From contig JAOLXX010000007.1 in assembly GCA_028343155.1 (NCBI GenBank), positions 1 to 64,000 on the forward strand: a stretch of DNA of 64,000 bases. The letters run 5' to 3'. The notes below the pieces were generated by a model. That model saw nothing but the letters and a program-made list of their open reading frames with translations, ran no database searches and was not told the origin of the DNA. The position numbers were made by a program, and so were the translations under genes. Source of the stretch: Polaribacter sp. GTDB lineage: Bacteria; Bacteroidota; Bacteroidia; Flavobacteriales; Flavobacteriaceae. Shown piece after piece: positions 1 through 64,000 of this stretch (position 1 is the first letter of the stretch; the number at the start of each line of letters is the position of its first letter).

Positions 1-1
1 A

Positions 2-565
2 GATAATGGCGACCCAATTATAAAAAGATTTCCAATAAATTTATCAACAGAAAAAAGAGTTGGTTTTGAGTTTACACTTAATTACAAACCTTTTAAAGTA
101 TGGAACATAAATAGCGATTTTAACTTATTTAATGTAACTACAGATGGAGAATATACAAATTCAGCTACAAATGCAACTCAGAATTTTGATTTTAAAAACA
201 CAGCATTTTTTGTTAGATTAAATCAAAAAATAACTTTGCCAGGTAAAACAGATTTGCAAATAAATTCCAATTACAGTGGTGCTTCTCAAACAGCTCAATC
301 AGAAAGAGATGGTATTTTCAGTTTAGACCTTGCTGCAAGTAAAGATTTGTTTCAAGAAAAAGCCTCAATTAGCATTAGTGTTAACGATGTTTTTAACGGA
401 ATAAAATATCAAGGCACAAGTAGGATTCCAGACGTTTTAGAACAATATTCTGAGTATCAAAGAAGAAAACGCCAAATAAGAGTAAGTTTTGTATATCGTT
501 TTAATCAAAAAAAGAAAAGAGACAGATACAAACAAGAGAGAGAGAATGATGGTGGCGATTTTTAA
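2..565 (+). CDS. Outer-membrane beta-barrel family protein, C-terminal end only (partial)
   Basis: The reading frame is open from the window edge to a TAA at 563-565, giving 187 residues of the C-terminus. The visible part is a run of amphipathic beta strands with alternating aromatic and polar residues, typical of the last strands of a TonB-receptor-like barrel (OMP_b-brl_3 type). It ends in a basic, Arg/Lys-rich tail followed by Gly-Gly-Asp-Phe, as is common in flavobacterial members. The position of the start, any plug domain and the substrate lie outside the window. The barrel class is fairly sure; the function is not known. Confidence 0.7.
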   Translation, partial: DNGDPIIKRFPINLSTEKRVGFEFTLNYKPFKVWNINSDFNLFNVTTDGEYTNSATNATQNFDFKNTAFFVRLNQKITLPGKTDLQINSNYSGASQTAQSERDGIFSLDLAASKDLFQEKASISISVNDVFNGIKYQGTSRIPDVLEQYSEYQRRKRQIRVSFVYRFNQKKKRDRYKQERENDGGDF

Positions 566-770
566 TACCTATATCATTTATTATTTGAGCGTTTAAACAG
601 ACTTGGAATTTATCTTGACCCGAAATAGAAAGACTATATTTTTTGTACTGATTTGATTTCAGTAGCTTTGATAAATAATAAGTAATTGAATTAATAGAAA
701 GAGATACTTAATCGAGTTCAACATAAAAAGGGTGCCATTTCAATCCTTAATGCACTCACTCAAACCCATA
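566..770. other. AT-rich intergenic stretch without a gene
   Basis: This part of the 596-base gap before fumC holds no convincing reading frame, tRNA or repeat on either strand. The rest of the gap carries a hairpin terminator and a small minus-strand reading frame described separately. Confidence 0.5.
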
Positions 771-804
771 AAAAACTCGTTCAAATTTCTTTGAACGAGT
801 TTTT
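771..804. terminator. Perfect 15-bp hairpin terminator, probably bidirectional
   Basis: A stem at 771-785 pairs with 790-804 around a TTTC loop; the outer arms are A and T runs, so a U-tract follows the GC-containing stem on either strand. It lies 22 bases beyond the stop of the small minus-strand reading frame at 826-1000, which fits a terminator for that gene, and it could also stop transcripts from the barrel gene. Confidence 0.75.
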
Positions 805-825
805 TATGTTTTATATTGAGATTGC

Positions 826-1000
826 TTACTTACCTTCAGCAGCTTTCTTTGCTTCTCTTTTCAGTTTAAAATTTTCCAGAAGAGTTCCACCAATCCAGTA
901 AGGAACAACAAATGTTAATAAAAAAAAGTAACAACCAAAAACCTGTTGTAAAAATAAACATGAATAAAACCAGTCCTGAAAATTGTGAAAAATCTAACAT
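826..1000 (-). pseudogene. Small single-span membrane protein, split by a one-base frameshift
   Basis: Read on the minus strand from the ATG at 1000, the frame gives a short polar start (MLDFSQF) and then a hydrophobic span rich in Phe and Leu. It runs into an 8-A stretch on the plus strand (920-927). Past this run a second frame gives VPYWIGGTLLENFKLKREAK and ends with a TAA at 826-828. The region is 175 bases, one more than a multiple of three; with seven A instead of eight it reads as one 57-residue protein with one membrane span and a basic C-terminal tail. Protein-like sequence on both sides of the break and a terminator just downstream argue for a real gene. Whether it is a true pseudogene, a slippage-expressed gene or a sequencing error cannot be told here. 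I do not recognise the family. Confidence 0.5.
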
Positions 1001-1128
1001 TTATATCTTTTGTAAAATTATTACGACAAAAATAACACTAATTTTCAAAAAAAATAGCATCAAAAAAAAGATTTTTTGTAGATTTCTAAAAATGATATTT
1101 ATTAAATTTATGTCATTATAGTTTTTTG

Positions 1129-1136
1129 TATTTTTG
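1129..1136 (+). promoter_or_regulatory. -7 box TATTTTTG of the fumC promoter
   Basis: Exact match to the Bacteroidota -7 consensus TAnnTTTG, 25 bases before the fumC ATG. It predicts a start of transcription near 1141-1143 and a leader of about 20 bases. No clear TTG -33 box was seen at the usual distance. Confidence 0.6.
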
Positions 1137-1161
1137 CTTCACTAAAACACACATCCTACTC

Positions 1162-2559
1162 ATGAAATATAGAATTGAAAAAGACACTATGGGAAATGTT
1201 GAAGTTCCTGCAGATAAATATTGGGGAGCACAAACAGAACGCTCAAGAAAAAACTTTAAAATTGGTGCCTCAGCTTCTATGCCCTTAGAAATTGTATATG
1301 GCTTTGCATACTTAAAAAAAGCAGCAGCGTATACAAATTGTGAATTGGGTGTTTTAACCTCAGAAAAAAGAGATTTAATAGCACAAGTTTGCGATGAAAT
1401 TTTAGCAGGAAAATTAGATAATCAATTTCCTTTGGTCATATGGCAAACGGGTTCTGGTACGCAATCAAACATGAATGTGAATGAAGTAATTGCGAACAGA
1501 GCACATGAAATTGCTGGAAAAGTAATTGGTGAAGGAGAAAAAACAATTCAACCCAATGATGATGTAAATAAGTCGCAATCATCAAACGACACCTTTCCAA
1601 CAGGAATGCATATTGCAGCTTACAAGAAAATTGTAGCAACGACAATTCCAGGTATTGCCCAATTAAGAGATACATTAAAAGGAAAATCAGAGGCATTTAA
1701 AGACGTTGTAAAAATAGGACGTACACATTTAATGGATGCTACTCCCCTTACCTTAGGACAAGAATTTTCTGGATATGTTGCACAATTAAACTTCGGTTTA
1801 AAAGCACTAAACAATACATTAGAACATTTATCACAATTGGCTCTAGGAGGAACAGCAGTGGGTACAGGATTAAATTCTCCTGCAGGTTATGATGTTTTAG
1901 TTGCAAAATATATTGCCGAATTTACAGGATTACCATTTATTACTGCAGAAAATAAATTTGAAGCTTTAGCAGCACATGATGCTTTAGTAGAGACTCATGG
2001 AGCGTTAAAGCAAGTGGCAGTTTCATTAAATAAAATTGCAAACGATATTAGAATGATGGCTTCAGGACCAAGGTCTGGGATTGGAGAAATTATGATTCCT
2101 GCAAACGAACCTGGGTCTTCTATCATGCCAGGCAAAGTAAACCCTACGCAAGCAGAAGCAATAACAATGGTATGTGCGCAAGTAATAGGAAATGATGTTG
2201 CTGTTACTGTTGGTGGCGCCCAAGGACATTATGAATTGAATGTTTTTAAACCAATGATGGCTGCAAACGTTTTACAATCTGCACAACTTATTGGAGATGC
2301 TTGTATATCTTTTGATGAAAATTGTGCGGCTGGTATTGAACCAAATCATACAAGAATTACAGAATTGGTCAACAATTCTCTGATGCTAGTAACTGCTTTA
2401 AATACCAAAATAGGATACTACAAAGCTGCAGAAATAGCAAATACTGCTCATGAAAATGGAACCACTTTAAAAGAAGAAGCTGTCCGCCTAGGCTATGTTA
2501 CTCCAGAGCAATATGATGCTTGGGTAAAACCAGAGGAAATGACAAGTGGTTTGAAATAA
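1162..2559 (+). CDS. fumC: Class II fumarate hydratase (fumarase C)
   Basis: Interconverts fumarate and L-malate in the TCA cycle, in the cytoplasm, as an iron-independent homotetramer. The 465-residue product has the expected length. The family signature [11 protein letters not shown] is at residues 318-328, with the catalytic serine region at 319-320 and Lys325; [10 protein letters not shown] carries His189, matching the E. coli catalytic His188. The frame is open upstream to 1126, but homologues begin at [11 protein letters not shown] and the -7 box at 1129-1136 lies inside that extension, so the ATG at 1162 is chosen. It stands alone and ends in a hairpin terminator. Confidence 0.97.
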
Positions 2560-2581
2560 TATTTTTAGAACACACAAAAGA

Positions 2582-2610
2582 AAACCGAAATTGATAATTT
2601 CGGTTTCTTT
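2582..2610 (+). terminator. Hairpin terminator after fumC
   Basis: An 11-bp stem (2582-2592 with 2596-2606, loop GAT) is followed by a T-rich stretch to about 2612. It starts 22 bases past the fumC stop. Confidence 0.75.
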
Positions 2611-2666
2611 TATTGTAAAGATCTTTCTTCAATAATATTGTAAAAATTCTGGTACACCGAAAAAAA

Positions 2667-3398
2667 ATGTTTCATACAATAATAGAATATTTCAGATTCA
2701 TAACAAAGGCGTCCAATCAACATGGAGTTCATTCCCCTTTTGTCTATAATTTAGTAACCCAATGTTTTTATAAAAAAACGGCTGCTGACTTGTGGAATTC
2801 TTTCTTAATATCCAAACAATTATTAGACACAAAAACAATACGGAAATTTACAAGTCTTCATTCTACTTCTAAAACGGCAAGAATATCAACCAAAAAAGCA
2901 AAGTTATTAATACGTTTAATTGCATATTTTAAACCAGGAAATATTTTAGAAATTGAAACTTCTATGGGTTTAGGAACTGCTGCAATTCAGATTGGGAATA
3001 AAAATTCTTCGATAATTTCTTTAGAAAGTTGCCCACAAAGAGGTAAAATAATGCACGAATTATTTAAAAAAAATAATTTTAATACGATTCACATCGTTCA
3101 TGAAAATTGGAATAAAACTTTACAAAAAGTGTTGAAAAATCAACAATTCGATTTTATCTATTTTAATAAACATCAAACAAAAAAAGAAACCTTACAGTGC
3201 TTTAATAGCTGTCTAAACGCCATAAATAATGACGCTATTTGGGTTTTTAATGACATCTACAGTACAACAGAAATACAAGAAGCTTGGTTAGAAATTAAAA
3301 ATCACCCAAAAGTAACAGTTACAGTAGATGTTTTTTTCTTGGGAATTATTTTCTTCAGAAAAGAACAAGCAAAAGAACATTTTAAAATTAGAGTTTAA
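2667..3398 (+). CDS. Class I SAM-dependent methyltransferase family protein
   Basis: A 243-residue protein with a Rossmann methyltransferase core: a motif I-like stretch ILEIETSMGLGTAAIQI near residues 92-108, an acidic end of strand 2 (SLES), and FDFIYFNKH where O-methyltransferases carry a metal-binding or catalytic Asp. The substitution of this motif by FNK and the missing extra acidic residues make activity uncertain. An N-terminal helical part with NQHGVHSPFVYNL is characteristic of a Bacteroidota family found as a single gene. Substrate unknown. It lies between fumC and the cobalamin adenosyltransferase gene, each with its own promoter, so no operon partner is indicated. Confidence 0.75.
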   Translation: MFHTIIEYFRFITKASNQHGVHSPFVYNLVTQCFYKKTAADLWNSFLISKQLLDTKTIRKFTSLHSTSKTARISTKKAKLLIRLIAYFKPGNILEIETSMGLGTAAIQIGNKNSSIISLESCPQRGKIMHELFKKNNFNTIHIVHENWNKTLQKVLKNQQFDFIYFNKHQTKKETLQCFNSCLNAINNDAIWVFNDIYSTTEIQEAWLEIKNHPKVTVTVDVFFLGIIFFRKEQAKEHFKIRV

Positions 3399-3460
3399 AA
3401 TATGTAAATGTATCTCTGTTAAATCGTTTAAGAGCTTTTCTCCATAACTTTTAAACGTTG

Positions 3461-3468
3461 TAACTTTG
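3461..3468 (+). promoter_or_regulatory. -7 box TAACTTTG before the cobalamin adenosyltransferase gene
   Basis: Exact TAnnTTTG match 27 bases before the ATG at 3496. It also overlaps the upstream TTG codon at 3466, showing that the extended frame is not the true start. Confidence 0.55.
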
Positions 3469-3495
3469 CTCCTTTCAAACTTAAAAACTTATTTA

Positions 3496-4071
3496 ATGAA
3501 AATATATACAAAAACTGGTGATACTGGTACAACTTCTCTTTATGGAGGTACAAGAGTAAAAAAACACAATTTACGTATTGAAAGTTACGGAACTGTAGAT
3601 GAACTTAATTCTTATATTGGTTTAATAAAAGACCAAGAAATTAGTGATACCAATAAAAACTCTTTACTTAAAATTCAGAATGAATTGTTCATTTTAGGTT
3701 CAATGCTAGCAACTCCTCCAGAAAAGGAAACGTTGAAAAATGGAAAAGAAAGGCTCAATATTCCTAAAATTAATGAAAGTGCGATACTTTTTTTAGAAAA
3801 TGAAATTGACACAATGGATGCAACACTTCCTCAAATGACTCATTTTATACTTCCTGGAGGTCACCAAACTGTGTCATTCTGTCACGTAGCAAGATGCGTT
3901 TGTAGACGTGCAGAGCGTCTTTCAGTAGCGCTAAATGATCAGGAAACGATCAATACTGACATTATAAAATACTTAAATCGACTTTCTGACTATCTTTTTA
4001 CGTTGGCACGGAAATTGTCCAATGACTTATCAGTGGAAGAAATTAAGTGGATTCCCGAAAAAAAATCATAA
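3496..4071 (+). CDS. pduO: ATP:cob(I)alamin adenosyltransferase, PduO type
   Basis: Transfers the adenosyl group of ATP to cob(I)alamin, making adenosylcobalamin. The 191-residue product shows the PduO-type marks in order: KIYTKTGDTGTTSLYGG at the N-terminus (ATP binding), RIESYGTVDELNSYIG, FILPGG, then RCVCRRAERLSVAL and YLNRLSDYLFTLAR in the C-terminal helices. The ATG at 3496 is chosen since homologues begin at MKIYTKTGD and the -7 box lies just upstream. No cobalamin riboswitch was seen in the short leader and no cobalamin synthesis genes are near, so it probably works in salvage or cofactor recycling. Confidence 0.93.
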   Translation: MKIYTKTGDTGTTSLYGGTRVKKHNLRIESYGTVDELNSYIGLIKDQEISDTNKNSLLKIQNELFILGSMLATPPEKETLKNGKERLNIPKINESAILFLENEIDTMDATLPQMTHFILPGGHQTVSFCHVARCVCRRAERLSVALNDQETINTDIIKYLNRLSDYLFTLARKLSNDLSVEEIKWIPEKKS

Positions 4072-4188
4072 GTTCTTATTTTATCGATTTGAAGAATTTT
4101 TTAAGGTTTAATTTTCGCTGTAAATTATTGATTTAAAGAGAATAATAAAATTTTATTCTTACTTTATAGTAAATTTCTTAAAAAAGAC

Positions 4189-4218
4189 TTGCTTAATTGC
4201 CTAAAAAAATTATTTTTG
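4189..4218 (+). promoter_or_regulatory. Full Bacteroidota promoter TTG-N19-TATTTTTG
   Basis: A TTG -33 box at 4189-4191 and a -7 box TATTTTTG at 4211-4218 are spaced by 19 bases, the textbook arrangement for the flavobacterial primary sigma factor. It lies 21 bases before the DUF2795 ATG, and its presence rules out the longer frame starting at 4189. Confidence 0.75.
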
Positions 4219-4239
4219 CAGAAAATTAAACAACAAAAA

Positions 4240-4461
4240 ATGTATTGGACATTAGAATTAGCATCTTATTTAGCAGATGCGCCTTGGCCAGCAACTAAGG
4301 ATGAATTAATAGATTATGCTATTAGAACCGGATCTCCTTTAGAAGTTGTAGAAAATCTACAAGATATAGAAGATGAAGGTGATTCGTATGACTCTATCGT
4401 TGAGATTTGGCCTGATTATCCGACTGAAGATGACTATCTTTGGAATGAGGATGAATACTAA
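4240..4461 (+). CDS. DUF2795 domain-containing small acidic protein
   Basis: A 73-residue protein beginning MYWTLELASYLADAPWPATK, with a central helix pair (ELIDYAIRTGSPLEVVENL) of the DUF2795 family and a very acidic C-terminus ending WNEDEY. Small conserved cytoplasmic protein, function unknown. It is commonly found near secA in flavobacteria, and here sits directly upstream of it, but its own promoter and terminator make it a single-gene unit. The start is chosen at 4240 from the promoter position and the conserved N-terminus. Confidence 0.85.
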   Translation: MYWTLELASYLADAPWPATKDELIDYAIRTGSPLEVVENLQDIEDEGDSYDSIVEIWPDYPTEDDYLWNEDEY

Positions 4462-4472
4462 AATAAAAATGT

Positions 4473-4498
4473 AAAGTCTCTAAGGAGACTTTTTTTTT
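4473..4498 (+). terminator. Hairpin terminator after the DUF2795 gene
   Basis: Stem AAAGTCTC at 4473-4480 pairs with 4485-4492 around a TAAG loop and leads into an unbroken T run to 4498, continuing as a T-rich tract to about 4511. Confidence 0.85.
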
Positions 4499-4600
4499 GT
4501 TTTTTTTTTTAATCAATAGCATGTTTTTTTTCGAGTTAGTCTAACTTGAATGTCAAATAAAATAATACCGTTACAAAAGTAACTCAAAAACAAACATATA

Positions 4601-7600
4601 ATGAATATTTTAAATTCAGTAATTAAAATTTTTGTAGGAGACAAACAGCAAAAAGATTTAAAAGGATTACAACCAGTTGTAGAAGATGTAAGAAAATTTG
4701 AACTTGCTTTTTCAAAACTTTCTAACGATGAATTGCGTGCAAAAACAATTGAATTTAAAGAAATAATAAAAAAGGCTACTCAAGAGTTTAATCAAAAAAT
4801 TATTGCTTTAGAAGAAGAAGCGACTACTGCAGATATTGATCGTCAAGAAGATATTTACACAGAAATAGATACTTTAAAAGACGAAGCTTACACCGTTTCT
4901 GAAGAAACGCTATTTCAAATTATGCCAGAAGCTTTTGCAGTAGTAAAAGAAACTGCAAAACGTTTTGTAGAGTTCAAAGAAATCGAAGTAACAGCGACTC
5001 CTTATGACAGAGAAATATCTGCAGAAAGAGACAATGTTATTTTAAAAGGAGACAAAGCATTTTGGGCAAATTCTTGGGATGCAGCAGGTAAACCCGTTAC
5101 ATGGGATATGATTCATTACGATGTTCAATTAATTGGTGGTGCTGTATTACATAAAGGTAAAGTGGCAGAAATGATGACTGGTGAAGGAAAAACATTGGTT
5201 TCTACTTTACCCGTTTATTTAAATGCCCTAACGGGAAATGGGGTTCATTTAGTTACTGTAAATGATTATTTAGCAAAGCGTGATAAAGCCTGGATGGGAC
5301 CTTTATTTGAATTTCATGGTTTTACGACAGACTGTATTGACTATCATCAACCAAATTCTGACGCACGTAGAAAAGCCTACAATGCAGATATAACGTATGG
5401 TACAAATAACGAATTCGGCTTCGATTACTTGCGTGATAATATGGCAAGTTCTAAAGATGATTTAGTACAGAGAGCACCAAATTATGCAATTATTGATGAA
5501 GTAGATTCTGTTTTGATTGACGATGCAAGAACTCCCCTAATAATCTCGGGAGCAGTACCACAAGGAGATCGACACGAATTTACAGAATTAAAACCTTTGG
5601 TTGCTGATTTAGTTACGCTCCAAAAACAACATTTAGTGGGTGTTTTAGCTGAAGCTAAAAAATTAATTGGAGAAGGAAATGATAAAGATGGTGGGTTCTT
5701 ACTACTAAGAGTTTATAGAGGTTTACCAAAAAACAAAGCGTTAATCAAATTTTTATCCCAAGAAGGCATCAAACAAATCTTGCAGAAAACCGAAAACTAT
5801 TACATGCAAGATAACAACAAATTAATGCCTGAAATAGATGAAGATTTATGGTTTGTTGTTGAAGAAAAAAATAATCAAATTGATTTAACAGATAAAGGAA
5901 TCGCTGATTTATCAGAAAAAACAGCAAATGACAGTTTTTTCGTTTTACCAGATATTGGTGTAAAAATTGGAGAAATTGATAATTCTGAAATCGCTAAAGA
6001 AGAAAAAATAGCTCAAAAAGAAGAATTATACAAAGACTTTAGTATAAAAAGTGAACGTATTCACACCATGAATCAACTTTTGAAGGCCTACACTGTTTTC
6101 GAAAAAGATGTTGAATATGTGGTGATGGAAAATAAAGTAATGATTGTTGATGAACAAACAGGTCGTATTATGGACGGTCGCCGTTATTCAGACGGATTAC
6201 ATCAAGCAATTGAAGCAAAAGAAAATGTAAAAATTGAAGATGCGACGCAAACTTTTGCTACAGTAACATTACAGAATTACTTTAGAATGTATCGTAAACT
6301 GTCGGGTATGACCGGAACAGCAATTACAGAAGCTGGTGAATTATGGGAGATCTATAAATTAGATGTAGTAGAAATTCCAACAAATAAACCAATTCAAAGA
6401 GATGATAAAGAGGATTTAATCTACAAGACTGCGCGTGAGAAATACAATGCTGTAATAGAGGATGTGGTAAAATTAGTTGCAGAAAAAAGACCTGTTTTAG
6501 TAGGAACAACTTCTGTAGAAATATCAGAATTATTAGGTAGAATGTTACAAATGCGTAAAATTCCTCATAATATTTTAAATGCAAAATTACATAAACGAGA
6601 GGCGGATGTTGTTGCCGAAGCGGGTAAACCTGGGGTTGTTACAATTGCAACAAACATGGCAGGTCGTGGAACAGATATCAAATTATCTAAGGAAGTTAAA
6701 GAGGCTGGTGGTTTGGCTATTGTAGGAACCGAAAGACACGATTCTAGAAGGGTTGATAGACAGCTAAGAGGACGTGCAGGAAGACAAGGAGATGTGGGGT
6801 CTACTCAGTTTTATGTTGCTTTGGATGATAATCTAATGCGTCTTTTTGGCTCTGATAGAATTGCCAAAATGATGGATAGAATGGGGTTAAAAGAAGGGGA
6901 GGTAATTCAGCATTCTATGATTACCAAATCCATTGAAAGAGCGCAAAAGAAAGTAGAGGAAAACAACTTTGGGATTCGTAAACGCCTGTTAGAATATGAT
7001 GATATCATGAACTCCCAACGTGAGTTTGTATACCAAAGAAGACGTCATGCTCTAGATGGTAAACGTTTGCAAGTAGATATCGCTAATATGATTTATGATA
7101 CCTGTGAAGCGATTATCAACGGAAATAAGAGTGCAAAAGATTTTCAAAATTTTGAATTTGAATTGATTCGTTTTTCATCAATGGCTTCTCCAATTTCTGA
7201 AGAGGAATTTGAAAAATTATCAGAAAAAGAATTAGCTGACAAACTGTATGAATCTGTTGCAAAACATTACAAAAACAAAATTGAAAGAAATGCTGTTTTG
7301 GCATTTCCAGTAATTAAAGATGTTTTTGAAAATGAAGGAGATAAATATGAGCGAATTGTAGTTCCTTTTACCGACGGAATCAAATCTTTACAAGTTGTTA
7401 CCAACTTAAAAGAAGCCTATGAAAGTGAAGGAAAAAGCTTAGTGACCGATTTTGAAAAAAACATCACTTTAGCGATTATAGATGAAAACTGGAAAAATCA
7501 TTTACGTAAAATGGATGATTTAAAACAATCTGTTCAGAATGCATCATATGAACAAAAAGATCCTTTATTAATTTATAAATTTGAAGCTTTTGAATTATTT

Positions 7601-7942
7601 AAAAAGACCGTAGATGAAATTAATATCTCCGTATTATCTTTCTTATTTAAAGGAGAATTGCCAGCACAAAATAAAAATCAAATTTCTGAAGCACGTCAAC
7701 AAAAAAGAGCGCATACAAGTACGAGTAAAGCAGCTGTTCAAAACACAACCGAACAAGCAATTCAAAATTCTCGTCAACAATCATCTGAACCTGTTGAAAC
7801 GATTGTACGTGACCAACCAAAAATTGGTAGAAACGAACGTGTTACCATTAAAAATGTAATTAGTGGTGAAGAAAAAGAAGTAAAATTCAAACAAGCAATT
7901 CCTTTAATTGAAAAAGGAGATTGGATTTTAGTTCATTATTAA
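4601..7942 (+). CDS. secA: Preprotein translocase ATPase SecA
   Basis: Motor that pushes unfolded preproteins through SecYEG. The 1113-residue product has Walker A MMTGEGKT at 191-198, the DEVD helicase motif at 299-302, the preprotein cross-linking region between, and a second RecA fold with [18 protein letters not shown] and [12 protein letters not shown]. It is about 200 residues longer than E. coli SecA; part of the extra length lies between about 325 and 480, as in other Bacteroidota. The C-terminus ends GDWILVHY after a short conserved domain and lacks the cysteine-rich zinc motif that in E. coli binds SecB and lipids. Single-gene unit flanked by terminators. Confidence 0.98.
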
Positions 7943-8050
7943 AGTAAAGCACTTTCCTACAACTTTTCATGAATTTTCAAAATACATAATTCAGTAAGTA
8001 GAAAAAATAAAATATCAACACCTATTTTCATCAAAAAAACAACTTTTAAA

Positions 8051-8080
8051 AAGCCGTTTAGAAATTCTAAACGGTTTTTT
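8051..8080 (+). terminator. Hairpin terminator between secA and the OstA-like gene
   Basis: CCGTTTAG at 8054-8061 pairs with CTAAACGG at 8067-8074 (loop AAATT), extended by A/T pairs and followed by a T run to 8080. It is 108 bases past the secA stop. Confidence 0.75.
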
Positions 8081-8185
8081 AAGCTTTACATCGAGTCATA
8101 AAAAGTATCTTCAGAGCAGTTATCTTCTGAAGACCTATTAAAATAAAATTCACTTTTCTTTAATAGATAACCATTTTCTTTTCAT

Positions 8186-8193
8186 TATTTTTG
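8186..8193 (+). promoter_or_regulatory. -7 box TATTTTTG before the OstA-like gene
   Basis: Exact TAnnTTTG match 17 bases before the TTG start at 8211, predicting a leader of roughly 10-12 bases without a Shine-Dalgarno site. Confidence 0.6.
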
Positions 8194-8210
8194 CCCTAAA
8201 CTTATTTCCT

Positions 8211-9767
8211 TTGAAAAGAATACTTATTCTATTTTTTATATTTTTTTCTTCTTTTGTTTTATCGCAAACAAAAAAAATAAATTACGAAGCCGAAATTCAA
8301 GAAGCTAACGAAGAAAAATATCCGGGTGCAACCCTTTTAATTGGGAATGTAAAAATGACGCATGATGGAATTGTCTTAACAAGCCAACAAGCATTATTCT
8401 ATAAAGATAAAAATTTCTTCAAAGCAATTGGAAATGTATTAATTGAACAAGGAGATACCATTACTCAAACAAGTGACTACTCGGATTATGATGCCAATTC
8501 CAAACAAGCTCTCTCTTGGGGCAATGTAATTTTAAAAGATCCAACGATGACCTTAACGACCGATACATTGCATTTTGATCGGTTAAATCAAAAATTATAT
8601 TATAGAAATTATGCCACTATAAAGGACCAAACAAATACACTGAAAAGTAAAAAAGGTAATTATTATTTAAAAAACAAAAAATTCACTGCAACAACAAGAG
8701 TCACTGTAGTAAACCCTGAACACAATTTAGAATCAAATCATTTAGATTATTACACAAATTCAGGACTCACTTATTTATATGGTCCGTCTACAATTACCAA
8801 CACCCAAAACGAAAATAGAATCTATTGTGAAAAAGGTTTTTATAATACAAAAACGGATGTTTCTCACTTTGTGAAAAATTCTAAAATATATCTAAAGGAA
8901 AGAACTGTTGAAGGAGACAGTTTGTATTACGACAAGAATAAAGGTTTTGCTTCTGCAACCAATAATATTCAGGTGATAGATACTGTAAAAAATTTCATAA
9001 CAAAAGGAAACTACGCAGAAATCTTTGAACTCAAAGATTCACTTTTCATAATCAAAAGGGCCGTTGCTATTTCAATAATCGACAAAGACTCTATTTTTAT
9101 TCATGGCGATACGATATTAATCACAGGGAAACCCGAAAAAAGAATCGTAAGAACATTCCACAATGTAAAAATATTTAAATCCGATTTACAAGGGAAATGC
9201 GATTCGATACATACAAACCAAACAACAGGACTAACTAAAATGTTTAGAAACCCCGTAATTTGGTCTGATCAAAATCAAATAACTGGAGATACAATTCACT
9301 TATTATCTAATGTAGAAACTGAAAAACTAGATTCGTTAAAAGTATTAAATAATTCATTTATTATTTCAAAAGATTCTGTCTCGGAAGAAGATTTCAATCA
9401 AATTAAAGGAAGAAACATGTTTGGTAAATTCGAAAAAAATAAACTTCGTTTACTTTTGGTAAAAGGAAATGCGGAATCCGTTTATTTTAATAGAAATGAA
9501 GAAACCAACGTGTTAGAAACCGTTACGAAAGAAGTGTCTAGTAATATTAAATTCACTTTAGAAAACGGGCAAATAGAAACCATAATGTATTTAAAGACAT
9601 CTGATGGCAACACCTATCCTCCTTCAAAATTACCAGATGATGTTAGAAAATTAAAAGGTTTTATTTGGAGAGAAGAGGAACAACCAAAACAGCGAGATGA
9701 TATTTTTACGAATGATAATAATAAAGTAGAAAAACCTAGCGCAAATCTTTCTATAAAAAAACCATAA
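8211..9767 (+). CDS. OstA/LptA-like periplasmic protein
   Basis: A 518-residue secreted protein. Residues 1-18 form a signal peptide (MKRILILFFIFFSSFVLSQ). The rest is a series of beta-rich OstA/LptA repeats with recurring phrases such as the pattern V-I-D-x-Q-x-D-T-I, as in proteins that bridge the periplasm and carry lipopolysaccharide to the outer membrane. It is about three times longer than E. coli LptA, as in Bacteroidota OstA-like proteins, and has a charged low-complexity C-terminal tail. The start is TTG, supported by the signal peptide and the nearby -7 box. The aminotransferase gene follows after 2 bases, so the two are probably co-transcribed. Confidence 0.88.
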   Translation: MKRILILFFIFFSSFVLSQTKKINYEAEIQEANEEKYPGATLLIGNVKMTHDGIVLTSQQALFYKDKNFFKAIGNVLIEQGDTITQTSDYSDYDANSKQALSWGNVILKDPTMTLTTDTLHFDRLNQKLYYRNYATIKDQTNTLKSKKGNYYLKNKKFTATTRVTVVNPEHNLESNHLDYYTNSGLTYLYGPSTITNTQNENRIYCEKGFYNTKTDVSHFVKNSKIYLKERTVEGDSLYYDKNKGFASATNNIQVIDTVKNFITKGNYAEIFELKDSLFIIKRAVAISIIDKDSIFIHGDTILITGKPEKRIVRTFHNVKIFKSDLQGKCDSIHTNQTTGLTKMFRNPVIWSDQNQITGDTIHLLSNVETEKLDSLKVLNNSFIISKDSVSEEDFNQIKGRNMFGKFEKNKLRLLLVKGNAESVYFNRNEETNVLETVTKEVSSNIKFTLENGQIETIMYLKTSDGNTYPPSKLPDDVRKLKGFIWREEEQPKQRDDIFTNDNNKVEKPSANLSIKKP

Positions 9768-9769
9768 TC

Positions 9770-10951
9770 TTGAAAAAAGATTTTTTCAAATATCAAGCAC
9801 AAACCTCTCCTCACCCACTTGCCATAGAAGTTTCTAAAGCAAAAGGAAGTTATATTTATGACACCTCGGGTAAAAAATATTTGGACTTTGTGGCGGGTGT
9901 TTCTGCAAATAGCTTGGGACACAATCATCGAAAGGTTGTAAAAGCTATTAAAAAGCAATTAAACAGCTATTCTCACGTAATGGTTTATGGGGAATTTATA
10001 CAAAAACCACAAGTAGCATTGTGCAAATTATTAGCAGAAAATTCTCCTGAAAATTTAAACTCTGTATACATCACTAATTCAGGAACAGAAGCAACCGAAG
10101 GGGCTTTAAAATTAGCGAAAAGGGCTACAAATAGGGCAGAAATAATTGCAGCAAAAAATTCTTATCATGGAAATACCATGGGCGCTATGAGTGTTTCTGG
10201 AGTAGAGAAACAAAATGCAGCCTTTAGACCTTTAGTACCGGGCACAAAATTTATTGTCTTTAACGACCCAACGGACCTCCATAAAATTACAACAAAAACT
10301 GCAGCAGTAATATTAGAAACAATTCAAGGGGGCGCAGGATTTATTACCCCTAAGAATGATTTTTTATCTAAAATAAAAGAACGTTGTCAAGAAGTTGGCG
10401 CTTTGTTAATTTTAGATGAAATACAAACAGGAATTGGGAGAACAGGTACTTTTTGGGGATTCGAAAACTATCAAATCATTCCTGATATAATAATTACAGG
10501 AAAGGGTTTAGGAGGCGGAATGCCAATTGGTGCTTTTATCGCTTCTTTTGAAAAAATGAACTTATTAAAAATCAATCCTAAATTAGGACATATTTCTACT
10601 TTTGCTGGACACCCTATAATTTCAGCAGCAAGTGCAGCAACGGTAAAAGAAATTACAAGTAGTAACTTGATACAGGAAGCTTTAAGAAAAGAAAAACTTA
10701 TTAGAAATCTGTTAATTCACCCTTCAATTAAGGAAATTAGAGGAAAAGGATTAATGTTAGCGGCCTTTTTAGAAACTCCAGAATTGGTTGCAAAAGTGGT
10801 TCACAAATGCTTAGAAAAAGGATTGATTCTCTTCTTTTTATTATTTGAAGGTAGGGCAATGAGAATTACACCACCGCTCAATATTTCTGATAAAGAGATT
10901 AAAAAAGGCTGTAAAATGATTTTGAATGCGATAGATGAAGTACACCAGTAA
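9770..10951 (+). CDS. Class III PLP-dependent aminotransferase (acetylornithine/aspartate aminotransferase family)
   Basis: A 393-residue fold type I, class III aminotransferase. Marks in order: DFVAGVSANSLGHNHRKV, the phosphate-binding SGTEATEGALKLAKRAT, LILDEIQTGIGRTGTFWGFE with the ring-contacting Asp, and ITGKGLGGGMPIGAF with the Schiff-base Lys at 245. The length and motifs fit ArgD-like enzymes, but no arginine genes are near, and related enzymes use 4-aminobutyrate or other omega-amines, so the substrate is left open. The start is TTG, only 2 bases past the OstA-like gene stop, which implies translation coupling with it. Confidence 0.88.
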   Translation: MKKDFFKYQAQTSPHPLAIEVSKAKGSYIYDTSGKKYLDFVAGVSANSLGHNHRKVVKAIKKQLNSYSHVMVYGEFIQKPQVALCKLLAENSPENLNSVYITNSGTEATEGALKLAKRATNRAEIIAAKNSYHGNTMGAMSVSGVEKQNAAFRPLVPGTKFIVFNDPTDLHKITTKTAAVILETIQGGAGFITPKNDFLSKIKERCQEVGALLILDEIQTGIGRTGTFWGFENYQIIPDIIITGKGLGGGMPIGAFIASFEKMNLLKINPKLGHISTFAGHPIISAASAATVKEITSSNLIQEALRKEKLIRNLLIHPSIKEIRGKGLMLAAFLETPELVAKVVHKCLEKGLILFFLLFEGRAMRITPPLNISDKEIKKGCKMILNAIDEVHQ

Positions 10952-11021
10952 GTAATCCGCTCAATGAATATTATTCCAATAACGTCATTGATTCTTTTTT
11001 TGGTAAATGTGTTTTTAATCT

Positions 11022-12023
11022 TTAGTGTAAAATCTTAAATAATAATTCTTTTAAAATATCTTTTTGAGACTGACTTGCTCCTACTCCTTTGCTTTTTATA
11101 TCTGCCTCTCTTAAGAATGAAATTACCTGAGCTACTTTCCGCATTGGATAATTTCTTGCCGCTAAAAAGTATTCATCCACAAAATAAGGGCTGACACCAA
11201 TAGCTCTCGCAACGGCACTTTTAGATTTATCCTTCAAACCATGAAATAACAATAGTTGTGCAAAAAAACTATGCAACAAGGAAATCGTCATTACCAAAGG
11301 ATTATTCTTAGGGTTTTCTGCAAAGTAATTAATAATTCTATTCGCCTTTAGGATATTTTTATCTCCGATTGCTTTTCGCAATTCAAAATTATTGAAGTCT
11401 TTAGAAATACCAATATTGTCTTCTATATGATTGTCATCAATGATGGTTTCTTTAGGAAGAATTAGCATCAGTTTATCCAATTCATTGGATATTTTACTCA
11501 AATCAGTTCCCAAAAATTCAACCAACATTTGAGCTGCTTTTGGCGCAATTTGGTATTTCTTACCACTTAAAACTCTCCGAATCCAATCAGATACTTGATT
11601 TTCATACAGCTTTTTACTTTCGTAGATTAATCCTGATTTTGCAATTGCTTTGTGCAATTTTTTACGCTTATCAAGTTTTTTATATTTATAATTAAAAACT
11701 AAGACGGTTGTTTGCTGAGGGTTTTCAGCATACGCAACTAATTTCTCAATATTTCTACTTAAATCTTGCGCTTCTTTAACAATGATTACTTGCCGCTCTG
11801 CCATCATGGGATACCTTTTGGCTGCAGAAACAATATCTTCTATACCAACATCTCTACCATACATAACTTGCTGATTAAAGCCTTTTTCAGCTTCATCTAA
11901 GATGTTCTTTTCAATAAAATCAGAAATTTGATCTATATAATAAGGTTCTTCACCCATTAAAAAATAGATGGGTTTTATATTTCCCGCCTTAATCCCTGAA
12001 ACAATGTCTTTAATTTCGTTCAT
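11022..12023 (-). CDS. holA: DNA polymerase III subunit delta
   Basis: Clamp-loader delta subunit that opens the sliding clamp. The 333-residue product begins MNEIKDIVSGIKAGNIKPIY and has the HolA pattern: IYFLMGEEPYYIDQI at the N-terminus, ERQVIIVKEAQDL, VLVFNYKYKKLDKRKKL, then a helical C-terminal domain with LSKISNELDKLMLIL and the collar region FELRKAIGDKNILKANRI. It has no Walker motif, as expected for delta. It is divergent from the HsdR-N-like gene and its start at 12023 is the first ATG matching homologues. Confidence 0.95.
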   Translation of the reverse strand: MNEIKDIVSGIKAGNIKPIYFLMGEEPYYIDQISDFIEKNILDEAEKGFNQQVMYGRDVGIEDIVSAAKRYPMMAERQVIIVKEAQDLSRNIEKLVAYAENPQQTTVLVFNYKYKKLDKRKKLHKAIAKSGLIYESKKLYENQVSDWIRRVLSGKKYQIAPKAAQMLVEFLGTDLSKISNELDKLMLILPKETIIDDNHIEDNIGISKDFNNFELRKAIGDKNILKANRIINYFAENPKNNPLVMTISLLHSFFAQLLLFHGLKDKSKSAVARAIGVSPYFVDEYFLAARNYPMRKVAQVISFLREADIKSKGVGASQSQKDILKELLFKILH

Positions 12024-12259
12024 GCTACCATCAAACTATAAATGCTACGAATTTACGAATAATTTAAAAAAAAATCTGTACGTTTTTAAATCGAAAAAAC
12101 ATTATTAATGTGACTTTTAAACTCCTATTTAGGCACAGCTTTGTGAGCCACCTCTATAACCCACCACCCAAATCAAGATCTACCTCAAATAAAGTTAGAA
12201 CAATAGCATCACATTTTTTTTATAAACCATTTTAATTTATGATATTCGTGGCAATGAAA

Positions 12260-12703
12260 ATGCAAAAACTGGAACTTCCTAGCTATAATTTCAAACTCAA
12301 AATCAGCCAAAATAAGACCCTTATTTTTGATGAATTGAGAAAAAAATATATGGTTTTAACTCCCGAAGAATGGGTGCGTCAGCATTTTGTCTATTTTTTG
12401 ATTCATAAAAAAAAATACCCTATTTCTTTAATTGCTTTAGAAAAACAATTAACCATTAATAATCGCAAGAAAAGAACAGATATTTTGGTCTTTAACAAAG
12501 TAGGAAACCCTGAAATTATTGTAGAATGTAAAGCACCTTCTATCAAAATAAATCAAGATACTTTTGATCAAATTGCACGGTACAATTTAAAACTAAAAGC
12601 CAATTACTTGATTGTTACCAACGGTTTAGAACATTTTTATTGCAAAATGGACTTTGAAAATGAAACCTATATTTTCTTAAAAGAAATCCCTGATTACAGA
12701 TAA
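12260..12703 (+). CDS. Type I restriction HsdR N-terminal domain-like protein (stand-alone PD-(D/E)XK fold)
   Basis: A 147-residue protein made of one HsdR_N-type domain (PF13588-like). The nuclease-type core is visible as RTDILVF (Asp) followed by IIVECKAPS (Glu-x-Lys), with QIARYNLKLKANYLIVTNG as the next helix and strand. No helicase, methylase or specificity subunit is near, so this is not a restriction system. Such stand-alone proteins lie next to holA in many flavobacteria. The frame is open to 12239; of three ATG codons (12239, 12254, 12260) the last matches the conserved MQKLELPSYNF start best. Role unknown. Confidence 0.8.
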   Translation: MQKLELPSYNFKLKISQNKTLIFDELRKKYMVLTPEEWVRQHFVYFLIHKKKYPISLIALEKQLTINNRKKRTDILVFNKVGNPEIIVECKAPSIKINQDTFDQIARYNLKLKANYLIVTNGLEHFYCKMDFENETYIFLKEIPDYR

Positions 12704-12704
12704 C

Positions 12705-12864
12705 AAGGGAAATACATTTGTTTACAAACGTCAAGTCCACAGACTTTTTTTTTAATAATTTAGATGGGTTTGCTAAAGAGTTTGTTTAAAAAAAAGAACT
12801 CCAGAAGAAATTCAAGGAAAATCACATTTTGGGTACTACACATAAAAGGGAAATACATTTGTTT
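12705..12864 (+). repeat. Two direct copies of a 19-base element carrying a -7-like box
   Basis: The same 19 bases, AAGGGAAATACATTTGTTT, occur at 12705-12723 and 12846-12864, 141 bases apart in the 241-base gap before the glycosyltransferase gene. Each contains TACATTTG, a match to the -7 consensus. The matching does not extend into the flanks. They could be tandem promoters or remnants of a duplication. Confidence 0.5.
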
Positions 12865-12931
12865 TCTTCTAAAAAATCCTTTAAGAATACTAGAATTAAT
12901 AAAAAATAAGACGAAACTAATTTATAAAATG

Positions 12932-12939
12932 TAAATTTG
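12932..12939 (+). promoter_or_regulatory. -7 box TAAATTTG directly before the glycosyltransferase start
   Basis: Exact TAnnTTTG match that ends 5 bases before the TTG start at 12945. With the usual distance from this box to the first transcribed base, the message would begin at or next to the start codon, which implies a leaderless mRNA. Confidence 0.6.
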
Positions 12940-12944
12940 CTATC

Positions 12945-13943
12945 TTGAAAATAGCAATTATCATATTGAATTGGAATGGTCAAAAACTACTCGCAAAGTT
13001 TTTGCCATCTGTCGTAAATTTTAGTTCACAAAAAGCAGACATTTATATCGCTGACAATTCTTCCACAGATGGATCTATTGCTTATGTTCAAGAATTTTTT
13101 CCTGCTATAAAAATAGTTGAAAACGCTACAAATGGTGGCTATGCAAAAGGGTATAACGATGCTTTACAAATGATTGAAGCAGATATTTATTGCTTATTAA
13201 ATTCTGATGTAGAAGTTACAGAAAATTGGTTAGACCCCATTTTAAAAGTTTTTAAAGCTGATGAAAAAACAGCTATTATTCAACCAAAATTACTTGATTT
13301 TAAAGATAAAACAAAGTTTGAATATGCAGGAGCTGGTGGTGGTTTTTTAGATTTGTATGGATATCCTTTTTGCAGAGGACGCATTTTTAATCATTTAGAA
13401 ACGGATCAAGGGCAATTTAATGATGAAGCTGATATCTTTTGGGCATCAGGTGCTTGCTTGTTTATACGCTCAAAAATATATCATCAATTAGAGGGTTTCG
13501 ATGAAGATTATTTTGCGCATCAGGAAGAAATTGATTTATGTTGGAGAACTCAAAACATTGGGTACAAAGTAAAATACGTAGGAACTGCTGCTGTTTATCA
13601 TGTTGGAGGAGCAACTTTACAAGAAACCAATCCACAAAAAACATATTTAAACTTTAGAAATAGTTTGTTAAATGTTGTGAAAAACGTTCCAAAGAAATGG
13701 CTTTTATTCGTTGTTTTTTCACGTTTACTTTTGGATGGAGTTGCAGGAGTAAAATTCATGATTGAATTAAGACCCATCCATACTTGGGCAATATTAAAAG
13801 CACACTTGAGTTTTTATAAAAACTTTTATAAATTTCTAAAGAAGCGAAAAAAACTATCAAAAAAACCGGCTTACAATTTATACACCAGTATTGTTTGGCA
13901 ACATTTTGCTTTAAAAAGAAAAGTCTTTAACGATTTAAAATAA
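12945..13943 (+). CDS. Family 2 glycosyltransferase
   Basis: A 332-residue GT-A fold enzyme that transfers a sugar from a nucleotide sugar. The N-terminus KIAIIILNWNGQKLL, the ADNSSTDGS strand and turn, and the metal-binding NSDVE at residues 86-90 are clear, as is the acceptor-side motif FDEDYFAHQEEIDLCWR. The layout resembles the rhamnosyltransferase-like group that builds O-antigen or exopolysaccharide. The C-terminus has a hydrophobic patch (KKWLLFVVFSRLLLDGVAG) that may bind the membrane. The start is TTG, chosen because it directly follows a -7 box and fits the conserved N-terminus. It is a single gene, not part of a visible polysaccharide cluster. Confidence 0.88.
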   Translation: MKIAIIILNWNGQKLLAKFLPSVVNFSSQKADIYIADNSSTDGSIAYVQEFFPAIKIVENATNGGYAKGYNDALQMIEADIYCLLNSDVEVTENWLDPILKVFKADEKTAIIQPKLLDFKDKTKFEYAGAGGGFLDLYGYPFCRGRIFNHLETDQGQFNDEADIFWASGACLFIRSKIYHQLEGFDEDYFAHQEEIDLCWRTQNIGYKVKYVGTAAVYHVGGATLQETNPQKTYLNFRNSLLNVVKNVPKKWLLFVVFSRLLLDGVAGVKFMIELRPIHTWAILKAHLSFYKNFYKFLKKRKKLSKKPAYNLYTSIVWQHFALKRKVFNDLK

Positions 13944-14038
13944 AAAACTCATCTTACCACTGTATTCTTAAAAAAGTTGACTTAGTCTCATAAATCATTC
14001 ATCAACCTTTTAATTTCCCCACTCAATTATCTTACATC

Positions 14039-14656
14039 TTAAAGAATATCTATACTTCCTTTTCCTTCTCGAAGAACTATTGGATCATTTGTTAAATCAA
14101 TTACTGTAGAGGCTTGATTATCTCCAAAACCTCCATCGATTACTACATCAACTAGGTTTCCCCATTTTTCGAAAATCAGCTCTGGATCTGTAGTGTATTC
14201 TAGAATTTCATCATCATCTCTAATGGAAGTAGATACAATTGGATTCCCTAAGTTTTCAACTAAAGTTCTTATGATAGTATTGTCAGGAATGCGAATACCA
14301 ACTGTTTTTTTTTTCTTAAATACTTTTGGTAAATTATTGCTTCCAGGTAAAATAAACGTGTAGGGTCCAGGTAAAGCTCTTTTAAGAATTTTAAAGGTAG
14401 TACTGTCTATTTGCTTTACATAATCTGATAAATGACTTAAATTATTACAAATAAAAGAAAACTTTGCCTTCTCTAGCTTAACTCCTTTAATCAAAGCAAT
14501 CTTTTCTAAAGCCTTATTATTTGTAATATCACAGCCTAAACCATAAATTGTATCTGTAGGATAAATGACCAAACCTCCATTTTTCAGCACCTTTACAACT
14601 TGGTCTATTGCCTTTTGATTTGGATTTTCATTATATATTTTAATGAATTCTGCCAT
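14039..14656 (-). CDS. Sua5/YciO/YrdC family protein, YciO-like
   Basis: A 205-residue RNA-binding-type alpha/beta protein of the threonylcarbamoyl-AMP synthase superfamily. It shows GGLVIYPTDTIYGLGCDI, FSFICNNLSHLSDY, LPGPYTFILPG, VGIRIPDN and the closing VIDLTNDPIVLREGKGSIDIL. The overall match, including length and the REGxG tail, is closer to YciO than to TsaC, so making the t6A precursor is possible but not certain. The frame opens at 14671, but homologues begin at MAEFIKIYNENPN, so 14656 is used. It is the last gene of the minus-strand run below the response regulator, 69 bases away. Confidence 0.85.
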   Translation of the reverse strand: MAEFIKIYNENPNQKAIDQVVKVLKNGGLVIYPTDTIYGLGCDITNNKALEKIALIKGVKLEKAKFSFICNNLSHLSDYVKQIDSTTFKILKRALPGPYTFILPGSNNLPKVFKKKKTVGIRIPDNTIIRTLVENLGNPIVSTSIRDDDEILEYTTDPELIFEKWGNLVDVVIDGGFGDNQASTVIDLTNDPIVLREGKGSIDIL

Positions 14657-14724
14657 TATATAAAGATACAAAAAAACTCAATTTAATATAATTTCAAAGG
14701 GAGTTTATAGAAAAATACTGTTAT

Positions 14725-15426
14725 CTAAGATTTATCTACCATTCTAAATCCTTCTCCATGAATGTTTAAAATTTCTACAAATTCATCTGGTTTTAAATAC
14801 TTTCGAAGCTTTGCGATGTATACATCCATACTTCTTGATGTAAAATAATTATCATCTCTCCAAATCTTTGTCAATGCTAACTCTCTTGGCATTAAATCAT
14901 TTTTGTGAATTGCCAACATCCGTAACAACTTACTCTCTTTTGGTGAAAGTTTTATTGGTTCTCCATTGTCACCTATTGACAAGTGTCTCAGTTTAGAATT
15001 AAAGAAAAAACTACCTATTTGAAATTCAAATTGTTCTGATTCTGCAGGTTTATCAATGTCTTTTCTTTGTGAAATTGCCCTAATTTTATGCAACAATACC
15101 TCAGAGTCGAAAGGTTTATTTAAATAGTCATCTGCACCTACAGCATACCCTTTTAAAATGTCTTCTTTCAATGTCTTAGCCGTTAAGAAAATAATAGGTA
15201 TTTCTTTATTAGTAACTCTAATGTCTTGCGCTAAAGAAAAACCATCTTTTCGTGGCATCATTACGTCTAAAATACATAAGTCATATTCGTTGTTTTTAAA
15301 CATGATTAATCCCTCAATGCCGTCTTTAGCAAGTGTTACATTATAATCGTTCAGTGCTAAATAATCTTTTAAAACAGTTCCAAAATTTGGATCATCTTCA
15401 ACTAATAAAATTTTTTTGCTTCTCAT
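14725..15426 (-). CDS. OmpR-family response regulator
   Basis: A 233-residue two-domain regulator. The receiver has Asp11 and Asp12, the phospho-acceptor Asp54 in LCILDVMMPRKDG, and Lys104 in NKPF; the C-terminal half is a winged-helix DNA-binding domain (KLSPKESKLLRMLAIHKNDL, SRSMDVYIAKLRKYL). It follows its kinase gene after 17 bases and the two clearly form one two-component system. The arrangement and sequences are like the RprX/RprY pair of Bacteroides. Target genes cannot be read from the window. Confidence 0.95.
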   Translation of the reverse strand: MRSKKILLVEDDPNFGTVLKDYLALNDYNVTLAKDGIEGLIMFKNNEYDLCILDVMMPRKDGFSLAQDIRVTNKEIPIIFLTAKTLKEDILKGYAVGADDYLNKPFDSEVLLHKIRAISQRKDIDKPAESEQFEFQIGSFFFNSKLRHLSIGDNGEPIKLSPKESKLLRMLAIHKNDLMPRELALTKIWRDDNYFTSRSMDVYIAKLRKYLKPDEFVEILNIHGEGFRMVDKS

Positions 15427-15443
15427 TTTCTATTATTTATTTT

Positions 15444-17012
15444 TTAAATTAAAGGTAAACTTACTATAAATATACTTCCAGTTCCTTTTTCACTCTCTAC
15501 CAAAACAGTGCCATGATGTTTTTCAACAATTTCTTTTACATAAGCCAAACCAAGCCCATGACCTTTTACATCATGTATGTTGCCTTTTTGCTCTCTATAA
15601 AATTTATTAAACACAAGCTTCTGAACTGCTTTACTCATTCCTATTCCTTCATCTTTTATTTTAAAAATAAAAAAATTATTGGTACTCTCAGTGTACACAT
15701 TTATTTTAGGTGCTCCTTCAGAATACTTTAGAGCATTTTCTAATATATTAACTATAACGTTTGTTAAATGAAATTGATTACACGGTATTTCTGATATTAT
15801 TGCTTCAAAATGTGTTTCTAAGCTTCCGTTTTTATCTGCGATTAATAAATCAATACGTGTAATTCCATCCTCTATTAGGTCGTGAACATCTATTGTTTCC
15901 TTACTAATATCAATCTGATTTTTTTCTAACCTTGAAATCCTTAAGACATTTTCTACCTGAGTATGCATTCTTATATTTTCCTCTCGAATCATTTGTGCAT
16001 AGTATAAAATTTTATCTTTATCATTAATAATCTTTGGATTCTTAATAGAATCTAATGCCAAATTAATAGTTGCAATAGGTGTCTTAAACTCATGGGTCAT
16101 ATTATTTATAAAATCAGTTTTTATTTCTGATATCTTCTTTTGCCTGACTAATTGATAAAGAGAGCTTGAAAATGCAAATATTATAATTAAAATAAAAAAC
16201 AAAGAAAGTAATAAGATATCTGAAATACCAGAAAGTATATGCTCTTTTTTTGAAGGAAAAGTAACATATAATTCATAATCTGGAACCCCTGTTATATTAA
16301 AAAAAAGGGGATATTTATAGCTCTCCTTTTTATTAATGGTATAATAACCAGACTTTAATTTTGTAGCAAACCCGTCTTTACTATAGACTCCATATTTAAA
16401 GTCTAACGTAATATTCCGTTTTTCTAGTTCGTCTTTAATAGTTTCATTTAATTCTCTGTTACTTACTCTTTTATGTATCGGTCGGGTACTATTAATATTT
16501 CTAAATATTTCTGAAAATTGACTTCTCTCGATACTTTTCAACCTTTTGGTTAAAGAAAATCTCTTTTCATCAACGGAGGAAAATAAATCATCTGATCCTT
16601 TAATTAATCGAGACTGAAAAAAATCGTTTTTGCCAGTAACTCTTTTGATAATTATAGTATCATTATCCAGAAAATCAATAGGCATTTTAAAACTTTCTTC
16701 TAAAATTGTACCTCCGTAGGTGAATTTTTGTTTTGCTGTAGTATCAATTTCTTGGAATAGAAAATTTTTAATTTGAGCTTCGTCTGCTAAAATTTTATTT
16801 TCAAGAATACCTTCGTATTTTTTTTCTAAAGAAAACGCTTCTTTTTCATTAATTCTTTCAGAGATACTCCCCAAAGATTTTTGAACGTCATTCTTAAATT
16901 GTGCTTCCTTACTTTCTAGAGCATTGTTAATCCAATACAATTGAACGACAATAATTCCTACTAAGGAAATAGTCATTAAAGCAACAATAAAAACAAAAAT
17001 TTTCTTACTCAT
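15444..17012 (-). CDS. Membrane-bound sensor histidine kinase (RprX-like)
   Basis: A 522-residue inner-membrane kinase. Membrane spans are at about 6-28 and 263-286 and enclose a periplasmic sensor domain of about 230 residues. The cytoplasmic part has the H box MTHEFKTPIATINLALD with phospho-acceptor His307, the N box IVNILENALKYS, and ATP-binding motifs KDEGIGMS and GHGLGLAYV. There is no HAMP domain of normal size between span 2 and the H box. It is the first gene of the kinase-regulator pair. The ATG lies only 4 bases past a TAACTTTG box, so the mRNA is probably leaderless. The signal is unknown. Confidence 0.95.
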   Translation of the reverse strand: MSKKIFVFIVALMTISLVGIIVVQLYWINNALESKEAQFKNDVQKSLGSISERINEKEAFSLEKKYEGILENKILADEAQIKNFLFQEIDTTAKQKFTYGGTILEESFKMPIDFLDNDTIIIKRVTGKNDFFQSRLIKGSDDLFSSVDEKRFSLTKRLKSIERSQFSEIFRNINSTRPIHKRVSNRELNETIKDELEKRNITLDFKYGVYSKDGFATKLKSGYYTINKKESYKYPLFFNITGVPDYELYVTFPSKKEHILSGISDILLLSLFFILIIIFAFSSSLYQLVRQKKISEIKTDFINNMTHEFKTPIATINLALDSIKNPKIINDKDKILYYAQMIREENIRMHTQVENVLRISRLEKNQIDISKETIDVHDLIEDGITRIDLLIADKNGSLETHFEAIISEIPCNQFHLTNVIVNILENALKYSEGAPKINVYTESTNNFFIFKIKDEGIGMSKAVQKLVFNKFYREQKGNIHDVKGHGLGLAYVKEIVEKHHGTVLVESEKGTGSIFIVSLPLI

Positions 17013-17016
17013 GTAT

Positions 17017-17024
17017 CAAAGTTA
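17017..17024 (-). promoter_or_regulatory. -7 box TAACTTTG directly before the histidine kinase start
   Basis: Exact TAnnTTTG match on the minus strand (17024 down to 17017), four bases from the ATG at 17012. It predicts a leaderless message and its own promoter for the kinase-regulator pair, separate from the coaE unit upstream. Confidence 0.6.
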
Positions 17025-17116
17025 CGATTTTCACAAATTGAATTTATTGTTTTTATCAAAAAAATAGCTGTTTTATTCTAAATTTAAGAAAAAATTAAGA
17101 GTAATGCTGAATTAAA

Positions 17117-17713
17117 CTAAATTAAAATACTTTTTTTTGTTAAAATATTATGAATTTTAATGATTTGAGATTCTATATTTATACAATCAAAATTATAAAT
17201 AATGTAGTTAGACTGTAGTTGCTTTTTCTCTTCTAACCATTGGTTTTTCATTCTACTCTCTATGGCTTCTTTAGCGCTTTTATCCCTTAACATAATTCTT
17301 TCAATTCTAAGATTTAAAGGGGCAAAAACAGTTATAATAATATCGCAATTTAAATGACTTTTACTTTCAAAGAGAATTGCGTTTTCATAAATTATATACT
17401 GTATTTTTTGATGTTGATTCACAAATAGCTGAAAGTGCCTTTTTACTTCGGGGTGAACAATGGCGTTTAGAATCTCTAATTTTCTTTTATTTTTGAATAC
17501 AAGATTTGCAATAAAAGTACTATTTAATTGATTTTTAAGGTAAGATTCTTCTCCAAATTGTTCACAAATCTTGGCTTTAATTATTAATGAAGAGTTCATT
17601 ATTTTTTTTGCTTCAAAATCTGCGTTGTAAACAACAACGTGATCAAATTTTGAAAAAAATTGTGCTACTGTCGTTTTACCACTTCCTATTCCTCCAGTTA
17701 AACCAACAACCAT
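17117..17713 (-). CDS. coaE: Dephospho-CoA kinase
   Basis: Last step of coenzyme A synthesis: phosphorylates the 3'-hydroxyl of dephospho-CoA. The 198-residue product starts VVGLTGGIGSGKTTVAQFF (P-loop, residues 5-16), then has the CoE-type VVYNADFEAKKIMN, a HPEVKRHF segment, and the LID-type stretch RIMLRDKSAKEAIESRM. It is separated by one base from the YbbR-like gene upstream, so the two are translated together. Confidence 0.95.
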   Translation of the reverse strand: MVVGLTGGIGSGKTTVAQFFSKFDHVVVYNADFEAKKIMNSSLIIKAKICEQFGEESYLKNQLNSTFIANLVFKNKRKLEILNAIVHPEVKRHFQLFVNQHQKIQYIIYENAILFESKSHLNCDIIITVFAPLNLRIERIMLRDKSAKEAIESRMKNQWLEEKKQLQSNYIIYNFDCINIESQIIKIHNILTKKSILI

Positions 17714-17714
17714 T

Positions 17715-18653
17715 TTATTTCTGAATTAAAAAATCAATTTTATTTGGAAACACTTTAAAACTTTTTATAAAACTAGATTTTGCTACTACTTTAGGCAACA
17801 AGTAACTAAGATTATTTTCTTTAGAAATGGTATAATCACAGACAACTTTAAAAAAGTTTTTATCAATTTTATTAAAATTGGAAAGCCCCACTAAATAAAA
17901 AACTTCCACCGTTTTATTTAACATCGTTAACTCAACATTCTCAGGAAGATTGGTGACTTTAAAAGGAATTTTAAAAGAACCTTCTGTGAACTTTTCTACC
18001 TTTCCACTTATTGTTGTATACTCAGAATCCACTTTAATATTGGCTGAGTTTTCTGGCAATATGATTTTAACTTTTTCAGAAAAATCAGCCATTACATTTT
18101 TTAGTTCTAACACCCCTAAACTAAGTGTTTCTATTTGTGCTAATTGTGCTTCTGGTCCAGAAATCATAACACTATCTGGCGATACTGCTATCGCTTCTAA
18201 AACATCATAGCCAATATGATAACCGATTGCTAAATTTGGTTTTAAAGGGACTTTTTTAGAAATTAAATTTCCAATTTCTAGATAAATGGTATCCAAAACA
18301 ACTCCTTGTAATTGAATGCTAGAATTCAATTGTTGTTGAATTGTATTTATTTGATTTTTTGTTAAAAAGTAATACCTATTTAACGATTTCTTCGTCAAAT
18401 TAGCCGCATTTAATAAAAGCGTCATACTTCCAAATCTAGACTTTAAAATATTAAAACCAGAAGTTCTTACTATGATATCCAATTCTTTAGTTGGCTCTCT
18501 TTCTAATCGCTGATCTTTTGGAATACTGTGATAGCTCACAGGAAAAGTTAATAAGGTCGTGTATTCTTTAGAAAGTGTTATTAAAAGCCATATTAAAATA
18601 GATGCGACTAAAAAACTTATAAAACTTTTCGATATTTTTTTATTCTTAATCAA
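17715..18653 (-). CDS. YbbR-like domain-containing membrane-anchored protein
   Basis: A 312-residue protein with one N-terminal membrane span (FISFLVASILIWLLITL) and a periplasmic part made of YbbR-like beta repeats; phrases such as VPLKPNLAIGYHIGYDVL and SPDSVMISGPEAQL are typical. In other phyla YbbR (CdaR) proteins modulate the cyclic-di-AMP synthase, but no cdaA is near. The frame is open to an ATG at 18698, but that codon sits inside the hairpin terminator at 18697-18738, so I place the start at the TTG at 18653 (MIKNKKISKSF). It precedes coaE by one base. Confidence 0.8.
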   Translation of the reverse strand: MIKNKKISKSFISFLVASILIWLLITLSKEYTTLLTFPVSYHSIPKDQRLEREPTKELDIIVRTSGFNILKSRFGSMTLLLNAANLTKKSLNRYYFLTKNQINTIQQQLNSSIQLQGVVLDTIYLEIGNLISKKVPLKPNLAIGYHIGYDVLEAIAVSPDSVMISGPEAQLAQIETLSLGVLELKNVMADFSEKVKIILPENSANIKVDSEYTTISGKVEKFTEGSFKIPFKVTNLPENVELTMLNKTVEVFYLVGLSNFNKIDKNFFKVVCDYTISKENNLSYLLPKVVAKSSFIKSFKVFPNKIDFLIQK

Positions 18654-18696
18654 GATAAAATGAATTTTTATGCAATCTACATAAAAGCTGGTAAAC

Positions 18697-18738
18697 AAAA
18701 AAGTGAGCAGTATCTTAAAGGATACTGCTCACTTTTTT
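18697..18738 (-). terminator. Perfect 18-bp hairpin terminator after yajC
   Basis: 18697-18714 pairs fully with 18721-18738 around a six-base loop, with A/T ends that give a U-tract on either strand. It is 12 bases past the yajC stop and separates nusB-DUF1573-yajC from ybbR-coaE. Confidence 0.9.
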
Positions 18739-18750
18739 GTTTATAAAAAC

Positions 18751-19068
18751 TTATTTTTTAACTGGTGCTAAAAATTTTTTACTTAATTCCATTGAAATTG
18801 CAGAACGCTCAAACTTAATTTTTCCAGCGCTTGTTTCAATAGTAATTGTATTTTCTGCTGCATTAATTTCAGCAATTTTACCGTGTATTCCGCTAGAAGT
18901 CACAACTTTTGCTCCTTTTTTAATTTCTGCTTGAAAAGCTTTTTCTTTCTTTTGACGATTCATTTGTGGTCTTATCATAAAGAAATAAAAGACAAAAATA
19001 ATGGCTAAAAAAGGCAACATACTCATTAATGATCCAACTCCTTCTTGTAAAAATATTACATTGTACAT
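18751..19068 (-). CDS. yajC: Preprotein translocase subunit YajC
   Basis: A 105-residue single-span inner-membrane protein associated with SecDF. The span is MLPFLAIIFVFYFFMIRPQ at about 17-35, followed by the conserved MIRPQ turn, a charged stretch, and GAKVVTSSGIHGKIAEINAAENTI. It follows the DUF1573 gene after 2 bases and is the last gene before a strong terminator. Confidence 0.95.
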   Translation of the reverse strand: MYNVIFLQEGVGSLMSMLPFLAIIFVFYFFMIRPQMNRQKKEKAFQAEIKKGAKVVTSSGIHGKIAEINAAENTITIETSAGKIKFERSAISMELSKKFLAPVKK

Positions 19069-19070
19069 AA

Positions 19071-19538
19071 TTATATTTTGGCTTTTGGTATTACAGAACC
19101 TTTTAATGTTAATATTTCTCTACCTGATTCTGTGTTAGTGGTTAGAGTTATTGTTTTTTGTTGTTTATTTGGTTTTCCTTTCGTATTAAATTTCACTTTA
19201 ATCTCTCCACTTTCCCCTGGTTTAATAGGTGCCTTAGGCCAAACTGGAACGGTACATCCACAAGATGCTTTTGCATTGGTAATGACTAAATCTGTTTTTC
19301 CAGAATTGGTTACTAAATAAGAAGTTTCAACAACATCACCTTCATTAACTGTTCCAAAATCATGAACTTGTTTGTCAAAAGAAATCAACGCTGTTCCCTT
19401 CTCTATCTCTATGTCTCTAGACTTAGCAGTGTCTAAATTTTCTTTATTTATTTTTGTAGTTGCACTTGTTCCATCTTTACAAGCAGTGAAAAAAGAAGCC
19501 GTAATTAAAAAAGCAAATAGCATTGTTATTTTTTTCAT
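19071..19538 (-). CDS. DUF1573 domain-containing lipoprotein
   Basis: A 155-residue exported protein with a lipoprotein signal (hydrophobic residues 5-19, Cys20 in FFTACKDG). The mature part is a single immunoglobulin-like DUF1573 domain: FDKQVHDFGTVNEGDVV, NAKASCGCTVPVWPKAPI and PGESGEIKVKFNT. The SCGCT pair is the family hallmark. Function unknown; it is usually found between nusB and yajC in this group, as here, 62 bases after nusB and 2 bases before yajC. Confidence 0.9.
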   Translation of the reverse strand: MKKITMLFAFLITASFFTACKDGTSATTKINKENLDTAKSRDIEIEKGTALISFDKQVHDFGTVNEGDVVETSYLVTNSGKTDLVITNAKASCGCTVPVWPKAPIKPGESGEIKVKFNTKGKPNKQQKTITLTTNTESGREILTLKGSVIPKAKI

Positions 19539-19600
19539 AATGTTTTTATTTAGGTTTATTTGGTGTAAAAATAATAAATTAATTGTCTAAAACAATATAT

Positions 19601-20539
19601 TTAAAGTAATCCTCTACCAATTTTCACAATTCTTTTATTTTCTATAAATTCCTTAGAGATTTTATCTAAAACGCCATTAATAAAATAGCTGCTTCTTTCA
19701 GTAGAATAATCTTTTGAAATCTCAATATATTCGTTGATCGTTACTCTTGTTGGTATTGAAGGGAAGTTGAGAAACTCAGAAATTGCCATTTTTATAAGAA
19801 TCATATCGATATCTGCAATTCGATCTGTTTCCCAATTTGGTGTTTTATTTTCAATCTCTTTTTCGTATTCGTTACTTTTTAAGACTGTTTTTCTAAATAT
19901 TTGTGAGACAAAATCTTCATCATCTTTGTCTTTGTATAGGCTCCCTAGAACAAATATTTTATCTTCTTTCTGTTTACTCAAGGTTTTTATCACCCAAGTA
20001 TTTACAAAAGGAATATCATCTACCCAGGAAATCATGGTGTCTTCATAATATTCTCCTAATTTATCATTTGGAGCAATAATTTCTTTAAAAAAATCGATAA
20101 CGAAAGCTTTATCAACCCTATAGGAAGCGTCTGAAGAATCCAAATATTTTTTGTATAAATCGCTTTCTTGCAATTGATCAAAAACAATTTTCACATATTC
20201 ACTCTCTAATTCCCAATTTCTTAAATTATTTAGTTCAACATAACCTTCTACACTAACGCTTTCTGCAATGGTGTTTATCAGTTTATTGTCTATAAATTTA
20301 GTGTTTGGTTTTAAATCTTCTTTGGTTGCAAGAATTTTCTTTCTAGAAAGCGCAATCTTTTTTGCAGCTAATTTCTGAACCTCTACAAGCAATTGAAGGT
20401 TCAAAACATACAAGTCGTACATTTTTAAAATACTATGTTTTAAAAACTTTTCTTCTCTAATAATATCATCATTATGAGATTGTAATATAGCGTATACAGA
20501 CTGCATTACTTTAACTCTAATATGTCTTCTGTTAATCAT
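19601..20539 (-). CDS. nusB: Transcription antitermination factor NusB
   Basis: RNA-binding protein of the antitermination complex on rRNA operons. The 312-residue product begins INRRHIRVKVMQSVYAIL and its C-terminal half holds the conserved NusB core (DRIADIDMILIKMAISEFL, TRVTINEYIEISKDYSTERS, FINGVLDKI). It is about twice the size of E. coli NusB because of a helical insert after the N-terminus, which is normal for Bacteroidota. A TATTTTTG box lies 29 bases upstream. First gene of the nusB-DUF1573-yajC unit, divergent from the ABC exporter gene. Confidence 0.95.
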   Translation of the reverse strand: MINRRHIRVKVMQSVYAILQSHNDDIIREEKFLKHSILKMYDLYVLNLQLLVEVQKLAAKKIALSRKKILATKEDLKPNTKFIDNKLINTIAESVSVEGYVELNNLRNWELESEYVKIVFDQLQESDLYKKYLDSSDASYRVDKAFVIDFFKEIIAPNDKLGEYYEDTMISWVDDIPFVNTWVIKTLSKQKEDKIFVLGSLYKDKDDEDFVSQIFRKTVLKSNEYEKEIENKTPNWETDRIADIDMILIKMAISEFLNFPSIPTRVTINEYIEISKDYSTERSSYFINGVLDKISKEFIENKRIVKIGRGLL

Positions 20540-20568
20540 CTTCTAAAGAACTTGTATAAATTTCGCTG

Positions 20569-20576
20569 CAAAAATA
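20569..20576 (-). promoter_or_regulatory. -7 box TATTTTTG of the nusB promoter
   Basis: Exact TAnnTTTG match on the minus strand, predicting a leader of about 23-25 bases before the nusB ATG at 20539. No clear TTG -33 box. Confidence 0.6.
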
Positions 20577-20725
20577 GTGTTATTTGCTTTTATTCTATCA
20601 CGTTTTTAATTCTTTTTTAAGAATTAATTTTCACATTAATCTTGTATCTTCGTACACTATTTTTCAACAAAATATGTTATCAAACACCCTATTAATTATA
20701 ACTTTATTTTTAAATTAACAATGCA

Positions 20726-22507
20726 TTGAAAGAACTCAAATACATAAATAAATATTTTTCTAAATATAAATGGCGTTTATTAATTGGTGTTTTAATTACT
20801 GTTTTCGGGAAACTTTTAGCATTAAGAATACCTCCATTAGTAAGTAATTCTTTAAATAGTGTTGAAGAGTACCTAAAAGCAAAAGAGAATCATTTACCCA
20901 AAGTAGCTCTTGAACAACTGCTTTTGGAAGTAGAAACTCAATTATTAATAAATGTACTTATTATTATTGGAGTTGCTGTATTGTCAGGTTTTTTGACTTT
21001 CTTAATGCGACAGACAATTATTGTTACTTCAAGATTTATCGAATTTGATTTAAAAAACGAAATTTATCAACAATACCAACGATTATCACTTAATTTTTAC
21101 AAAAAAAATAGAACAGGTGATTTAATGAACAGAATTTCTGAAGATGTTTCTAAAGTCAGAATGTATGTTGGTCCTGCAATAATGTATAGTATCAACATGA
21201 TTGTACTTTTTGCTGTTGGTTTTACCCAGATGATAAGTATCGATATCAAACTTACCATGTATACCTTAATTCCTTTTCCATTACTTTCAATTTCAATATT
21301 CATTTTAAGTAAAATTACCCATAAAAGGAGTACTGTTGTTCAAGAATATTTATCGAAAATAACAACCTTTAATCAAGAGTTTTTCTCTGGTATTAATGTG
21401 GTAAAATCTTACGGAATTGAAGCTACAATTATCAACGATTTTGATACAATCGCTGATGAGAGCAAAGAAAAAAATATTCATCTTCAGAAAGCAAATGCAC
21501 TGTTTTTTCCATTGATGGTTTTATTGATTGGAATTAGTAATTTATTAGTCATTTATGTTGGAGGAAAACAGTACATCAACGGCGAAATTCTAATTGGCAC
21601 AATTATAGAATTCATGCTATATGTAAATATTCTTACATGGCCAGTAGCAGTTGTTGGCTGGGTCACTTCAACAATACAGCAAGCAGAGGCTTCTCAAGCA
21701 AGAATTAATGAATTTTTAAAGCAAGTTCCAGAAATACAAAATACCAATAGTTCGTCTTCAAAGCTAAAAGGAAACGTTACTTTTAAAGATGTCACTTTCA
21801 CCTATGATGATACACATATTACTGCTTTAAAAAATGTTAGTTTTTCAGTAAAACCAGGAGAAACATTAGCAATTTTAGGAAAAACAGGAGCTGGGAAATC
21901 TACGATTATTGAATTAATTTCAAGATTATATGACACAAAAATTGGCGCCGTTTTATTAGATAATAAGCCCATAAAAGAAATTAATTTAGACGATGTTAGA
22001 AGTCAGATTGGTTTTGTGCCTCAAGATACTTTTCTGTTTTCAGAAAGTATTGAAGACAATATTAAATTTGGAAAGGCAGCGGCTACAGAAGAAGAAATTA
22101 TAGCTGCTGCAAAAAGCGCAAATGTACATAGAAACATTATCGATTTTCCAAAAGGATACAAAACCATTTTAGGAGAACGTGGGGTAACACTTTCTGGTGG
22201 TCAAAAACAACGTGTTTCCATTGCAAGAGCAATTATTAAAAACCCTAAAATTTTAATCTTTGATGACTGCCTATCAGCGGTAGACACAGAAACTGAAGAG
22301 AAAATTTTATCAAATTTAACGCAAATTTCTAAAAATATTACTACTTTTATAATTAGTCACAGAGTTTCATCTGCAAAAAATGCAGATAAAATTATTGTTT
22401 TAGAACAAGGAGAAATCATACAGCAAGGAACTCACAATCAATTAATAACCAAAGAAGGCTACTATAAATATTTATATGAAAAACAACTTTTAGAAAAAGA
22501 AAATTAA
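20726..22507 (+). CDS. ABC exporter half-transporter (fused membrane and ATPase domains)
   Basis: A 593-residue half-transporter of the MsbA/MdlA type: six predicted membrane spans in residues 1-320, then an ATPase domain with Walker A LGKTGAGKST, Q-loop VPQDTF, signature LSGGQKQR, Walker B ILIFDD and the switch His in IISHR. The residue after the Walker B Asp513 is Asp514 instead of the catalytic Glu, a change known from the degenerate site of heterodimeric exporters such as BmrC and TM287. No partner gene is adjacent. The start is TTG at 20726 (an overlapping ATG at 20721 is out of frame). Substrate unknown. Confidence 0.9.
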   Translation: MKELKYINKYFSKYKWRLLIGVLITVFGKLLALRIPPLVSNSLNSVEEYLKAKENHLPKVALEQLLLEVETQLLINVLIIIGVAVLSGFLTFLMRQTIIVTSRFIEFDLKNEIYQQYQRLSLNFYKKNRTGDLMNRISEDVSKVRMYVGPAIMYSINMIVLFAVGFTQMISIDIKLTMYTLIPFPLLSISIFILSKITHKRSTVVQEYLSKITTFNQEFFSGINVVKSYGIEATIINDFDTIADESKEKNIHLQKANALFFPLMVLLIGISNLLVIYVGGKQYINGEILIGTIIEFMLYVNILTWPVAVVGWVTSTIQQAEASQARINEFLKQVPEIQNTNSSSSKLKGNVTFKDVTFTYDDTHITALKNVSFSVKPGETLAILGKTGAGKSTIIELISRLYDTKIGAVLLDNKPIKEINLDDVRSQIGFVPQDTFLFSESIEDNIKFGKAAATEEEIIAAAKSANVHRNIIDFPKGYKTILGERGVTLSGGQKQRVSIARAIIKNPKILIFDDCLSAVDTETEEKILSNLTQISKNITTFIISHRVSSAKNADKIIVLEQGEIIQQGTHNQLITKEGYYKYLYEKQLLEKEN

Positions 22508-22516
22508 TTTTTAACA

Positions 22517-22545
22517 TTGCTACATTAAATATTTTGTTAGATTTG
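22517..22545 (+). promoter_or_regulatory. Full Bacteroidota promoter TTG-N18-TAGATTTG
   Basis: A TTG at 22517-22519 and a -7 box TAGATTTG at 22538-22545 are 18 bases apart, within the consensus. It gives the DUF3276 gene its own promoter with a leader of about 34 bases. Confidence 0.7.
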
Positions 22546-22585
22546 TTAAGCACAAAAAAAGACTGTATAATTATTATTAAAAAAA

Positions 22586-22969
22586 ATGGCAGAAAGAGCA
22601 GAAAGAGTTGAGCTAGAAGAAATTTTCTCACAGGTGTTAAGAGCAGGTAGAAGAACTTACTTTTTTGATGTAAGAGCAACAAAAGCAGATGATTACTACT
22701 TAACAGTTACTGAAAGCAAAAAGTTTACACACGACGATGGAACTTTTCATTATCAAAAGCACAAAATTTACTTATACAAAGAAGATTTTAGGGACTTTAA
22801 AGAAATGTTAGGGAAAGCAACCGATTACATTTTAAATGAAAAAGGTAGCGAAGTAATCAGTGAGCGTCACCAAAAAGATTTTAAAAAGGAAGAAGAAACA
22901 ACCAAAGAAACCAATGAAGACGTAAAATCTACAGAAAGTTTTACAGATATTTCTTTTGATGATATTTAA
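22586..22969 (+). CDS. DUF3276 (PUR-alpha-like) nucleic acid-binding protein
   Basis: A 127-residue protein with a single PUR-like domain (about 8-90): EEIFSQVLRAGRRTYFFDVRAT followed by DYYLTVTESKK and IYLYKEDFRDFKEML. PUR-domain proteins bind single-stranded DNA or RNA; the Borrelia relative is a regulator. The C-terminal 35 residues are acidic and low in complexity. Conserved across Bacteroidota, cellular role not established. It has its own promoter and a strong terminator downstream. Confidence 0.88.
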   Translation: MAERAERVELEEIFSQVLRAGRRTYFFDVRATKADDYYLTVTESKKFTHDDGTFHYQKHKIYLYKEDFRDFKEMLGKATDYILNEKGSEVISERHQKDFKKEEETTKETNEDVKSTESFTDISFDDI

Positions 22970-23125
22970 GTTTTAGCTTGTTTTTACCTATAATTTTACT
23001 AAGAAAAGGTAATTAATCGCCATATAAAAAATAGTGATTTTATAATAGTGACCTACATGAATTTTTAAGGTTCAATTACTAGCGATATTTTGAGTACTCC
23101 TCCTTTATTTAATATACAAAGTGAT

Positions 23126-23165
23126 AAAACATACATATAAAACTTAGGTTTTATATGTATGTTTT
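23126..23165. terminator. 18-bp hairpin terminator between convergent genes
   Basis: 23126-23143 pairs with 23148-23165 around a TTAG loop. It lies between the DUF3276 gene (plus strand) and the isochorismate synthase gene (minus strand, ending at 23169), and its A and T ends suit termination in both directions. Confidence 0.85.
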
Positions 23166-23168
23166 TGT

Positions 23169-24218
23169 TTAAAGTACTTTTTTCATAGTCTTTGTTTTGG
23201 CAATCGTTTCCTGCCACTCCTTTTTAGAATTACTATCTTTTGTTATTCCTCCACCAACATATACAGAAGCTATTTTGTCTTCAATGCGCATGCATCTTAA
23301 ATTTACAAATAATGATGAGTTTTTATTTTCAAGATTTAATTCCCCCAGAAAACCTGTATAAAATGTTCTCTTATAGTTTTCATTTTGATTGATAAATTTA
23401 TTTGCTTTTTCCCTTGGTAGTCCACAAACTGCAGGAGTTGGATGCAATCCTCTAATCAATTCTTTTAAACTAGCATTTTTATTTAAGGCTCCTTTTACCT
23501 TCGTCCTTAAATGCAACAAATCTCCTGCTCTAATTGTCTCTTTTTCATCAATTTGAAGAGTCGTTGCTATATGTTCTAATTGTTTTTTTATAAAATCAGT
23601 CACCAATTGTTGCTCTTCTAACTCTTTCTTTTTCCAAACAACTTTAGAGGAAGCATTATAAACTTGAGTTCCTGCTAAAGACATTGTTTTAAAGTTTCTA
23701 TTCGAAATATTTAACAAGGTTTCAGGAGTTGCGCCGAACCACAAACCAACCTTTGGATGAAACCAAACATATACAAAGGCATTGGTATAGGTTTTTAATG
23801 TTTTTTTAAAAGTAAGCAATACTTCGAAATCATCAAGTTGAATTACTTCTTTTCTGGATACAACTACTTTTGAGAGTTCGCTGTTATTGATTTGATTAAG
23901 TGCTTTTTCTACCAATAAAAGGTGTTCATTTTTATCAGAATTGCTATTGTTTAGACAAATATCATTTAAAGAAAATGCTTCATCAAACAATCCTTTTTCA
24001 CTTATGAATTCTGCATTGTTTTTAGGAAATAAAATAGCATTCTCTTCACTATTGAAAGGTGCAAAAACAAATCCAGCTTCGCTAAAATCTGATGTAATAT
24101 TAAGGGTATCATCCTTCATAAAGAAAGCAGAAATTACTACTGAATTAGGCTTTCTATATGCTACAAAAGGGATGTTTTTTTTGTAAGATTCTTTAATTTT
24201 ATTAAAAATAATATTCAA
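23169..24218 (-). CDS. menF: Isochorismate synthase
   Basis: Converts chorismate to isochorismate, the entry step of menaquinone synthesis. The 349-residue chorismate-binding domain shows LSKVVVSRKEV, FGATPETLL, MSLAGTQ, the conserved ELIRGLHPTPAVCGLPREKA and TGFLGELN, then SLFVNLRCMRI and VYVGGGITKDS. This pattern is the menaquinone/enterobactin type and not anthranilate synthase. It follows a MenI-like thioesterase gene after 13 bases on the same strand, and no siderophore genes are near, which supports a menaquinone role. Confidence 0.92.
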   Translation of the reverse strand: MNIIFNKIKESYKKNIPFVAYRKPNSVVISAFFMKDDTLNITSDFSEAGFVFAPFNSEENAILFPKNNAEFISEKGLFDEAFSLNDICLNNSNSDKNEHLLLVEKALNQINNSELSKVVVSRKEVIQLDDFEVLLTFKKTLKTYTNAFVYVWFHPKVGLWFGATPETLLNISNRNFKTMSLAGTQVYNASSKVVWKKKELEEQQLVTDFIKKQLEHIATTLQIDEKETIRAGDLLHLRTKVKGALNKNASLKELIRGLHPTPAVCGLPREKANKFINQNENYKRTFYTGFLGELNLENKNSSLFVNLRCMRIEDKIASVYVGGGITKDSNSKKEWQETIAKTKTMKKVL

Positions 24219-24231
24219 AGTAAAATATAAA

Positions 24232-24648
24232 TTATTTCTTGGTTAAAACAATATTTGTCATTTTAGCAATAGAGATTAGCTCATCATTTTCATCAACAAT
24301 AGTTACCTCCCATAAATGCGTGGTCTTCCCTTTATGAATATTCTTTGCTGTAGCAAAAACAACACCTTCTCTTTTGCTTTTTATATGGTTAATAGACAAT
24401 TGAATTCCGTTTATAAACTGACTTTCGTGTTCAATAAAAAAATTTGACGCAGCACTACCTACACTTTCTGCCAAAGCGGCCGTTGCCCCTCCATGCAATT
24501 GTCCGTAAGGTTGATAAACTTTAGAATTTACTGGCATTTTTGCGGTTAGAAAATCATCACCTAAAGCAACATATTCAATATCAAGCGTTTCCATTAAGGT
24601 GTTTTTAGAATGGTCATTAAATGCTTTTAAAATAGTAGTTGTATCCAT
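24232..24648 (-). CDS. menI: Hotdog-fold thioesterase, probably 1,4-dihydroxy-2-naphthoyl-CoA hydrolase (MenI-like)
   Basis: A 138-residue single hotdog domain of the PaaI/YdiI group. The active-site helix reads LHGGATAALAESVGSAAS, with His52 and the catalytic-type Glu61; E. coli YdiI (MenI) has an almost identical LHGGASVVLAESIGS with Glu63. Other shared parts are GDDFLTAKMPV and SINHIKSKREG. It sits directly upstream of isochorismate synthase, which fits cleavage of DHNA-CoA in menaquinone synthesis. The assignment rests on this similarity and the neighbour; a broader acyl-CoA substrate range cannot be excluded. Confidence 0.82.
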   Translation of the reverse strand: MDTTTILKAFNDHSKNTLMETLDIEYVALGDDFLTAKMPVNSKVYQPYGQLHGGATAALAESVGSAASNFFIEHESQFINGIQLSINHIKSKREGVVFATAKNIHKGKTTHLWEVTIVDENDELISIAKMTNIVLTKK

Positions 24649-24720
24649 ATCATTCTGATTATAATGTAAAAGTACATATAAAAATTTGTATTTTTACGGC
24701 ACAAAAAATTAAAGCATTCC

Positions 24721-25221
24721 ATGTACAAAATACGGATAATTTTAGATACAAAAAAAGATGTAATTAGAACTATTTTAGTTGATGATCAATTAAATTTAGA
24801 AGTTTTACACCTAACGATTGCGAAGTCCTTTGGTTTTGGAGGGCAAGAAATGGCTTCTTTTTATAATACTGATGATGAATGGAATCAAGGAGAAGAAATT
24901 CCGCTATTTAATATGGAAGAGGTTGGAGAAGGAATTTCTATGCAAAAATGCATACTAAACAAGACCTTGCCGAAAGAAAATAACAAATTAATTTACGTTT
25001 ACGACTTCTTAAATCTATGGACTTTCTATTTAGAAGTTATTGAAATTTCTGAAGAAATAAAAGAAGATTTACCCCAAATTATTCTAACTGTCGGAGAGGT
25101 TCCAAGTGAAGCTCCAGAAAAAGAATTTGTTATAGAAAAGTTAGATGACGGCTTTGGAGATGATGGAAACATCGATAACGAATTTGATGATTTTGATGAT
25201 TTTGACTATAATGAGTATTAA
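24721..25221 (+). CDS. Plasmid pRiA4b ORF-3-like domain protein
   Basis: A 166-residue protein of the PRiA4_ORF3 family (PF07929-like): residues 1-60 give IRIILDTKKDVIRTILVDDQ and LHLTIAKSFGFGGQEMASFY, followed by a beta-rich middle with YVYDFLNLWTFYLEVIEI. The last 30 residues are almost purely acidic with aromatic residues (repeats of DDFDD). Despite the family name nothing around it suggests a plasmid or transposon. A TATTTTTA box at 24689-24696 may serve as promoter. Function unknown. Confidence 0.82.
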   Translation: MYKIRIILDTKKDVIRTILVDDQLNLEVLHLTIAKSFGFGGQEMASFYNTDDEWNQGEEIPLFNMEEVGEGISMQKCILNKTLPKENNKLIYVYDFLNLWTFYLEVIEISEEIKEDLPQIILTVGEVPSEAPEKEFVIEKLDDGFGDDGNIDNEFDDFDDFDYNEY

Positions 25222-25378
25222 GCTTTATGCATTCGTTTAATCGTTTATTTTTTTAACCATCTATTGTAATCTAGTCATTAATCAACAATTAAGTAATTAA
25301 ACCCATAGACAAATACTTTTTCAGTAACATAATTGAAAATTAATCGTCTTACACTGATAAACGACTAAAATAATTTAT

Positions 25379-26281
25379 TTGGAAACGATCTTATCACTTA
25401 AAAATCTTGATAAAAAATACGGACAAGTTCATGCAGTAAACAAGCTTTCTTTTGATATACAAAAAGGGAATGTTTACGGAATTTTAGGCCCAAATGGAAG
25501 TGGAAAATCGACTACTTTAGGTATTATTTTAAATGTTGTAAACCGCACCTCTGGTGAGTTTTCTTGGTTTAACGGAAAAATATCTACGCATGAAGCACTA
25601 AAAAAGGTAGGTGCAATTATTGAACGACCAAATTTCTACCCTTACATGACTGCAACTCAAAATTTAGAATTGATTTGTAAAATTAAAGGTATATCATCAG
25701 GAAAAATTGAAGAGAAATTAACTACTGTAAATCTATTTGAGAGAAAAGACAGCAAGTTTAACACATTCTCTTTAGGAATGAAACAACGTTTAGCAATTGC
25801 TTCTGCACTCTTAAACGATCCAGAAATTTTAATTTTAGATGAACCTACAAATGGTTTAGATCCTCAAGGAATTCATGAAATTCGTCAGATTATAAAAAGT
25901 ATTGCTTCAAATGGGACAACTATTCTATTAGCTTCTCATTTATTAGATGAAGTTGAAAAAGTATGTTCCCATGTAATTGTAATTAGAAAAGGCATAAAAC
26001 TATATAGCGGTCGTGTTGATGAAATGACAATTTCAAATGGTTTTTTTGAATTAAAAGTTGAATCTAATGAAGAAAAGTTAATAGCAACTTTAAAAGAGTA
26101 TCCTGCAATTGGTAAGATAAATAAGAATCAAGAAACTATTATTACCACTTTAAATAGCGAAATTTCTTCAACAGAGCTAAATGAATTTTTATTTAAAAAA
26201 GGCATCATATTATCTCACTTGGTAAAACGCAAGCCAAGTTTAGAAGAACAATTCTTAGGTTTAACTAATAAAAATTCATAA
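25379..26281 (+). CDS. ABC transporter ATP-binding protein (BcrA/CcmA-like)
   Basis: A 300-residue ATPase with Walker A GPNGSGKST near residue 41, Q-loop region IIERPNFYPYMTA, signature FSLGMKQRLAIA, Walker B ILILDEPTNGLDPQ and switch LLASHLLDEVEK, plus a C-terminal domain of about 80 residues. This is the two-component type that works with a separate permease, here the next gene 11 bases downstream. Related pairs export peptides such as bacitracin or serve in stress and gliding-related functions. The start is TTG at 25379. Substrate unknown. Confidence 0.92.
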   Translation: METILSLKNLDKKYGQVHAVNKLSFDIQKGNVYGILGPNGSGKSTTLGIILNVVNRTSGEFSWFNGKISTHEALKKVGAIIERPNFYPYMTATQNLELICKIKGISSGKIEEKLTTVNLFERKDSKFNTFSLGMKQRLAIASALLNDPEILILDEPTNGLDPQGIHEIRQIIKSIASNGTTILLASHLLDEVEKVCSHVIVIRKGIKLYSGRVDEMTISNGFFELKVESNEEKLIATLKEYPAIGKINKNQETIITTLNSEISSTELNEFLFKKGIILSHLVKRKPSLEEQFLGLTNKNS

Positions 26282-26292
26282 AAGGCAAAGTC

Positions 26293-27135
26293 ATGTTAAG
26301 ACTACTATCAATCGAACTTCATAAGCTTAAACACAATTCTGCCAGTAAAGGATTGATAATAATCTATTTTGGACTTTTAGTTTCTATAGCCCTAATTGCC
26401 GCTGTAAAAATTCCTTTTTTTGGAAAAACCATACATCTAGCAGAACAAGGAATTTTCAATTTTCCATATATCTGGCACTTTAACACCTATGTTGCTGCTA
26501 CTTTAAAATTTTTTCTGCTCTTAGTTATTGTATCCATGATGGCGAATGAATACAGTAATAAAACACTAAAACAAAATTTAATTGACGGACTAAGTAAAAA
26601 ACAATTTGTCTTATCTAAATTTTATACAGTGATCGTTTTTGCTGCAATTTCAACAATTTTTGTTTTTATTGTTTCATTAGTCTTAGGGTTATTTTATTCA
26701 GATTACAAAGAATTTTCAAATATCACCTCTGATTTAGAATATTTAGTTGCTTTTTTCGTGAAACTAGTAGGTTTTTTCTCCTTTGGATTATTCTTAGGAA
26801 TTCTTGTCAAGCGTGCTGCTTTTGCAATTGGAGCAATGGTTATTTGGTGGATGATAGAAGGAGCTTATTGGCTAATTGCTTTGTGGTTATTTAAAGATGC
26901 TAAAGAAGCAATGGTTAAAGTCTCTAACGCTATGTTTTGGCTTCCTTTAGAAGCGATGAGTAATCTCATTAAAGAACCAGGTTCTAAATTAGGTATTGTA
27001 AAAAATCTCGCAAAACAAATGGGGGGTTTTACTAAAAGTTATGAAGTAGAAGTAGCTACAATTCTTATTGTTTTAGTTTGGACTTTTATCTTTATTTATC
27101 TGTCTTATACACTATTAAAGAAGAGAGATTTGTAA
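26293..27135 (+). CDS. ABC transporter permease subunit (ABC-2 type)
   Basis: A 280-residue membrane protein with about six spans (around 20-40, 60-80, 107-130, 148-168, 175-200 and 252-272), beginning MLRLLSIELHKLKHNSASKG, a usual opening for ABC-2 permeases. It follows the ATPase gene after 11 bases and ends with the dibasic KKRDL. The two genes form one export transporter; what it carries is not shown by the sequence. Confidence 0.88.
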   Translation: MLRLLSIELHKLKHNSASKGLIIIYFGLLVSIALIAAVKIPFFGKTIHLAEQGIFNFPYIWHFNTYVAATLKFFLLLVIVSMMANEYSNKTLKQNLIDGLSKKQFVLSKFYTVIVFAAISTIFVFIVSLVLGLFYSDYKEFSNITSDLEYLVAFFVKLVGFFSFGLFLGILVKRAAFAIGAMVIWWMIEGAYWLIALWLFKDAKEAMVKVSNAMFWLPLEAMSNLIKEPGSKLGIVKNLAKQMGGFTKSYEVEVATILIVLVWTFIFIYLSYTLLKKRDL

Positions 27136-27170
27136 AAAAAAAGCTCTTTTTAATCAAAAAAATTAGATAC

Positions 27171-27205
27171 AAATACGGATACTTTTTTACAAAGTATCCG
27201 TATTT
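27171..27205 (+). terminator. 15-bp hairpin terminator ending 8 bases before the uvrB ATG
   Basis: 27171-27185 pairs fully with 27191-27205 around a TTTAC loop, then T residues follow. It closes the ABC transporter unit. Its right arm merges with TATTTTTA at 27201-27208, which looks like the -7 box of uvrB. Confidence 0.8.
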
Positions 27206-27212
27206 TTACACC

Positions 27213-29201
27213 ATGGAATTTAAATTGGTATCAGAATTTTCTCCTACTGGAGATCAACCCCAAGCAATAAAAGATCTTACACAAAGTATTATTGGAGGTG
27301 AAAAATTTCAGACCCTACTTGGTGTAACTGGTTCCGGAAAAACTTTTACGGTGGCAAATGTTGTCAAAGAAGTAAAAAAGCCAACTTTAGTTTTAGCTCA
27401 TAATAAGACATTAGCAGCCCAACTGTATTCCGAATTTAAACTTTTTTTTCCTGAAAATGCGGTAGAATATTTTGTTTCTTATTACGATTATTATCAACCA
27501 GAAGCATACATTCCTGTAACAGGAACTTATATTGAAAAAGATTTATCCATTAATGAAGACATCGAACGCTTGCGATTAAGCACCACCTCTTCCCTACTTT
27601 CTGGTAGACGAGATGTTTTGGTTGTTGCCTCTGTTTCTTGTTTGTACGGGATTGGAAATCCCACAGAATTTAAAAAAAATATAATTCCTATTGAGGTAAA
27701 TAAGCAAATTGCTAGAACAAAATTTTTACATCAGCTTGTTCAAAGTTTATATTCTCGAACGGAACACGAAATAAAAAGCGGAACCTTTAAAGTAAAAGGT
27801 GATGTTGTCACTATTTACCCGTCCTATGGTGATAATGGATATAGAGTCCATTTTTTTGGTGATGAAATTGAAGAAATAGAATCGTTTGATCTAGAGAGCA
27901 ACAAAGTTATAGAAAGCTTCAAAGAACTTATTATTTATCCAGCAAACTTATTTGTAACCTCTCCAGATGTATTACAAAATGCCATTCATCAAATTCAAGA
28001 AGATATGGTAAAACAAGTAGATTATTTTAAAGAAATTGGAAAGCATTTAGAAGCTAAACGTTTAAAAGAAAGAACTGAATTCGACTTAGAAATGATTCGT
28101 GAATTAGGTTATTGTTCTGGTATTGAAAATTATTCTCGTTATTTAGATGGTCGTGAACCTGGAACAAGACCTTTCTGTTTGTTAGATTACTTTCCTGATG
28201 ATTATTTAATGGTCATCGATGAAAGTCATGTTACCATTCCGCAAACACATGCCATGTATGGCGGTGATAGAAGTAGAAAAGAAAACCTAGTAGAGTATGG
28301 TTTTAGATTGCCGGCTGCAATGGACAATCGTCCTTTGAAATTTGAAGAATTTGAAGGCGTTCAAAATCAAGTAATTTATGTTTCTGCAACTCCTGCAGAT
28401 TATGAACTTCAAAAAACAGAAGGTGTTTTTGTAGAACAAATCATTAGACCTACAGGATTACTAGATCCAATTATTGAAATTAGGCCTAGTTTAAATCAGA
28501 TAGATAATTTAATTGAAGAAATTCATATTCGTGTAGAAAAAGACGAACGCACCTTGGTAACTACATTGACCAAAAGAATGGCAGAAGAATTGACTAAATA
28601 TTTAACAAGAGTAGATATTCGTTGTCGATACATTCATTCTGATGTAGACACACTAGAACGTGTAGAAATCATGCAAGATTTAAGGAAGGGCATCTTTGAT
28701 GTTTTAATTGGTGTAAATCTTTTGAGAGAGGGTTTAGATTTACCTGAAGTTTCTTTGGTAGCTATTTTAGACGCTGATAAAGAAGGTTTTTTAAGAAGTC
28801 ATCGATCGATAACTCAAACTGTGGGTAGAGCAGCAAGAAACGTTAATGGGCTGGCTATTTTATATGCTGATAAAATGACAAACAGTATGCAAAAAACCAT
28901 TGACGAAACCGACAGAAGAAGAGAGATACAAATAGCTTACAATACGAAACACAACATCACACCGACCCAAATTAATAAAAAATTTGATGATACCTTAACC
29001 AAATCTTCTATTTCTAGCTATCACTATGACAATGCAAAACAGGTGGCGGCAGAACAAGACTTGCACTATTTACCAAAAGAAGAAATAGAAAAACGCATCA
29101 GAGAAAAACGCAAACACATGGAAGCTGCTGCCAAAGGATTAGATTTTATTGTAGCCGCAAGACTCCGTGATGAAATTGCTCTTTTGAAGGAAAAATTATA
29201 A
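27213..29201 (+). CDS. uvrB: Excinuclease ABC subunit UvrB
   Basis: Damage-verifying helicase-like subunit of nucleotide excision repair. The 662-residue product begins MEFKLVSEFSPTGDQPQAI and has Walker A GVTGSGKTFT, the beta-hairpin region YYDYYQPEAYIP, the DESH box IDESHVTIPQ, motif VI HRSITQTVGRAARN and a C-terminal UvrC-binding helix pair (KHMEAAAKGLDFIVAARLRDEI). The frame is open to 27078, overlapping the permease gene, but the conserved start is at 27213, beyond the terminator. Only 4 bases separate the TATTTTTA box from the ATG, so the message may be leaderless. Confidence 0.97.
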   Translation: MEFKLVSEFSPTGDQPQAIKDLTQSIIGGEKFQTLLGVTGSGKTFTVANVVKEVKKPTLVLAHNKTLAAQLYSEFKLFFPENAVEYFVSYYDYYQPEAYIPVTGTYIEKDLSINEDIERLRLSTTSSLLSGRRDVLVVASVSCLYGIGNPTEFKKNIIPIEVNKQIARTKFLHQLVQSLYSRTEHEIKSGTFKVKGDVVTIYPSYGDNGYRVHFFGDEIEEIESFDLESNKVIESFKELIIYPANLFVTSPDVLQNAIHQIQEDMVKQVDYFKEIGKHLEAKRLKERTEFDLEMIRELGYCSGIENYSRYLDGREPGTRPFCLLDYFPDDYLMVIDESHVTIPQTHAMYGGDRSRKENLVEYGFRLPAAMDNRPLKFEEFEGVQNQVIYVSATPADYELQKTEGVFVEQIIRPTGLLDPIIEIRPSLNQIDNLIEEIHIRVEKDERTLVTTLTKRMAEELTKYLTRVDIRCRYIHSDVDTLERVEIMQDLRKGIFDVLIGVNLLREGLDLPEVSLVAILDADKEGFLRSHRSITQTVGRAARNVNGLAILYADKMTNSMQKTIDETDRRREIQIAYNTKHNITPTQINKKFDDTLTKSSISSYHYDNAKQVAAEQDLHYLPKEEIEKRIREKRKHMEAAAKGLDFIVAARLRDEIALLKEKL

Positions 29202-29244
29202 TCAAAATTAAAGTTGCTTTCAAACTAAAGATACAATCCATAAA

Positions 29245-29273
29245 AAAACGCCTTACAAATTGTAAGGCGTTTT
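29245..29273. terminator. Hairpin terminator between convergent uvrB and sucC
   Basis: 29245-29256 pairs with 29262-29273 (loop AAATT), with A and T runs outside. It lies 44 bases past the uvrB stop and 21 bases from the sucC stop on the other strand. Confidence 0.85.
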
Positions 29274-29293
29274 CAATTTCTTTTTAACTAAAA

Positions 29294-30493
29294 CTAAGAA
29301 GCTTCTAAAACTTCTTGCACTTTATCTGCAGCTTCTTGAAACTCTATAGCAGAAATAATTTCCATACCAGAATTATCAATTAATTGTTTTGCTTCTCTGG
29401 CATTTGTACCTTGTAAACGACAAATAATTGGCACTGTAATTTTATCGCCCATACTCTTGTATGCATCTACAACACCTTGTGCAACTCTATCACAACGTAC
29501 AATACCTCCAAAAATATTTACTAGAATTGCTTTTACATTTGGGTCTTTTAAAATAATTCTAAAAGCAGTTTCAACTCTAGCTGCATCAGCTGTACCACCA
29601 ACATCTAAAAAGTTAGCAGGTTCACCACCAGATTCTTTAATTAAATCCATCGTTCCCATGGCTAAACCAGCTCCATTTACCATACAACCAACGTTTCCAT
29701 CTAAATCTACATAGTTTAAACCAGCAGCTTTTGCTTCTACTTCAATAGGATTTTCTTCTCTTAAATCACGCATTGCTAGATAATCTTTATGTCTATATAA
29801 AGCGTTTTCGTCTAAAGAAACTTTAGCATCAACTGCCATAATTTTAGAATCAGAAGTTTTTAAAACTGGATTAATTTCAAACATAGAAGAATCTGAACCA
29901 ATATATGCTTTGTATAAATTAGTGACAAATTTTGTCATTTCCTTAAATGCAACACCAGATAAACCTAAATTAAAAGCAACTTTACGAGCTTGAAAAGGCA
30001 TAATGCCTAATAAAGGATCTATTTCTTCTGTAAAAATTAAATGTGGCGTTTCTTCTGCAACAGTTTCAATATCCATTCCACCTTCTGTAGAGTACATAAT
30101 CATGTTTTTTCCTGTTGCTCTATTTAAAAGAACAGAGATATAATATTCATCTGGTTCAGCATCTCCAGGATAATAGACATCTTCACAAATTAAAACTTGG
30201 TTTACAAGTTTTCCTTCTGCAGTTGTTTGAGGCGTAATTAACATCATTCCAATAATATCATCAGAAATACTTTTAACTTCGGCTAAATTTTTCGCTAACT
30301 TAACACCACCACCTTTACCACGACCACCTGCGTGAACTTGTGCTTTAATAACGTGCCACCCTGTACCGGTTTCCTCTGTAAGTTTTTTTGCAGCATCAAC
30401 TGCTTCTGCAGGAGTGCTTGCCACAATTCCACGTTGAATTCTAACGCCAAAACTGCTTAATATTTCTTTTCCTTGAAATTCGTGTAAATTCAT
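29294..30493 (-). CDS. sucC: ADP-forming succinyl-CoA synthetase, beta subunit
   Basis: TCA-cycle enzyme making succinate and ATP from succinyl-CoA. The 399-residue product begins MNLHEFQGKEILSSFGV (ATP-grasp N-terminus), has the glycine-rich VHAGGRGKGGGVK loop, EINPVLKT, LDGNVGCMVNGAGLAMGTMD and the CoA-ligase part VNIFGGIVRCD. The alpha subunit gene sucD is not adjacent within the window, which is usual for flavobacteria. A TATTTTTG box lies 24 bases upstream. Confidence 0.97.
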   Translation of the reverse strand: MNLHEFQGKEILSSFGVRIQRGIVASTPAEAVDAAKKLTEETGTGWHVIKAQVHAGGRGKGGGVKLAKNLAEVKSISDDIIGMMLITPQTTAEGKLVNQVLICEDVYYPGDAEPDEYYISVLLNRATGKNMIMYSTEGGMDIETVAEETPHLIFTEEIDPLLGIMPFQARKVAFNLGLSGVAFKEMTKFVTNLYKAYIGSDSSMFEINPVLKTSDSKIMAVDAKVSLDENALYRHKDYLAMRDLREENPIEVEAKAAGLNYVDLDGNVGCMVNGAGLAMGTMDLIKESGGEPANFLDVGGTADAARVETAFRIILKDPNVKAILVNIFGGIVRCDRVAQGVVDAYKSMGDKITVPIICRLQGTNAREAKQLIDNSGMEIISAIEFQEAADKVQEVLEAS

Positions 30494-30516
30494 TTATAAG
30501 TGTTTAAAAACGTTAG

Positions 30517-30524
30517 CAAAAATA
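30517..30524 (-). promoter_or_regulatory. -7 box TATTTTTG of the sucC promoter
   Basis: Exact TAnnTTTG match on the minus strand, 23 bases before the sucC ATG. No TTG box at the usual spacing. Confidence 0.6.
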
Positions 30525-30843
30525 CAAATTCATATATAAAACTTTCCTATTTTTTTAAAAAAAATTAACATGTTCATCTTTTAACATTATAAACTTCATG
30601 ATGTCTTTCTTTCTTAAGAAACATGGTTTTGTGATTTATCATAAAAAAGGAAAAAACACAATCTCAAAGGCATACTTTTTCTATAAAATAGATTTATTAT
30701 ATAAATTATAATACCCTCAAAAATATTTTTTTAAATTATTTCTACGATTTTAAAAAATAAATATTCTTTATTTATATGGATATCCGTTTTTTAAGTATTA
30801 AAATTCAAGTCTTTTTTTATACATTCGTTACAAAATTACAAGT
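30525..30843. other. Long AT-rich divergent intergenic region
   Basis: A 319-base stretch between sucC and the LolD-like gene, unusually AT-rich even for this genome. It has no convincing reading frame or RNA structure on either strand and presumably holds the upstream promoter parts of both flanking genes. I found no clear TAnnTTTG box close to the LolD-like start. Confidence 0.4.
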
Positions 30844-31503
30844 ATGATTATAGGTGAAAATATTCACAAAAAATTCGGAGATGTAGCCGTTTTAAAAGGA
30901 GTTAGTTTGCACATAAAAAAAGGAGAAATAGTTGCTATTGTTGGACCTTCTGGTGCAGGAAAGACTACTTTACTCCAAATTTTAGGAACCTTGGAAAGCC
31001 CCTTGAAGACGGAAGAATTCAAACTAGAATTAAACAATATTTCACTTAAAAACTTAGCCGACAAAGAACTTTCTTCATTTAGAAACAACCATATTGGTTT
31101 TATCTTTCAATTTCATCAACTATTACCAGAATTCTCCGCTTTAGAAAACGTTTGTATTCCTGCTTTTATTGGAAAAAAATCGAAACTAGAAACAACAAAA
31201 AAAGCCAAAGAAATTCTTACTTTTTTAGGGTTATCTCATCGAATAGATAACAAACCAAACGAACTTTCTGGTGGGGAACAACAAAGAGTGGCTGTTGCCA
31301 GGGCATTAATTAACACCCCTTCTGTAATTTTTGCGGATGAACCTAGTGGGAATCTAGATAGTGAATCGGCAAAAAACTTACATGAACTATTTTTTAAACT
31401 TCGTGAAGAATTTGGTCAAACCTTTGTCATTATTACTCATAATGAAGAACTGGCAGATATGGCAGATCGAAAATTAACCATGAGAGACGGAAAAATTCTA
31501 TAA
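30844..31503 (+). CDS. LolD-like ABC transporter ATP-binding protein
   Basis: A 219-residue ATPase of the LolD/MacB group: Walker [16 protein letters not shown] at residues 35-49, the group-typical [23 protein letters not shown], signature [15 protein letters not shown], Walker [13 protein letters not shown] and switch [10 protein letters not shown]. LolD releases lipoproteins from the inner membrane together with LolC/E; no permease gene is adjacent, but in Bacteroidota these genes are often apart. It opens a same-strand run with the CPBP and TIGR02757 genes. Confidence 0.88.
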
Positions 31504-31525
31504 ATAAGTAGAGCACAAAAAACCA

Positions 31526-32080
31526 ATGAGACAAACCTTTAGAGAACTTATCGCTTATTTAAAAAACCCTAATTTAAAAGAAGAAGAAAGCACCAATTTA
31601 ATATACAAATTTTCTGTATTTTTTAAATTATTAGCAATTTGTATTCTAACAAGCTTTATCATCGGGCCAATTTTTGTTATCGTAGAAGAAATAGGTTGGA
31701 TTGATTTGAATAAACACACAATGGAAGAATTGGTTAAAAAGTTATCTAAATTACAACTCACATTTTTTGCCGTTATATTAGCGCCAGTTTTTGAAGAACT
31801 TATCTTTAGAGGACCACTGAAACTTTTTAAAAACCCAAAGTCATTTAAAATTGCTTTTTATATACTCACACTACTCTTCGGATTTGTTCATTTATCAAAT
31901 TTTGAAATCACAGCCAATGTATTACTATTAAGCCCTCTTTTGGTCTTACCTCAAATACTTTTAGGTGGTTATTTAGGTTTTATACGTATCAAACTTGGCT
32001 TGCTATGGTCAATCCTATTACATGCATCCTATAATGGAATTTTTCTATGCCTTTCTTTTATTCCTGACACAATACAATAA
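31526..32080 (+). CDS. CPBP family intramembrane glutamic endopeptidase
   Basis: A 184-residue membrane protein with about five spans. The Abi/CPBP active-site motif EExxxR is at Glu90-Glu91-Arg95 in VFEELIFRGPLK, the second motif His122 lies in FGFVHLSNF, and a third is HASYNG near the C-terminus. Family members cut prenylated or signal peptides within the membrane, or give bacteriocin immunity. Its stop overlaps the next ATG by one base, so it is co-translated with the TIGR02757 gene. Confidence 0.85.
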   Translation: MRQTFRELIAYLKNPNLKEEESTNLIYKFSVFFKLLAICILTSFIIGPIFVIVEEIGWIDLNKHTMEELVKKLSKLQLTFFAVILAPVFEELIFRGPLKLFKNPKSFKIAFYILTLLFGFVHLSNFEITANVLLLSPLLVLPQILLGGYLGFIRIKLGLLWSILLHASYNGIFLCLSFIPDTIQ

Positions 32081-32844
32081 TGAAAAAAATAGCCCTTAAA
32101 GAGTTTTTAGATGCAAAGGTAATTCTATATAACAACACTAAGTTTATAGAATCTGACCCCATTCAAATCCCACACCTTTTTTCTAAAAAAGAAGATATAG
32201 AAATCGCAGCTTTTTTAACGGCAACCATATCATGGGGAAATAGAACGATGATTATAAGAAACGCGTATAAAATGATTGAGTTATTAGATAATGCTCCTTA
32301 TGATTTTGTAATAAACCATCAAAAAAGTGATTTAAAATCATTAGAAGGATTTGTCCATAGAACATTTAATTCAATCGACTTAGAGCAATTTATAAAATCA
32401 CTACAGCACATATACAAGAAACACCAAGGGTTAGAAAACGTCTTATCCATAAAAGGTCAGGATACAAACTATAGAAATGCAATTCATAATTTAAAACAAG
32501 TATTTTTTGAAGTTCCTCACCAACAAAGAACACAAAAACATGTTTCTGATCCTTTAAAAAATTCAGCAGCAAAGAGAATTAACATGTTTTTACGTTGGAT
32601 GGTTAGAAACGATCATACAGGAGTAGATTTTGGAATTTGGCAAACCCATAACCCTGCAAACCTATCTTGTCCTTTAGATGTTCATTCAGGCAACGTCGCA
32701 AGAAAATTAAAATTACTTTTAAGAAAGCAAAACGATTGGAAAGCACTCTCTGAATTAGACAAAAGCTTAAGAAATCTAGACAAAAGTGACCCTGTAAAAT
32801 ATGACTTTGCATTATTTGGATTGGGTGTTTTTGAAAAGTTTTAA
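32080..32844 (+). CDS. TIGR02757 family protein
   Basis: A 254-residue protein of a widely conserved uncharacterised family. Recognisable parts are IPHLFSKKEDIEIAAFLTATISWGNR near the N-terminus, FVHRTFNSIDLEQFI, and SAAKRINMFLRWMVRND with the later CPLDVHSGNVARKLKLL. The mostly helical pattern recalls helix-hairpin-helix DNA glycosylases, but no catalytic motif can be assigned, so function is unknown. ATG overlaps the CPBP stop. Confidence 0.82.
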   Translation: MKKIALKEFLDAKVILYNNTKFIESDPIQIPHLFSKKEDIEIAAFLTATISWGNRTMIIRNAYKMIELLDNAPYDFVINHQKSDLKSLEGFVHRTFNSIDLEQFIKSLQHIYKKHQGLENVLSIKGQDTNYRNAIHNLKQVFFEVPHQQRTQKHVSDPLKNSAAKRINMFLRWMVRNDHTGVDFGIWQTHNPANLSCPLDVHSGNVARKLKLLLRKQNDWKALSELDKSLRNLDKSDPVKYDFALFGLGVFEKF

Positions 32845-32919
32845 TTAGTAATCAACACTTCAATAAACTTTATATATTTAGTAATAGATTAGCTTTTTAA
32901 AATTATATAAGAGGAAATA

Positions 32920-34869
32920 ATGCTTTTTAAAAATCCTAAAATTTTATACCTATTAGTACTACTGATTGTTCCTATTTTAGTGCATCTTTTTCAACTACAA
33001 AAATTTGTAAAAGTTCCTTTTACCAATGTTGCTTTCTTACAACAATTAGCGCAACGGGGTCGTAAAAGTTATCGCTTAAAAAAATGGTTAATCTTAGCGA
33101 CAAGACTGCTATTATTTTTAGCGATAATTTTTGCATTTTCACAACCTTATTTAAGCAATCAAAAAATAAATTCGAAACAACATAATTATATTTACCTAGA
33201 CAATTCCCTAAGCACAAATACCAAGGGAGAAAAAGGGAATTTATTGCAAATAGCAGTGCAAGAAATTATTGAAAATGTTGCTGAAAAAGATCTTTTTTCA
33301 CTTCAAACAAATTCCAATTTTTATGATAAAATTACCAAGAATGAACTTAAAAACAAGTTGTTAAATATTAAAGAAACTTCAAAAAAAATAGATTTATCTA
33401 CAATTTTTCTAAAATTTAATACTAAAATAAAAAATGAAACTAAAGATTTAAGTAGTTTTATATTAATATCTGATTTTCAGAACATTTATGAAAATAAATC
33501 CACAAATGTAACAGCTCCTTTTTCTGCGATAAAACTCACTACTTCAATAAAAAATAATATTTCCATTGACAGTGTTTTTATTAGCAATTCAAATGCAACT
33601 AATTTCACATTAAATGTACTGATCAAAAATCAAGGGGCACTAAAAGAAAATATCCCAATAGCCGTTTATAACAGCGCAAAACTTATCAGCAAACGCTCCT
33701 CCTCTTTTGAAAAAGATGCACTTAAAAAAATTCAATTTAAAATTCAAAATCAAGAAGAATTTAAAGGAAAAATAACACTAACTTATAGCGATACTTTCTC
33801 CTTTGATAATACCTTTTATTTCGTACTCAAAAACAATCAAAAAATTAATGTTTTAACCATCGGAAAACAAGCTGATTTTCTTTCTAAAATTTATGATAAA
33901 GAAGAATTTAATTTCTTACAATCCTCCGTTAAAAACACCAACTACAACACCTTAGTAAAACAGCAATTAATTATATTAAACGAAGTTGAATATATTCCAA
34001 AATTTTTATCAGAAAAAATTATAACTTTTTCTAAAAACGGAGGAAACTTAGTAATTATTCCAAGTGAAAATATAAACCTTCAGGCATACAATTCTTTATT
34101 TAAAAATTTAAATGCTGGAAAAATTAAAGTTAAAAAAACGGGGAAACTAAAAATCACAAATATTAATTACAAGCACCCACTATTTCAAAACGTTTTTTCA
34201 AAAAAAGTAACTAATTTTCAATACCCAACTGCTGAAAGCCACTTTCCTATTTCCTCAATAAAAGCAAGCAATATTGTCTTATATGAAGACAGCACTTCCT
34301 TTATATCGCAAATCAAGAACGCTGAAGGCACTATTTACTGGATATCTAGTCCTTTGAACAGAAAAAACAGCAACTTCATTACATCTCCATTAGTAGTGCC
34401 TGTTTTTTATAATTTTGGGAAAATGAGTTACAAACACCCGCAATTATTCTATAGAACGGGTATGGAAAATAATATTGACATTGAAACAGCACTTAATAAA
34501 AACAGGATTTTAAGAATCTCAAACGCAGTAAACTCTTTTATTCCTTTGCAAAAAAAGTTTCAAAACAAGGTTCGCATCACAACAAATGAACAACCAATAA
34601 AAAATGGATTTTTCACTATTTTAAAAGGAAATGACACAATTCAAAAATTAGCTTTCAATTACCCAAAAGAAGAAAGCTGGCTTAATTTTATGGATTTAAA
34701 TGCATTAAAAAAAACAAACCAGAAAGTGACAATTGGTACATCTATTCCTACTATTTTTAAAGAAATTAATAAAAAATATGAAGTTCATTGCCTTTGGAAA
34801 TGGTTTTTAACGCTGGCAATTGTATCTTTGTTCTTAGAACTTTTGATTTTAAAATTCTATAAACCATGA
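32920..34869 (+). CDS. BatA-type membrane protein with N-terminal double span
   Basis: A 649-residue inner-membrane protein. Residues 1-80 form the BatA N-terminal domain: span at about 8-24, the linker FVKVPFTNVAFLQQLAQRGRK, and a span at about 57-77. A large periplasmic or cytoplasmic domain follows (VWA-like topology with YIYLDNSLSTN where a MIDAS-like site would start, then beta-rich repeats), and a last span lies at about 625-645. Relatives belong to the Bacteroides aerotolerance group, function poorly known. Its stop overlaps the ATG of the dihydroorotase-like gene by 4 bases, which suggests coupled expression. Confidence 0.8.
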   Translation: MLFKNPKILYLLVLLIVPILVHLFQLQKFVKVPFTNVAFLQQLAQRGRKSYRLKKWLILATRLLLFLAIIFAFSQPYLSNQKINSKQHNYIYLDNSLSTNTKGEKGNLLQIAVQEIIENVAEKDLFSLQTNSNFYDKITKNELKNKLLNIKETSKKIDLSTIFLKFNTKIKNETKDLSSFILISDFQNIYENKSTNVTAPFSAIKLTTSIKNNISIDSVFISNSNATNFTLNVLIKNQGALKENIPIAVYNSAKLISKRSSSFEKDALKKIQFKIQNQEEFKGKITLTYSDTFSFDNTFYFVLKNNQKINVLTIGKQADFLSKIYDKEEFNFLQSSVKNTNYNTLVKQQLIILNEVEYIPKFLSEKIITFSKNGGNLVIIPSENINLQAYNSLFKNLNAGKIKVKKTGKLKITNINYKHPLFQNVFSKKVTNFQYPTAESHFPISSIKASNIVLYEDSTSFISQIKNAEGTIYWISSPLNRKNSNFITSPLVVPVFYNFGKMSYKHPQLFYRTGMENNIDIETALNKNRILRISNAVNSFIPLQKKFQNKVRITTNEQPIKNGFFTILKGNDTIQKLAFNYPKEESWLNFMDLNALKKTNQKVTIGTSIPTIFKEINKKYEVHCLWKWFLTLAIVSLFLELLILKFYKP

Positions 34870-36131
34870 CCACGCTTATAAAATCGGCAACAATTATAGA
34901 CCCTTCAAGTCCATATCACAATCAAAAAAAAGACATTTTAATTACGAATGGAATTATTGATAAAATAGAAGATTCCATAAAAAACAAAGATAATTACCAA
35001 TTAGTATCACTGGCAAATTTGCATGTTTCTTGCGGTTGGTTTGACACGAGTGTTTCATTTGGAGAACCAGGCTTTGAAGAAAGAGAAACCATTAGCAATG
35101 GATTAAATGTTGCTGCAAAAAGTGGCTTCACTTCTGTGGCAGTAAACGCCAATTCAAATCCCGTTATTGACTCAAAATCTACTGTTGAATTTTTAAGAAA
35201 CAGCGCAAAAGGATTTGCCACAAACCTCTACCCTATTGCAGCCTTAACACAAGGTAGCAAAGGTTTAGAAATGGCAGAGTTATTTGACATGCAACAATCT
35301 GGAGCCATTGCTTTTTCGGATTATAACAAACCAATTGCTAATGACAATTTAATGAAAATTGCGCTTTTATATGCTCAAAACTTTGATGGGTTAGTGCTCA
35401 GTTTTCCAAAAAACAATTCCATCGCTGGTGAAGGAATTGCAAATGAAGGAATAAACAGTACAAAATTAGGACTAAAAGGAAACCCTTCTTTGGCAGAGCA
35501 CCTACAAATCTCTAGCCATTTATCTTTACTAGAATACACAGGAGGAAAATTACATATTCCCACAATTTCTACGACAAAATCTGTTGCATTAATTAAAGAA
35601 GCCAAAAAGAAAGGACTCCAAGTAACCTGTAGCGTTTCTGCTCACCATTTAATATTATCTGATGATGAATTGCATGGTTTTGATAGCAACTTTAAAGTAA
35701 ACCCACCATTAAGAACAAAATCTGACCTAAATGGATTGCAAAAAGGGGTTAAATCTGGAGTGATAGATATAATTACCTCAGATCACAACCCCATTGATAT
35801 CGAGAACAAAAAAGTAGAATTTAGCGAAGCAAAAGACGGGGCAATAGGTCTAGAGAGTTCTTTTGGAGCAATAAATTCAGTGTTGGATTTAGATGATTTC
35901 ATCACCCATATTACAAGTAAACCAAAAGCTATTTTCGGACTAGAAAATCATTCTATTAAAGAAAAAAATAAAGCAGAAATTACTTTGTTTGATCCTAATA
36001 ATGAGTATGTATTTTCAAAGGAGCATATTTTATCAACATCAAAAAATAGCCCTTTTTTAGATAAAAAGCTAAGAGGTAAAGCATATGGAATTTACGCAAA
36101 TGAGCAACTTATCCTAAATCAAATATCTTAA
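34866..36131 (+). CDS. Dihydroorotase-like amidohydrolase lacking the HxH metal site
   Basis: A 421-residue protein with the type I dihydroorotase layout: DTSVSFGEPGFEERETI at residues 60-76, GFTSVAVNANSNPV, AFSD at 149-152, LHIPTISTTKSV, SAHHL at 258-262, FKVNPPLRTKSDL and IITSDHNP with Asp306. The active enzymes read D-x-H-x-H-x-R-E-P-G at the first site; here both metal-binding His are Ser (62 and 64) and the substrate-binding Arg is Gly66. Other motifs are kept. It is therefore probably not a working dihydroorotase; non-catalytic homologues (PyrC') assist aspartate transcarbamoylase in some bacteria. Translation is coupled to the BatA-like gene. Confidence 0.85.
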   Translation: MTTLIKSATIIDPSSPYHNQKKDILITNGIIDKIEDSIKNKDNYQLVSLANLHVSCGWFDTSVSFGEPGFEERETISNGLNVAAKSGFTSVAVNANSNPVIDSKSTVEFLRNSAKGFATNLYPIAALTQGSKGLEMAELFDMQQSGAIAFSDYNKPIANDNLMKIALLYAQNFDGLVLSFPKNNSIAGEGIANEGINSTKLGLKGNPSLAEHLQISSHLSLLEYTGGKLHIPTISTTKSVALIKEAKKKGLQVTCSVSAHHLILSDDELHGFDSNFKVNPPLRTKSDLNGLQKGVKSGVIDIITSDHNPIDIENKKVEFSEAKDGAIGLESSFGAINSVLDLDDFITHITSKPKAIFGLENHSIKEKNKAEITLFDPNNEYVFSKEHILSTSKNSPFLDKKLRGKAYGIYANEQLILNQIS

Positions 36132-36224
36132 AATTAAAGAGAAAGAAGAAAGATTCCATTCTTTGGTAATCAATATCAAGTCTTACATAAGAACTTATAA
36201 TTTCCACAAAAAAGCAATATAAAA

Positions 36225-36866
36225 ATGAGCGATTTGCATTATTTGGTTAGACCACCCAAAACAGCAATCAAAAATCCGCCTTTATTAATCTTACTTCACG
36301 GCTACGGAAGTAATGAACAAGATTTATTTTCTTTTACAGAAGAACTACCAGACGAGTTTCTAATTATTAGCGCACAAGCTCCTCGGTCTATGGGCTCTGG
36401 AAGTTATGCTTGGTATGCTATAAATTTTGATGCTATGAATGGTAAATTTTCAGACTTAGAACAAGCCAAAGAAGCTATTGATAAAATAGCTGTTTTTATT
36501 GATGAAATAAAAGAGAAGTACAAAACAAATCCAGATAAGACTTTTTTACTAGGATTTAGTCAAGGAGCTATTTTAAGCTATTCTCTAAGTTTTTTCTACC
36601 CAAATAAAGTACAGCATGTAATTGCATTGAGCGGATACATAAACACCGAATTATTACCAACCACTATTTCTAGAAAAATTGAAACATCCTATTATTGTTC
36701 CCACGGCTCTGTAGACCAAGTACTACCTGTAATATGGGCTAGGAAATCAAAACCTTTTTTAGACAATTTAGGCTTTCAAAACAAGTATTCTGAATACCCT
36801 GTTGGACATGGAGTTGCACCACAAAATTTTCACAGTTTCAAAACTTGGATTGAAGAACGTTTGTAG
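36225..36866 (+). CDS. Alpha/beta hydrolase, phospholipase/carboxylesterase family
   Basis: A 213-residue esterase of the YpfH/acyl-protein-thioesterase group. It shows LLILLHGYGSNEQDL (oxyanion region), the nucleophile elbow LGFSQGAIL, an Asp in GSVDQVLP and the catalytic His in VGHGVAPQNF. No signal peptide, so cytoplasmic. It is a single gene 93 bases after the dihydroorotase-like gene. The natural ester is unknown. Confidence 0.88.
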   Translation: MSDLHYLVRPPKTAIKNPPLLILLHGYGSNEQDLFSFTEELPDEFLIISAQAPRSMGSGSYAWYAINFDAMNGKFSDLEQAKEAIDKIAVFIDEIKEKYKTNPDKTFLLGFSQGAILSYSLSFFYPNKVQHVIALSGYINTELLPTTISRKIETSYYCSHGSVDQVLPVIWARKSKPFLDNLGFQNKYSEYPVGHGVAPQNFHSFKTWIEERL

Positions 36867-37031
36867 GTTGAATTCTCTTCAAAGAAGAAGGTATGGTTAA
36901 GAACAAAACACCTTAAATTTGGAAATAATGCAATGAGAGTGCTAACATAATTATATAAAACCAATTGACTTTTTTATTTTTTAGTTTTAAATTATTAAAT
37001 TAGTTACGTCAAACCGTTGAATTACAAAATC

Positions 37032-37424
37032 ATGCAAAATCAAATTAAGTTTTACGAAAACAAATTAGCATACGAAATGGATCCTTCAGATTTATATGCA
37101 AATTTTGAAAATAACACAGACTATATTGCACTTGATACAAGACAAAATTTCGGGTATGATAAAGAACACATTCCAACTGCAATCAATATTCCACACAAAG
37201 AAATGACAGCAGCAACTACAAAACATCTTGATCCGTCAAAAACATATGTTTGTTATTGCGATGGAATTGGCTGCAATGCCTCAACAAAAGGCGCACTGAA
37301 AATGACGCAATTAGGTTTTAAAGTGAAAGAGCTTATAGGCGGAATTGAATGGTGGAAAATTGACGGTTATGCTACTGAAGGAACAAAACCTACCAAGGGC
37401 GCTATGTTTGAATGTGCCTGCTAA
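37032..37424 (+). CDS. Rhodanese-like domain protein
   Basis: A 130-residue single rhodanese domain: ALDTRQNFGYDKEHIPTAIN (typical D-x-R and HI-P-A-x-N) and the active loop YVCYCDGIGCNASTKGA at about 72-88, with candidate catalytic Cys76 and Cys81. The protein ends FECAC. Rhodaneses move sulfane sulfur between thiols. The frame opens with a TTG at 37017; the ATG at 37032 is preferred because it starts a normal MQNQIKFYE N-terminus, but either is possible. Single gene. Confidence 0.85.
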   Translation: MQNQIKFYENKLAYEMDPSDLYANFENNTDYIALDTRQNFGYDKEHIPTAINIPHKEMTAATTKHLDPSKTYVCYCDGIGCNASTKGALKMTQLGFKVKELIGGIEWWKIDGYATEGTKPTKGAMFECAC

Positions 37425-37591
37425 ACCTCTCCTTTACAAAAACAAAAAATACTAGCGAAAGCAGCATTCATTCGAACTTATTTTTGGTGTATTTTTATTT
37501 TGATTGAAAATTTCGTGAGTTCCAACTTGCAACGCTCCATACACAAAACCATTCATACCAATTTAAACCTATAATGTCGCAACATTTAAAC

Positions 37592-37599
37592 TACCTTTG
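37592..37599 (+). promoter_or_regulatory. -7 box TACCTTTG before the DEAD-box helicase gene
   Basis: Exact TAnnTTTG match 15 bases before the ATG at 37615, giving a leader of about 10 bases. Confidence 0.55.
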
Positions 37600-37614
37600 C
37601 AGTAAAAATAATCA

Positions 37615-38850
37615 ATGCAGTTTTCTGAATTATCGCTACATAAATCAATCTTAAAAGCAGTTGCTGAAGAAAGGTATCACACAACCACTCAAGTACAAGA
37701 AAAGACAATTCCCCTAGTTTTAGCTAAAAAAAACACAATCGTCTCTGCACAGACTGGTACTGGAAAAACGGCTGCTTTTGCGTTGCCTATTATTCAATTA
37801 CTACTTGACAAACAAGATACAGATGAAGGCGAAAAAAAAATAAAATCATTAATTATAACACCAACTCGTGAGTTGGCAATTCAAATTTTAGAAAATTTTG
37901 TAAGCTTTAGCAAATACACTGATTTAAAAACGACTGCAGTTTTTGGCGGTGTTTCTTTAGAGCCACAAAAAGAAATATTGAGAAAAGGGGTAGATATCTT
38001 AGTTGCTACACCAGGAAGATTAATTGATTTAGAAATCCAAGGAAACATTGATATTAGTGCTATTGAAATTTTTGTTTTAGATGAAGCAGATTTAATGCTT
38101 GACATGGGTTTTATCGCCGATGTAAAAAAAATAGAAGCATTATGTCCTAAGAAAAAACAAACCTTGCTTTTTTCTGCTACAATTCCAGAAAAAATAGATG
38201 AATTGGCAAAAAGATTCCTAAAAAGCCCTATTAAAATTGAAATAAACCCTGAAGAAACTACCGCAAAAAATATTGGTCAGTTATTGTATTATCTTCCCAA
38301 AAAGAATAAAACAGATTTGTGTTTACACCTCTTAAGAAATACCATAAATGGTAAGATAATCATTTTTCGGCGCACAAAATTTGGCGTTGACAAATTAGAG
38401 GAATCACTAAATAAAAATAGCTATAAAGTTACTAGTATCCACGGAGATAAAACGCAAGCAGTAAGAAATAAAGCAATTGAAGATTTTAAGAATCAAAAAT
38501 CGAATATATTGATTGCAACGGATGTTGCAGCAAGAGGAATTGACATTACAAATGTAGATGCAATTATTAATTTTGACATTCCGAACATTCCTGAAACCTA
38601 TATTCACAGAATTGGACGGACAGGTAGAGCAGGAAAGTCTGGAATTGCCTTTTCTTTTTGTTCTCCGGATGAAAATGCATATATTAAATTGATTGAAAAT
38701 TTAATTGATAAACCGATTAAAATTATTACTGAGCATCCTTATGTTATCGACAAACCAAAGCATAAAAAACTACAACCCAATACAATTAGTAAAAACAAAA
38801 AAGGAAGAAAATCTGAAGCTTCTAAAAAGAGAAAGAAACGCTGGTATTAA
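37615..38850 (+). CDS. DEAD-box RNA helicase
   Basis: A 411-residue helicase with all core motifs: Q-motif region TTQVQEKTIPLVL, motif I AQTGTGKT, Ia PTRELAIQ, Ib TPGRLID, II DEAD, III SAT, V DVAARGID and VI HRIGRTGRAG. The short C-terminal tail is Lys/Arg-rich (KKRKKRWY at the end), as in RhlE-like enzymes that help RNA turnover or ribosome assembly in the cold. Single gene with its own -7 box. Confidence 0.94.
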   Translation: MQFSELSLHKSILKAVAEERYHTTTQVQEKTIPLVLAKKNTIVSAQTGTGKTAAFALPIIQLLLDKQDTDEGEKKIKSLIITPTRELAIQILENFVSFSKYTDLKTTAVFGGVSLEPQKEILRKGVDILVATPGRLIDLEIQGNIDISAIEIFVLDEADLMLDMGFIADVKKIEALCPKKKQTLLFSATIPEKIDELAKRFLKSPIKIEINPEETTAKNIGQLLYYLPKKNKTDLCLHLLRNTINGKIIIFRRTKFGVDKLEESLNKNSYKVTSIHGDKTQAVRNKAIEDFKNQKSNILIATDVAARGIDITNVDAIINFDIPNIPETYIHRIGRTGRAGKSGIAFSFCSPDENAYIKLIENLIDKPIKIITEHPYVIDKPKHKKLQPNTISKNKKGRKSEASKKRKKRWY

Positions 38851-39021
38851 TTTCTTGTAACACGCACTTTATTTGATATTAAATAGGGAGTAATTCCTAA
38901 AAACAGCACTCACGATAATCCCTTAAAAAATCTATCGTGCCTAATAAATTATCTTTTTAGTCTAGGCTACTTTTAAAAATTATAAATCTTAGAAAAAAAA
39001 ACGAATTTAAATTTACTTTTC

Positions 39022-39627
39022 TTAAAACACTTTTATTGAGCAACCAATTGCTCTTGTTTTTGTTTTTACAAGCTTTTTACCTGCTAACAGTGCATCTAAA
39101 GCATCTTCTACATACTTTTCTGTCACTGCTTCTGGCTTTCTAGAACTATTATCTATGGCGCCAATATATTCGACGTTCATCCCTGACTTACTTACAATAT
39201 AAACATGAGGGGTTTTTGTTGCTCCAAATTTCGGATACACATTCTGTCCTTCATCAAATAAGTAGGGAAACGTGAAGCCTTTTTCTGAAGCACGTACTTT
39301 CATGTCTTCAAATCCATCTCCTTTAGAAGCTCTTGGATCGTTTGGGTTGATAGCAATCACAGGATAACCTAATATCTTGTATTTGAGATCTAAAGCAATT
39401 ATTCGATCTTCATTAACAACTGAATACGGACATTGATTACAGGTAAAAATAATCACAAATCCTTTTGCTTCCTTATAATCTGATAAAGAAACCATTGTAT
39501 CATCAATATTCTTTAATTTAAAGTCTTCAATAACGTCACCAACTTGGTAACCTTCAGCAATTTCCATTGTGAATGCACTTGCTATTAAACATACAAATAG
39601 AATTAAAATCGTTTTTGTGAGTTTCAT
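39022..39627 (-). CDS. Exported thioredoxin/peroxiredoxin-fold protein
   Basis: A 201-residue protein with an N-terminal hydrophobic signal (MKLTKTILILFVCLIASAF), then a redoxin-like domain: FKLKNIDDTMVSLSDYKEAKG, VIIFTCNQCPYS with a CxxC pair, and the conserved ATKTPHVYIVSK with a cis-Pro. This is the thioredoxin-family group annotated as AhpC/TSA-like; the CNQCP motif suggests a thiol-disulfide role in the periplasm. It follows the TlpA-like lipoprotein gene after 18 bases, so the two form a redox pair. Confidence 0.85.
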   Translation of the reverse strand: MKLTKTILILFVCLIASAFTMEIAEGYQVGDVIEDFKLKNIDDTMVSLSDYKEAKGFVIIFTCNQCPYSVVNEDRIIALDLKYKILGYPVIAINPNDPRASKGDGFEDMKVRASEKGFTFPYLFDEGQNVYPKFGATKTPHVYIVSKSGMNVEYIGAIDNSSRKPEAVTEKYVEDALDALLAGKKLVKTKTRAIGCSIKVF

Positions 39628-39645
39628 TTTATATTTATTTTAAGT

Positions 39646-40131
39646 TTATAAAAAAGGTTGTAATTCAGTTTCTAATTGATCATAATCAAAAGATTGCTCG
39701 TAAAATTTCCTATCTTTTCCATTATAAATTATTGTAGCTGGTATCGCTCCAGACCAACTAGAATCGATAGCTTTTATCCAAAAGTTTTCGTTAATGTCAT
39801 TCAATAAAACAACCTTAGATTGTAGTTTTTTCTTATTAATGAACGGAATTAATCTTTTAGCTACTTGCTTTGGAAAATCTAAACTCACTAAAATGACCGT
39901 TACATTTTTAGCTACATATTCTTTGTTTATTTTTTCAAAAGCGGGCAATTCTTTAACACAAGGTGCACACCAAGTTGCCCAAAAATTAATGACATATGTT
40001 TTACCATCATTCTTTTCTAACAAGGGTTTTAACTCATTATAGGTATAAGACTGTACTGAAGTTATTTCTTCATTTTTACAAGAACATAAAAGTGATATCA
40101 GCAATAAAGTGACCAAACATTTTTTTATCAT
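39646..40131 (-). CDS. TlpA-family disulfide reductase lipoprotein
   Basis: A 161-residue periplasmic thioredoxin-like protein. The signal ends in a lipobox (LLCSC, lipidated Cys18). The active site is FWATWCAPCVKELP with the CxxC pair, and the cis-Pro region is GAIPATIIY. Such proteins keep c-type cytochrome or other exported cysteines reduced. It is first in a two-gene unit with the thioredoxin-fold gene downstream. Confidence 0.92.
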   Translation of the reverse strand: MIKKCLVTLLLISLLCSCKNEEITSVQSYTYNELKPLLEKNDGKTYVINFWATWCAPCVKELPAFEKINKEYVAKNVTVILVSLDFPKQVAKRLIPFINKKKLQSKVVLLNDINENFWIKAIDSSWSGAIPATIIYNGKDRKFYEQSFDYDQLETELQPFL

Positions 40132-40287
40132 TTTTTAAAATTACAAAGAAGATTTGTGACTATAAAATAATTAATGCTTTTTTAATAATATTAACCTCAT
40201 AAAAGAAGTTCATTTAAGAAGTAAAAAAAGTAAAGAATAAGAACACACCAAATCAACTTCTACAGTAGCTGTAGAAATGATATGAAA

Positions 40288-41322
40288 TTATAATTTTGAT
40301 AAAATTGCTTTGTTAATCCGCTTTACCAAAGCGGGTCCTTCATATATAAAACCAGTATAGACTTGCACTAGATCTGCTCCAGCATTTAATTTCTCTAAGG
40401 CATCTTTTTCTGAATGAATACCTCCTACTCCAATAATAGGAAAAGATTTATTAGAAGTATTTGCTAAATATTGAATAACTTCTGTGCTTTGTTTTTTTAA
40501 TGGCTGACCACTTAGTCCACCATTTCCAATTGCAGCCAAACGCTCTTTAGAAACTTTCAAGCCTACTCTATTTGTCGAAGTATTAGAAGCGATCACACCA
40601 TCTATTTTTGTTTCATTCACCAAGTCTATAATTTCATCTAATTGAATTGTATTTAAATCCGGTGCTATTTTTAATAAGATTGGTTTTTGGATTTTTTCTT
40701 CAGTATTCATTTTTTTGCAGGCAGATATCAACTCTAATAAATAGTCTTTATCATTCAATTTTGCATGACTCCCAACATTAGGGCAACTCACATTCAATAC
40801 AAAATAATCTACAAAAGGATGCAAGGCTTTAAAAACTTCACAATAATCTTGAGTATATTTATCTGGAGTTGTTGTTGTATTTTTACCAATATTTCCTCCA
40901 ACAATAACCTGCCCTTTATTCTTTTTTAAATTTTTAATAGCAGCTTCAATTCCGTCATTATTAAAACCCATTCTATTAATAATACCCTGGTCGTCTTTTA
41001 ATCTGAATAATCTTTTTTTAGGATTACCCATTTGTGCTTTTGGAGTTACAGTGCCTATTTCTATAAACCCAAAACCAAAATTAGCTAACTCATTGTATAA
41101 AACAGCATTCTTATCAAAACCTGCAGCCAAACCCACTGGGTTTTTAAAAGTAATTCCAAATAAAGTTCTTTCTAAACGTTTGTCTTTAATAATATATAAG
41201 TTTCTAAAAATTGAAGAAACAAAAGGAATTTTACAAACAATTTTGATTAAAGAAAATGTAAAATGATGAATTTTTTCTGGGTCGAATAAAAAGAATAGAG
41301 GTCTTACAACAGATTTGTACAT
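40288..41322 (-). CDS. pyrD: Quinone-dependent dihydroorotate dehydrogenase (class 2)
   Basis: Oxidises dihydroorotate to orotate with electrons going to quinone, at the inner membrane. The 344-residue product has an N-terminal membrane-binding helix pair, [15 protein letters not shown] (FMN site), [20 protein letters not shown] with the catalytic Ser motif of class 2 enzymes, [14 protein letters not shown] and [19 protein letters not shown] full TTG-N21-TAATTTTG promoter lies upstream with a leader of about 37 bases. A short TTCTACAG inverted repeat at 40258-40276 past the stop could act as a weak end signal. Confidence 0.96.
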
Positions 41323-41365
41323 GTTTTCTTTAATTGGTAGGAGAAACCATTTAGCTTCTGTAATG

Positions 41366-41397
41366 CAAAATTAAGAATATTTAATTTTGTAATCCAA
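41366..41397 (-). promoter_or_regulatory. Full promoter TTG-N21-TAATTTTG of pyrD
   Basis: On the minus strand a TTG box at 41397-41395 and a -7 box TAATTTTG at 41373-41366 are 21 bases apart, within the flavobacterial 17-23 base range, 43 bases before the pyrD ATG. Confidence 0.65.
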
Positions 41398-41475
41398 GAA
41401 ATATAAAAAATTATACAAAACATTTTAAAGTTCCCGATTCATCAATTTTTATTATTTTAGTAGAAATTTAACTCT

Positions 41476-42312
41476 TTGGAAACACTATACACTTATTTTG
41501 AAACGATCCCCTCTATGCATAGAAGCTTAATTTTAGTAGGTGGAATCACATTTTTTTGGATTTTAGAAGGGAGCGTACCGTTATTTAGATTTGATTACAA
41601 AAAATGGAAACATGCTTTTCCAAACTTATTTTTTACATTTACAACCATTCTGATCAATTTTACATTGGCTTTTTTATTGCTAAAAACCGCCGATTGGGTG
41701 CAAGCCAATAATTTTGGATTCATTAACTGGCTCCCAGAAATGCCTTTATGGTTGTATGTGACTTTAGGTGTTGTATTGTTAGATTTCTTTGGTGCTTATT
41801 TAGCGCACTATACAGAACACAAGGTAAAACCTCTATGGATGGTCCATTTGGTTCATCATTCAGACCACAAAGTAGATACAACAACTGCTAACAGACACCA
41901 CCCCATCGAAAGCATCATCCGTTTTGCTTTTACTTTATTGGGTGTTTTTATTGTTGGAACCCCCATTGCTATCGTAATGCTATACCAATCATTATCATTA
42001 ATTTTTACGCAGCTTACTCACGCTAATATTAAGATTTCACCAAAGGTGGATAAGTTTTTGAGGTATTTTATTGTCTCTCCAGATATGCACAAAATTCATC
42101 ACCATCATAAATTACCCTACACAGATGCGAACTACGGAAACATCTTTTCTTTTTGGGACCGACTTTTAGGCACTTACATTGAAATGGACCGTGAAAAAAT
42201 TGTTTATGGAGTAGATACTTTCCCTGATGAAGTTAAAAATTCATCGCTAAAAGAATTGCTAAAACAACCTTTTCAAGGATATCGAAAACCAACAGCTGTT
42301 GAAGAAATATAA
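41476..42312 (+). CDS. Sterol desaturase/fatty acid hydroxylase family membrane protein
   Basis: A 278-residue protein with about five membrane spans and the histidine clusters that bind a di-iron centre: HYTEH, HLVHHSDH, NRHHP and HKIHHHH. Family enzymes hydroxylate or desaturate lipids, including fatty acids and carotenoid-like molecules; the exact substrate is not indicated. The start is TTG at 41476. It is convergent with the RNA methyltransferase gene, with only 5 bases between stops. Confidence 0.88.
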   Translation: METLYTYFETIPSMHRSLILVGGITFFWILEGSVPLFRFDYKKWKHAFPNLFFTFTTILINFTLAFLLLKTADWVQANNFGFINWLPEMPLWLYVTLGVVLLDFFGAYLAHYTEHKVKPLWMVHLVHHSDHKVDTTTANRHHPIESIIRFAFTLLGVFIVGTPIAIVMLYQSLSLIFTQLTHANIKISPKVDKFLRYFIVSPDMHKIHHHHKLPYTDANYGNIFSFWDRLLGTYIEMDREKIVYGVDTFPDEVKNSSLKELLKQPFQGYRKPTAVEEI

Positions 42313-42317
42313 AAAGA

Positions 42318-43523
42318 TTATTCTTTTGAATCGCTATCTACTTCTTTCTCAGAGGCTTCTTTGAGTTCTTTAAATTTACGAGTTCCTTCATACAATTCAT
42401 ACTTCACAAACCGACAGTTTAAATCTCCGTTTTTAAGCGCAATTCTTTTCGAAGTTCTTAAGCCTACACATTTTAAAGCGTCCGTATCTGAAGTAATCAA
42501 CCAGGCTATTGAGCCTGGATAATTGTTCTTAAGCGTATCTCCTATTTTACTATAAAACTCTTCTACATCTATATTTAAACGCTCTCCATAAGGTGGATTA
42601 AATAAAATGGTCGTATTTCCAAAAACCTCTTTTGTGGAATTAAAAAAGTTGACATGATGTACTCCTATAAACTCTTCTAAATTTGCGTTTTCAATATTCG
42701 CTTTTGCTTTTTCTACTGCAGAAGGCGCTTTATCAAATCCCATAATTTTGAAATGAGAAGAACGAATTTTCTTTAATAAAGATTCTTGGATCGTGAAATA
42801 TAAATCTTCATCGTAATCTTTCCAGTTTTCAAAAGCAAACAATTTTCTGTTGATATTTGCAGGAATATTATTAGCAATCATTGCCGCTTCAATCAAAATT
42901 GTCCCCGACCCACACATAGGATCTATAAAGTTTTCATCACCTGTATAACCAGACAACAAAATCATACCAGCAGCCAAAACTTCGTTAATGGGTGCTATGT
43001 TTGTAGCTGTTCTGTAACCTCTTTTATGTAATGAATCTCCAGAAGAATCTAAAGAGACTGTTAGCCATTCTTTTTGAATATGAATATGAATTTTTAAATC
43101 TGGATAATCTAAATCTACATTGGGTCTTTTACTATATTTGTGACGAAAATAATCTGCAATTGCATCTTTCGATTTTAAAGAAATATAATGTGAATTTGAT
43201 GTAAAGTTTTTAGAATTTACGACGGCTCCTATCGCAAAAGTACCTTCCGTTTCTAAAAAGGTTTCCCATTTTATTTTCTGAATAGCTTCATACAAATCTT
43301 CTTCATCATATATTTTACAAACTTTAATCGGTTTTAAAATTCTTATAGCAGTTCTTAAAGCAATATTTGCTTTGTACATAAAACCTGTATCACCTCTAAA
43401 AGAAACGCTTCTAACCCCTTCTTTGACATCTTGGGCACCGAGTTCCTTCAATTCATTTGCTAAAACACTTTCTAAACCAAAAAGTGATATTGCCGTCATT
43501 TTAAAATCTTTGTTCATACTCAT
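42318..43523 (-). CDS. THUMP-domain class I RNA methyltransferase (RlmL/TrmN-like)
   Basis: A 401-residue enzyme. The N-terminal half carries a ferredoxin-like and THUMP region (KMTAISLFGLESVLANELKEL, FAIGAVVNSKNFTSNSHYI); the C-terminal half is a Rossmann methyltransferase with FIDPMCGSGTILIEAAM and the N-methyl-type catalytic motif FNPPYGERL. It fits the YcbY/RlmL N-terminal group that makes m2G in 23S rRNA, or a tRNA counterpart. The C-terminal tail is acidic. The frame opens at 43538 but that codon lies in the -7 box, so the ATG at 43523 is used (a second at 43517 is possible). Confidence 0.88.
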   Translation of the reverse strand: MSMNKDFKMTAISLFGLESVLANELKELGAQDVKEGVRSVSFRGDTGFMYKANIALRTAIRILKPIKVCKIYDEEDLYEAIQKIKWETFLETEGTFAIGAVVNSKNFTSNSHYISLKSKDAIADYFRHKYSKRPNVDLDYPDLKIHIHIQKEWLTVSLDSSGDSLHKRGYRTATNIAPINEVLAAGMILLSGYTGDENFIDPMCGSGTILIEAAMIANNIPANINRKLFAFENWKDYDEDLYFTIQESLLKKIRSSHFKIMGFDKAPSAVEKAKANIENANLEEFIGVHHVNFFNSTKEVFGNTTILFNPPYGERLNIDVEEFYSKIGDTLKNNYPGSIAWLITSDTDALKCVGLRTSKRIALKNGDLNCRFVKYELYEGTRKFKELKEASEKEVDSDSKE

Positions 43524-43535
43524 AAAAATTGACTG

Positions 43536-43543
43536 CAAAAATA
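43536..43543 (-). promoter_or_regulatory. -7 box TATTTTTG before the RNA methyltransferase gene
   Basis: Exact TAnnTTTG match on the minus strand (43543 to 43536), 12 bases from the ATG at 43523. It fixes the start downstream of 43536 and predicts a leader of only a few bases. Confidence 0.6.
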
Positions 43544-43707
43544 CATTTTATTAATAGGTTTTATAGTAATTAAGTTTTTCATTTTTTGAAACCTAAGATT
43601 TCGTTACTTTTACAAATTCTAATTCCATAACGAGCAAGAGACAATTTAAAGCCAATAGAATTGAAAGCAATTCTAATACTAAATATCATTGATCGCAATT
43701 TTTAAAA

Positions 43708-44433
43708 ATGAAAACAAAAGATTGGTTTACACATTGGTTTAATACTCCGTATTATCATATTTTATATAAAGAAAGAAATGATGATGAAGCACAGTTGTTT
43801 ATGAAAAAGATGACTTCTTTTTTAAATTTGCCAAAAACAGCTCACATTCTAGATTTACCTTGTGGAAAAGGGCGTCATGCTGTTTTTTTAAACTCTTTAG
43901 GCTATAAAGTTACCGGTAGTGATTTGGCTGAAAACAGTATTTTAGCTGCGAAAGCATTTGAAAACAACACCTTAAACTTTTCGGTACATGACATGCGTCA
44001 ACCTCTGAATAATAAATATGATGCTATATTTAATTTGTTTACTAGCTTTGGTTATTTTGAAGACGACAAAGAAGATATTGGTATTTTAGAAAACATGAAA
44101 CGAGGATTAAATAAAGATGGTTTTTTTGTTTTCGACTTTTTAAATGCTAAAAAAGTAAAACTAAATCTAGTCGCTAATGAGACAAAAACAGTAGATCGGA
44201 TTACTTTTAACATCAAAAGAGAAATTAAAAATGGGTTTATCTTTAAGCATATTTCTTTTTCTGTTGACGATATAAACCATGCTTATACAGAAAGAGTAAA
44301 ATATTTAGATCTTGATAAAATGACGAGTTTTTTTGAAAAAGTTGGTTTTACCATTATAAATGTTTTCGGAAATTATCATTTAAACACCTATGAAGATAAA
44401 ACTTCTGATCGGTTAATTATTATTGCAAAATGA
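43708..44433 (+). CDS. Class I SAM-dependent methyltransferase
   Basis: A 241-residue methyltransferase with motif I ILDLPCGKGRHAVFLNSLGY near residue 48, GSDLAENSI (end of strand 2), FSVHDMRQPL and the post-motif region YDAIFNLFTSFGYFEDD. The N-terminus WFTHWFNTPYYHILYKERND is a familiar opening of this Bacteroidota family. The SAM site looks intact; the substrate is unknown. Its stop overlaps the ATG of the ZIP transporter gene by 4 bases, so the two are co-translated. Confidence 0.87.
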   Translation: MKTKDWFTHWFNTPYYHILYKERNDDEAQLFMKKMTSFLNLPKTAHILDLPCGKGRHAVFLNSLGYKVTGSDLAENSILAAKAFENNTLNFSVHDMRQPLNNKYDAIFNLFTSFGYFEDDKEDIGILENMKRGLNKDGFFVFDFLNAKKVKLNLVANETKTVDRITFNIKREIKNGFIFKHISFSVDDINHAYTERVKYLDLDKMTSFFEKVGFTIINVFGNYHLNTYEDKTSDRLIIIAK

Positions 44434-45107
44434 GTTACATTTTTTTAATAGCGGCTGTTTTTATTGGTGCACTATTGGTTTTTATCATAAAACCTAGTCC
44501 TAAATTTGTCCGTTTACTTCTCGCTTTTAGTGGCGCTTATTTGTTATCCGTAACTATTTTACATTTAGTCCCTGAAGTATATTATGAAGCAACAGATCCT
44601 AAAAAAATAGGAATTATTATTTTAGTAGGAATCATTATCCAATCTATTCTAGAATCTTTTTCTAAAGGAGCAGAACATGGACACATACATATTCATTCTG
44701 ATGGAAAAGAGTTTCCAATGCTACTATTTGTGAGTTTGTGTTTGCATGCTTTTTCTGAAGGATTGCCAATACATAATACTGGTGACAATTTATTATGGGC
44801 AATTGTGGTTCATAAAATTCCGATTGCTATTGTTTTAACTACTTTTTTGATTCAGACCAAATACTCTAAAAAAATAATTTTTATTTTCTTAATTTCTTTT
44901 ACTTTAATGAGTCCTTTTGGAGTCTTATTAGGTGATAAAATTCCATTTTTCACAACCTATGCAATGGAAATCACAGCTTTAATTATTGGTGTGTTCTTAC
45001 ATATTTCAACGATAATTCTTTTTGAAGGTTCTGAAAATCATAAATTTAACTTAAGTAAATTTATTGCAATACTTTTAGGAGTTCTGCTTACTATTTTCAC
45101 TTTGTAG
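44430..45107 (+). CDS. ZIP family metal transporter
   Basis: A 225-residue inner-membrane protein with about eight spans. The ZIP metal-binding motifs are present in span 4 (LHAFSEGLPI) and span 5 (VVHKIPIAIV), and a His-rich loop (HGHIHIHSDG) lies between spans 3 and 4. It likely takes up zinc or another divalent metal. It overlaps the methyltransferase gene by 4 bases. No Fur- or Zur-type site was recognised. Confidence 0.9.
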   Translation: MSYIFLIAAVFIGALLVFIIKPSPKFVRLLLAFSGAYLLSVTILHLVPEVYYEATDPKKIGIIILVGIIIQSILESFSKGAEHGHIHIHSDGKEFPMLLFVSLCLHAFSEGLPIHNTGDNLLWAIVVHKIPIAIVLTTFLIQTKYSKKIIFIFLISFTLMSPFGVLLGDKIPFFTTYAMEITALIIGVFLHISTIILFEGSENHKFNLSKFIAILLGVLLTIFTL

Positions 45108-45256
45108 CTTTGCACTTATATTAAAGAGAGAAAGACTGTTCCTTTTAGTAATAAGAATAAGGATTAAGTTGACTTCTAAAAATGTCTAAATTAAAAAGTC
45201 CCCAAAAAAAAGAAGCAAATTAATTTCACCTCTTTTTTTACGCGCTTATTTTTTTA

Positions 45257-47440
45257 CTAGTTTGCTACTTCATTTATAAATTTAATTCGCATTAAACGCA
45301 ACTCTTCTTCATCATAATCTCCATCAAACTCCTCTAAAGCTAGCTCAATATCGTCTGATTCTGCATCCATAAAGTAGTCATAAATTTCTTCTTGTTGGTC
45401 TTCGTCTAATAAATCATCTAGAGAATAGTTAATATTTAGCTTTGTGCCTGAGAAAATAATAGTTTCCATTTCTTTAACTAATCTACTCATTTCTAATCCT
45501 TTAGATTTAGCAATGTCAATTAAAGGTAATTTTTTATCTGTATTCTGAATTATAAATAGCTTTAATCCAGAATTTATACCAGTACTTTTTACAATTAAAT
45601 CATCGGGTCTTAGAATATCATTATCTGCGACATAATCAGAAATTAACTTCGTAAATTCCTTTCCAAACTTCCTTGCTTTTCCTTCTCCTACTCCATGAAC
45701 CGTAGAAAGTTCTGCTAATGTTATAGGGTATTTCAATGCCATATCATCTAATGAGGGATCCTGAAAAACAGCAAAAGGAGGAACCCCATGATTGGATGCA
45801 ACTCTTTTACGTAAATCTCTTAATATTTTTACAAGTTTTTCATCAGCAACTCCCCTGGAAGATTTAGAATTTGTTATGATAGAATTATCATCCCCTTCAT
45901 CATAAGAATGATCTTCTGTCATCATAAAAGAAGTCGGTTTAAGCAGATACTTAGCTCCTTTTTCTGTCAATTTAACAACTCCATATTGTTCAATTTCTTT
46001 TTTTATGAGGCTGAATACTAAAATCTGCCTTATCAATGCCATCCAGTAAAGAGAAGATTTTTCTTTTCCACTGCCAAAAAAAGGTTGTAAATGTGTTTTG
46101 TGAGAAGTTAGTAATGCATTCTCTTTTCCTACAATCGTATTCACAATTTCTTTTGCTTTATACTTTTGTAAGGTGTCTTTTATCACATTTAATATGAGTT
46201 TTACATCTTCTTTAGCCTCGTGTTTTTTCTTAGGATTTCTAGAATTATCATCCATATCTGCACCATCTCCAGTTTCAGCATCAAATTCTTCACCAAAATA
46301 ATGCAACAAATATTTTCGTCTGTTCATCGAAGTTTCAGCATAACCAACCACTTCTTGTAATAGTGCATGACCAATTTCTTGTTCTGCTAACGGCTTGCTC
46401 GCCATAAACTTCTCTAACTTCTCGATATCTTTATACGCATAAAAAGCCAAACAATAACCTTCTCCATCATCACGTCCTGCTCTCCCTGTTTCTTGATAAT
46501 AACTTTCTAAACTTTTTGGAATATCATGATGAATTACAAAACGAACATCTGGCTTATCGATTCCCATTCCAAAAGCAATCGTAGCAACCACTACATCGCA
46601 ATTTTCCATTAAAAACATATCCTGATGTTTTACCCGAGTTTTTGCATCTAAACCTGCATGATAAGGAACAGCTTTGATTCCATTTACTTGTAAAACCTGA
46701 GCAACTTGTTCTACTTTTTTACGGCTCAGACAGTAAATAATTCCAGACTTACCCATTCTTTGTTTTACAAAACGAATAATATCTTTTTCTACTTCATCTG
46801 TTTTAGGTCTTACTTCGTAAAATAAATTAGGCCTATTAAAAGAAGCTTTAAACCTGTTAGCTTCTGGAATCCCAAGGGTCTTTAAAATATCTTCCTGTAC
46901 TTTTTCTGTGGCTGTAGCTGTCAAACAAATAACAGGTACATTATCTATCGCCTTAATAATGTGTTTTAAATTTCTGTACTCGGGTCTAAAATCATGCCCC
47001 CATTCAGAAATACAATGCGCTTCATCAATAGCCACAAAAGAAATTTTCTGGGTCCTTAAAAAAACAACATGCTCCTCTTTTACCAAAGATTCTGGTGCTA
47101 CATACAAGAGTTTTGTAATACCACTATTAATATCTTCTTTAACTTGATTTATTTCTGTCTTATTTAAAGAAGAATTCAATACGTGAGCAACCCCATTATG
47201 TTCAGAAATACCTCTAATTGCATCTACTTGGTTTTTCATCAAAGCTATTAACGGGGAAACCACAATTGCAGTTCCTTCTGCCATCAAAGCAGGCAATTGA
47301 TAACAGAGAGACTTCCCTCCACCGGTGGGCATTATTACAAAAGTATTATTATTGGCAACAATACTATTAATCACTTGCTCTTGCAATCCTTTAAACTTAG
47401 TGAAACCAAAGAATTTTTTAAGGGGGGTATATAAATTCAT
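45257..47440 (-). CDS. recQ: ATP-dependent DNA helicase RecQ
   Basis: 3'-5' helicase for recombination and fork repair. The 727-residue product has the Q region FGFTKFKGLQEQVI, Walker A PTGGGKSLCYQLPAL, DEAH in AIDEAHCISEWGHDFRPEY, TATATEKV, AFGMGIDKPDVRFVIH, ETGRAGRD, a RecQ-Ct region, and an HRDC domain near residues 530-605. After HRDC come about 120 residues with an acidic end, longer than E. coli RecQ (609 residues). The zinc-binding cysteines usual after the helicase core are not evident (the region reads TSMNRRKYLLHYFGEEF). Divergent from kdsD. Confidence 0.95.
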   Translation of the reverse strand: MNLYTPLKKFFGFTKFKGLQEQVINSIVANNNTFVIMPTGGGKSLCYQLPALMAEGTAIVVSPLIALMKNQVDAIRGISEHNGVAHVLNSSLNKTEINQVKEDINSGITKLLYVAPESLVKEEHVVFLRTQKISFVAIDEAHCISEWGHDFRPEYRNLKHIIKAIDNVPVICLTATATEKVQEDILKTLGIPEANRFKASFNRPNLFYEVRPKTDEVEKDIIRFVKQRMGKSGIIYCLSRKKVEQVAQVLQVNGIKAVPYHAGLDAKTRVKHQDMFLMENCDVVVATIAFGMGIDKPDVRFVIHHDIPKSLESYYQETGRAGRDDGEGYCLAFYAYKDIEKLEKFMASKPLAEQEIGHALLQEVVGYAETSMNRRKYLLHYFGEEFDAETGDGADMDDNSRNPKKKHEAKEDVKLILNVIKDTLQKYKAKEIVNTIVGKENALLTSHKTHLQPFFGSGKEKSSLYWMALIRQILVFSLIKKEIEQYGVVKLTEKGAKYLLKPTSFMMTEDHSYDEGDDNSIITNSKSSRGVADEKLVKILRDLRKRVASNHGVPPFAVFQDPSLDDMALKYPITLAELSTVHGVGEGKARKFGKEFTKLISDYVADNDILRPDDLIVKSTGINSGLKLFIIQNTDKKLPLIDIAKSKGLEMSRLVKEMETIIFSGTKLNINYSLDDLLDEDQQEEIYDYFMDAESDDIELALEEFDGDYDEEELRLMRIKFINEVAN

Positions 47441-47490
47441 TTAAGTAAATATTCGTTTTAATTTTTATTCTCAGCTCACAAACCTTCTAT

Positions 47491-47525
47491 TAAATTTGCT
47501 CTAACTATTATTTGTAGTAAATTTG
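47491..47525 (+). promoter_or_regulatory. Two TAAATTTG boxes upstream of kdsD
   Basis: Identical -7 boxes TAAATTTG lie at 47491-47498 and 47518-47525, 27 bases apart, both reading towards kdsD. The second predicts a leader of about 50 bases. They may be alternative transcription starts for kdsD-tatC-lptB. Confidence 0.5.
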
Positions 47526-47580
47526 CTTGTTTCTTAATCTAAGATATAACTTTTTTTTATTCTGATAAAATACCAAACTA

Positions 47581-48549
47581 TTGAAAAAGATAACCACAAT
47601 TATAAATACCGCAAAAGAAACTATTTTAACAGAAAGTAATGCTATTGCTAATTTAGCTAAATTAATTGATGTTAGCTTTGAAGAAGCGGTTAAATTTATT
47701 TTTAATTCTAATGGAAGAGTAATAGTAACCGGTATTGGTAAAAGTGCAAATATTGCCACTAAGATTGTAGCAACCTTTAACTCTACTGGTACACCTGCTA
47801 TTTTTATGCATGCAGCGGATGCTATCCATGGAGATTTAGGAAATGTTCAAAAAGACGATGTCGTCATATGCATTTCTAAAAGCGGAAACACTCCGGAAAT
47901 TAAAGTTTTAGTTCCATTAATTAAAAATTATGGAAACAAAATAGTAGCAATTACAGGAAATATTGACTCTTATTTAGGAGAACATGCCGATTTTACCTTA
48001 AATACGTATGTTGAAAAAGAAGCTTGTCCTAATAACTTAGCGCCTACAACAAGTACAACAGCACAATTAGTTATAGGAGATGCTTTGGCTGTTTGCTTAT
48101 TAGATTTGAGAGGTTTCACAAGCAAAGATTTTGCAAAATATCATCCAGGTGGTGCTCTTGGGAAGCGTTTGTACTTAAGAGTTGCTGATTTGGTTGAAAA
48201 CAATCAAGTTCCGAAAGTAAATGAAACAGACAGTATCGCTCAAGTAATTGTTGAAATTTCTGAAAAAAGGTTAGGAGTAACAGCAGTTATGAAAAACAAT
48301 AAGTTGTCAGGTATTATTACGGACGGTGATATTAGGAGGATGCTTACTAAAACTGCAGAGATTTCTCAATTCAAAGCAAGAGATATTATGGGCAAAAGCC
48401 CTAAGACAATCATTGAAGATGCTATGGCAATAGATGCTTTAAACACTATGGAAAACAACAGCATTACACAAATGTTGGTTGTTGATCATGAAAATAATTA
48501 TATGGGAGTAGTGCATTTACACGACTTAATAAAGGAAGGAATATTTTAA
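47581..48549 (+). CDS. kdsD: Arabinose-5-phosphate isomerase (KpsF/GutQ family)
   Basis: Makes D-arabinose 5-phosphate from ribulose 5-phosphate, the first step towards Kdo of lipopolysaccharide. The 322-residue product has an N-terminal SIS domain (RVIVTGIGKSANIATKIVATFNSTG, HGDLG, CISKSGNTPEI, PTTSTTAQLVIGDAL, KYHPGGALGK) and two CBS domains (about 205-260 and 270-322). The start is TTG. Its stop overlaps the tatC ATG by one base, so these are coupled; lptB further down also serves lipopolysaccharide. Confidence 0.94.
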   Translation: MKKITTIINTAKETILTESNAIANLAKLIDVSFEEAVKFIFNSNGRVIVTGIGKSANIATKIVATFNSTGTPAIFMHAADAIHGDLGNVQKDDVVICISKSGNTPEIKVLVPLIKNYGNKIVAITGNIDSYLGEHADFTLNTYVEKEACPNNLAPTTSTTAQLVIGDALAVCLLDLRGFTSKDFAKYHPGGALGKRLYLRVADLVENNQVPKVNETDSIAQVIVEISEKRLGVTAVMKNNKLSGIITDGDIRRMLTKTAEISQFKARDIMGKSPKTIIEDAMAIDALNTMENNSITQMLVVDHENNYMGVVHLHDLIKEGIF

Positions 48550-49358
48550 TGGCTGAAAAACAAAAAGAGATGTCCTTTTTAAGTCATCTAGAGGAATTAA
48601 GATGGCATTTAGTTAGAAGTGCTGCTACGATTTTCATTATTGGAATTGTATTATTTGTATTTCAAAAAGAAGTCTATGAAAGCTTTTTATTAGCACACAG
48701 AAAGCCAGATTTCATAACCTATCAACTCTTTTGTGATTTTTTCACCTTTATTGGTTTTAACAGTAGTTTCTGTGATGTTGCTTTTACAGATAATTTAATT
48801 AGCTTAAAGCCAACACAACAATTAATGAATTCTATTTGGTCTTCATTAATATTGGGTATTATTTTGTCATTCCCCTATATTTTATGGGAAATTTGGAGAT
48901 TTATTGCTCCTGGATTAACTAAAAATGAAATAAAAAAATCAAGAGGTTTTATCTTTGTAGCTTCTTTCTTATTTTTCTGTGGAATCGCTTTTAGTTTTTA
49001 TGTAATTGCGCCAATCTCTATCCATTTCTTGTACAATTATCAAATTACAGATTTAATTGAGAATAGTTTTACGATGGATTCTCACATAGGACTAGTAACA
49101 AACATGTTGCTAGGAGTTTCAATTTTATTTGAATTACCTGTTTTGGTTTTCTTTTTAACAAAAATAGGCTTGGTAACTCCAGATTTTTTAAAAAAATACA
49201 GGAAACACGCATTAGTACTTGTCTTGATTATAGCAGCTATTATTACGCCACCAGATATTGCGAGCCAAATAATTGTAGCAATTCCTATTCTTTTCTTATA
49301 TGAAATAAGTATTAAAGTTTCAAAAATTGTAATAAAAAAACAACAAAAAAACGAATAA
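48549..49358 (+). CDS. tatC: Sec-independent protein translocase subunit TatC
   Basis: Core of the twin-arginine export system for folded proteins. The 269-residue protein has six spans and the TatC marks: MSFLSHLEELRWHLVRSA at the N-terminus (signal-binding Glu), FIAPGLTKNEIKKSRGF, and FELPVLVFFLTKIGLV. The periplasmic first loop is longer than in E. coli TatC and includes two Cys (FFTFIGFNSSFCDV region). No tatA is adjacent. Coupled to kdsD by a one-base overlap. Confidence 0.95.
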   Translation: MAEKQKEMSFLSHLEELRWHLVRSAATIFIIGIVLFVFQKEVYESFLLAHRKPDFITYQLFCDFFTFIGFNSSFCDVAFTDNLISLKPTQQLMNSIWSSLILGIILSFPYILWEIWRFIAPGLTKNEIKKSRGFIFVASFLFFCGIAFSFYVIAPISIHFLYNYQITDLIENSFTMDSHIGLVTNMLLGVSILFELPVLVFFLTKIGLVTPDFLKKYRKHALVLVLIIAAIITPPDIASQIIVAIPILFLYEISIKVSKIVIKKQQKNE

Positions 49359-49464
49359 ATTGTAAAGAGGCACCCCAATTTAAAGCATTAAAAAATAAGT
49401 TATTGATTACTTTTAAATAAAAATATACGATTCCATATTTATACAATTACACATATTAAGAAAT

Positions 49465-50199
49465 ATGATTTTAAGAGCAGAAAACATTCAAAAAATATAC
49501 GGTAGCAGAAAGGTAGTACAGGGAATATCACTGGAAGTAAAGCAAGGTGAAATTATCGGGCTTTTAGGTCCAAATGGAGCTGGAAAAACCACATCTTTCT
49601 ATATGATTGTTGGTATGGTAAAACCAAATGCTGGTAAAATTTTCTTAAATGATGAAGAAATCACTAACGATGCAATGTACAAACGTGCAGAAAAAGGGAT
49701 TGGTTATTTAGCACAAGAAGCCTCTATTTTTAGGAAACTGTCTGTTGAAGACAATATCATGTCCGTTTTGCAGTTTACCGACTTATCAAAAAAAGAACAA
49801 AAAATTAAATTAGAATCTTTAATTGAAGAGTTTAATATTGGTCATGTTCGTAAGAACAGAGGAGATTTATTATCAGGTGGAGAAAGACGAAGAACTGAAA
49901 TTGCGCGTTGTTTAGCCTCTGACCCAAACTTTATATTACTAGATGAACCTTTTGCTGGTGTAGATCCTATTGCTGTAGAAGACATACAAAGTATTGTTGC
50001 ACAATTAAAAAATAAAAATATCGGTATTTTAATTACAGATCATGATGTGCAAGCAACTTTAGCGATTACAGATAGAACATATTTAATGTACAATGGAGGT
50101 ATTTTAAAAGAGGGAAGTCCTGAAGAATTAGCTGCAGATGAAATGGTCCGTAAAGTATACTTAGGAAAAGATTTTGAATTGAAAAAGAAGAAATTTTAA
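49465..50199 (+). CDS. lptB: Lipopolysaccharide export ABC transporter ATPase
   Basis: ATPase that drives the Lpt bridge together with LptF and LptG. The 244-residue product shows Walker A GPNGAGKTTSFYMIVG, the LptB-typical YLAQEASIFRKLSVEDN (Q-loop and coupling region), signature LSGGERRRTEIARCL, Walker B FILLDEPFAGVDP and ITDHDVQATL. The rest of the machinery is not adjacent apart from the OstA-like gene elsewhere in the window. Convergent with pssA; the two stops share TTAA. Confidence 0.96.
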   Translation: MILRAENIQKIYGSRKVVQGISLEVKQGEIIGLLGPNGAGKTTSFYMIVGMVKPNAGKIFLNDEEITNDAMYKRAEKGIGYLAQEASIFRKLSVEDNIMSVLQFTDLSKKEQKIKLESLIEEFNIGHVRKNRGDLLSGGERRRTEIARCLASDPNFILLDEPFAGVDPIAVEDIQSIVAQLKNKNIGILITDHDVQATLAITDRTYLMYNGGILKEGSPEELAADEMVRKVYLGKDFELKKKKF

Positions 50200-50921
50200 C
50201 TTGCTGATTTTTTGCGAGTATTACGAATTAACGATAAAAAAACATACAGAAGGATTATTAGTGGGACAGAAACATACTCCAAAAAAACAAGCATCCCTGT
50301 AGAAAGTACCAAAAAAAAATACTTCATTAAATTATTTTTTAACGAGTAGGTTTTAAACTTTAAAGAAAACAAAGAAATTTCTGCATTCATTAAATAGGTT
50401 AATAATAAAGTTATCGCTATTAAAAAATAATTATTGGCAATTAGATTTTGTACAAATTCAATCGTTGAATATTCTTGGATTAAAGGCAAAGAAATCACGA
50501 ACAAGCTCATCGCTGGCGTTGGCATCCCAATAAATGAATCGGTTTGTCTTGTATCTATGTTAAATTTAGCCAATCTGTAACCAGCTCCCAACGTTAAAAA
50601 TAAGCCTAAAAAAGGAAGATAATTTACAGTATTTGTAGCAACTACGTTTGAGTTGTTTTCAATAAATAATTGATAAACAATGATTCCAGGAACAACACCA
50701 CTAGTGACCATATCTGCCAAAGAATCTAATTGTTTTCCTAATTCTCCTGAAACATTTAATAAACGTGCTGCAAATCCATCAAAAAAATCAAATGCTATGC
50801 CAATTACCACAAATAAGCCTGCGGAAGAAAAATCACCCTGCACAGCAAAAATAGTAGCAACAGTGCCACAAAAAAGATTGCCAAGCGTTAATAAATTGGG
50901 AATGTATCTTTTTAAAGTCAT
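50196..50921 (-). CDS. pssA: CDP-diacylglycerol-serine O-phosphatidyltransferase
   Basis: Makes phosphatidylserine, precursor of phosphatidylethanolamine, in the inner membrane. The 241-residue protein has about seven to eight spans and the CDP-alcohol transferase motif D-G-x2-A-R-x8-G-x3-D-x3-D, seen as FDGFAARLLNVSG followed by LGKQLDSLADMVTSG. The N-terminus is MTLKRYIPNLLTLGNLFCG. No decarboxylase gene (psd) is adjacent. Its stop codon overlaps that of lptB on the other strand by 3 bases. Confidence 0.94.
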   Translation of the reverse strand: MTLKRYIPNLLTLGNLFCGTVATIFAVQGDFSSAGLFVVIGIAFDFFDGFAARLLNVSGELGKQLDSLADMVTSGVVPGIIVYQLFIENNSNVVATNTVNYLPFLGLFLTLGAGYRLAKFNIDTRQTDSFIGMPTPAMSLFVISLPLIQEYSTIEFVQNLIANNYFLIAITLLLTYLMNAEISLFSLKFKTYSLKNNLMKYFFLVLSTGMLVFLEYVSVPLIILLYVFLSLIRNTRKKSAS

Positions 50922-51085
50922 TATTTATTAAATTATAAAGCTAAAATATGAAATCAAATTTGGTGGTTTGCGTAATTCCTTCTTTTTTTTTCATATTTGT
51001 AGGAAATAGTAAAATCCTTGTATTTATAGTAAATTCATGAATTTCATTTTTTTATTCGTTTTAATTTAGAACTTTTAACAAACAA

Positions 51086-52069
51086 ATGCCCGTATTTAAA
51101 TCATACTTCTCGCCAACTTTACCTTTCAGAAATGGTCATTTCAACACCCTATACCGAACACTTTTCATGAGAAATGCATGTAGTTATTTACGTAAAAGAA
51201 TTCCTACTTGGGATCATGATTTTATAGATTTAGATTTCTCTTTAGTAGGATCTAAAAACTTGGTATTATTAATTCATGGTTTAGAAGGAAGTTCGGCATC
51301 TAGTTATATGACATCAACTTCTAAACATCTAAATTCCGTGGGTTTAGATACTGTTTGCTTCAACTTAAGAGGTTGTTCTGGTGATGATAATTTACTTTTA
51401 GGAACCTATCACAGTGGAAAAACAGAAGATGTAGATTTTGTCGTAAATCATCTTTCACAAAAAGAGGAATACGAAAATATTTTAATTATTGGTTTTAGTT
51501 TAGGAGGAAATTTAACCCTAAAATATTTAGGGGAACAGTCAGAAAATATATCATCAAAAATAAAAGGAGGCATTGCTATTTCTGTTCCTATTGATATTAC
51601 TTCCGCAGAAAAAGAAATGGATAAGTTAAAAAATAAATTATATATAGAATTGTTTTTTAAAACAATGAAAAAAAAACTATTAGAAAAGGCGCATAAATTT
51701 CCTGAATACAAGTTAGACAAAGACAAGTTGTTTAAAGCGACAAAATTAAAACACTTAGAGCAGCTCTATACAGTTCCTGTTTTTGGTTTTGAAAGTCCAG
51801 AAGATTATTGGTTAAAAGCAAGTTCTAAACCATATTTATCAAAAATTCGAAAACCAACCCTACTTATAAACGCAAAAGACGACTCCTTTTTGTCAGCAGC
51901 ATGCTTTCCTTTTGAAGAAGCACAGAATTCTGATGATTTCTTTTTTGAAAGCCCAGATTTTGGTGGTCATGTTGGATTTATAACCTCCTTAAAGCCATCG
52001 GAAAACACTTGGTTGGAAGATCGAATTGAACGGTTTATCAGAGAAAATATTCAAATTAATTTATTGTAA
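51086..52069 (+). CDS. YheT-family alpha/beta hydrolase
   Basis: A 327-residue hydrolase of the YheT/EMB8 group: FRNGHFNTLYRTLF at the N-terminus is a hallmark, then LVLLIHGLEGSSASSYM, the nucleophile elbow IGFSLGGNLTLKYLG, an Asp in LINAKDDSFLSAACFP and the catalytic His in DFGGHVGFIT. Cytoplasmic, no signal peptide. Substrate unknown; family members act on lipid or small-ester substrates. Single gene. Confidence 0.9.
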   Translation: MPVFKSYFSPTLPFRNGHFNTLYRTLFMRNACSYLRKRIPTWDHDFIDLDFSLVGSKNLVLLIHGLEGSSASSYMTSTSKHLNSVGLDTVCFNLRGCSGDDNLLLGTYHSGKTEDVDFVVNHLSQKEEYENILIIGFSLGGNLTLKYLGEQSENISSKIKGGIAISVPIDITSAEKEMDKLKNKLYIELFFKTMKKKLLEKAHKFPEYKLDKDKLFKATKLKHLEQLYTVPVFGFESPEDYWLKASSKPYLSKIRKPTLLINAKDDSFLSAACFPFEEAQNSDDFFFESPDFGGHVGFITSLKPSENTWLEDRIERFIRENIQINLL

Positions 52070-52140
52070 ACAATATCTTTAAAAAACTACAGTTATTTTA
52101 CTATGTTTATAGATATTTGTTATTGATAATTATAAAAGCT

Positions 52141-53220
52141 TTGAAACACAAAATAGTATTTTTAATAGCGCTAATTCCTTTCTTTTTATCTGCACAAGCA
52201 TTTAGAAGTTATTCCAATGAGTTTTTAAATATTGGGGTGGATGCAGCAGGTTTAGGAATGAGTAAAAGTGTTGTTGCCTCCACAAACGATGTAAACTCAA
52301 TTTACTGGAATCCAGCAGGTTTGGTTGGCATCGAAGATTATCAAGGTTCCTTGATGCATGCTTCTTACTTTGCAGGAATTGCAAGTTACAATCATGCCAG
52401 TTTTGCCAAACCAATAGACAAAAATAGCGCGATTGGAATTTCAATTATTCGTTTTGGTGTAGATGACATTCTCAATACAACAGAATTAATAGATCGTAAT
52501 GGAAATATTGATTATAACAGGATCCGTCTTTTCTCTTCAGTAGACTATGCTTTTAACATTGCGTATGCTAGGAATTTACTTTTTAAGGATGTAAAGTTTG
52601 GTGTGAATGCTAAGATTGTTAGAAGAATTATTGGTGATTTTGCTTCCTCCTGGGGGTTTGGGTTTGATGCAGGAATTCAATTTGAACGTAATTCTTGGAA
52701 ATTTGGTTTAATGGCAAGAGATATTACAACTACTTTTAATAGTTGGGCTATTAATGAAGAAACCTTTAACAAAATTAAAGATGCCATCACTTTATTGCCT
52801 GGACAAAATCAAGAATTACCTGAAACAACAGAAATCACAAAACCTAAGCTACAATTAGGAGTTGCAAAAAATTGGAGAATAGGCCGTCTTTTCAACTTAC
52901 TTACAGAAGTAAATGCAACTATGCGTTTTACCAAAACAAATGATCTGTTTTCTTCGGATGTAGTGAGCGTAGACCCAGCAATAGGTTTTCAATTAGATTT
53001 TGATGCACTCGTTTATCTAAGAACTGGTGTTGGAAACTTTCAATATATCACAGAATTTGACAACTCAAAATCACTCTCTTTACAACCTAATTTTGGAGTT
53101 GGATTCAAATACAATGGAATTCAAATTGATTATGCTTTAACAAATATTGGCAGTGTTGGCAATGCATTATTTTCAAATATTTTTTCAATTACTGTAGATT
53201 ATAGTTTTTTTAGACCTTAA
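52141..53220 (+). CDS. PorV/PorQ family outer-membrane protein (type IX secretion-related)
   Basis: A 359-residue beta-barrel protein with a signal peptide (MKHKIVFLIALIPFFLSAQA). It has the family start FLNIGVDAAGLGMSKSVVAS followed by NDVNSIYWNPAGLV, the mark of FadL-like PorV/PorQ proteins, then barrel strands to a final aromatic strand ending FFRP. PorV shuttles type IX cargo at the surface; paralogues of this kind are common in flavobacteria, so a role in type IX secretion is likely but not proven. A TTG at 52141 is chosen as start because it gives a normal signal peptide; the frame is open to 52117. The DUF4105 gene follows after 5 bases. Confidence 0.82.
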   Translation: MKHKIVFLIALIPFFLSAQAFRSYSNEFLNIGVDAAGLGMSKSVVASTNDVNSIYWNPAGLVGIEDYQGSLMHASYFAGIASYNHASFAKPIDKNSAIGISIIRFGVDDILNTTELIDRNGNIDYNRIRLFSSVDYAFNIAYARNLLFKDVKFGVNAKIVRRIIGDFASSWGFGFDAGIQFERNSWKFGLMARDITTTFNSWAINEETFNKIKDAITLLPGQNQELPETTEITKPKLQLGVAKNWRIGRLFNLLTEVNATMRFTKTNDLFSSDVVSVDPAIGFQLDFDALVYLRTGVGNFQYITEFDNSKSLSLQPNFGVGFKYNGIQIDYALTNIGSVGNALFSNIFSITVDYSFFRP

Positions 53221-53225
53221 CTTTT

Positions 53226-54401
53226 ATGCAAAAAAAATACTTCCTTTTATTATTCCTTCTTGTTACTTTTTTTCCTTTAAAAGCTCAACTTCAACTTTCT
53301 TTAGATGCAGAAGTAAGTATTATTACTGTAGGTCCTGGAAAAGAATTATATGAAGCCTTTGGGCACTCTGCGATACGAATTAATGATCCTATTTTAAATT
53401 TTGACATAATTTACAACTATGGAATATTTGATTTTAATCAGCCCAACTTTTATACAAATTTTGCAAAAGGAAACATGATTTATTCTTTAGCAAGCTATGA
53501 ATTCAAGTATTTTTTAGCAAGCTACAAAAAAGACAAACGCTGGGTAAAACAACAAGTTTTAAACTTAACACAAGAAGAAAAACAAGCCTATTTTATTTTT
53601 TTAGAGAATAATACGCTACCAAAAAATACAAATTATCAATATGATCCTTATTTTAACAATTGCGCTACAAAACTAAGAGATATTACTAAATCTATTTTAA
53701 AAAATAAAGTTATTTTTATTGATGATCATTTAGAAAAAAAACAGTCATTTAGACAATTAACCAACAACGAAATTCATTGGAATTCTTGGGGAACTTTTGG
53801 CTTAAATCTGGTTGCAGGTGTAAAATTAGATGAGAATGCGACTTCAGAGGAATATATGTACTTACCTGATTATGTATATCGTTCATTCAAAAATGGGCTC
53901 CTTTTTATTAAAAATCAACCTGAAAAATTAGTAAAAAGAGAGGATGTACTTTTAAATTTTGAAGAAAAACAACCTATAGTTACTAATTTTAGTCCTTTTT
54001 TAATATTCAACTTACTCGCACTTTGGGGAATATTTATTACATACAAAGATGTTAAAAACAAAAAAAGAACAAAGTATTTAGATTTCATCTTGCTTTTTAC
54101 AACAGGAATTCTTGGGTGTATTTTATGCTTTCTTTGGTTTTTCTCAAGTCATACTACAGCACCAAATAATTTTAATTGTTTGTGGGCTTTTGCTCCCAAC
54201 TTAATCGTTGCATTTTTAATATTGAAAACTAAGCAACAACAATGGTTGACCTATTATTATCAACTTTTAGTTTTCCTCCTTCTTAGTATTCCAATTCTTT
54301 GGTTTATAGAAGTGCAAGCATTCACCATAACAACAATACCAATATTGATTTTACTTTTTGCGAGGTATTTGTTTTTATCAAAAAAAGGATTGTTTTTGTA
54401 A
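53226..54401 (+). CDS. DUF4105 domain-containing membrane protein
   Basis: A 391-residue protein: signal peptide (about 1-20), a periplasmic DUF4105 domain with ITVGPGKELYEAFGHSAIRI, YNYGIFDFNQPNFYTNFAKG and YFNNCATKLRDI, and four to five C-terminal membrane spans from about residue 255. The conserved His in FGHSAIRI and the Cys in NNCATK recall NlpC/P60-like or LRAT-like peptidase sites, so a hydrolase role is possible, but function is unknown. It follows the PorV/PorQ-type gene after 5 bases and is likely in one operon with it. Confidence 0.82.
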   Translation: MQKKYFLLLFLLVTFFPLKAQLQLSLDAEVSIITVGPGKELYEAFGHSAIRINDPILNFDIIYNYGIFDFNQPNFYTNFAKGNMIYSLASYEFKYFLASYKKDKRWVKQQVLNLTQEEKQAYFIFLENNTLPKNTNYQYDPYFNNCATKLRDITKSILKNKVIFIDDHLEKKQSFRQLTNNEIHWNSWGTFGLNLVAGVKLDENATSEEYMYLPDYVYRSFKNGLLFIKNQPEKLVKREDVLLNFEEKQPIVTNFSPFLIFNLLALWGIFITYKDVKNKKRTKYLDFILLFTTGILGCILCFLWFFSSHTTAPNNFNCLWAFAPNLIVAFLILKTKQQQWLTYYYQLLVFLLLSIPILWFIEVQAFTITTIPILILLFARYLFLSKKGLFL

Positions 54402-54496
54402 GAGGATTTCGTTGGCTGTAGGCAGTTTTCAGTGCACAGTTTTAAGTATTCATTTTTTTAGTAATATTCCTTTCGGCAAAACTTACAACTCTATAA

Positions 54497-54910
54497 CTAA
54501 AGAAAACTATGTATTGCCAATTCATAACCTTTTAAGCCAAAACCAAATAAAACACCTTTTGCTGCAGGCGCAATAAAACTTTGATGTCTGAATTCTTCAC
54601 GAGCATGCACATTAGAAATGTGTAATTCAACAACGGGAGTAGTGATTCCTTTTACAGCATCCCCAATACCAACAGAGGTATGCGTATAAGCCGCTGCGTT
54701 TAAGATAATACCATCATAATCAAAACCTACCTCATGTAATTTATCAATAATTTCTCCTTCAATGTTAGATTGAAAATAAGTCAGCTCTATCTGAGTAAAC
54801 TTCAATTGTAGTTGTTTGAAAAAATGGTCAAAAGTTGCTGAACCATAGATTTCTGGTTCTCTTTTTCCTAATAAATTTAAATTGGGGCCGTTTATAATAA
54901 TTAGTTTCAT
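54497..54910 (-). CDS. aroQ: Type II 3-dehydroquinate dehydratase
   Basis: Third step of the shikimate pathway, made by a dodecameric enzyme. The 137-residue product shows IINGPNLNLLGKREPEIYG with the catalytic Tyr, FQSNIEGEIID, GIILNAAAYTHTSVGI, the catalytic His stretch ELHISNVHAREEFRHQS and the closing KGVLFGFGLKGYELAI. The frame is open to 54985, but that would overlap xerD on the other strand; the conserved start is MKLIIINGPN at 54910. Its gene begins 42 bases from the divergent xerD start. Confidence 0.94.
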   Translation of the reverse strand: MKLIIINGPNLNLLGKREPEIYGSATFDHFFKQLQLKFTQIELTYFQSNIEGEIIDKLHEVGFDYDGIILNAAAYTHTSVGIGDAVKGITTPVVELHISNVHAREEFRHQSFIAPAAKGVLFGFGLKGYELAIHSFL

Positions 54911-54952
54911 AAATTTCATTAAAGTTGTAAATATATACTTTATTTTTAGCAA

Positions 54953-55876
54953 ATGAAATGGAAAGATGCAATTAACGATTTTCAATTATTTTTAAAAATA
55001 GAAAGAGGGTTGTCTCAAAACACGATTGTTAGTTATACCAGAGATTTAAAAAAACTCACTTCTTTTCTTGATGAAAATGAAATCATCCTTACGCCTATTA
55101 ATATTGATGACGAATTTATTCAGCAGTTTATTTACGATGTTGCAAAAAAAATAAACCCTAAAAGTCAAGCAAGAATTATTTCTGGTTTGCGGAGCTTTTT
55201 TGACTATTTAATATTTGAAGATTATAGAAAAAACAATCCTACAGATTTAATAGAAGCTCCGAAAATTGGAAGAAAATTACCAGACACACTCTCTGAAGAC
55301 GAAATTAATGAACTGATTGCTGCCATTGACCTAAGTAATCCGCAGGGAGAAAGAAACCGTACCATTATAGAAACGATGTATAGTTGTGGTTTGCGTGTTA
55401 GTGAACTCATCACGATAAAAATTTCCGATTTATTTTTTGATGAGGGTTTCATACGAGTCATTGGTAAAGGCAACAAACAACGCTTTGTTCCTATTCATTT
55501 TAACGCACAAAAATACATTTTGTCATACATAAAAGACATTCGAATTCATATCAACCCAGTAAAAGGTTTTGAAGATACTATTTTCTTAAATAGACGTGGC
55601 AAAGGGTTGACCAGACAAATGGTCTTTATCATTTTGAAAGATTTAGCAATTAAAATTAATTTAAAGAAGAAAATAAGCCCACATACTTTAAGACATTCTT
55701 TTGCCACACACTTATTAAAAAATGGAGCTGATTTAAGAGCCATTCAGCAAATGTTAGGACATGAAAGCATAACAACGACAGAAATATATGTTCATTTAGA
55801 TAAAAGCTATCTAAAAGAAGTTGTAGAATTAAGTCACCCAAGAAGTGATTTAAATCTATCCGAAGAAGAGAATTAA
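54953..55876 (+). CDS. xerD: Site-specific tyrosine recombinase XerD
   Basis: Resolves chromosome dimers at dif together with its partner or alone. The 307-residue product has a core-binding N-terminal domain (about 1-90) and a catalytic domain with Arg148 in CGLRVSEL, Lys172 in IGKGNKQR, His244 and Arg247 in PHTLRHSFATHLL, His270 in MLGHESI and the nucleophile Tyr279 in TEIYVHLD. The chromosomal location among housekeeping genes and the lack of att sites or mobile genes favour XerD over a phage integrase. A TATTTTTA box ends 4 bases before the ATG. Confidence 0.94.
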   Translation: MKWKDAINDFQLFLKIERGLSQNTIVSYTRDLKKLTSFLDENEIILTPINIDDEFIQQFIYDVAKKINPKSQARIISGLRSFFDYLIFEDYRKNNPTDLIEAPKIGRKLPDTLSEDEINELIAAIDLSNPQGERNRTIIETMYSCGLRVSELITIKISDLFFDEGFIRVIGKGNKQRFVPIHFNAQKYILSYIKDIRIHINPVKGFEDTIFLNRRGKGLTRQMVFIILKDLAIKINLKKKISPHTLRHSFATHLLKNGADLRAIQQMLGHESITTTEIYVHLDKSYLKEVVELSHPRSDLNLSEEEN

Positions 55877-55932
55877 AAAGTCTTAAAAACGTATTCTATT
55901 TGAACTAATAGAGAGAAAATAAATTTATAAAA

Positions 55933-55962
55933 AAAATCCTACTATAAATATAGCAGGATTTT
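55933..55962. terminator. Hairpin terminator between convergent xerD and rny
   Basis: AAAATCCT at 55933-55940 pairs with AGGATTTT at 55955-55962; the inner part continues as CTA/TAG after one A-C mismatch. A and T runs flank it. It lies 57 bases past the xerD stop and 78 bases past the rny stop on the other strand. Confidence 0.7.
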
Positions 55963-56039
55963 AAGAATAAGTTAATCACATAAAGGTGATTTTTTTTAAG
56001 TTTATAGGAAGCTAAAATGGAAAGCGTAAAGTTGAACTT

Positions 56040-57608
56040 TTACTTTGCTACATTTACTGCCCTAGTTTCTCTAATTACTGTCACTTTTACTTGACCAGGG
56101 TAGGTCATATCATTCTGTATTTTTTGAGAAATACTAAATGATAAGTCAGCAGCTTTGGTGTCATTCACTTTACCACTTTCTACCATGACACGTAATTCTC
56201 GTCCTGCTTGAATAGCATAGGCTTTTTGAACCCCTGGAAATCCGAATGCGATGTTTTCTAAATCTTTTAAACGTTGAATATAGGAATCTAAAACCTGACG
56301 TCTTGCGCCTGGTCTTGCTCCAGAAATAGCATCACAAACCTGTACAATTGGAGCGATTAACGTTTTCATTTCAATTTCATCATGGTGTGCTCCAATAGCA
56401 TTACAAACATCTGGTTTTTCACCGTATTTTTCTGCCCATTCCATTCCTAGTAATGCGTGCGGAAGTTCGCTTTCTGCTTCTGGTACTTTACCAATATCAT
56501 GCAATAAACCCGCACGTTTTGCAACTTTAGAATTCAAACCCATTTCTGCAGCCATAATCCCACATAAATTAGAAACTTCCCTAGAGTGTTGTAATAAATT
56601 TTGTCCATAAGAAGAACGATATTTCATTCTACCTACTGCTTTTACTAATTCAGGGTGTAAACCATGAATACCTAAATCGATTACGGTTCTTTTACCAACC
56701 TCTATAATTTCTTGGGTAATTTGTTTTTCTGTTTTAGCAACAACTTCTTCAATTCTAGCTGGGTGTATTCGTCCATCTGTAACTAACTTATGAAGTGACA
56801 AGCGAGCAATTTCTCTTCGAATAGGATCAAAACAAGAAAGAATAATAGCATCTGGGGTATCATCCACTATAATTTCCACACCAGTGGCTGCTTCTATAGC
56901 TCTAATATTACGTCCTTCTCTACCGATAATTCTTCCTTTGACATCATCAGACTCTAAGTTAAATACAGACACACAATTTTCTACAGCCTGTTCTACTCCA
57001 ACTCTTTGAATCGTCCCTAAAACTACTTTTCTAGCTTCTTGTTCTGCTGTTAATTTAGCTTCCTCAATAGATGTTTGTACATAGGCCATTGCTTCTGTTT
57101 TCGCTTCATCTTTTAGTGAACTAACCAATTCTACTTTGGCTTCATCTGCAGACAAACCAGAAATTTGCTCTAGCAGATCTACATGACGCTTGTGCATTAC
57201 TCCAAGTTCCGTTTCTTTCTTTTCTAAAAAGTCTAACTTTTTACTGTAATCGTTTTCTTTTTGTTCTAAAGAACTGTTAAGACGTTTGTTTTTGTCTAAT
57301 TCAGATGCCACTTGAGACTCTCTATCTCTTATGCGTTTTTCAACATCAGAAATCTTCTTTTCTCTGGTAATAACTACTTTTTCATGCTCAGATTTAAGTT
57401 CAATAAACTTTTCTTTCGCTTGTAATATTTTATCTTTTTTAATAGCATCTGCATCTATTTTTGCCTCTTTTAAAATTGTAGCGGCTTCTTTTCTAGTGGC
57501 GTTAAGCACGTTTTTACCTTTTGTTTTCTCCAAAGCTTTTGCAATTAAAAGTCCAACTGCAATTCCTATTACGACTCCCATAACAATGGGAAATATCATT
57601 CCATCCAT
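56040..57608 (-). CDS. rny: Ribonuclease Y
   Basis: Membrane-anchored endoribonuclease that starts mRNA decay. The 522-residue product has one N-terminal span (about 5-24), a long coiled coil (about 30-190), a KH domain with [22 protein letters not shown], and an HD domain with [13 protein letters not shown] and [12 protein letters not shown] holding the metal-binding His-Asp pair. The start at 57608 is the ATG of [11 protein letters not shown]. It is the last gene of the minus-strand run below the 6S-type RNA. Confidence 0.96.
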
Positions 57609-57626
57609 AATTTAAATTTAGTATAT

Positions 57627-57815
57627 AAAAAAAGCCTACATTAGTTTGGTTTTTTAAACTCCATTATGGTTACTTATAGGACTAACTAACTGATCAAGGA
57701 TCCACTCAAAGAACTGAAACAAGTTCAGTACTAGGGGCATGCTTTTGCAGTTAAGACTCATCCTTCATAATTGAATCGTGTTGAGTTTAATAAACAATTT
57801 ACTAACGTAGGCAGT
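57627..57815 (-). ncRNA. ssrS: 6S RNA candidate
   Basis: The 234-base gap between zapA and rny folds, on the minus strand, like 6S RNA. The closing stem pairs 57812-57801 with 57645-57634 (12 bp with one G-U), a second 8-bp stem pairs 57790-57783 with 57661-57654, and a hairpin ACTGAA/TTCAGT (57729-57724 with 57718-57713) lies near the middle; the rest stays largely open. A seven-T run (57633-57627) follows the closing stem. The length of about 185 bases equals E. coli 6S RNA, whose gene also lies next to zapA. 6S RNA binds the housekeeping RNA polymerase and lowers its activity in stationary phase. The 5' end is approximate. Confidence 0.75.
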
Positions 57816-57842
57816 GTTTTGTTAATGTATATTTTAAAGAAC

Positions 57843-58133
57843 TTATTTTAAATGAGAATCAACTAAATTAGTTAACTCTTTTATTTTATCAACTACTTCT
57901 CTACTTGTCGAATCCTTTTCTAATGAAGAAATTTCTACTTTTGAGGCAAATTGCAATGCACACATTGCTAAAACATCTTGTTTATCGCTTACGGCATAAT
58001 TTTTTTCATAAGTAGCAATTAATTTATTAATAGCATTTGCAGCTTTTCGCATCCCTTCTTCTTCTTTCGTGTTATTAACACTTAAAGGATAAGTTCTACC
58101 AGCTATAATAATATTAATTTTAAGTATTCCCAC
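57843..58133 (-). CDS. zapA: Cell division protein ZapA
   Basis: Stabilises FtsZ filaments at the Z-ring. The 96-residue product has the ZapA layout: beta-rich start LKINIIIAGRTYPLSVNNTKEEEGMRKAA split over residues 3-31, then a long helix with INKLIATYEKNYAVSDKQDVLAMCALQFA and a C-terminal coiled part. It follows the coiled-coil gene after 13 bases and precedes the 6S-type RNA by about 28 bases. Confidence 0.9.
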   Translation of the reverse strand: MGILKINIIIAGRTYPLSVNNTKEEEGMRKAANAINKLIATYEKNYAVSDKQDVLAMCALQFASKVEISSLEKDSTSREVVDKIKELTNLVDSHLK

Positions 58134-58146
58134 AATTTAAAGAACT

Positions 58147-58437
58147 TTATTCATGTAACTGAATAATACATTTGTCGATTTCTCGAATTAAAGCATTTAT
58201 TTTGAGTTTCGTATCTCTTGTATTTGTACTACTGCCATCTATAGTTTTTGCAATTTTAAGCAAATCATATTGTTTTTTTTGTGCTGCTAATAATTGCTCT
58301 TTTTCTATGAGTTGATGCTGTAATTCATTTGTGTTTTGAAGCAATATTTCATTTTCACTCTTTAAAAATTCATAATTAAAAAGCAAGTTTTTTAACTTAT
58401 CTTGCAGTAAATGAATTGCTTCTATTGTATTACTCAT
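58147..58437 (-). CDS. Small coiled-coil protein upstream of zapA
   Basis: A 96-residue, almost wholly helical protein; residues 5-60 form a coiled coil with Leu at heptad positions (LLQDKLKNLLFNYEFLKSEN, LQHQLIEKEQLLAAQKKQYD). The C-terminus ends ALIREIDKCIIQLHE. It is 13 bases upstream of zapA and surely co-expressed with it. Size, fold and neighbour suggest a division-linked partner comparable to ZapB, but there is no direct sequence proof. Confidence 0.75.
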   Translation of the reverse strand: MSNTIEAIHLLQDKLKNLLFNYEFLKSENEILLQNTNELQHQLIEKEQLLAAQKKQYDLLKIAKTIDGSSTNTRDTKLKINALIREIDKCIIQLHE

Positions 58438-58585
58438 CTATACTTTTAGAAAATAACTATGCCTACAAAGTTAACATTCTGTTTCATACTTTACAACATT
58501 TTGTTGCTTTATTACTAATATGCTAAAAATTAAACATTTACTGAAAAGATGTTTTTCACTATTTTTACACAAAAATATTTCCAAT

Positions 58586-60289
58586 TTGAAACAACCATTT
58601 TTACTACTCCTATTTTTTACGTCTTTTTTAAGTTTTTCTCAAGAAGAATATCCTAAAAATTATTTTAGAAGTCCGTTAGAGATACCCACGGTTTTGGCAG
58701 GTACTTTTGGAGAATTAAGAAGTAATCATTTTCATTCTGGTATCGATATTAAAACACAAGGTAAAGAGGGTTTAAATATTTATGCTGCTGCAGATGGTTA
58801 CGTTTCAAGAATAAAAGTAGCTCAATTTGGTTTTGGAAAAGCAATATACATTACACATCCTAATGGTTATACTACCGTCTATGCCCATATAAGTCGGTTT
58901 GCTAATAAAATTGAAAAATATGTAAAAAAAATTCAATACAAGAAAGAGCGTTATCAAACAGGAAATTTATTTTTTAAAGAAGAAAAGTTTCCTATACAAA
59001 AAGGAGACATTATTGCTTTCACAGGTAATACAGGTAGTTCTAGCGCTCCACATCTGCATTATGAAATACGAAATACAGAAACAGAAAAGATTATTAATCC
59101 TTTGGCTTTTGGATTGCAAGTAGCTGATACAAAACCTCCCGTTTTTCAATCACTAAAAGTCTATCCTTTAAACAACAGTTCAAGAATTAATCATCAAAAT
59201 AAAAGCTATATTCTTCCAATAAAAAATATTATGAGAGGGGAATATCGCGTGGAGAGAATTTCTGCTGCTGGAACTATTGGCTTTGGAGTCCGTCTTTTTG
59301 ACAGACTTGATAAAGCTTCAAATAAAAACGGAATTTATAGTTTAGAAATGTTTGTAAATGGAAAACGTTTTTATTACCATGATGTAGAAAAATTTTCATT
59401 CTCAGAAAGCAAATTCATCAACTTACACATAGATTATCCACATTATAAAAAATATAAAAAACGATATCAAAAAACATTTAAAGAGACTAAAAACGAACTT
59501 TCTACTTATGAAAACTTAATCAATAATGGAAAAATAAACATTAAAAATGGACTGAGTTATACCCTAAAAATTATTGCAAAGGATTACAAAGGAAATACAA
59601 GCTCCCTAATAATACCTGTTTTAGGGAAAGAAAGCAATCCTATTTTTCAACAATCAAAAGACACCACTGAGTTTAAAATCATTGCTACCAATTTTCAGAA
59701 ATTTAAAAAAGAAAATGTTACGATTGCTTTTCCAAAAAACACTTTTTATGAAGATCTTTATTTAGATTTTAAAGTTGAAAAAGGGGTAGCAAAAATACAT
59801 ACACCTACCCTTCCTTTAAATAAAAGTTTTACGTTAACTTTTGATGTTTCTAACTATTCAGAAAATGAAAAACAGCAGTTATATATTGCTAATTTAGAGT
59901 CTCCAAAATATCCAAGTTTTCAAAATACTAGAAAAAAAGACAGTACATTTTACACGACAACAAAACAATTAGGAAATTATGCCTTGGTTGCAGATCTACA
60001 AAAACCTAAAATAAATTTACTTTTTATTAAAGACAAACAATGGATTTCTAAATATAAAACCCTAAAAGTAAAGATTTCTGATATTGGCACTGGCATAAAA
60101 GACTACAGAGCTACTATAGACGGGAAATGGATTTTAATGGAGTATAATCACAAAAAAAACATATTAACTTATAACTTTAGTGATAAAAAATTGGTGGGTA
60201 GCAAACATATCTTTAAAATTGTAGTCTCGGACAATGTTGGAAATACGAATACACTTTCTGCAACGTTCTTTAAGAAACAAGTAAACTAA
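58586..60289 (+). CDS. M23 family peptidoglycan metallopeptidase
   Basis: A 567-residue exported protein. With the TTG at 58586 it opens with a normal signal peptide (MKQPFLLLLFFTSFLSFSQ); the frame is open to an ATG at 58520, which would add 22 residues. The LytM-type domain lies at about 25-180: SNHFHSGIDIKT supplies the HxxxD zinc ligands and APHLHYEIRN the HxH ligands, so it is probably an active DD- or glycyl-glycine-type endopeptidase. The C-terminal 380 residues are beta-rich and uncharacterised. The stop is immediately followed by the receptor ATG. Confidence 0.88.
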   Translation: MKQPFLLLLFFTSFLSFSQEEYPKNYFRSPLEIPTVLAGTFGELRSNHFHSGIDIKTQGKEGLNIYAAADGYVSRIKVAQFGFGKAIYITHPNGYTTVYAHISRFANKIEKYVKKIQYKKERYQTGNLFFKEEKFPIQKGDIIAFTGNTGSSSAPHLHYEIRNTETEKIINPLAFGLQVADTKPPVFQSLKVYPLNNSSRINHQNKSYILPIKNIMRGEYRVERISAAGTIGFGVRLFDRLDKASNKNGIYSLEMFVNGKRFYYHDVEKFSFSESKFINLHIDYPHYKKYKKRYQKTFKETKNELSTYENLINNGKINIKNGLSYTLKIIAKDYKGNTSSLIIPVLGKESNPIFQQSKDTTEFKIIATNFQKFKKENVTIAFPKNTFYEDLYLDFKVEKGVAKIHTPTLPLNKSFTLTFDVSNYSENEKQQLYIANLESPKYPSFQNTRKKDSTFYTTTKQLGNYALVADLQKPKINLLFIKDKQWISKYKTLKVKISDIGTGIKDYRATIDGKWILMEYNHKKNILTYNFSDKKLVGSKHIFKIVVSDNVGNTNTLSATFFKKQVN

Positions 60290-62749
60290 ATGTACGTAAA
60301 AAAAGTCTTTCTATTTTTATTCATTCTTCCCCTTTTTGCTTTTGCTCAAAAGATGACAACCCTTAAGGGAACTGTTAAAAATAAAAACAAACAACCAATA
60401 GAGAATGTTTCCATTAGATATAATAATATTGGTACTACTACAGACAAAAACGGTAGGTACATCATTAGAGTTCCCTACAAAAAAGAAATTACATTAGTTT
60501 TTAGTCATATATCTTATAGCGTCTTTACTAAAAAACATACTGCAAACAATAGAAATGGTGTACGCCTTTCTGTTATTCTTACTCCGAAGACAGAAGAATT
60601 GGATCGAATCGTAATTCAAGACAATCGAAAAAAGTTACAAGGTCTAAAGGCGATTGATGTTAATGTCGTTAAAAATGTTATTGGTCCTAATGCAGGTGTA
60701 GAAAATATTTTAATGACATTACCTGGCGTAAATAATAACAACGAATTAAGTACGCAATACAATGTTAGAGGTGGTAATTTTGACGAAAACTTGGTGTATG
60801 TAAACGGAATTGAAATATACAGACCTTTTTTAATCCGATCTGGACAGCAAGAAGGGTTGAGTTTTATAAACCCTAGTATGGTTCAGAATATTAACTTTTC
60901 TGCTGGAGGTTTTCAAGCAAAATATGGAGACAAATTGTCTTCTGTTTTAGATATTACCTATAGAAAACCAACCGAAATTACAACCACTTTAGATCTAAGC
61001 CTTCTAGGGGGAAGTATCACCTTTGAAGCTCCTTTAATTGATGAAAAATTGACTGCTATAAGCAGTTTAAGATACAGAGACAATAGCCTTTTTGTCAATA
61101 GCAAACAGATTGAAACCAATTTTAGACCTCGTTTTATTGATTTTCAAACTTTTTTATCTTACAAAGCTTCTGACGATTTACAGTTTCACTTTTTAGGAAA
61201 TTTTTCTTTAAATGATTACAACTACACACCAATTTCAAGAAGAACTCGTTTTGGGACAGTTTCAGCCCCGCTAGAATTGACTGTATTTTATAGCGGAAAA
61301 GAGCAAGACAATTACCTCACCCTTTTTGGTGCATTTTCCACAGAATATAAAGTAAATAATTATTTGTCATTTACAGGAACCTTTTCTAGATACAATACAC
61401 AAGAAGAAGAGCATTATGACATTTCAGCAGCCTATAGTATCGGTGAAGTTGATGCTAATATTGGGTCTGAAAACTTTGGAAATGTGGATTTTTCCCAAGG
61501 GATTGGTTCTCAATTAAATCATGCTCGTAATGATTTAGATGCTTTGATTACAAATATGCAACTAAAAGGAACTTATAAGAAAAACAAATACCAAATAGAT
61601 TTCGGTGTAAAATACCAAAAAGAAGATGTTAGAGATCGTATTAGAGAATGGGAAATAATAGATTCTTTAGGATTTTCAATTAGACCTCCTAGTCATATTC
61701 GCAATAATGAACCTTATAATGATCCTGTAATTGGAGTAGCAATTACACCTTTTCAAAATATTAGAGGAGACAATGAAGTTCAAATAAATCGTATTTCTGG
61801 CTTTGTTCAATTAAACCATAAACATTTCTGGAACGACAATGAAATTTGGTATAGTATCGGTTTGAGAACACAAAACTGGAATGTTTCTTCTGATGGGAAC
61901 ACATCAAAAACACAAACGATTATTAGCCCCAGAGCTCAGTTTGCGATAAAACCCAACTGGAAAAAAGACATGTTATTTAGAATTTCTGGAGGATGGTATT
62001 CACAGCCACCCTCTTACAGAGAATTAAGAGACTCCAATGGAAATATAAATGGAGCTTTAAAAGCACAAAAATCCATTCACTACGTTGCTGGAATGGATTA
62101 TAGTTTTGAGATGTGGGAAAGGCCCTTTAAACTGACAACAGAAATTTATTATAAAGATTTATCTGATATAAATGCTTACACTATTGATAATGTAAGAATT
62201 AGATACAGAGCAGATAATAATACCACAGCATATGCTCAAGGCTTAGATGTTCGATTGAATGGAGAATTTGTTCCTGGAAGTGATAGTTGGGTAAGTCTTG
62301 GATACTTAAAAACAGAAGAAAACATCAATAATAGAGGCGCTATTTCGAGACCTTCTGACCAAAGAATAAAACTGGGTATTCTTTTTCAAGATTATGTTCC
62401 TAACATACCAAATTTAAAAGCATATTTAAACCTGGTTTACAATACAGGTGTCCCAGGAGGTTCTCCATCCTATGCAGATGTATACCAATATCAAGAACGT
62501 TTAAGAGATTACAAACGTGCTGATTTTGGTGTTTCTTATATTTTTACAGATGCAAAAAAAAAACACAAAATAGGATGGTTGTCTAAATTTAAAGAATTGA
62601 GTGTTGGTTTAGAATTATTTAATATGTTTGATATTCAAAACTCAATTACCAACACCTGGGTCAGAGATGTATATTCTAAAACACAGTTTGGAATTCCAAA
62701 CTTTTTGACTGGTAGAATATTGAATTTTAAAATTGAGATGAAGTTTTAA
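60290..62749 (+). CDS. TonB-dependent receptor with N-terminal carboxypeptidase-like domain
   Basis: An 819-residue outer-membrane protein: signal peptide (about 1-19), a CarboxypepD_reg-like domain (about 22-110, LKGTVKNKNKQPIENVSIRYN), a plug domain with NILMTLPGVNNNNELSTQYNVRGG and ENLVYVNGIEIYRPF, and a 22-strand barrel to the terminal aromatic strand NFKIEMKF. This is the energy-coupled uptake type; no SusD partner or ligand gene is adjacent, so the substrate is open. It starts directly after the M23 peptidase stop, which suggests one transcript. Confidence 0.9.
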   Translation: MYVKKVFLFLFILPLFAFAQKMTTLKGTVKNKNKQPIENVSIRYNNIGTTTDKNGRYIIRVPYKKEITLVFSHISYSVFTKKHTANNRNGVRLSVILTPKTEELDRIVIQDNRKKLQGLKAIDVNVVKNVIGPNAGVENILMTLPGVNNNNELSTQYNVRGGNFDENLVYVNGIEIYRPFLIRSGQQEGLSFINPSMVQNINFSAGGFQAKYGDKLSSVLDITYRKPTEITTTLDLSLLGGSITFEAPLIDEKLTAISSLRYRDNSLFVNSKQIETNFRPRFIDFQTFLSYKASDDLQFHFLGNFSLNDYNYTPISRRTRFGTVSAPLELTVFYSGKEQDNYLTLFGAFSTEYKVNNYLSFTGTFSRYNTQEEEHYDISAAYSIGEVDANIGSENFGNVDFSQGIGSQLNHARNDLDALITNMQLKGTYKKNKYQIDFGVKYQKEDVRDRIREWEIIDSLGFSIRPPSHIRNNEPYNDPVIGVAITPFQNIRGDNEVQINRISGFVQLNHKHFWNDNEIWYSIGLRTQNWNVSSDGNTSKTQTIISPRAQFAIKPNWKKDMLFRISGGWYSQPPSYRELRDSNGNINGALKAQKSIHYVAGMDYSFEMWERPFKLTTEIYYKDLSDINAYTIDNVRIRYRADNNTTAYAQGLDVRLNGEFVPGSDSWVSLGYLKTEENINNRGAISRPSDQRIKLGILFQDYVPNIPNLKAYLNLVYNTGVPGGSPSYADVYQYQERLRDYKRADFGVSYIFTDAKKKHKIGWLSKFKELSVGLELFNMFDIQNSITNTWVRDVYSKTQFGIPNFLTGRILNFKIEMKF

Positions 62750-62754
62750 TGAAT

Positions 62755-62784
62755 AAAAAAAACGAGCTGATCTAAATCAACTCG
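62755..62784 (-). terminator. Hairpin terminator for bcp
   Basis: On the minus strand CGAG-T-TGAT pairs with ATCA-G-CTCG (62784-62763, with a T-G pair and a four-base loop) and is followed by eight T. It is 30 bases past the bcp stop. On the plus strand the same hairpin has a C-A mismatch, so it suits bcp better than the receptor gene. Confidence 0.75.
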
Positions 62785-62814
62785 CCTACATTCTTTTTTA
62801 TTTAAACGAAAGTT

Positions 62815-63267
62815 TTACCCTAAAATTTGAGCTGTATGTGCTTTTGTTTTAACTTTTAATACAATATCTTCTATGATTCCATTTTCATCAATCACAAAAG
62901 TTGTTCTGTGAATTCCATCATATTCTTTACCCATAAACTTCTTTGGTCCCCAAACATTATAAGCTATTATGACAGATTTATCTTCATCTGCTAATAATGG
63001 AAATGGAAGTGCATGTTTATCAATCCAATTTTGCTGTTTTTTGGCAGTATCTGCACTTGCACCTAATACTTCATATCCTTTTGATAAAAAAGATTGGTAA
63101 TTGTCACGCAAATCACAAGCTTCGGCTGTACAACCAGGTGTACTTGCTCTTGGATAGAAGAATAACACTAGCTTCTTACCTGAATAATCTGTTAGTTTTA
63201 TCGTATTTCCTGCATTGTCTTTTGCTTCAAACGAAGGAGCCTTGTCCCCTATTTTTAATGATGTCAT
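62815..63267 (-). CDS. bcp: Thioredoxin-dependent thiol peroxidase (peroxiredoxin Q/Bcp)
   Basis: Reduces peroxides with electrons from thioredoxin. The 150-residue product has the AhpC/TSA fold; peroxidatic Cys46 and resolving Cys51 lie in STPGCTAEACDLRD, and the upstream KKLVLFFYPRAST and the later PLLADEDKSVI match the PrxQ group. Single gene with its own hairpin terminator. Confidence 0.95.
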   Translation of the reverse strand: MTSLKIGDKAPSFEAKDNAGNTIKLTDYSGKKLVLFFYPRASTPGCTAEACDLRDNYQSFLSKGYEVLGASADTAKKQQNWIDKHALPFPLLADEDKSVIIAYNVWGPKKFMGKEYDGIHRTTFVIDENGIIEDIVLKVKTKAHTAQILG

Positions 63268-63400
63268 ATTATGGCTTGGTTTTTAAAGTTTAAAAATACA
63301 ACGTTTATAGAGTTCTATCAAACTTAAATATAAAAAATAAAATTTAAATTGATAATTGTACTTACTACTTTTTTAACTTTACAAGTTTAAAACGCACTTT

Positions 63401-64000
63401 ATGAATAAACAAGAAAAAGTACAATTTGTCATTGATACACTTCAAGAAAAGTATCCAGAGATCCCTATTCCTTTAGATCATAAAGATCCTTACACTCTGC
63501 TAATTGCTGTTTTATTGTCTGCCCAATGTACGGATGTTAGAGTCAATAAAATTACCCCTTTGTTATTTACAAAAGCGGACAATCCATTTGATATGATAAA
63601 AATGTCTGTGGAAGAAATTAAGGAAATTATTCGTCCTTGTGGATTATCTCCAATGAAGTCAAAAGGAATTTATGGTTTGTCAAAAATTTTAATTGAAAAA
63701 TACAATGGCGAAGTACCACAGAACTTTGAAGGTTTAGAAGCGTTGCCTGCTGTGGGCCATAAAACAGCCAGTGTTGTTATGAGTCAAGCTTTTGGTGTGC
63801 CTGCTTTTCCTGTAGACACCCATATTCATCGATTGCTCTGGCGTTGGAATTTGACCAATGGAAAAAATGTTACACAAACAGAAAAAGACGCCAAACGGTT
63901 ATTTCCAAAAGAATTATGGAATGATTTGCATTTACAGATTATTTGGTATGGCAGAGAATATTCTCCTGCTCGTGGTTGGGATTTAAAAAACGATATTATT
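63401..64000 (+). CDS. nth: Endonuclease III-like DNA glycosylase/AP lyase (3' end cut by the window)
   Basis: The first 200 codons from the ATG at 63401 are open to the window edge. The protein removes oxidised pyrimidines from DNA. LLSAQCTDVRVNK opens the domain, and the helix-hairpin-helix LEALPAVGHKTASVVM is followed by PAFPVDTHIHRL, giving catalytic Lys121 and Asp139. At the place of the [4Fe-4S] loop the sequence reads GREYSPARGWDLKNDII: the first three cluster Cys of E. coli Nth align with Ser188, Leu195 and Asp198, so the cluster appears absent. The fourth ligand lies beyond the edge. Confidence 0.92.
   Translation, partial: MNKQEKVQFVIDTLQEKYPEIPIPLDHKDPYTLLIAVLLSAQCTDVRVNKITPLLFTKADNPFDMIKMSVEEIKEIIRPCGLSPMKSKGIYGLSKILIEKYNGEVPQNFEGLEALPAVGHKTASVVMSQAFGVPAFPVDTHIHRLLWRWNLTNGKNVTQTEKDAKRLFPKELWNDLHLQIIWYGREYSPARGWDLKNDII

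Follow-up and report, generated by a model that had tools for sequence, protein, structure and literature searches.

A predicted 6S-Flavo RNA gene between zapA and rny in Polaribacter sp., with a boxA-like motif upstream

In E. coli, 6S RNA is a molecule of 183 nt with a closing stem, a central bubble and a terminal arm, and its gene, ssrS (RF00013), lies directly after zapA, across a gap of 41 bases, in the order zapA-ssrS-fau. Termination of ssrS is reportedly Rho-dependent, to go by the title of a 2011 study by Chae et al. The locus analyzed here lies on the minus strand of a 64,000-nucleotide stretch of Polaribacter sp. DNA, the whole of which we refer to as the window. In this locus a predicted 6S gene likewise directly follows zapA, which bears out the parallel with Proteobacteria that an earlier sequence-only reading of the DNA had drawn from the zapA neighbor. 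Downstream, however, lies rny rather than fau, and the window gap contains a perfect boxA match whereas the E. coli zapA-ssrS gap has none.

Several related systems are known and are quoted here from the accessible portions of the respective papers. The 6S-Flavo family (RF01685) was described in 2010 by Weinberg et al., who listed it for Bacteroidetes and judged that it acts as a class already validated does; the accessible text of their description names neither zapA-rny nor boxA (PMC2864571). 6S RNA was detected in Flavobacterium psychrophilum (PMC9723704) and, together with two classes of pRNA, in Bacteroides thetaiotaomicron (PMC7366714), which shares its phylum with the organism of the window. 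In beta- and gamma-proteobacteria the gene order is ZapB-ZapA-6S (PMC7641849). Known boxA sites precede rRNA, suhB and other protein genes, whereas the site described below precedes a 6S RNA in a putative operon; the gamma-proteobacterial consensus for NusB/E binding is GYTCTTTAANA (PMC5725501). The RNA reported here is therefore of a known kind, its family having been known since 2010. The operon and the boxA-like motif, which emerge from comparison only, appear to be new as far as we searched: among the papers inspected from full-text searches of part of the literature, none was seen to describe a boxA upstream of 6S or, for Bacteroidota, the order zapA-6S-rny.

The 6S-Flavo element

The gap between zapA and rny spans positions 57609–57842 (234 bases). 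On the minus strand it folds into a closing stem of 12 bp with one G-U pair and a conserved G-C end, and a second stem of 8 bp with an inner hairpin inside it, followed by a U-tract. The sequence-only reading had described this gap, both stems, the hairpin and the U-tract correctly to the base. The parts of the element are as follows.

57627–57814, minus strand: predicted 6S RNA (6S-Flavo) gene, closing stem to U-tract, about 186–188 nt; match of 141.9 bits to R1, a full-length model that was built from the alignment A1 (below) and contains this sequence
57801–57812, minus strand: 5' arm of the 12-bp closing stem; 9 of its 12 pairs doubly changed in A1
57634–57645, minus strand: 3' arm of the closing stem, also the terminator stem
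57627–57633, minus strand: U-tract (seven U) of the intrinsic terminator; a T-rich run follows the stem in aligned relatives
57783–57790, minus strand: 5' arm of the second stem, 8 bp in the window sequence
57654–57661, minus strand: 3' arm of the second stem
57765–57782, minus strand: central bubble, 5' strand, 18 nt, unpaired between stems 2 and 3
57662–57677, minus strand: central bubble, 3' strand, 16 nt, unpaired between stems 2 and 3

The closing stem directly precedes the U-tract and thus doubles as the terminator stem. A stable stem of 12 bp followed by seven U constitutes an intrinsic terminator, an unusual one in that its "loop" is the whole body of the 6S RNA. From the end of the U-tract to the ATG of rny there are 18 bases, the distance that had been claimed for the terminator and that the coordinates confirm.

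At gathering thresholds, Rfam gave no match anywhere in the window, so that ordinary annotation would miss the 6S gene. At a permissive threshold, RF01685 matched a core at 57656–57786 (minus strand) with 78.1 bits (E 2.2e-13), below the family's gathering cut-off of 85 bits, which is an annotation threshold and no biological feature. The match covers model positions 1–108 of 108 with the consensus pairs, two non-standard positions being marked; the core fits the model from end to end, and the covarying 12-bp closing stem with its U-tract lies outside the match. This is the only credible RF01685 copy in the organism's own genome (81% complete), two further weak places having been dropped at E above 8. 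Classical 6S (RF00013) gave nothing in the same genome at E ≤ 0.001. The sequence-only reading had also named Flavo-1 beside 6S as a model to be scanned: 6S-Flavo matched, below its cut-off, while Flavo-1 failed to match, with nothing over cut-offs in the window and nothing at E ≤ 10 in 57400–58000.

Across genomes, RF01685 was found in 247 of 249 members of the bacterial family (230 over cut-off); phylum-wide it matched 39 of 296 genomes, 14 of these over cut-off. A further set of 59 genomes, the organism's own included, yielded 42 with a match, i.e., 24 over cut-off and 18 more at E ≤ 0.001. Among the contigs listed in a scan of named genomes for boxA followed by the 6S 5' arm (below), the nearest named relatives of the window were Polaribacter (Hel1_85, 86.7% over 2.4 kb). 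The apical hairpin (window 57703–57735) varies strongly in length across loci of the organism's own genus (L004–L033 and L123), and the Rfam core measures 106–153 nt in that genus and 103–153 nt across the fetched loci. Within the genus, low RF01685 scores mostly accompany a longer apical hairpin, but not always: G023, with a core of 108 nt, scores 84.3 bits, and in another genus there are short cores below the cut-off as well. A longer apical hairpin is probably part of why the window scores below the Rfam cut-off, and apical hairpin length may push some real members under it.

Folded as a single sequence, the element is only moderately more stable than expected by chance (z −2.04; 7 of 200 shuffles did equally well). 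Its reality is settled by homology and covariation rather than by fold energy. We aligned 45 sequences from the family and order, the window included, i.e., 45 of the 90 loci described below (alignment A1). Against six helices, 94.9% of the cells in A1 pair, compared with 31–43% for slid-structure controls, a comparison that leans toward the structure because the structure was drawn from A1's own sequences. Changes on both sides were seen in 27 of 37 base pairs, and none of 500 shuffles reached any of five covariation measures; kinship can inflate the shuffle test, and does so less for the counts of pairs and types. The closing stem, which lies beyond the Rfam match, is equally well supported. 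The closing stem, large central bubble and terminal arm by which a 6S RNA is recognized were all present and backed by covariation. The covariation that the sequence-only reading had looked to in the zapA-rny gap of relatives was therefore found in the stems, and its proposed identity stood: sequence, covarying fold and fixed place identify the element as the 6S RNA of this organism and as belonging to 6S-Flavo.

Gene neighborhood and promoters

The genes lie in the order coiled-coil gene, zapA, 6S, rny. Together with the likely promoter they occupy the following positions.

58466–58496, minus strand: likely sigma-A promoter of the operon, consisting of TTG, 20 bases and TAACTTTG, the latter at 58473–58466
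58147–58437, minus strand: gene of a 96-aa protein, coiled-coil by eye, kept upstream of zapA; no Pfam family over cut-off
57843–58133, minus strand: zapA; Pfam ZapA, E 5.4e-16
56040–57608, minus strand: rny, RNase Y; RNase_Y_N, KH_1 and HD domains over cut-offs

The 96-aa gene stands in the place that ZapB occupies in proteobacteria, and no family model claims it. We compared 90 Flavobacteriales loci, a chosen and non-independent part of the RF01685 matches, comprising 32 from the organism's own genus, 46 from other genera of the family and 12 from further families of the order. In all 90, 6S comes immediately after zapA, with 38–75 nt between the zapA stop codon and the Rfam core, and in 87 rny is found downstream of 6S. 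One further locus, L122, in which neither zapA nor rny adjoins, was left out of these counts; R1 matches it at E 1.4e-6. Three loci from Flavobacteriaceae with genomes of 1.2–1.8 Mb (L085, L096 and L099) keep zapA-6S, and the 6 kb fetched for each contain no rny; the gene that follows 6S in L099 runs convergently and looks by eye like one for an aquaporin/glycerol facilitator.

At class level, 60 loci were fetched around rny, a chosen part of 116 genomes with rny. A relative of the 96-aa gene and zapA precede rny in 59 of them; L258, which has no zapA match, was left out of the 59 counted. Fifteen loci were picked as 6S-bearing by gap length and the look of the fold before the R1 search, and L255 and L257, also long-gapped, were placed among the 44 others. 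R1 matched 14 of the 15 picked loci at E < 0.01 and none of 45 others, with weak matches (E 0.047–0.71) at L236, L218, L211 and, from among the 15, L215. RF01685 reached at most 36.4 bits on the picked loci. The class matches of R1 also covary (alignment A2, in which 18 rows, including four weak ones, were fitted to the model). In whole genomes, R1 matched 34 of 119 at E ≤ 0.05, and in 10 of these 34 the 6S match and rny lie on different contigs (two of these matches being weak, E 0.02–0.04). In L200, positions 392–437 (minus strand) gave a weak match to Acido-Lenti-1 RNA (30.7 bits against a cut-off of 37, E 0.0018).

Further out, RF00013 gave matches below cut-off in 40 of 296 genomes of the phylum, all of them outside this class. 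rny lay in the same 3-kb stretch in all 30 that were fetched of those 40, and the gene before 6S was ZapA by Pfam in all four tested. The zapA-6S-rny order thus recurs elsewhere in the phylum, and from gene order we infer that the zapA-6S link is old. As the zapA-6S order is shared with proteobacteria, 6S-Flavo and classical 6S are likely to be one orthologous gene, and the fixed gene order allows 6S to be located by position in genomes that the sequence models miss.

In flavobacteria, TAnnTTTG serves as the sigma-A box (PMC9723704, accessible portion). In 86 of the 90 loci this box occurs between −160 and +40 of the called start of the 96-aa ORF, and in 80 of those 86 it stands 26–38 bases before the start. 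Within 150 nt before 6S it is found in four of 90 loci only. It is also absent in 86 of 87 loci from the stretch that begins 60 bases upstream of the U-tract's end and extends to the rny ATG; the U-tract lies a median of 20 bases from this ATG. In the window itself, no such box precedes 6S or rny. A possible mimic of the box, located in the bubble's 3' strand, was also considered; as judged from A1, it is not kept in this genus. The simplest reading of this pattern would be that the four genes are co-transcribed, that 6S is cut out and that rny is reached by read-through; promoters of another consensus before 6S or rny are possible. Expression of rny by read-through of the 6S terminator is plausible, and the operon reading offers a testable link of 6S with the levels of RNase Y, an mRNA-decay enzyme.

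The boxA-like motif

A short motif lies at the upstream end of the gap.

57832–57842, minus strand: boxA-like motif, a perfect GYTCTTTAANA match directly after the zapA stop codon

Taken alone, the match in the window is insignificant, with 2 matches in 64 kb compared with 1.52 expected. Among relatives, the best conserved piece between the zapA stop and 6S is ACGTTCTTTAAAATA, and the perfect GYTCTTTAANA occurs in 42 of the 90 gaps, compared with 0.04 expected from base-shuffled gaps and with 10 matches in 907,374 other positions of the loci. By group, the perfect consensus was found in 14 of 32 loci of the organism's own genus, 26 of 46 from other genera of the family and 2 of 12 from other families; for the looser GTTCNT the corresponding figures were 28 of 32, 42 of 46 and 4 of 12. 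Thus 48 of 90 loci are without a perfect boxA and 16 of 90 without even GTTCNT. Six loci of one order-level family (L113, L114 and L118–L121, i.e., all that were fetched) keep 6S and its place and have no boxA-like motif. In named genomes, at least 119 stretches carry boxA and then the 6S 5' arm, and we take these to be Flavobacteriaceae or less precisely named members of the group.

As an independent check, we compared the gap with rRNA leaders. A matrix was derived from 30 of 34 16S rRNA leaders of relatives, no 16S gene having been found in the organism's own incomplete genome, and its consensus, AGTTCATTGACATA, is related but not identical to the gap motif. When all positions on both strands of a locus were ranked by this matrix, the zapA-6S gap came out on top in 44 of 90 loci and among the best five in 62; for 21 of the 90 gaps, over 5% of shuffled versions of the same gap reached an equal score. 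The matrix scan cut the gap six bases before the zapA stop and so misses motifs that overlap the stop codon, whereas the GTTCNT count used a wider cut. In 17 of 28 box-bearing leaders the motif begins 47–51 bases after the start of the TAnnTTTG box, and elsewhere at 9–156 bases. A tRNA-Gly/tRNA-Leu operon in the same genus (L147, genome G020) shows a TAACTTTG box, then AAGTTCTTTAAAATA, then the tRNAs, which suggests that boxA-like leaders may be common to several stable RNAs.

The class-level loci serve as a natural control. GTTCTT occurs near the zapA stop in 14 of the 15 picked loci, compared with 4 of the 44 others (Fisher p 3e-9); for RCGTTCTT the corresponding figures are 13 of 15 and 0 of 44. 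When R1 instead defines the 6S-bearing loci, GTTCTT is present in 13 of 14, and among all fetched R1 loci at zapA-rny in 20 of 23. One class locus, L227, has 6S and no boxA. Measured in 13 class loci, the motif keeps close to the zapA stop (mean +2.6, sd 4.6), and its spacing from 6S takes values between 12 and 105 nt. Neither distance varies much in 74 Flavobacteriales loci (sd 4.0 to the zapA stop, 3.7 to 6S), and the case for anchoring at the stop codon therefore comes from the class loci alone. Over eight whole genomes the longer motif was not enriched, with 25 matches compared with 25 for a reversed control; five of the former were the 6S site itself and one was the tRNA-Gly/tRNA-Leu operon of L147. 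At the level of sequence, a boxA-like motif is present in the gap and is associated with 6S.

Seven 6S genes that have been relocated were also fetched. Four of them have neither box nor boxA, L282 has GTTCTT, and L274 has a promoter box at −78 together with an rRNA-type variant of the motif. In L286, a perfect TATATTTG box starts 12 bases before the 6S 5' end and there is no boxA; this gene may have gained a promoter of its own. The NusB and Rho families were found in all 10 genomes searched, including the organism's own. A NusB-domain gene lies in the window itself, at 19652–19933 on the minus strand (Pfam NusB, E 3.3e-20).

A proposed mechanism and its alternatives

The reading that we prefer, with a probability of roughly 70%, is that the 6S-Flavo gene belongs to one operon, that a Nus complex at boxA aids the polymerase, and that the terminator leaks into rny. 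Transcription would begin at the promoter before the coiled-coil gene and run through the coiled-coil gene, zapA, 6S and rny as one operon. At the end of zapA, where translation stops, boxA would recruit NusB-S10 to the polymerase. The complex could then shield the untranslated 6S transcript from Rho or, as proposed for rRNA, could keep the upstream RNA near the polymerase and help it fold, such that the two distant arms of the closing stem come together. This stem and the U-tract would terminate most polymerases, a fraction of them continuing into rny. If 6S has no promoter of its own, its 5' end must come from processing. By analogy with the established family, the RNA would bind the sigma-A RNA polymerase holoenzyme by mimicking an open promoter, and would be released by the synthesis of short product RNAs. 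At E. coli rRNA, Nus factors are said to act mainly in RNA folding and are not needed against Rho, and at E. coli suhB they promote Rho termination (PMC5725501, accessible portion); the boxA motif by itself is thus compatible with an effect in either direction.

Were this mechanism true, a boxA before 6S would subject a global inhibitor of the polymerase to factors otherwise known from rRNA, and would be relevant to how RNA that is not translated is completed in mid-operon. We are more tentative, and would put the odds well short of even, about its extension to Bacteroidia at large, in which 6S would be boxA-controlled and a Nus complex loaded at the zapA stop would cross 6S, fend off Rho or bring the closing-stem arms together, and partly carry the polymerase into rny. 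In that case the supply of NusB and free S10, which reports ribosome synthesis, would set the levels of both 6S and RNase Y.

A different explanation is a plain 6S-Flavo gene with a weak or non-consensus promoter of its own in the gap, the motif being part of that promoter rather than a boxA. 6S genes elsewhere usually have their own promoters, the relocated L286 has TATATTTG before 6S and no boxA, no other part of the gap is as well conserved as the motif, and the distance from motif to 6S is fairly constant in the Flavobacteriales. Set against this, in rRNA leaders the motif comes after the promoter box (by 47–51 bases in 17 of 28), which places it in the transcribed leader, and it is similarly placed in the tRNA operon; at class level the distance to 6S varies over 12–105 nt with that to the zapA stop nearly fixed; and TAnnTTTG precedes 6S in only 4 of 90 loci. 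We consider this explanation unlikely.

We give slightly less weight still to the view that the motif is a processing signal which frees the 5' ends of 6S, rRNA and tRNA, and not a site for Nus factors. It does precede three kinds of processed stable RNA, and a co-transcribed 6S would need a cut near its 5' end; however, the distance from motif to 6S is variable in the class loci, and the motif fits the published NusB/E-binding boxA consensus in a group in which NusB was present in 10 of 10 genomes.

That the element is instead a cis-acting leader of rny, i.e., an attenuator that merely resembles 6S, is very improbable. The terminator 18 bases before rny would suit such a role, as would the lack of a promoter consensus between the two in 86 of 87 loci, but the element matches 6S-Flavo, three loci (L085, L096 and L099) keep it behind zapA with no rny in the fetched 6 kb, 10 of the 34 R1-positive genomes carry it on another contig than rny (two weak), and the F. 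psychrophilum 6S is reported as a detected RNA (PMC9723704, accessible portion). A chance fold in an AT-rich gap, which the modest single-sequence z-score of −2.04 might have allowed, is already refuted and of negligible probability, given covariation that none of 500 shuffles reached and the presence of the family in 247 of 249 family genomes.
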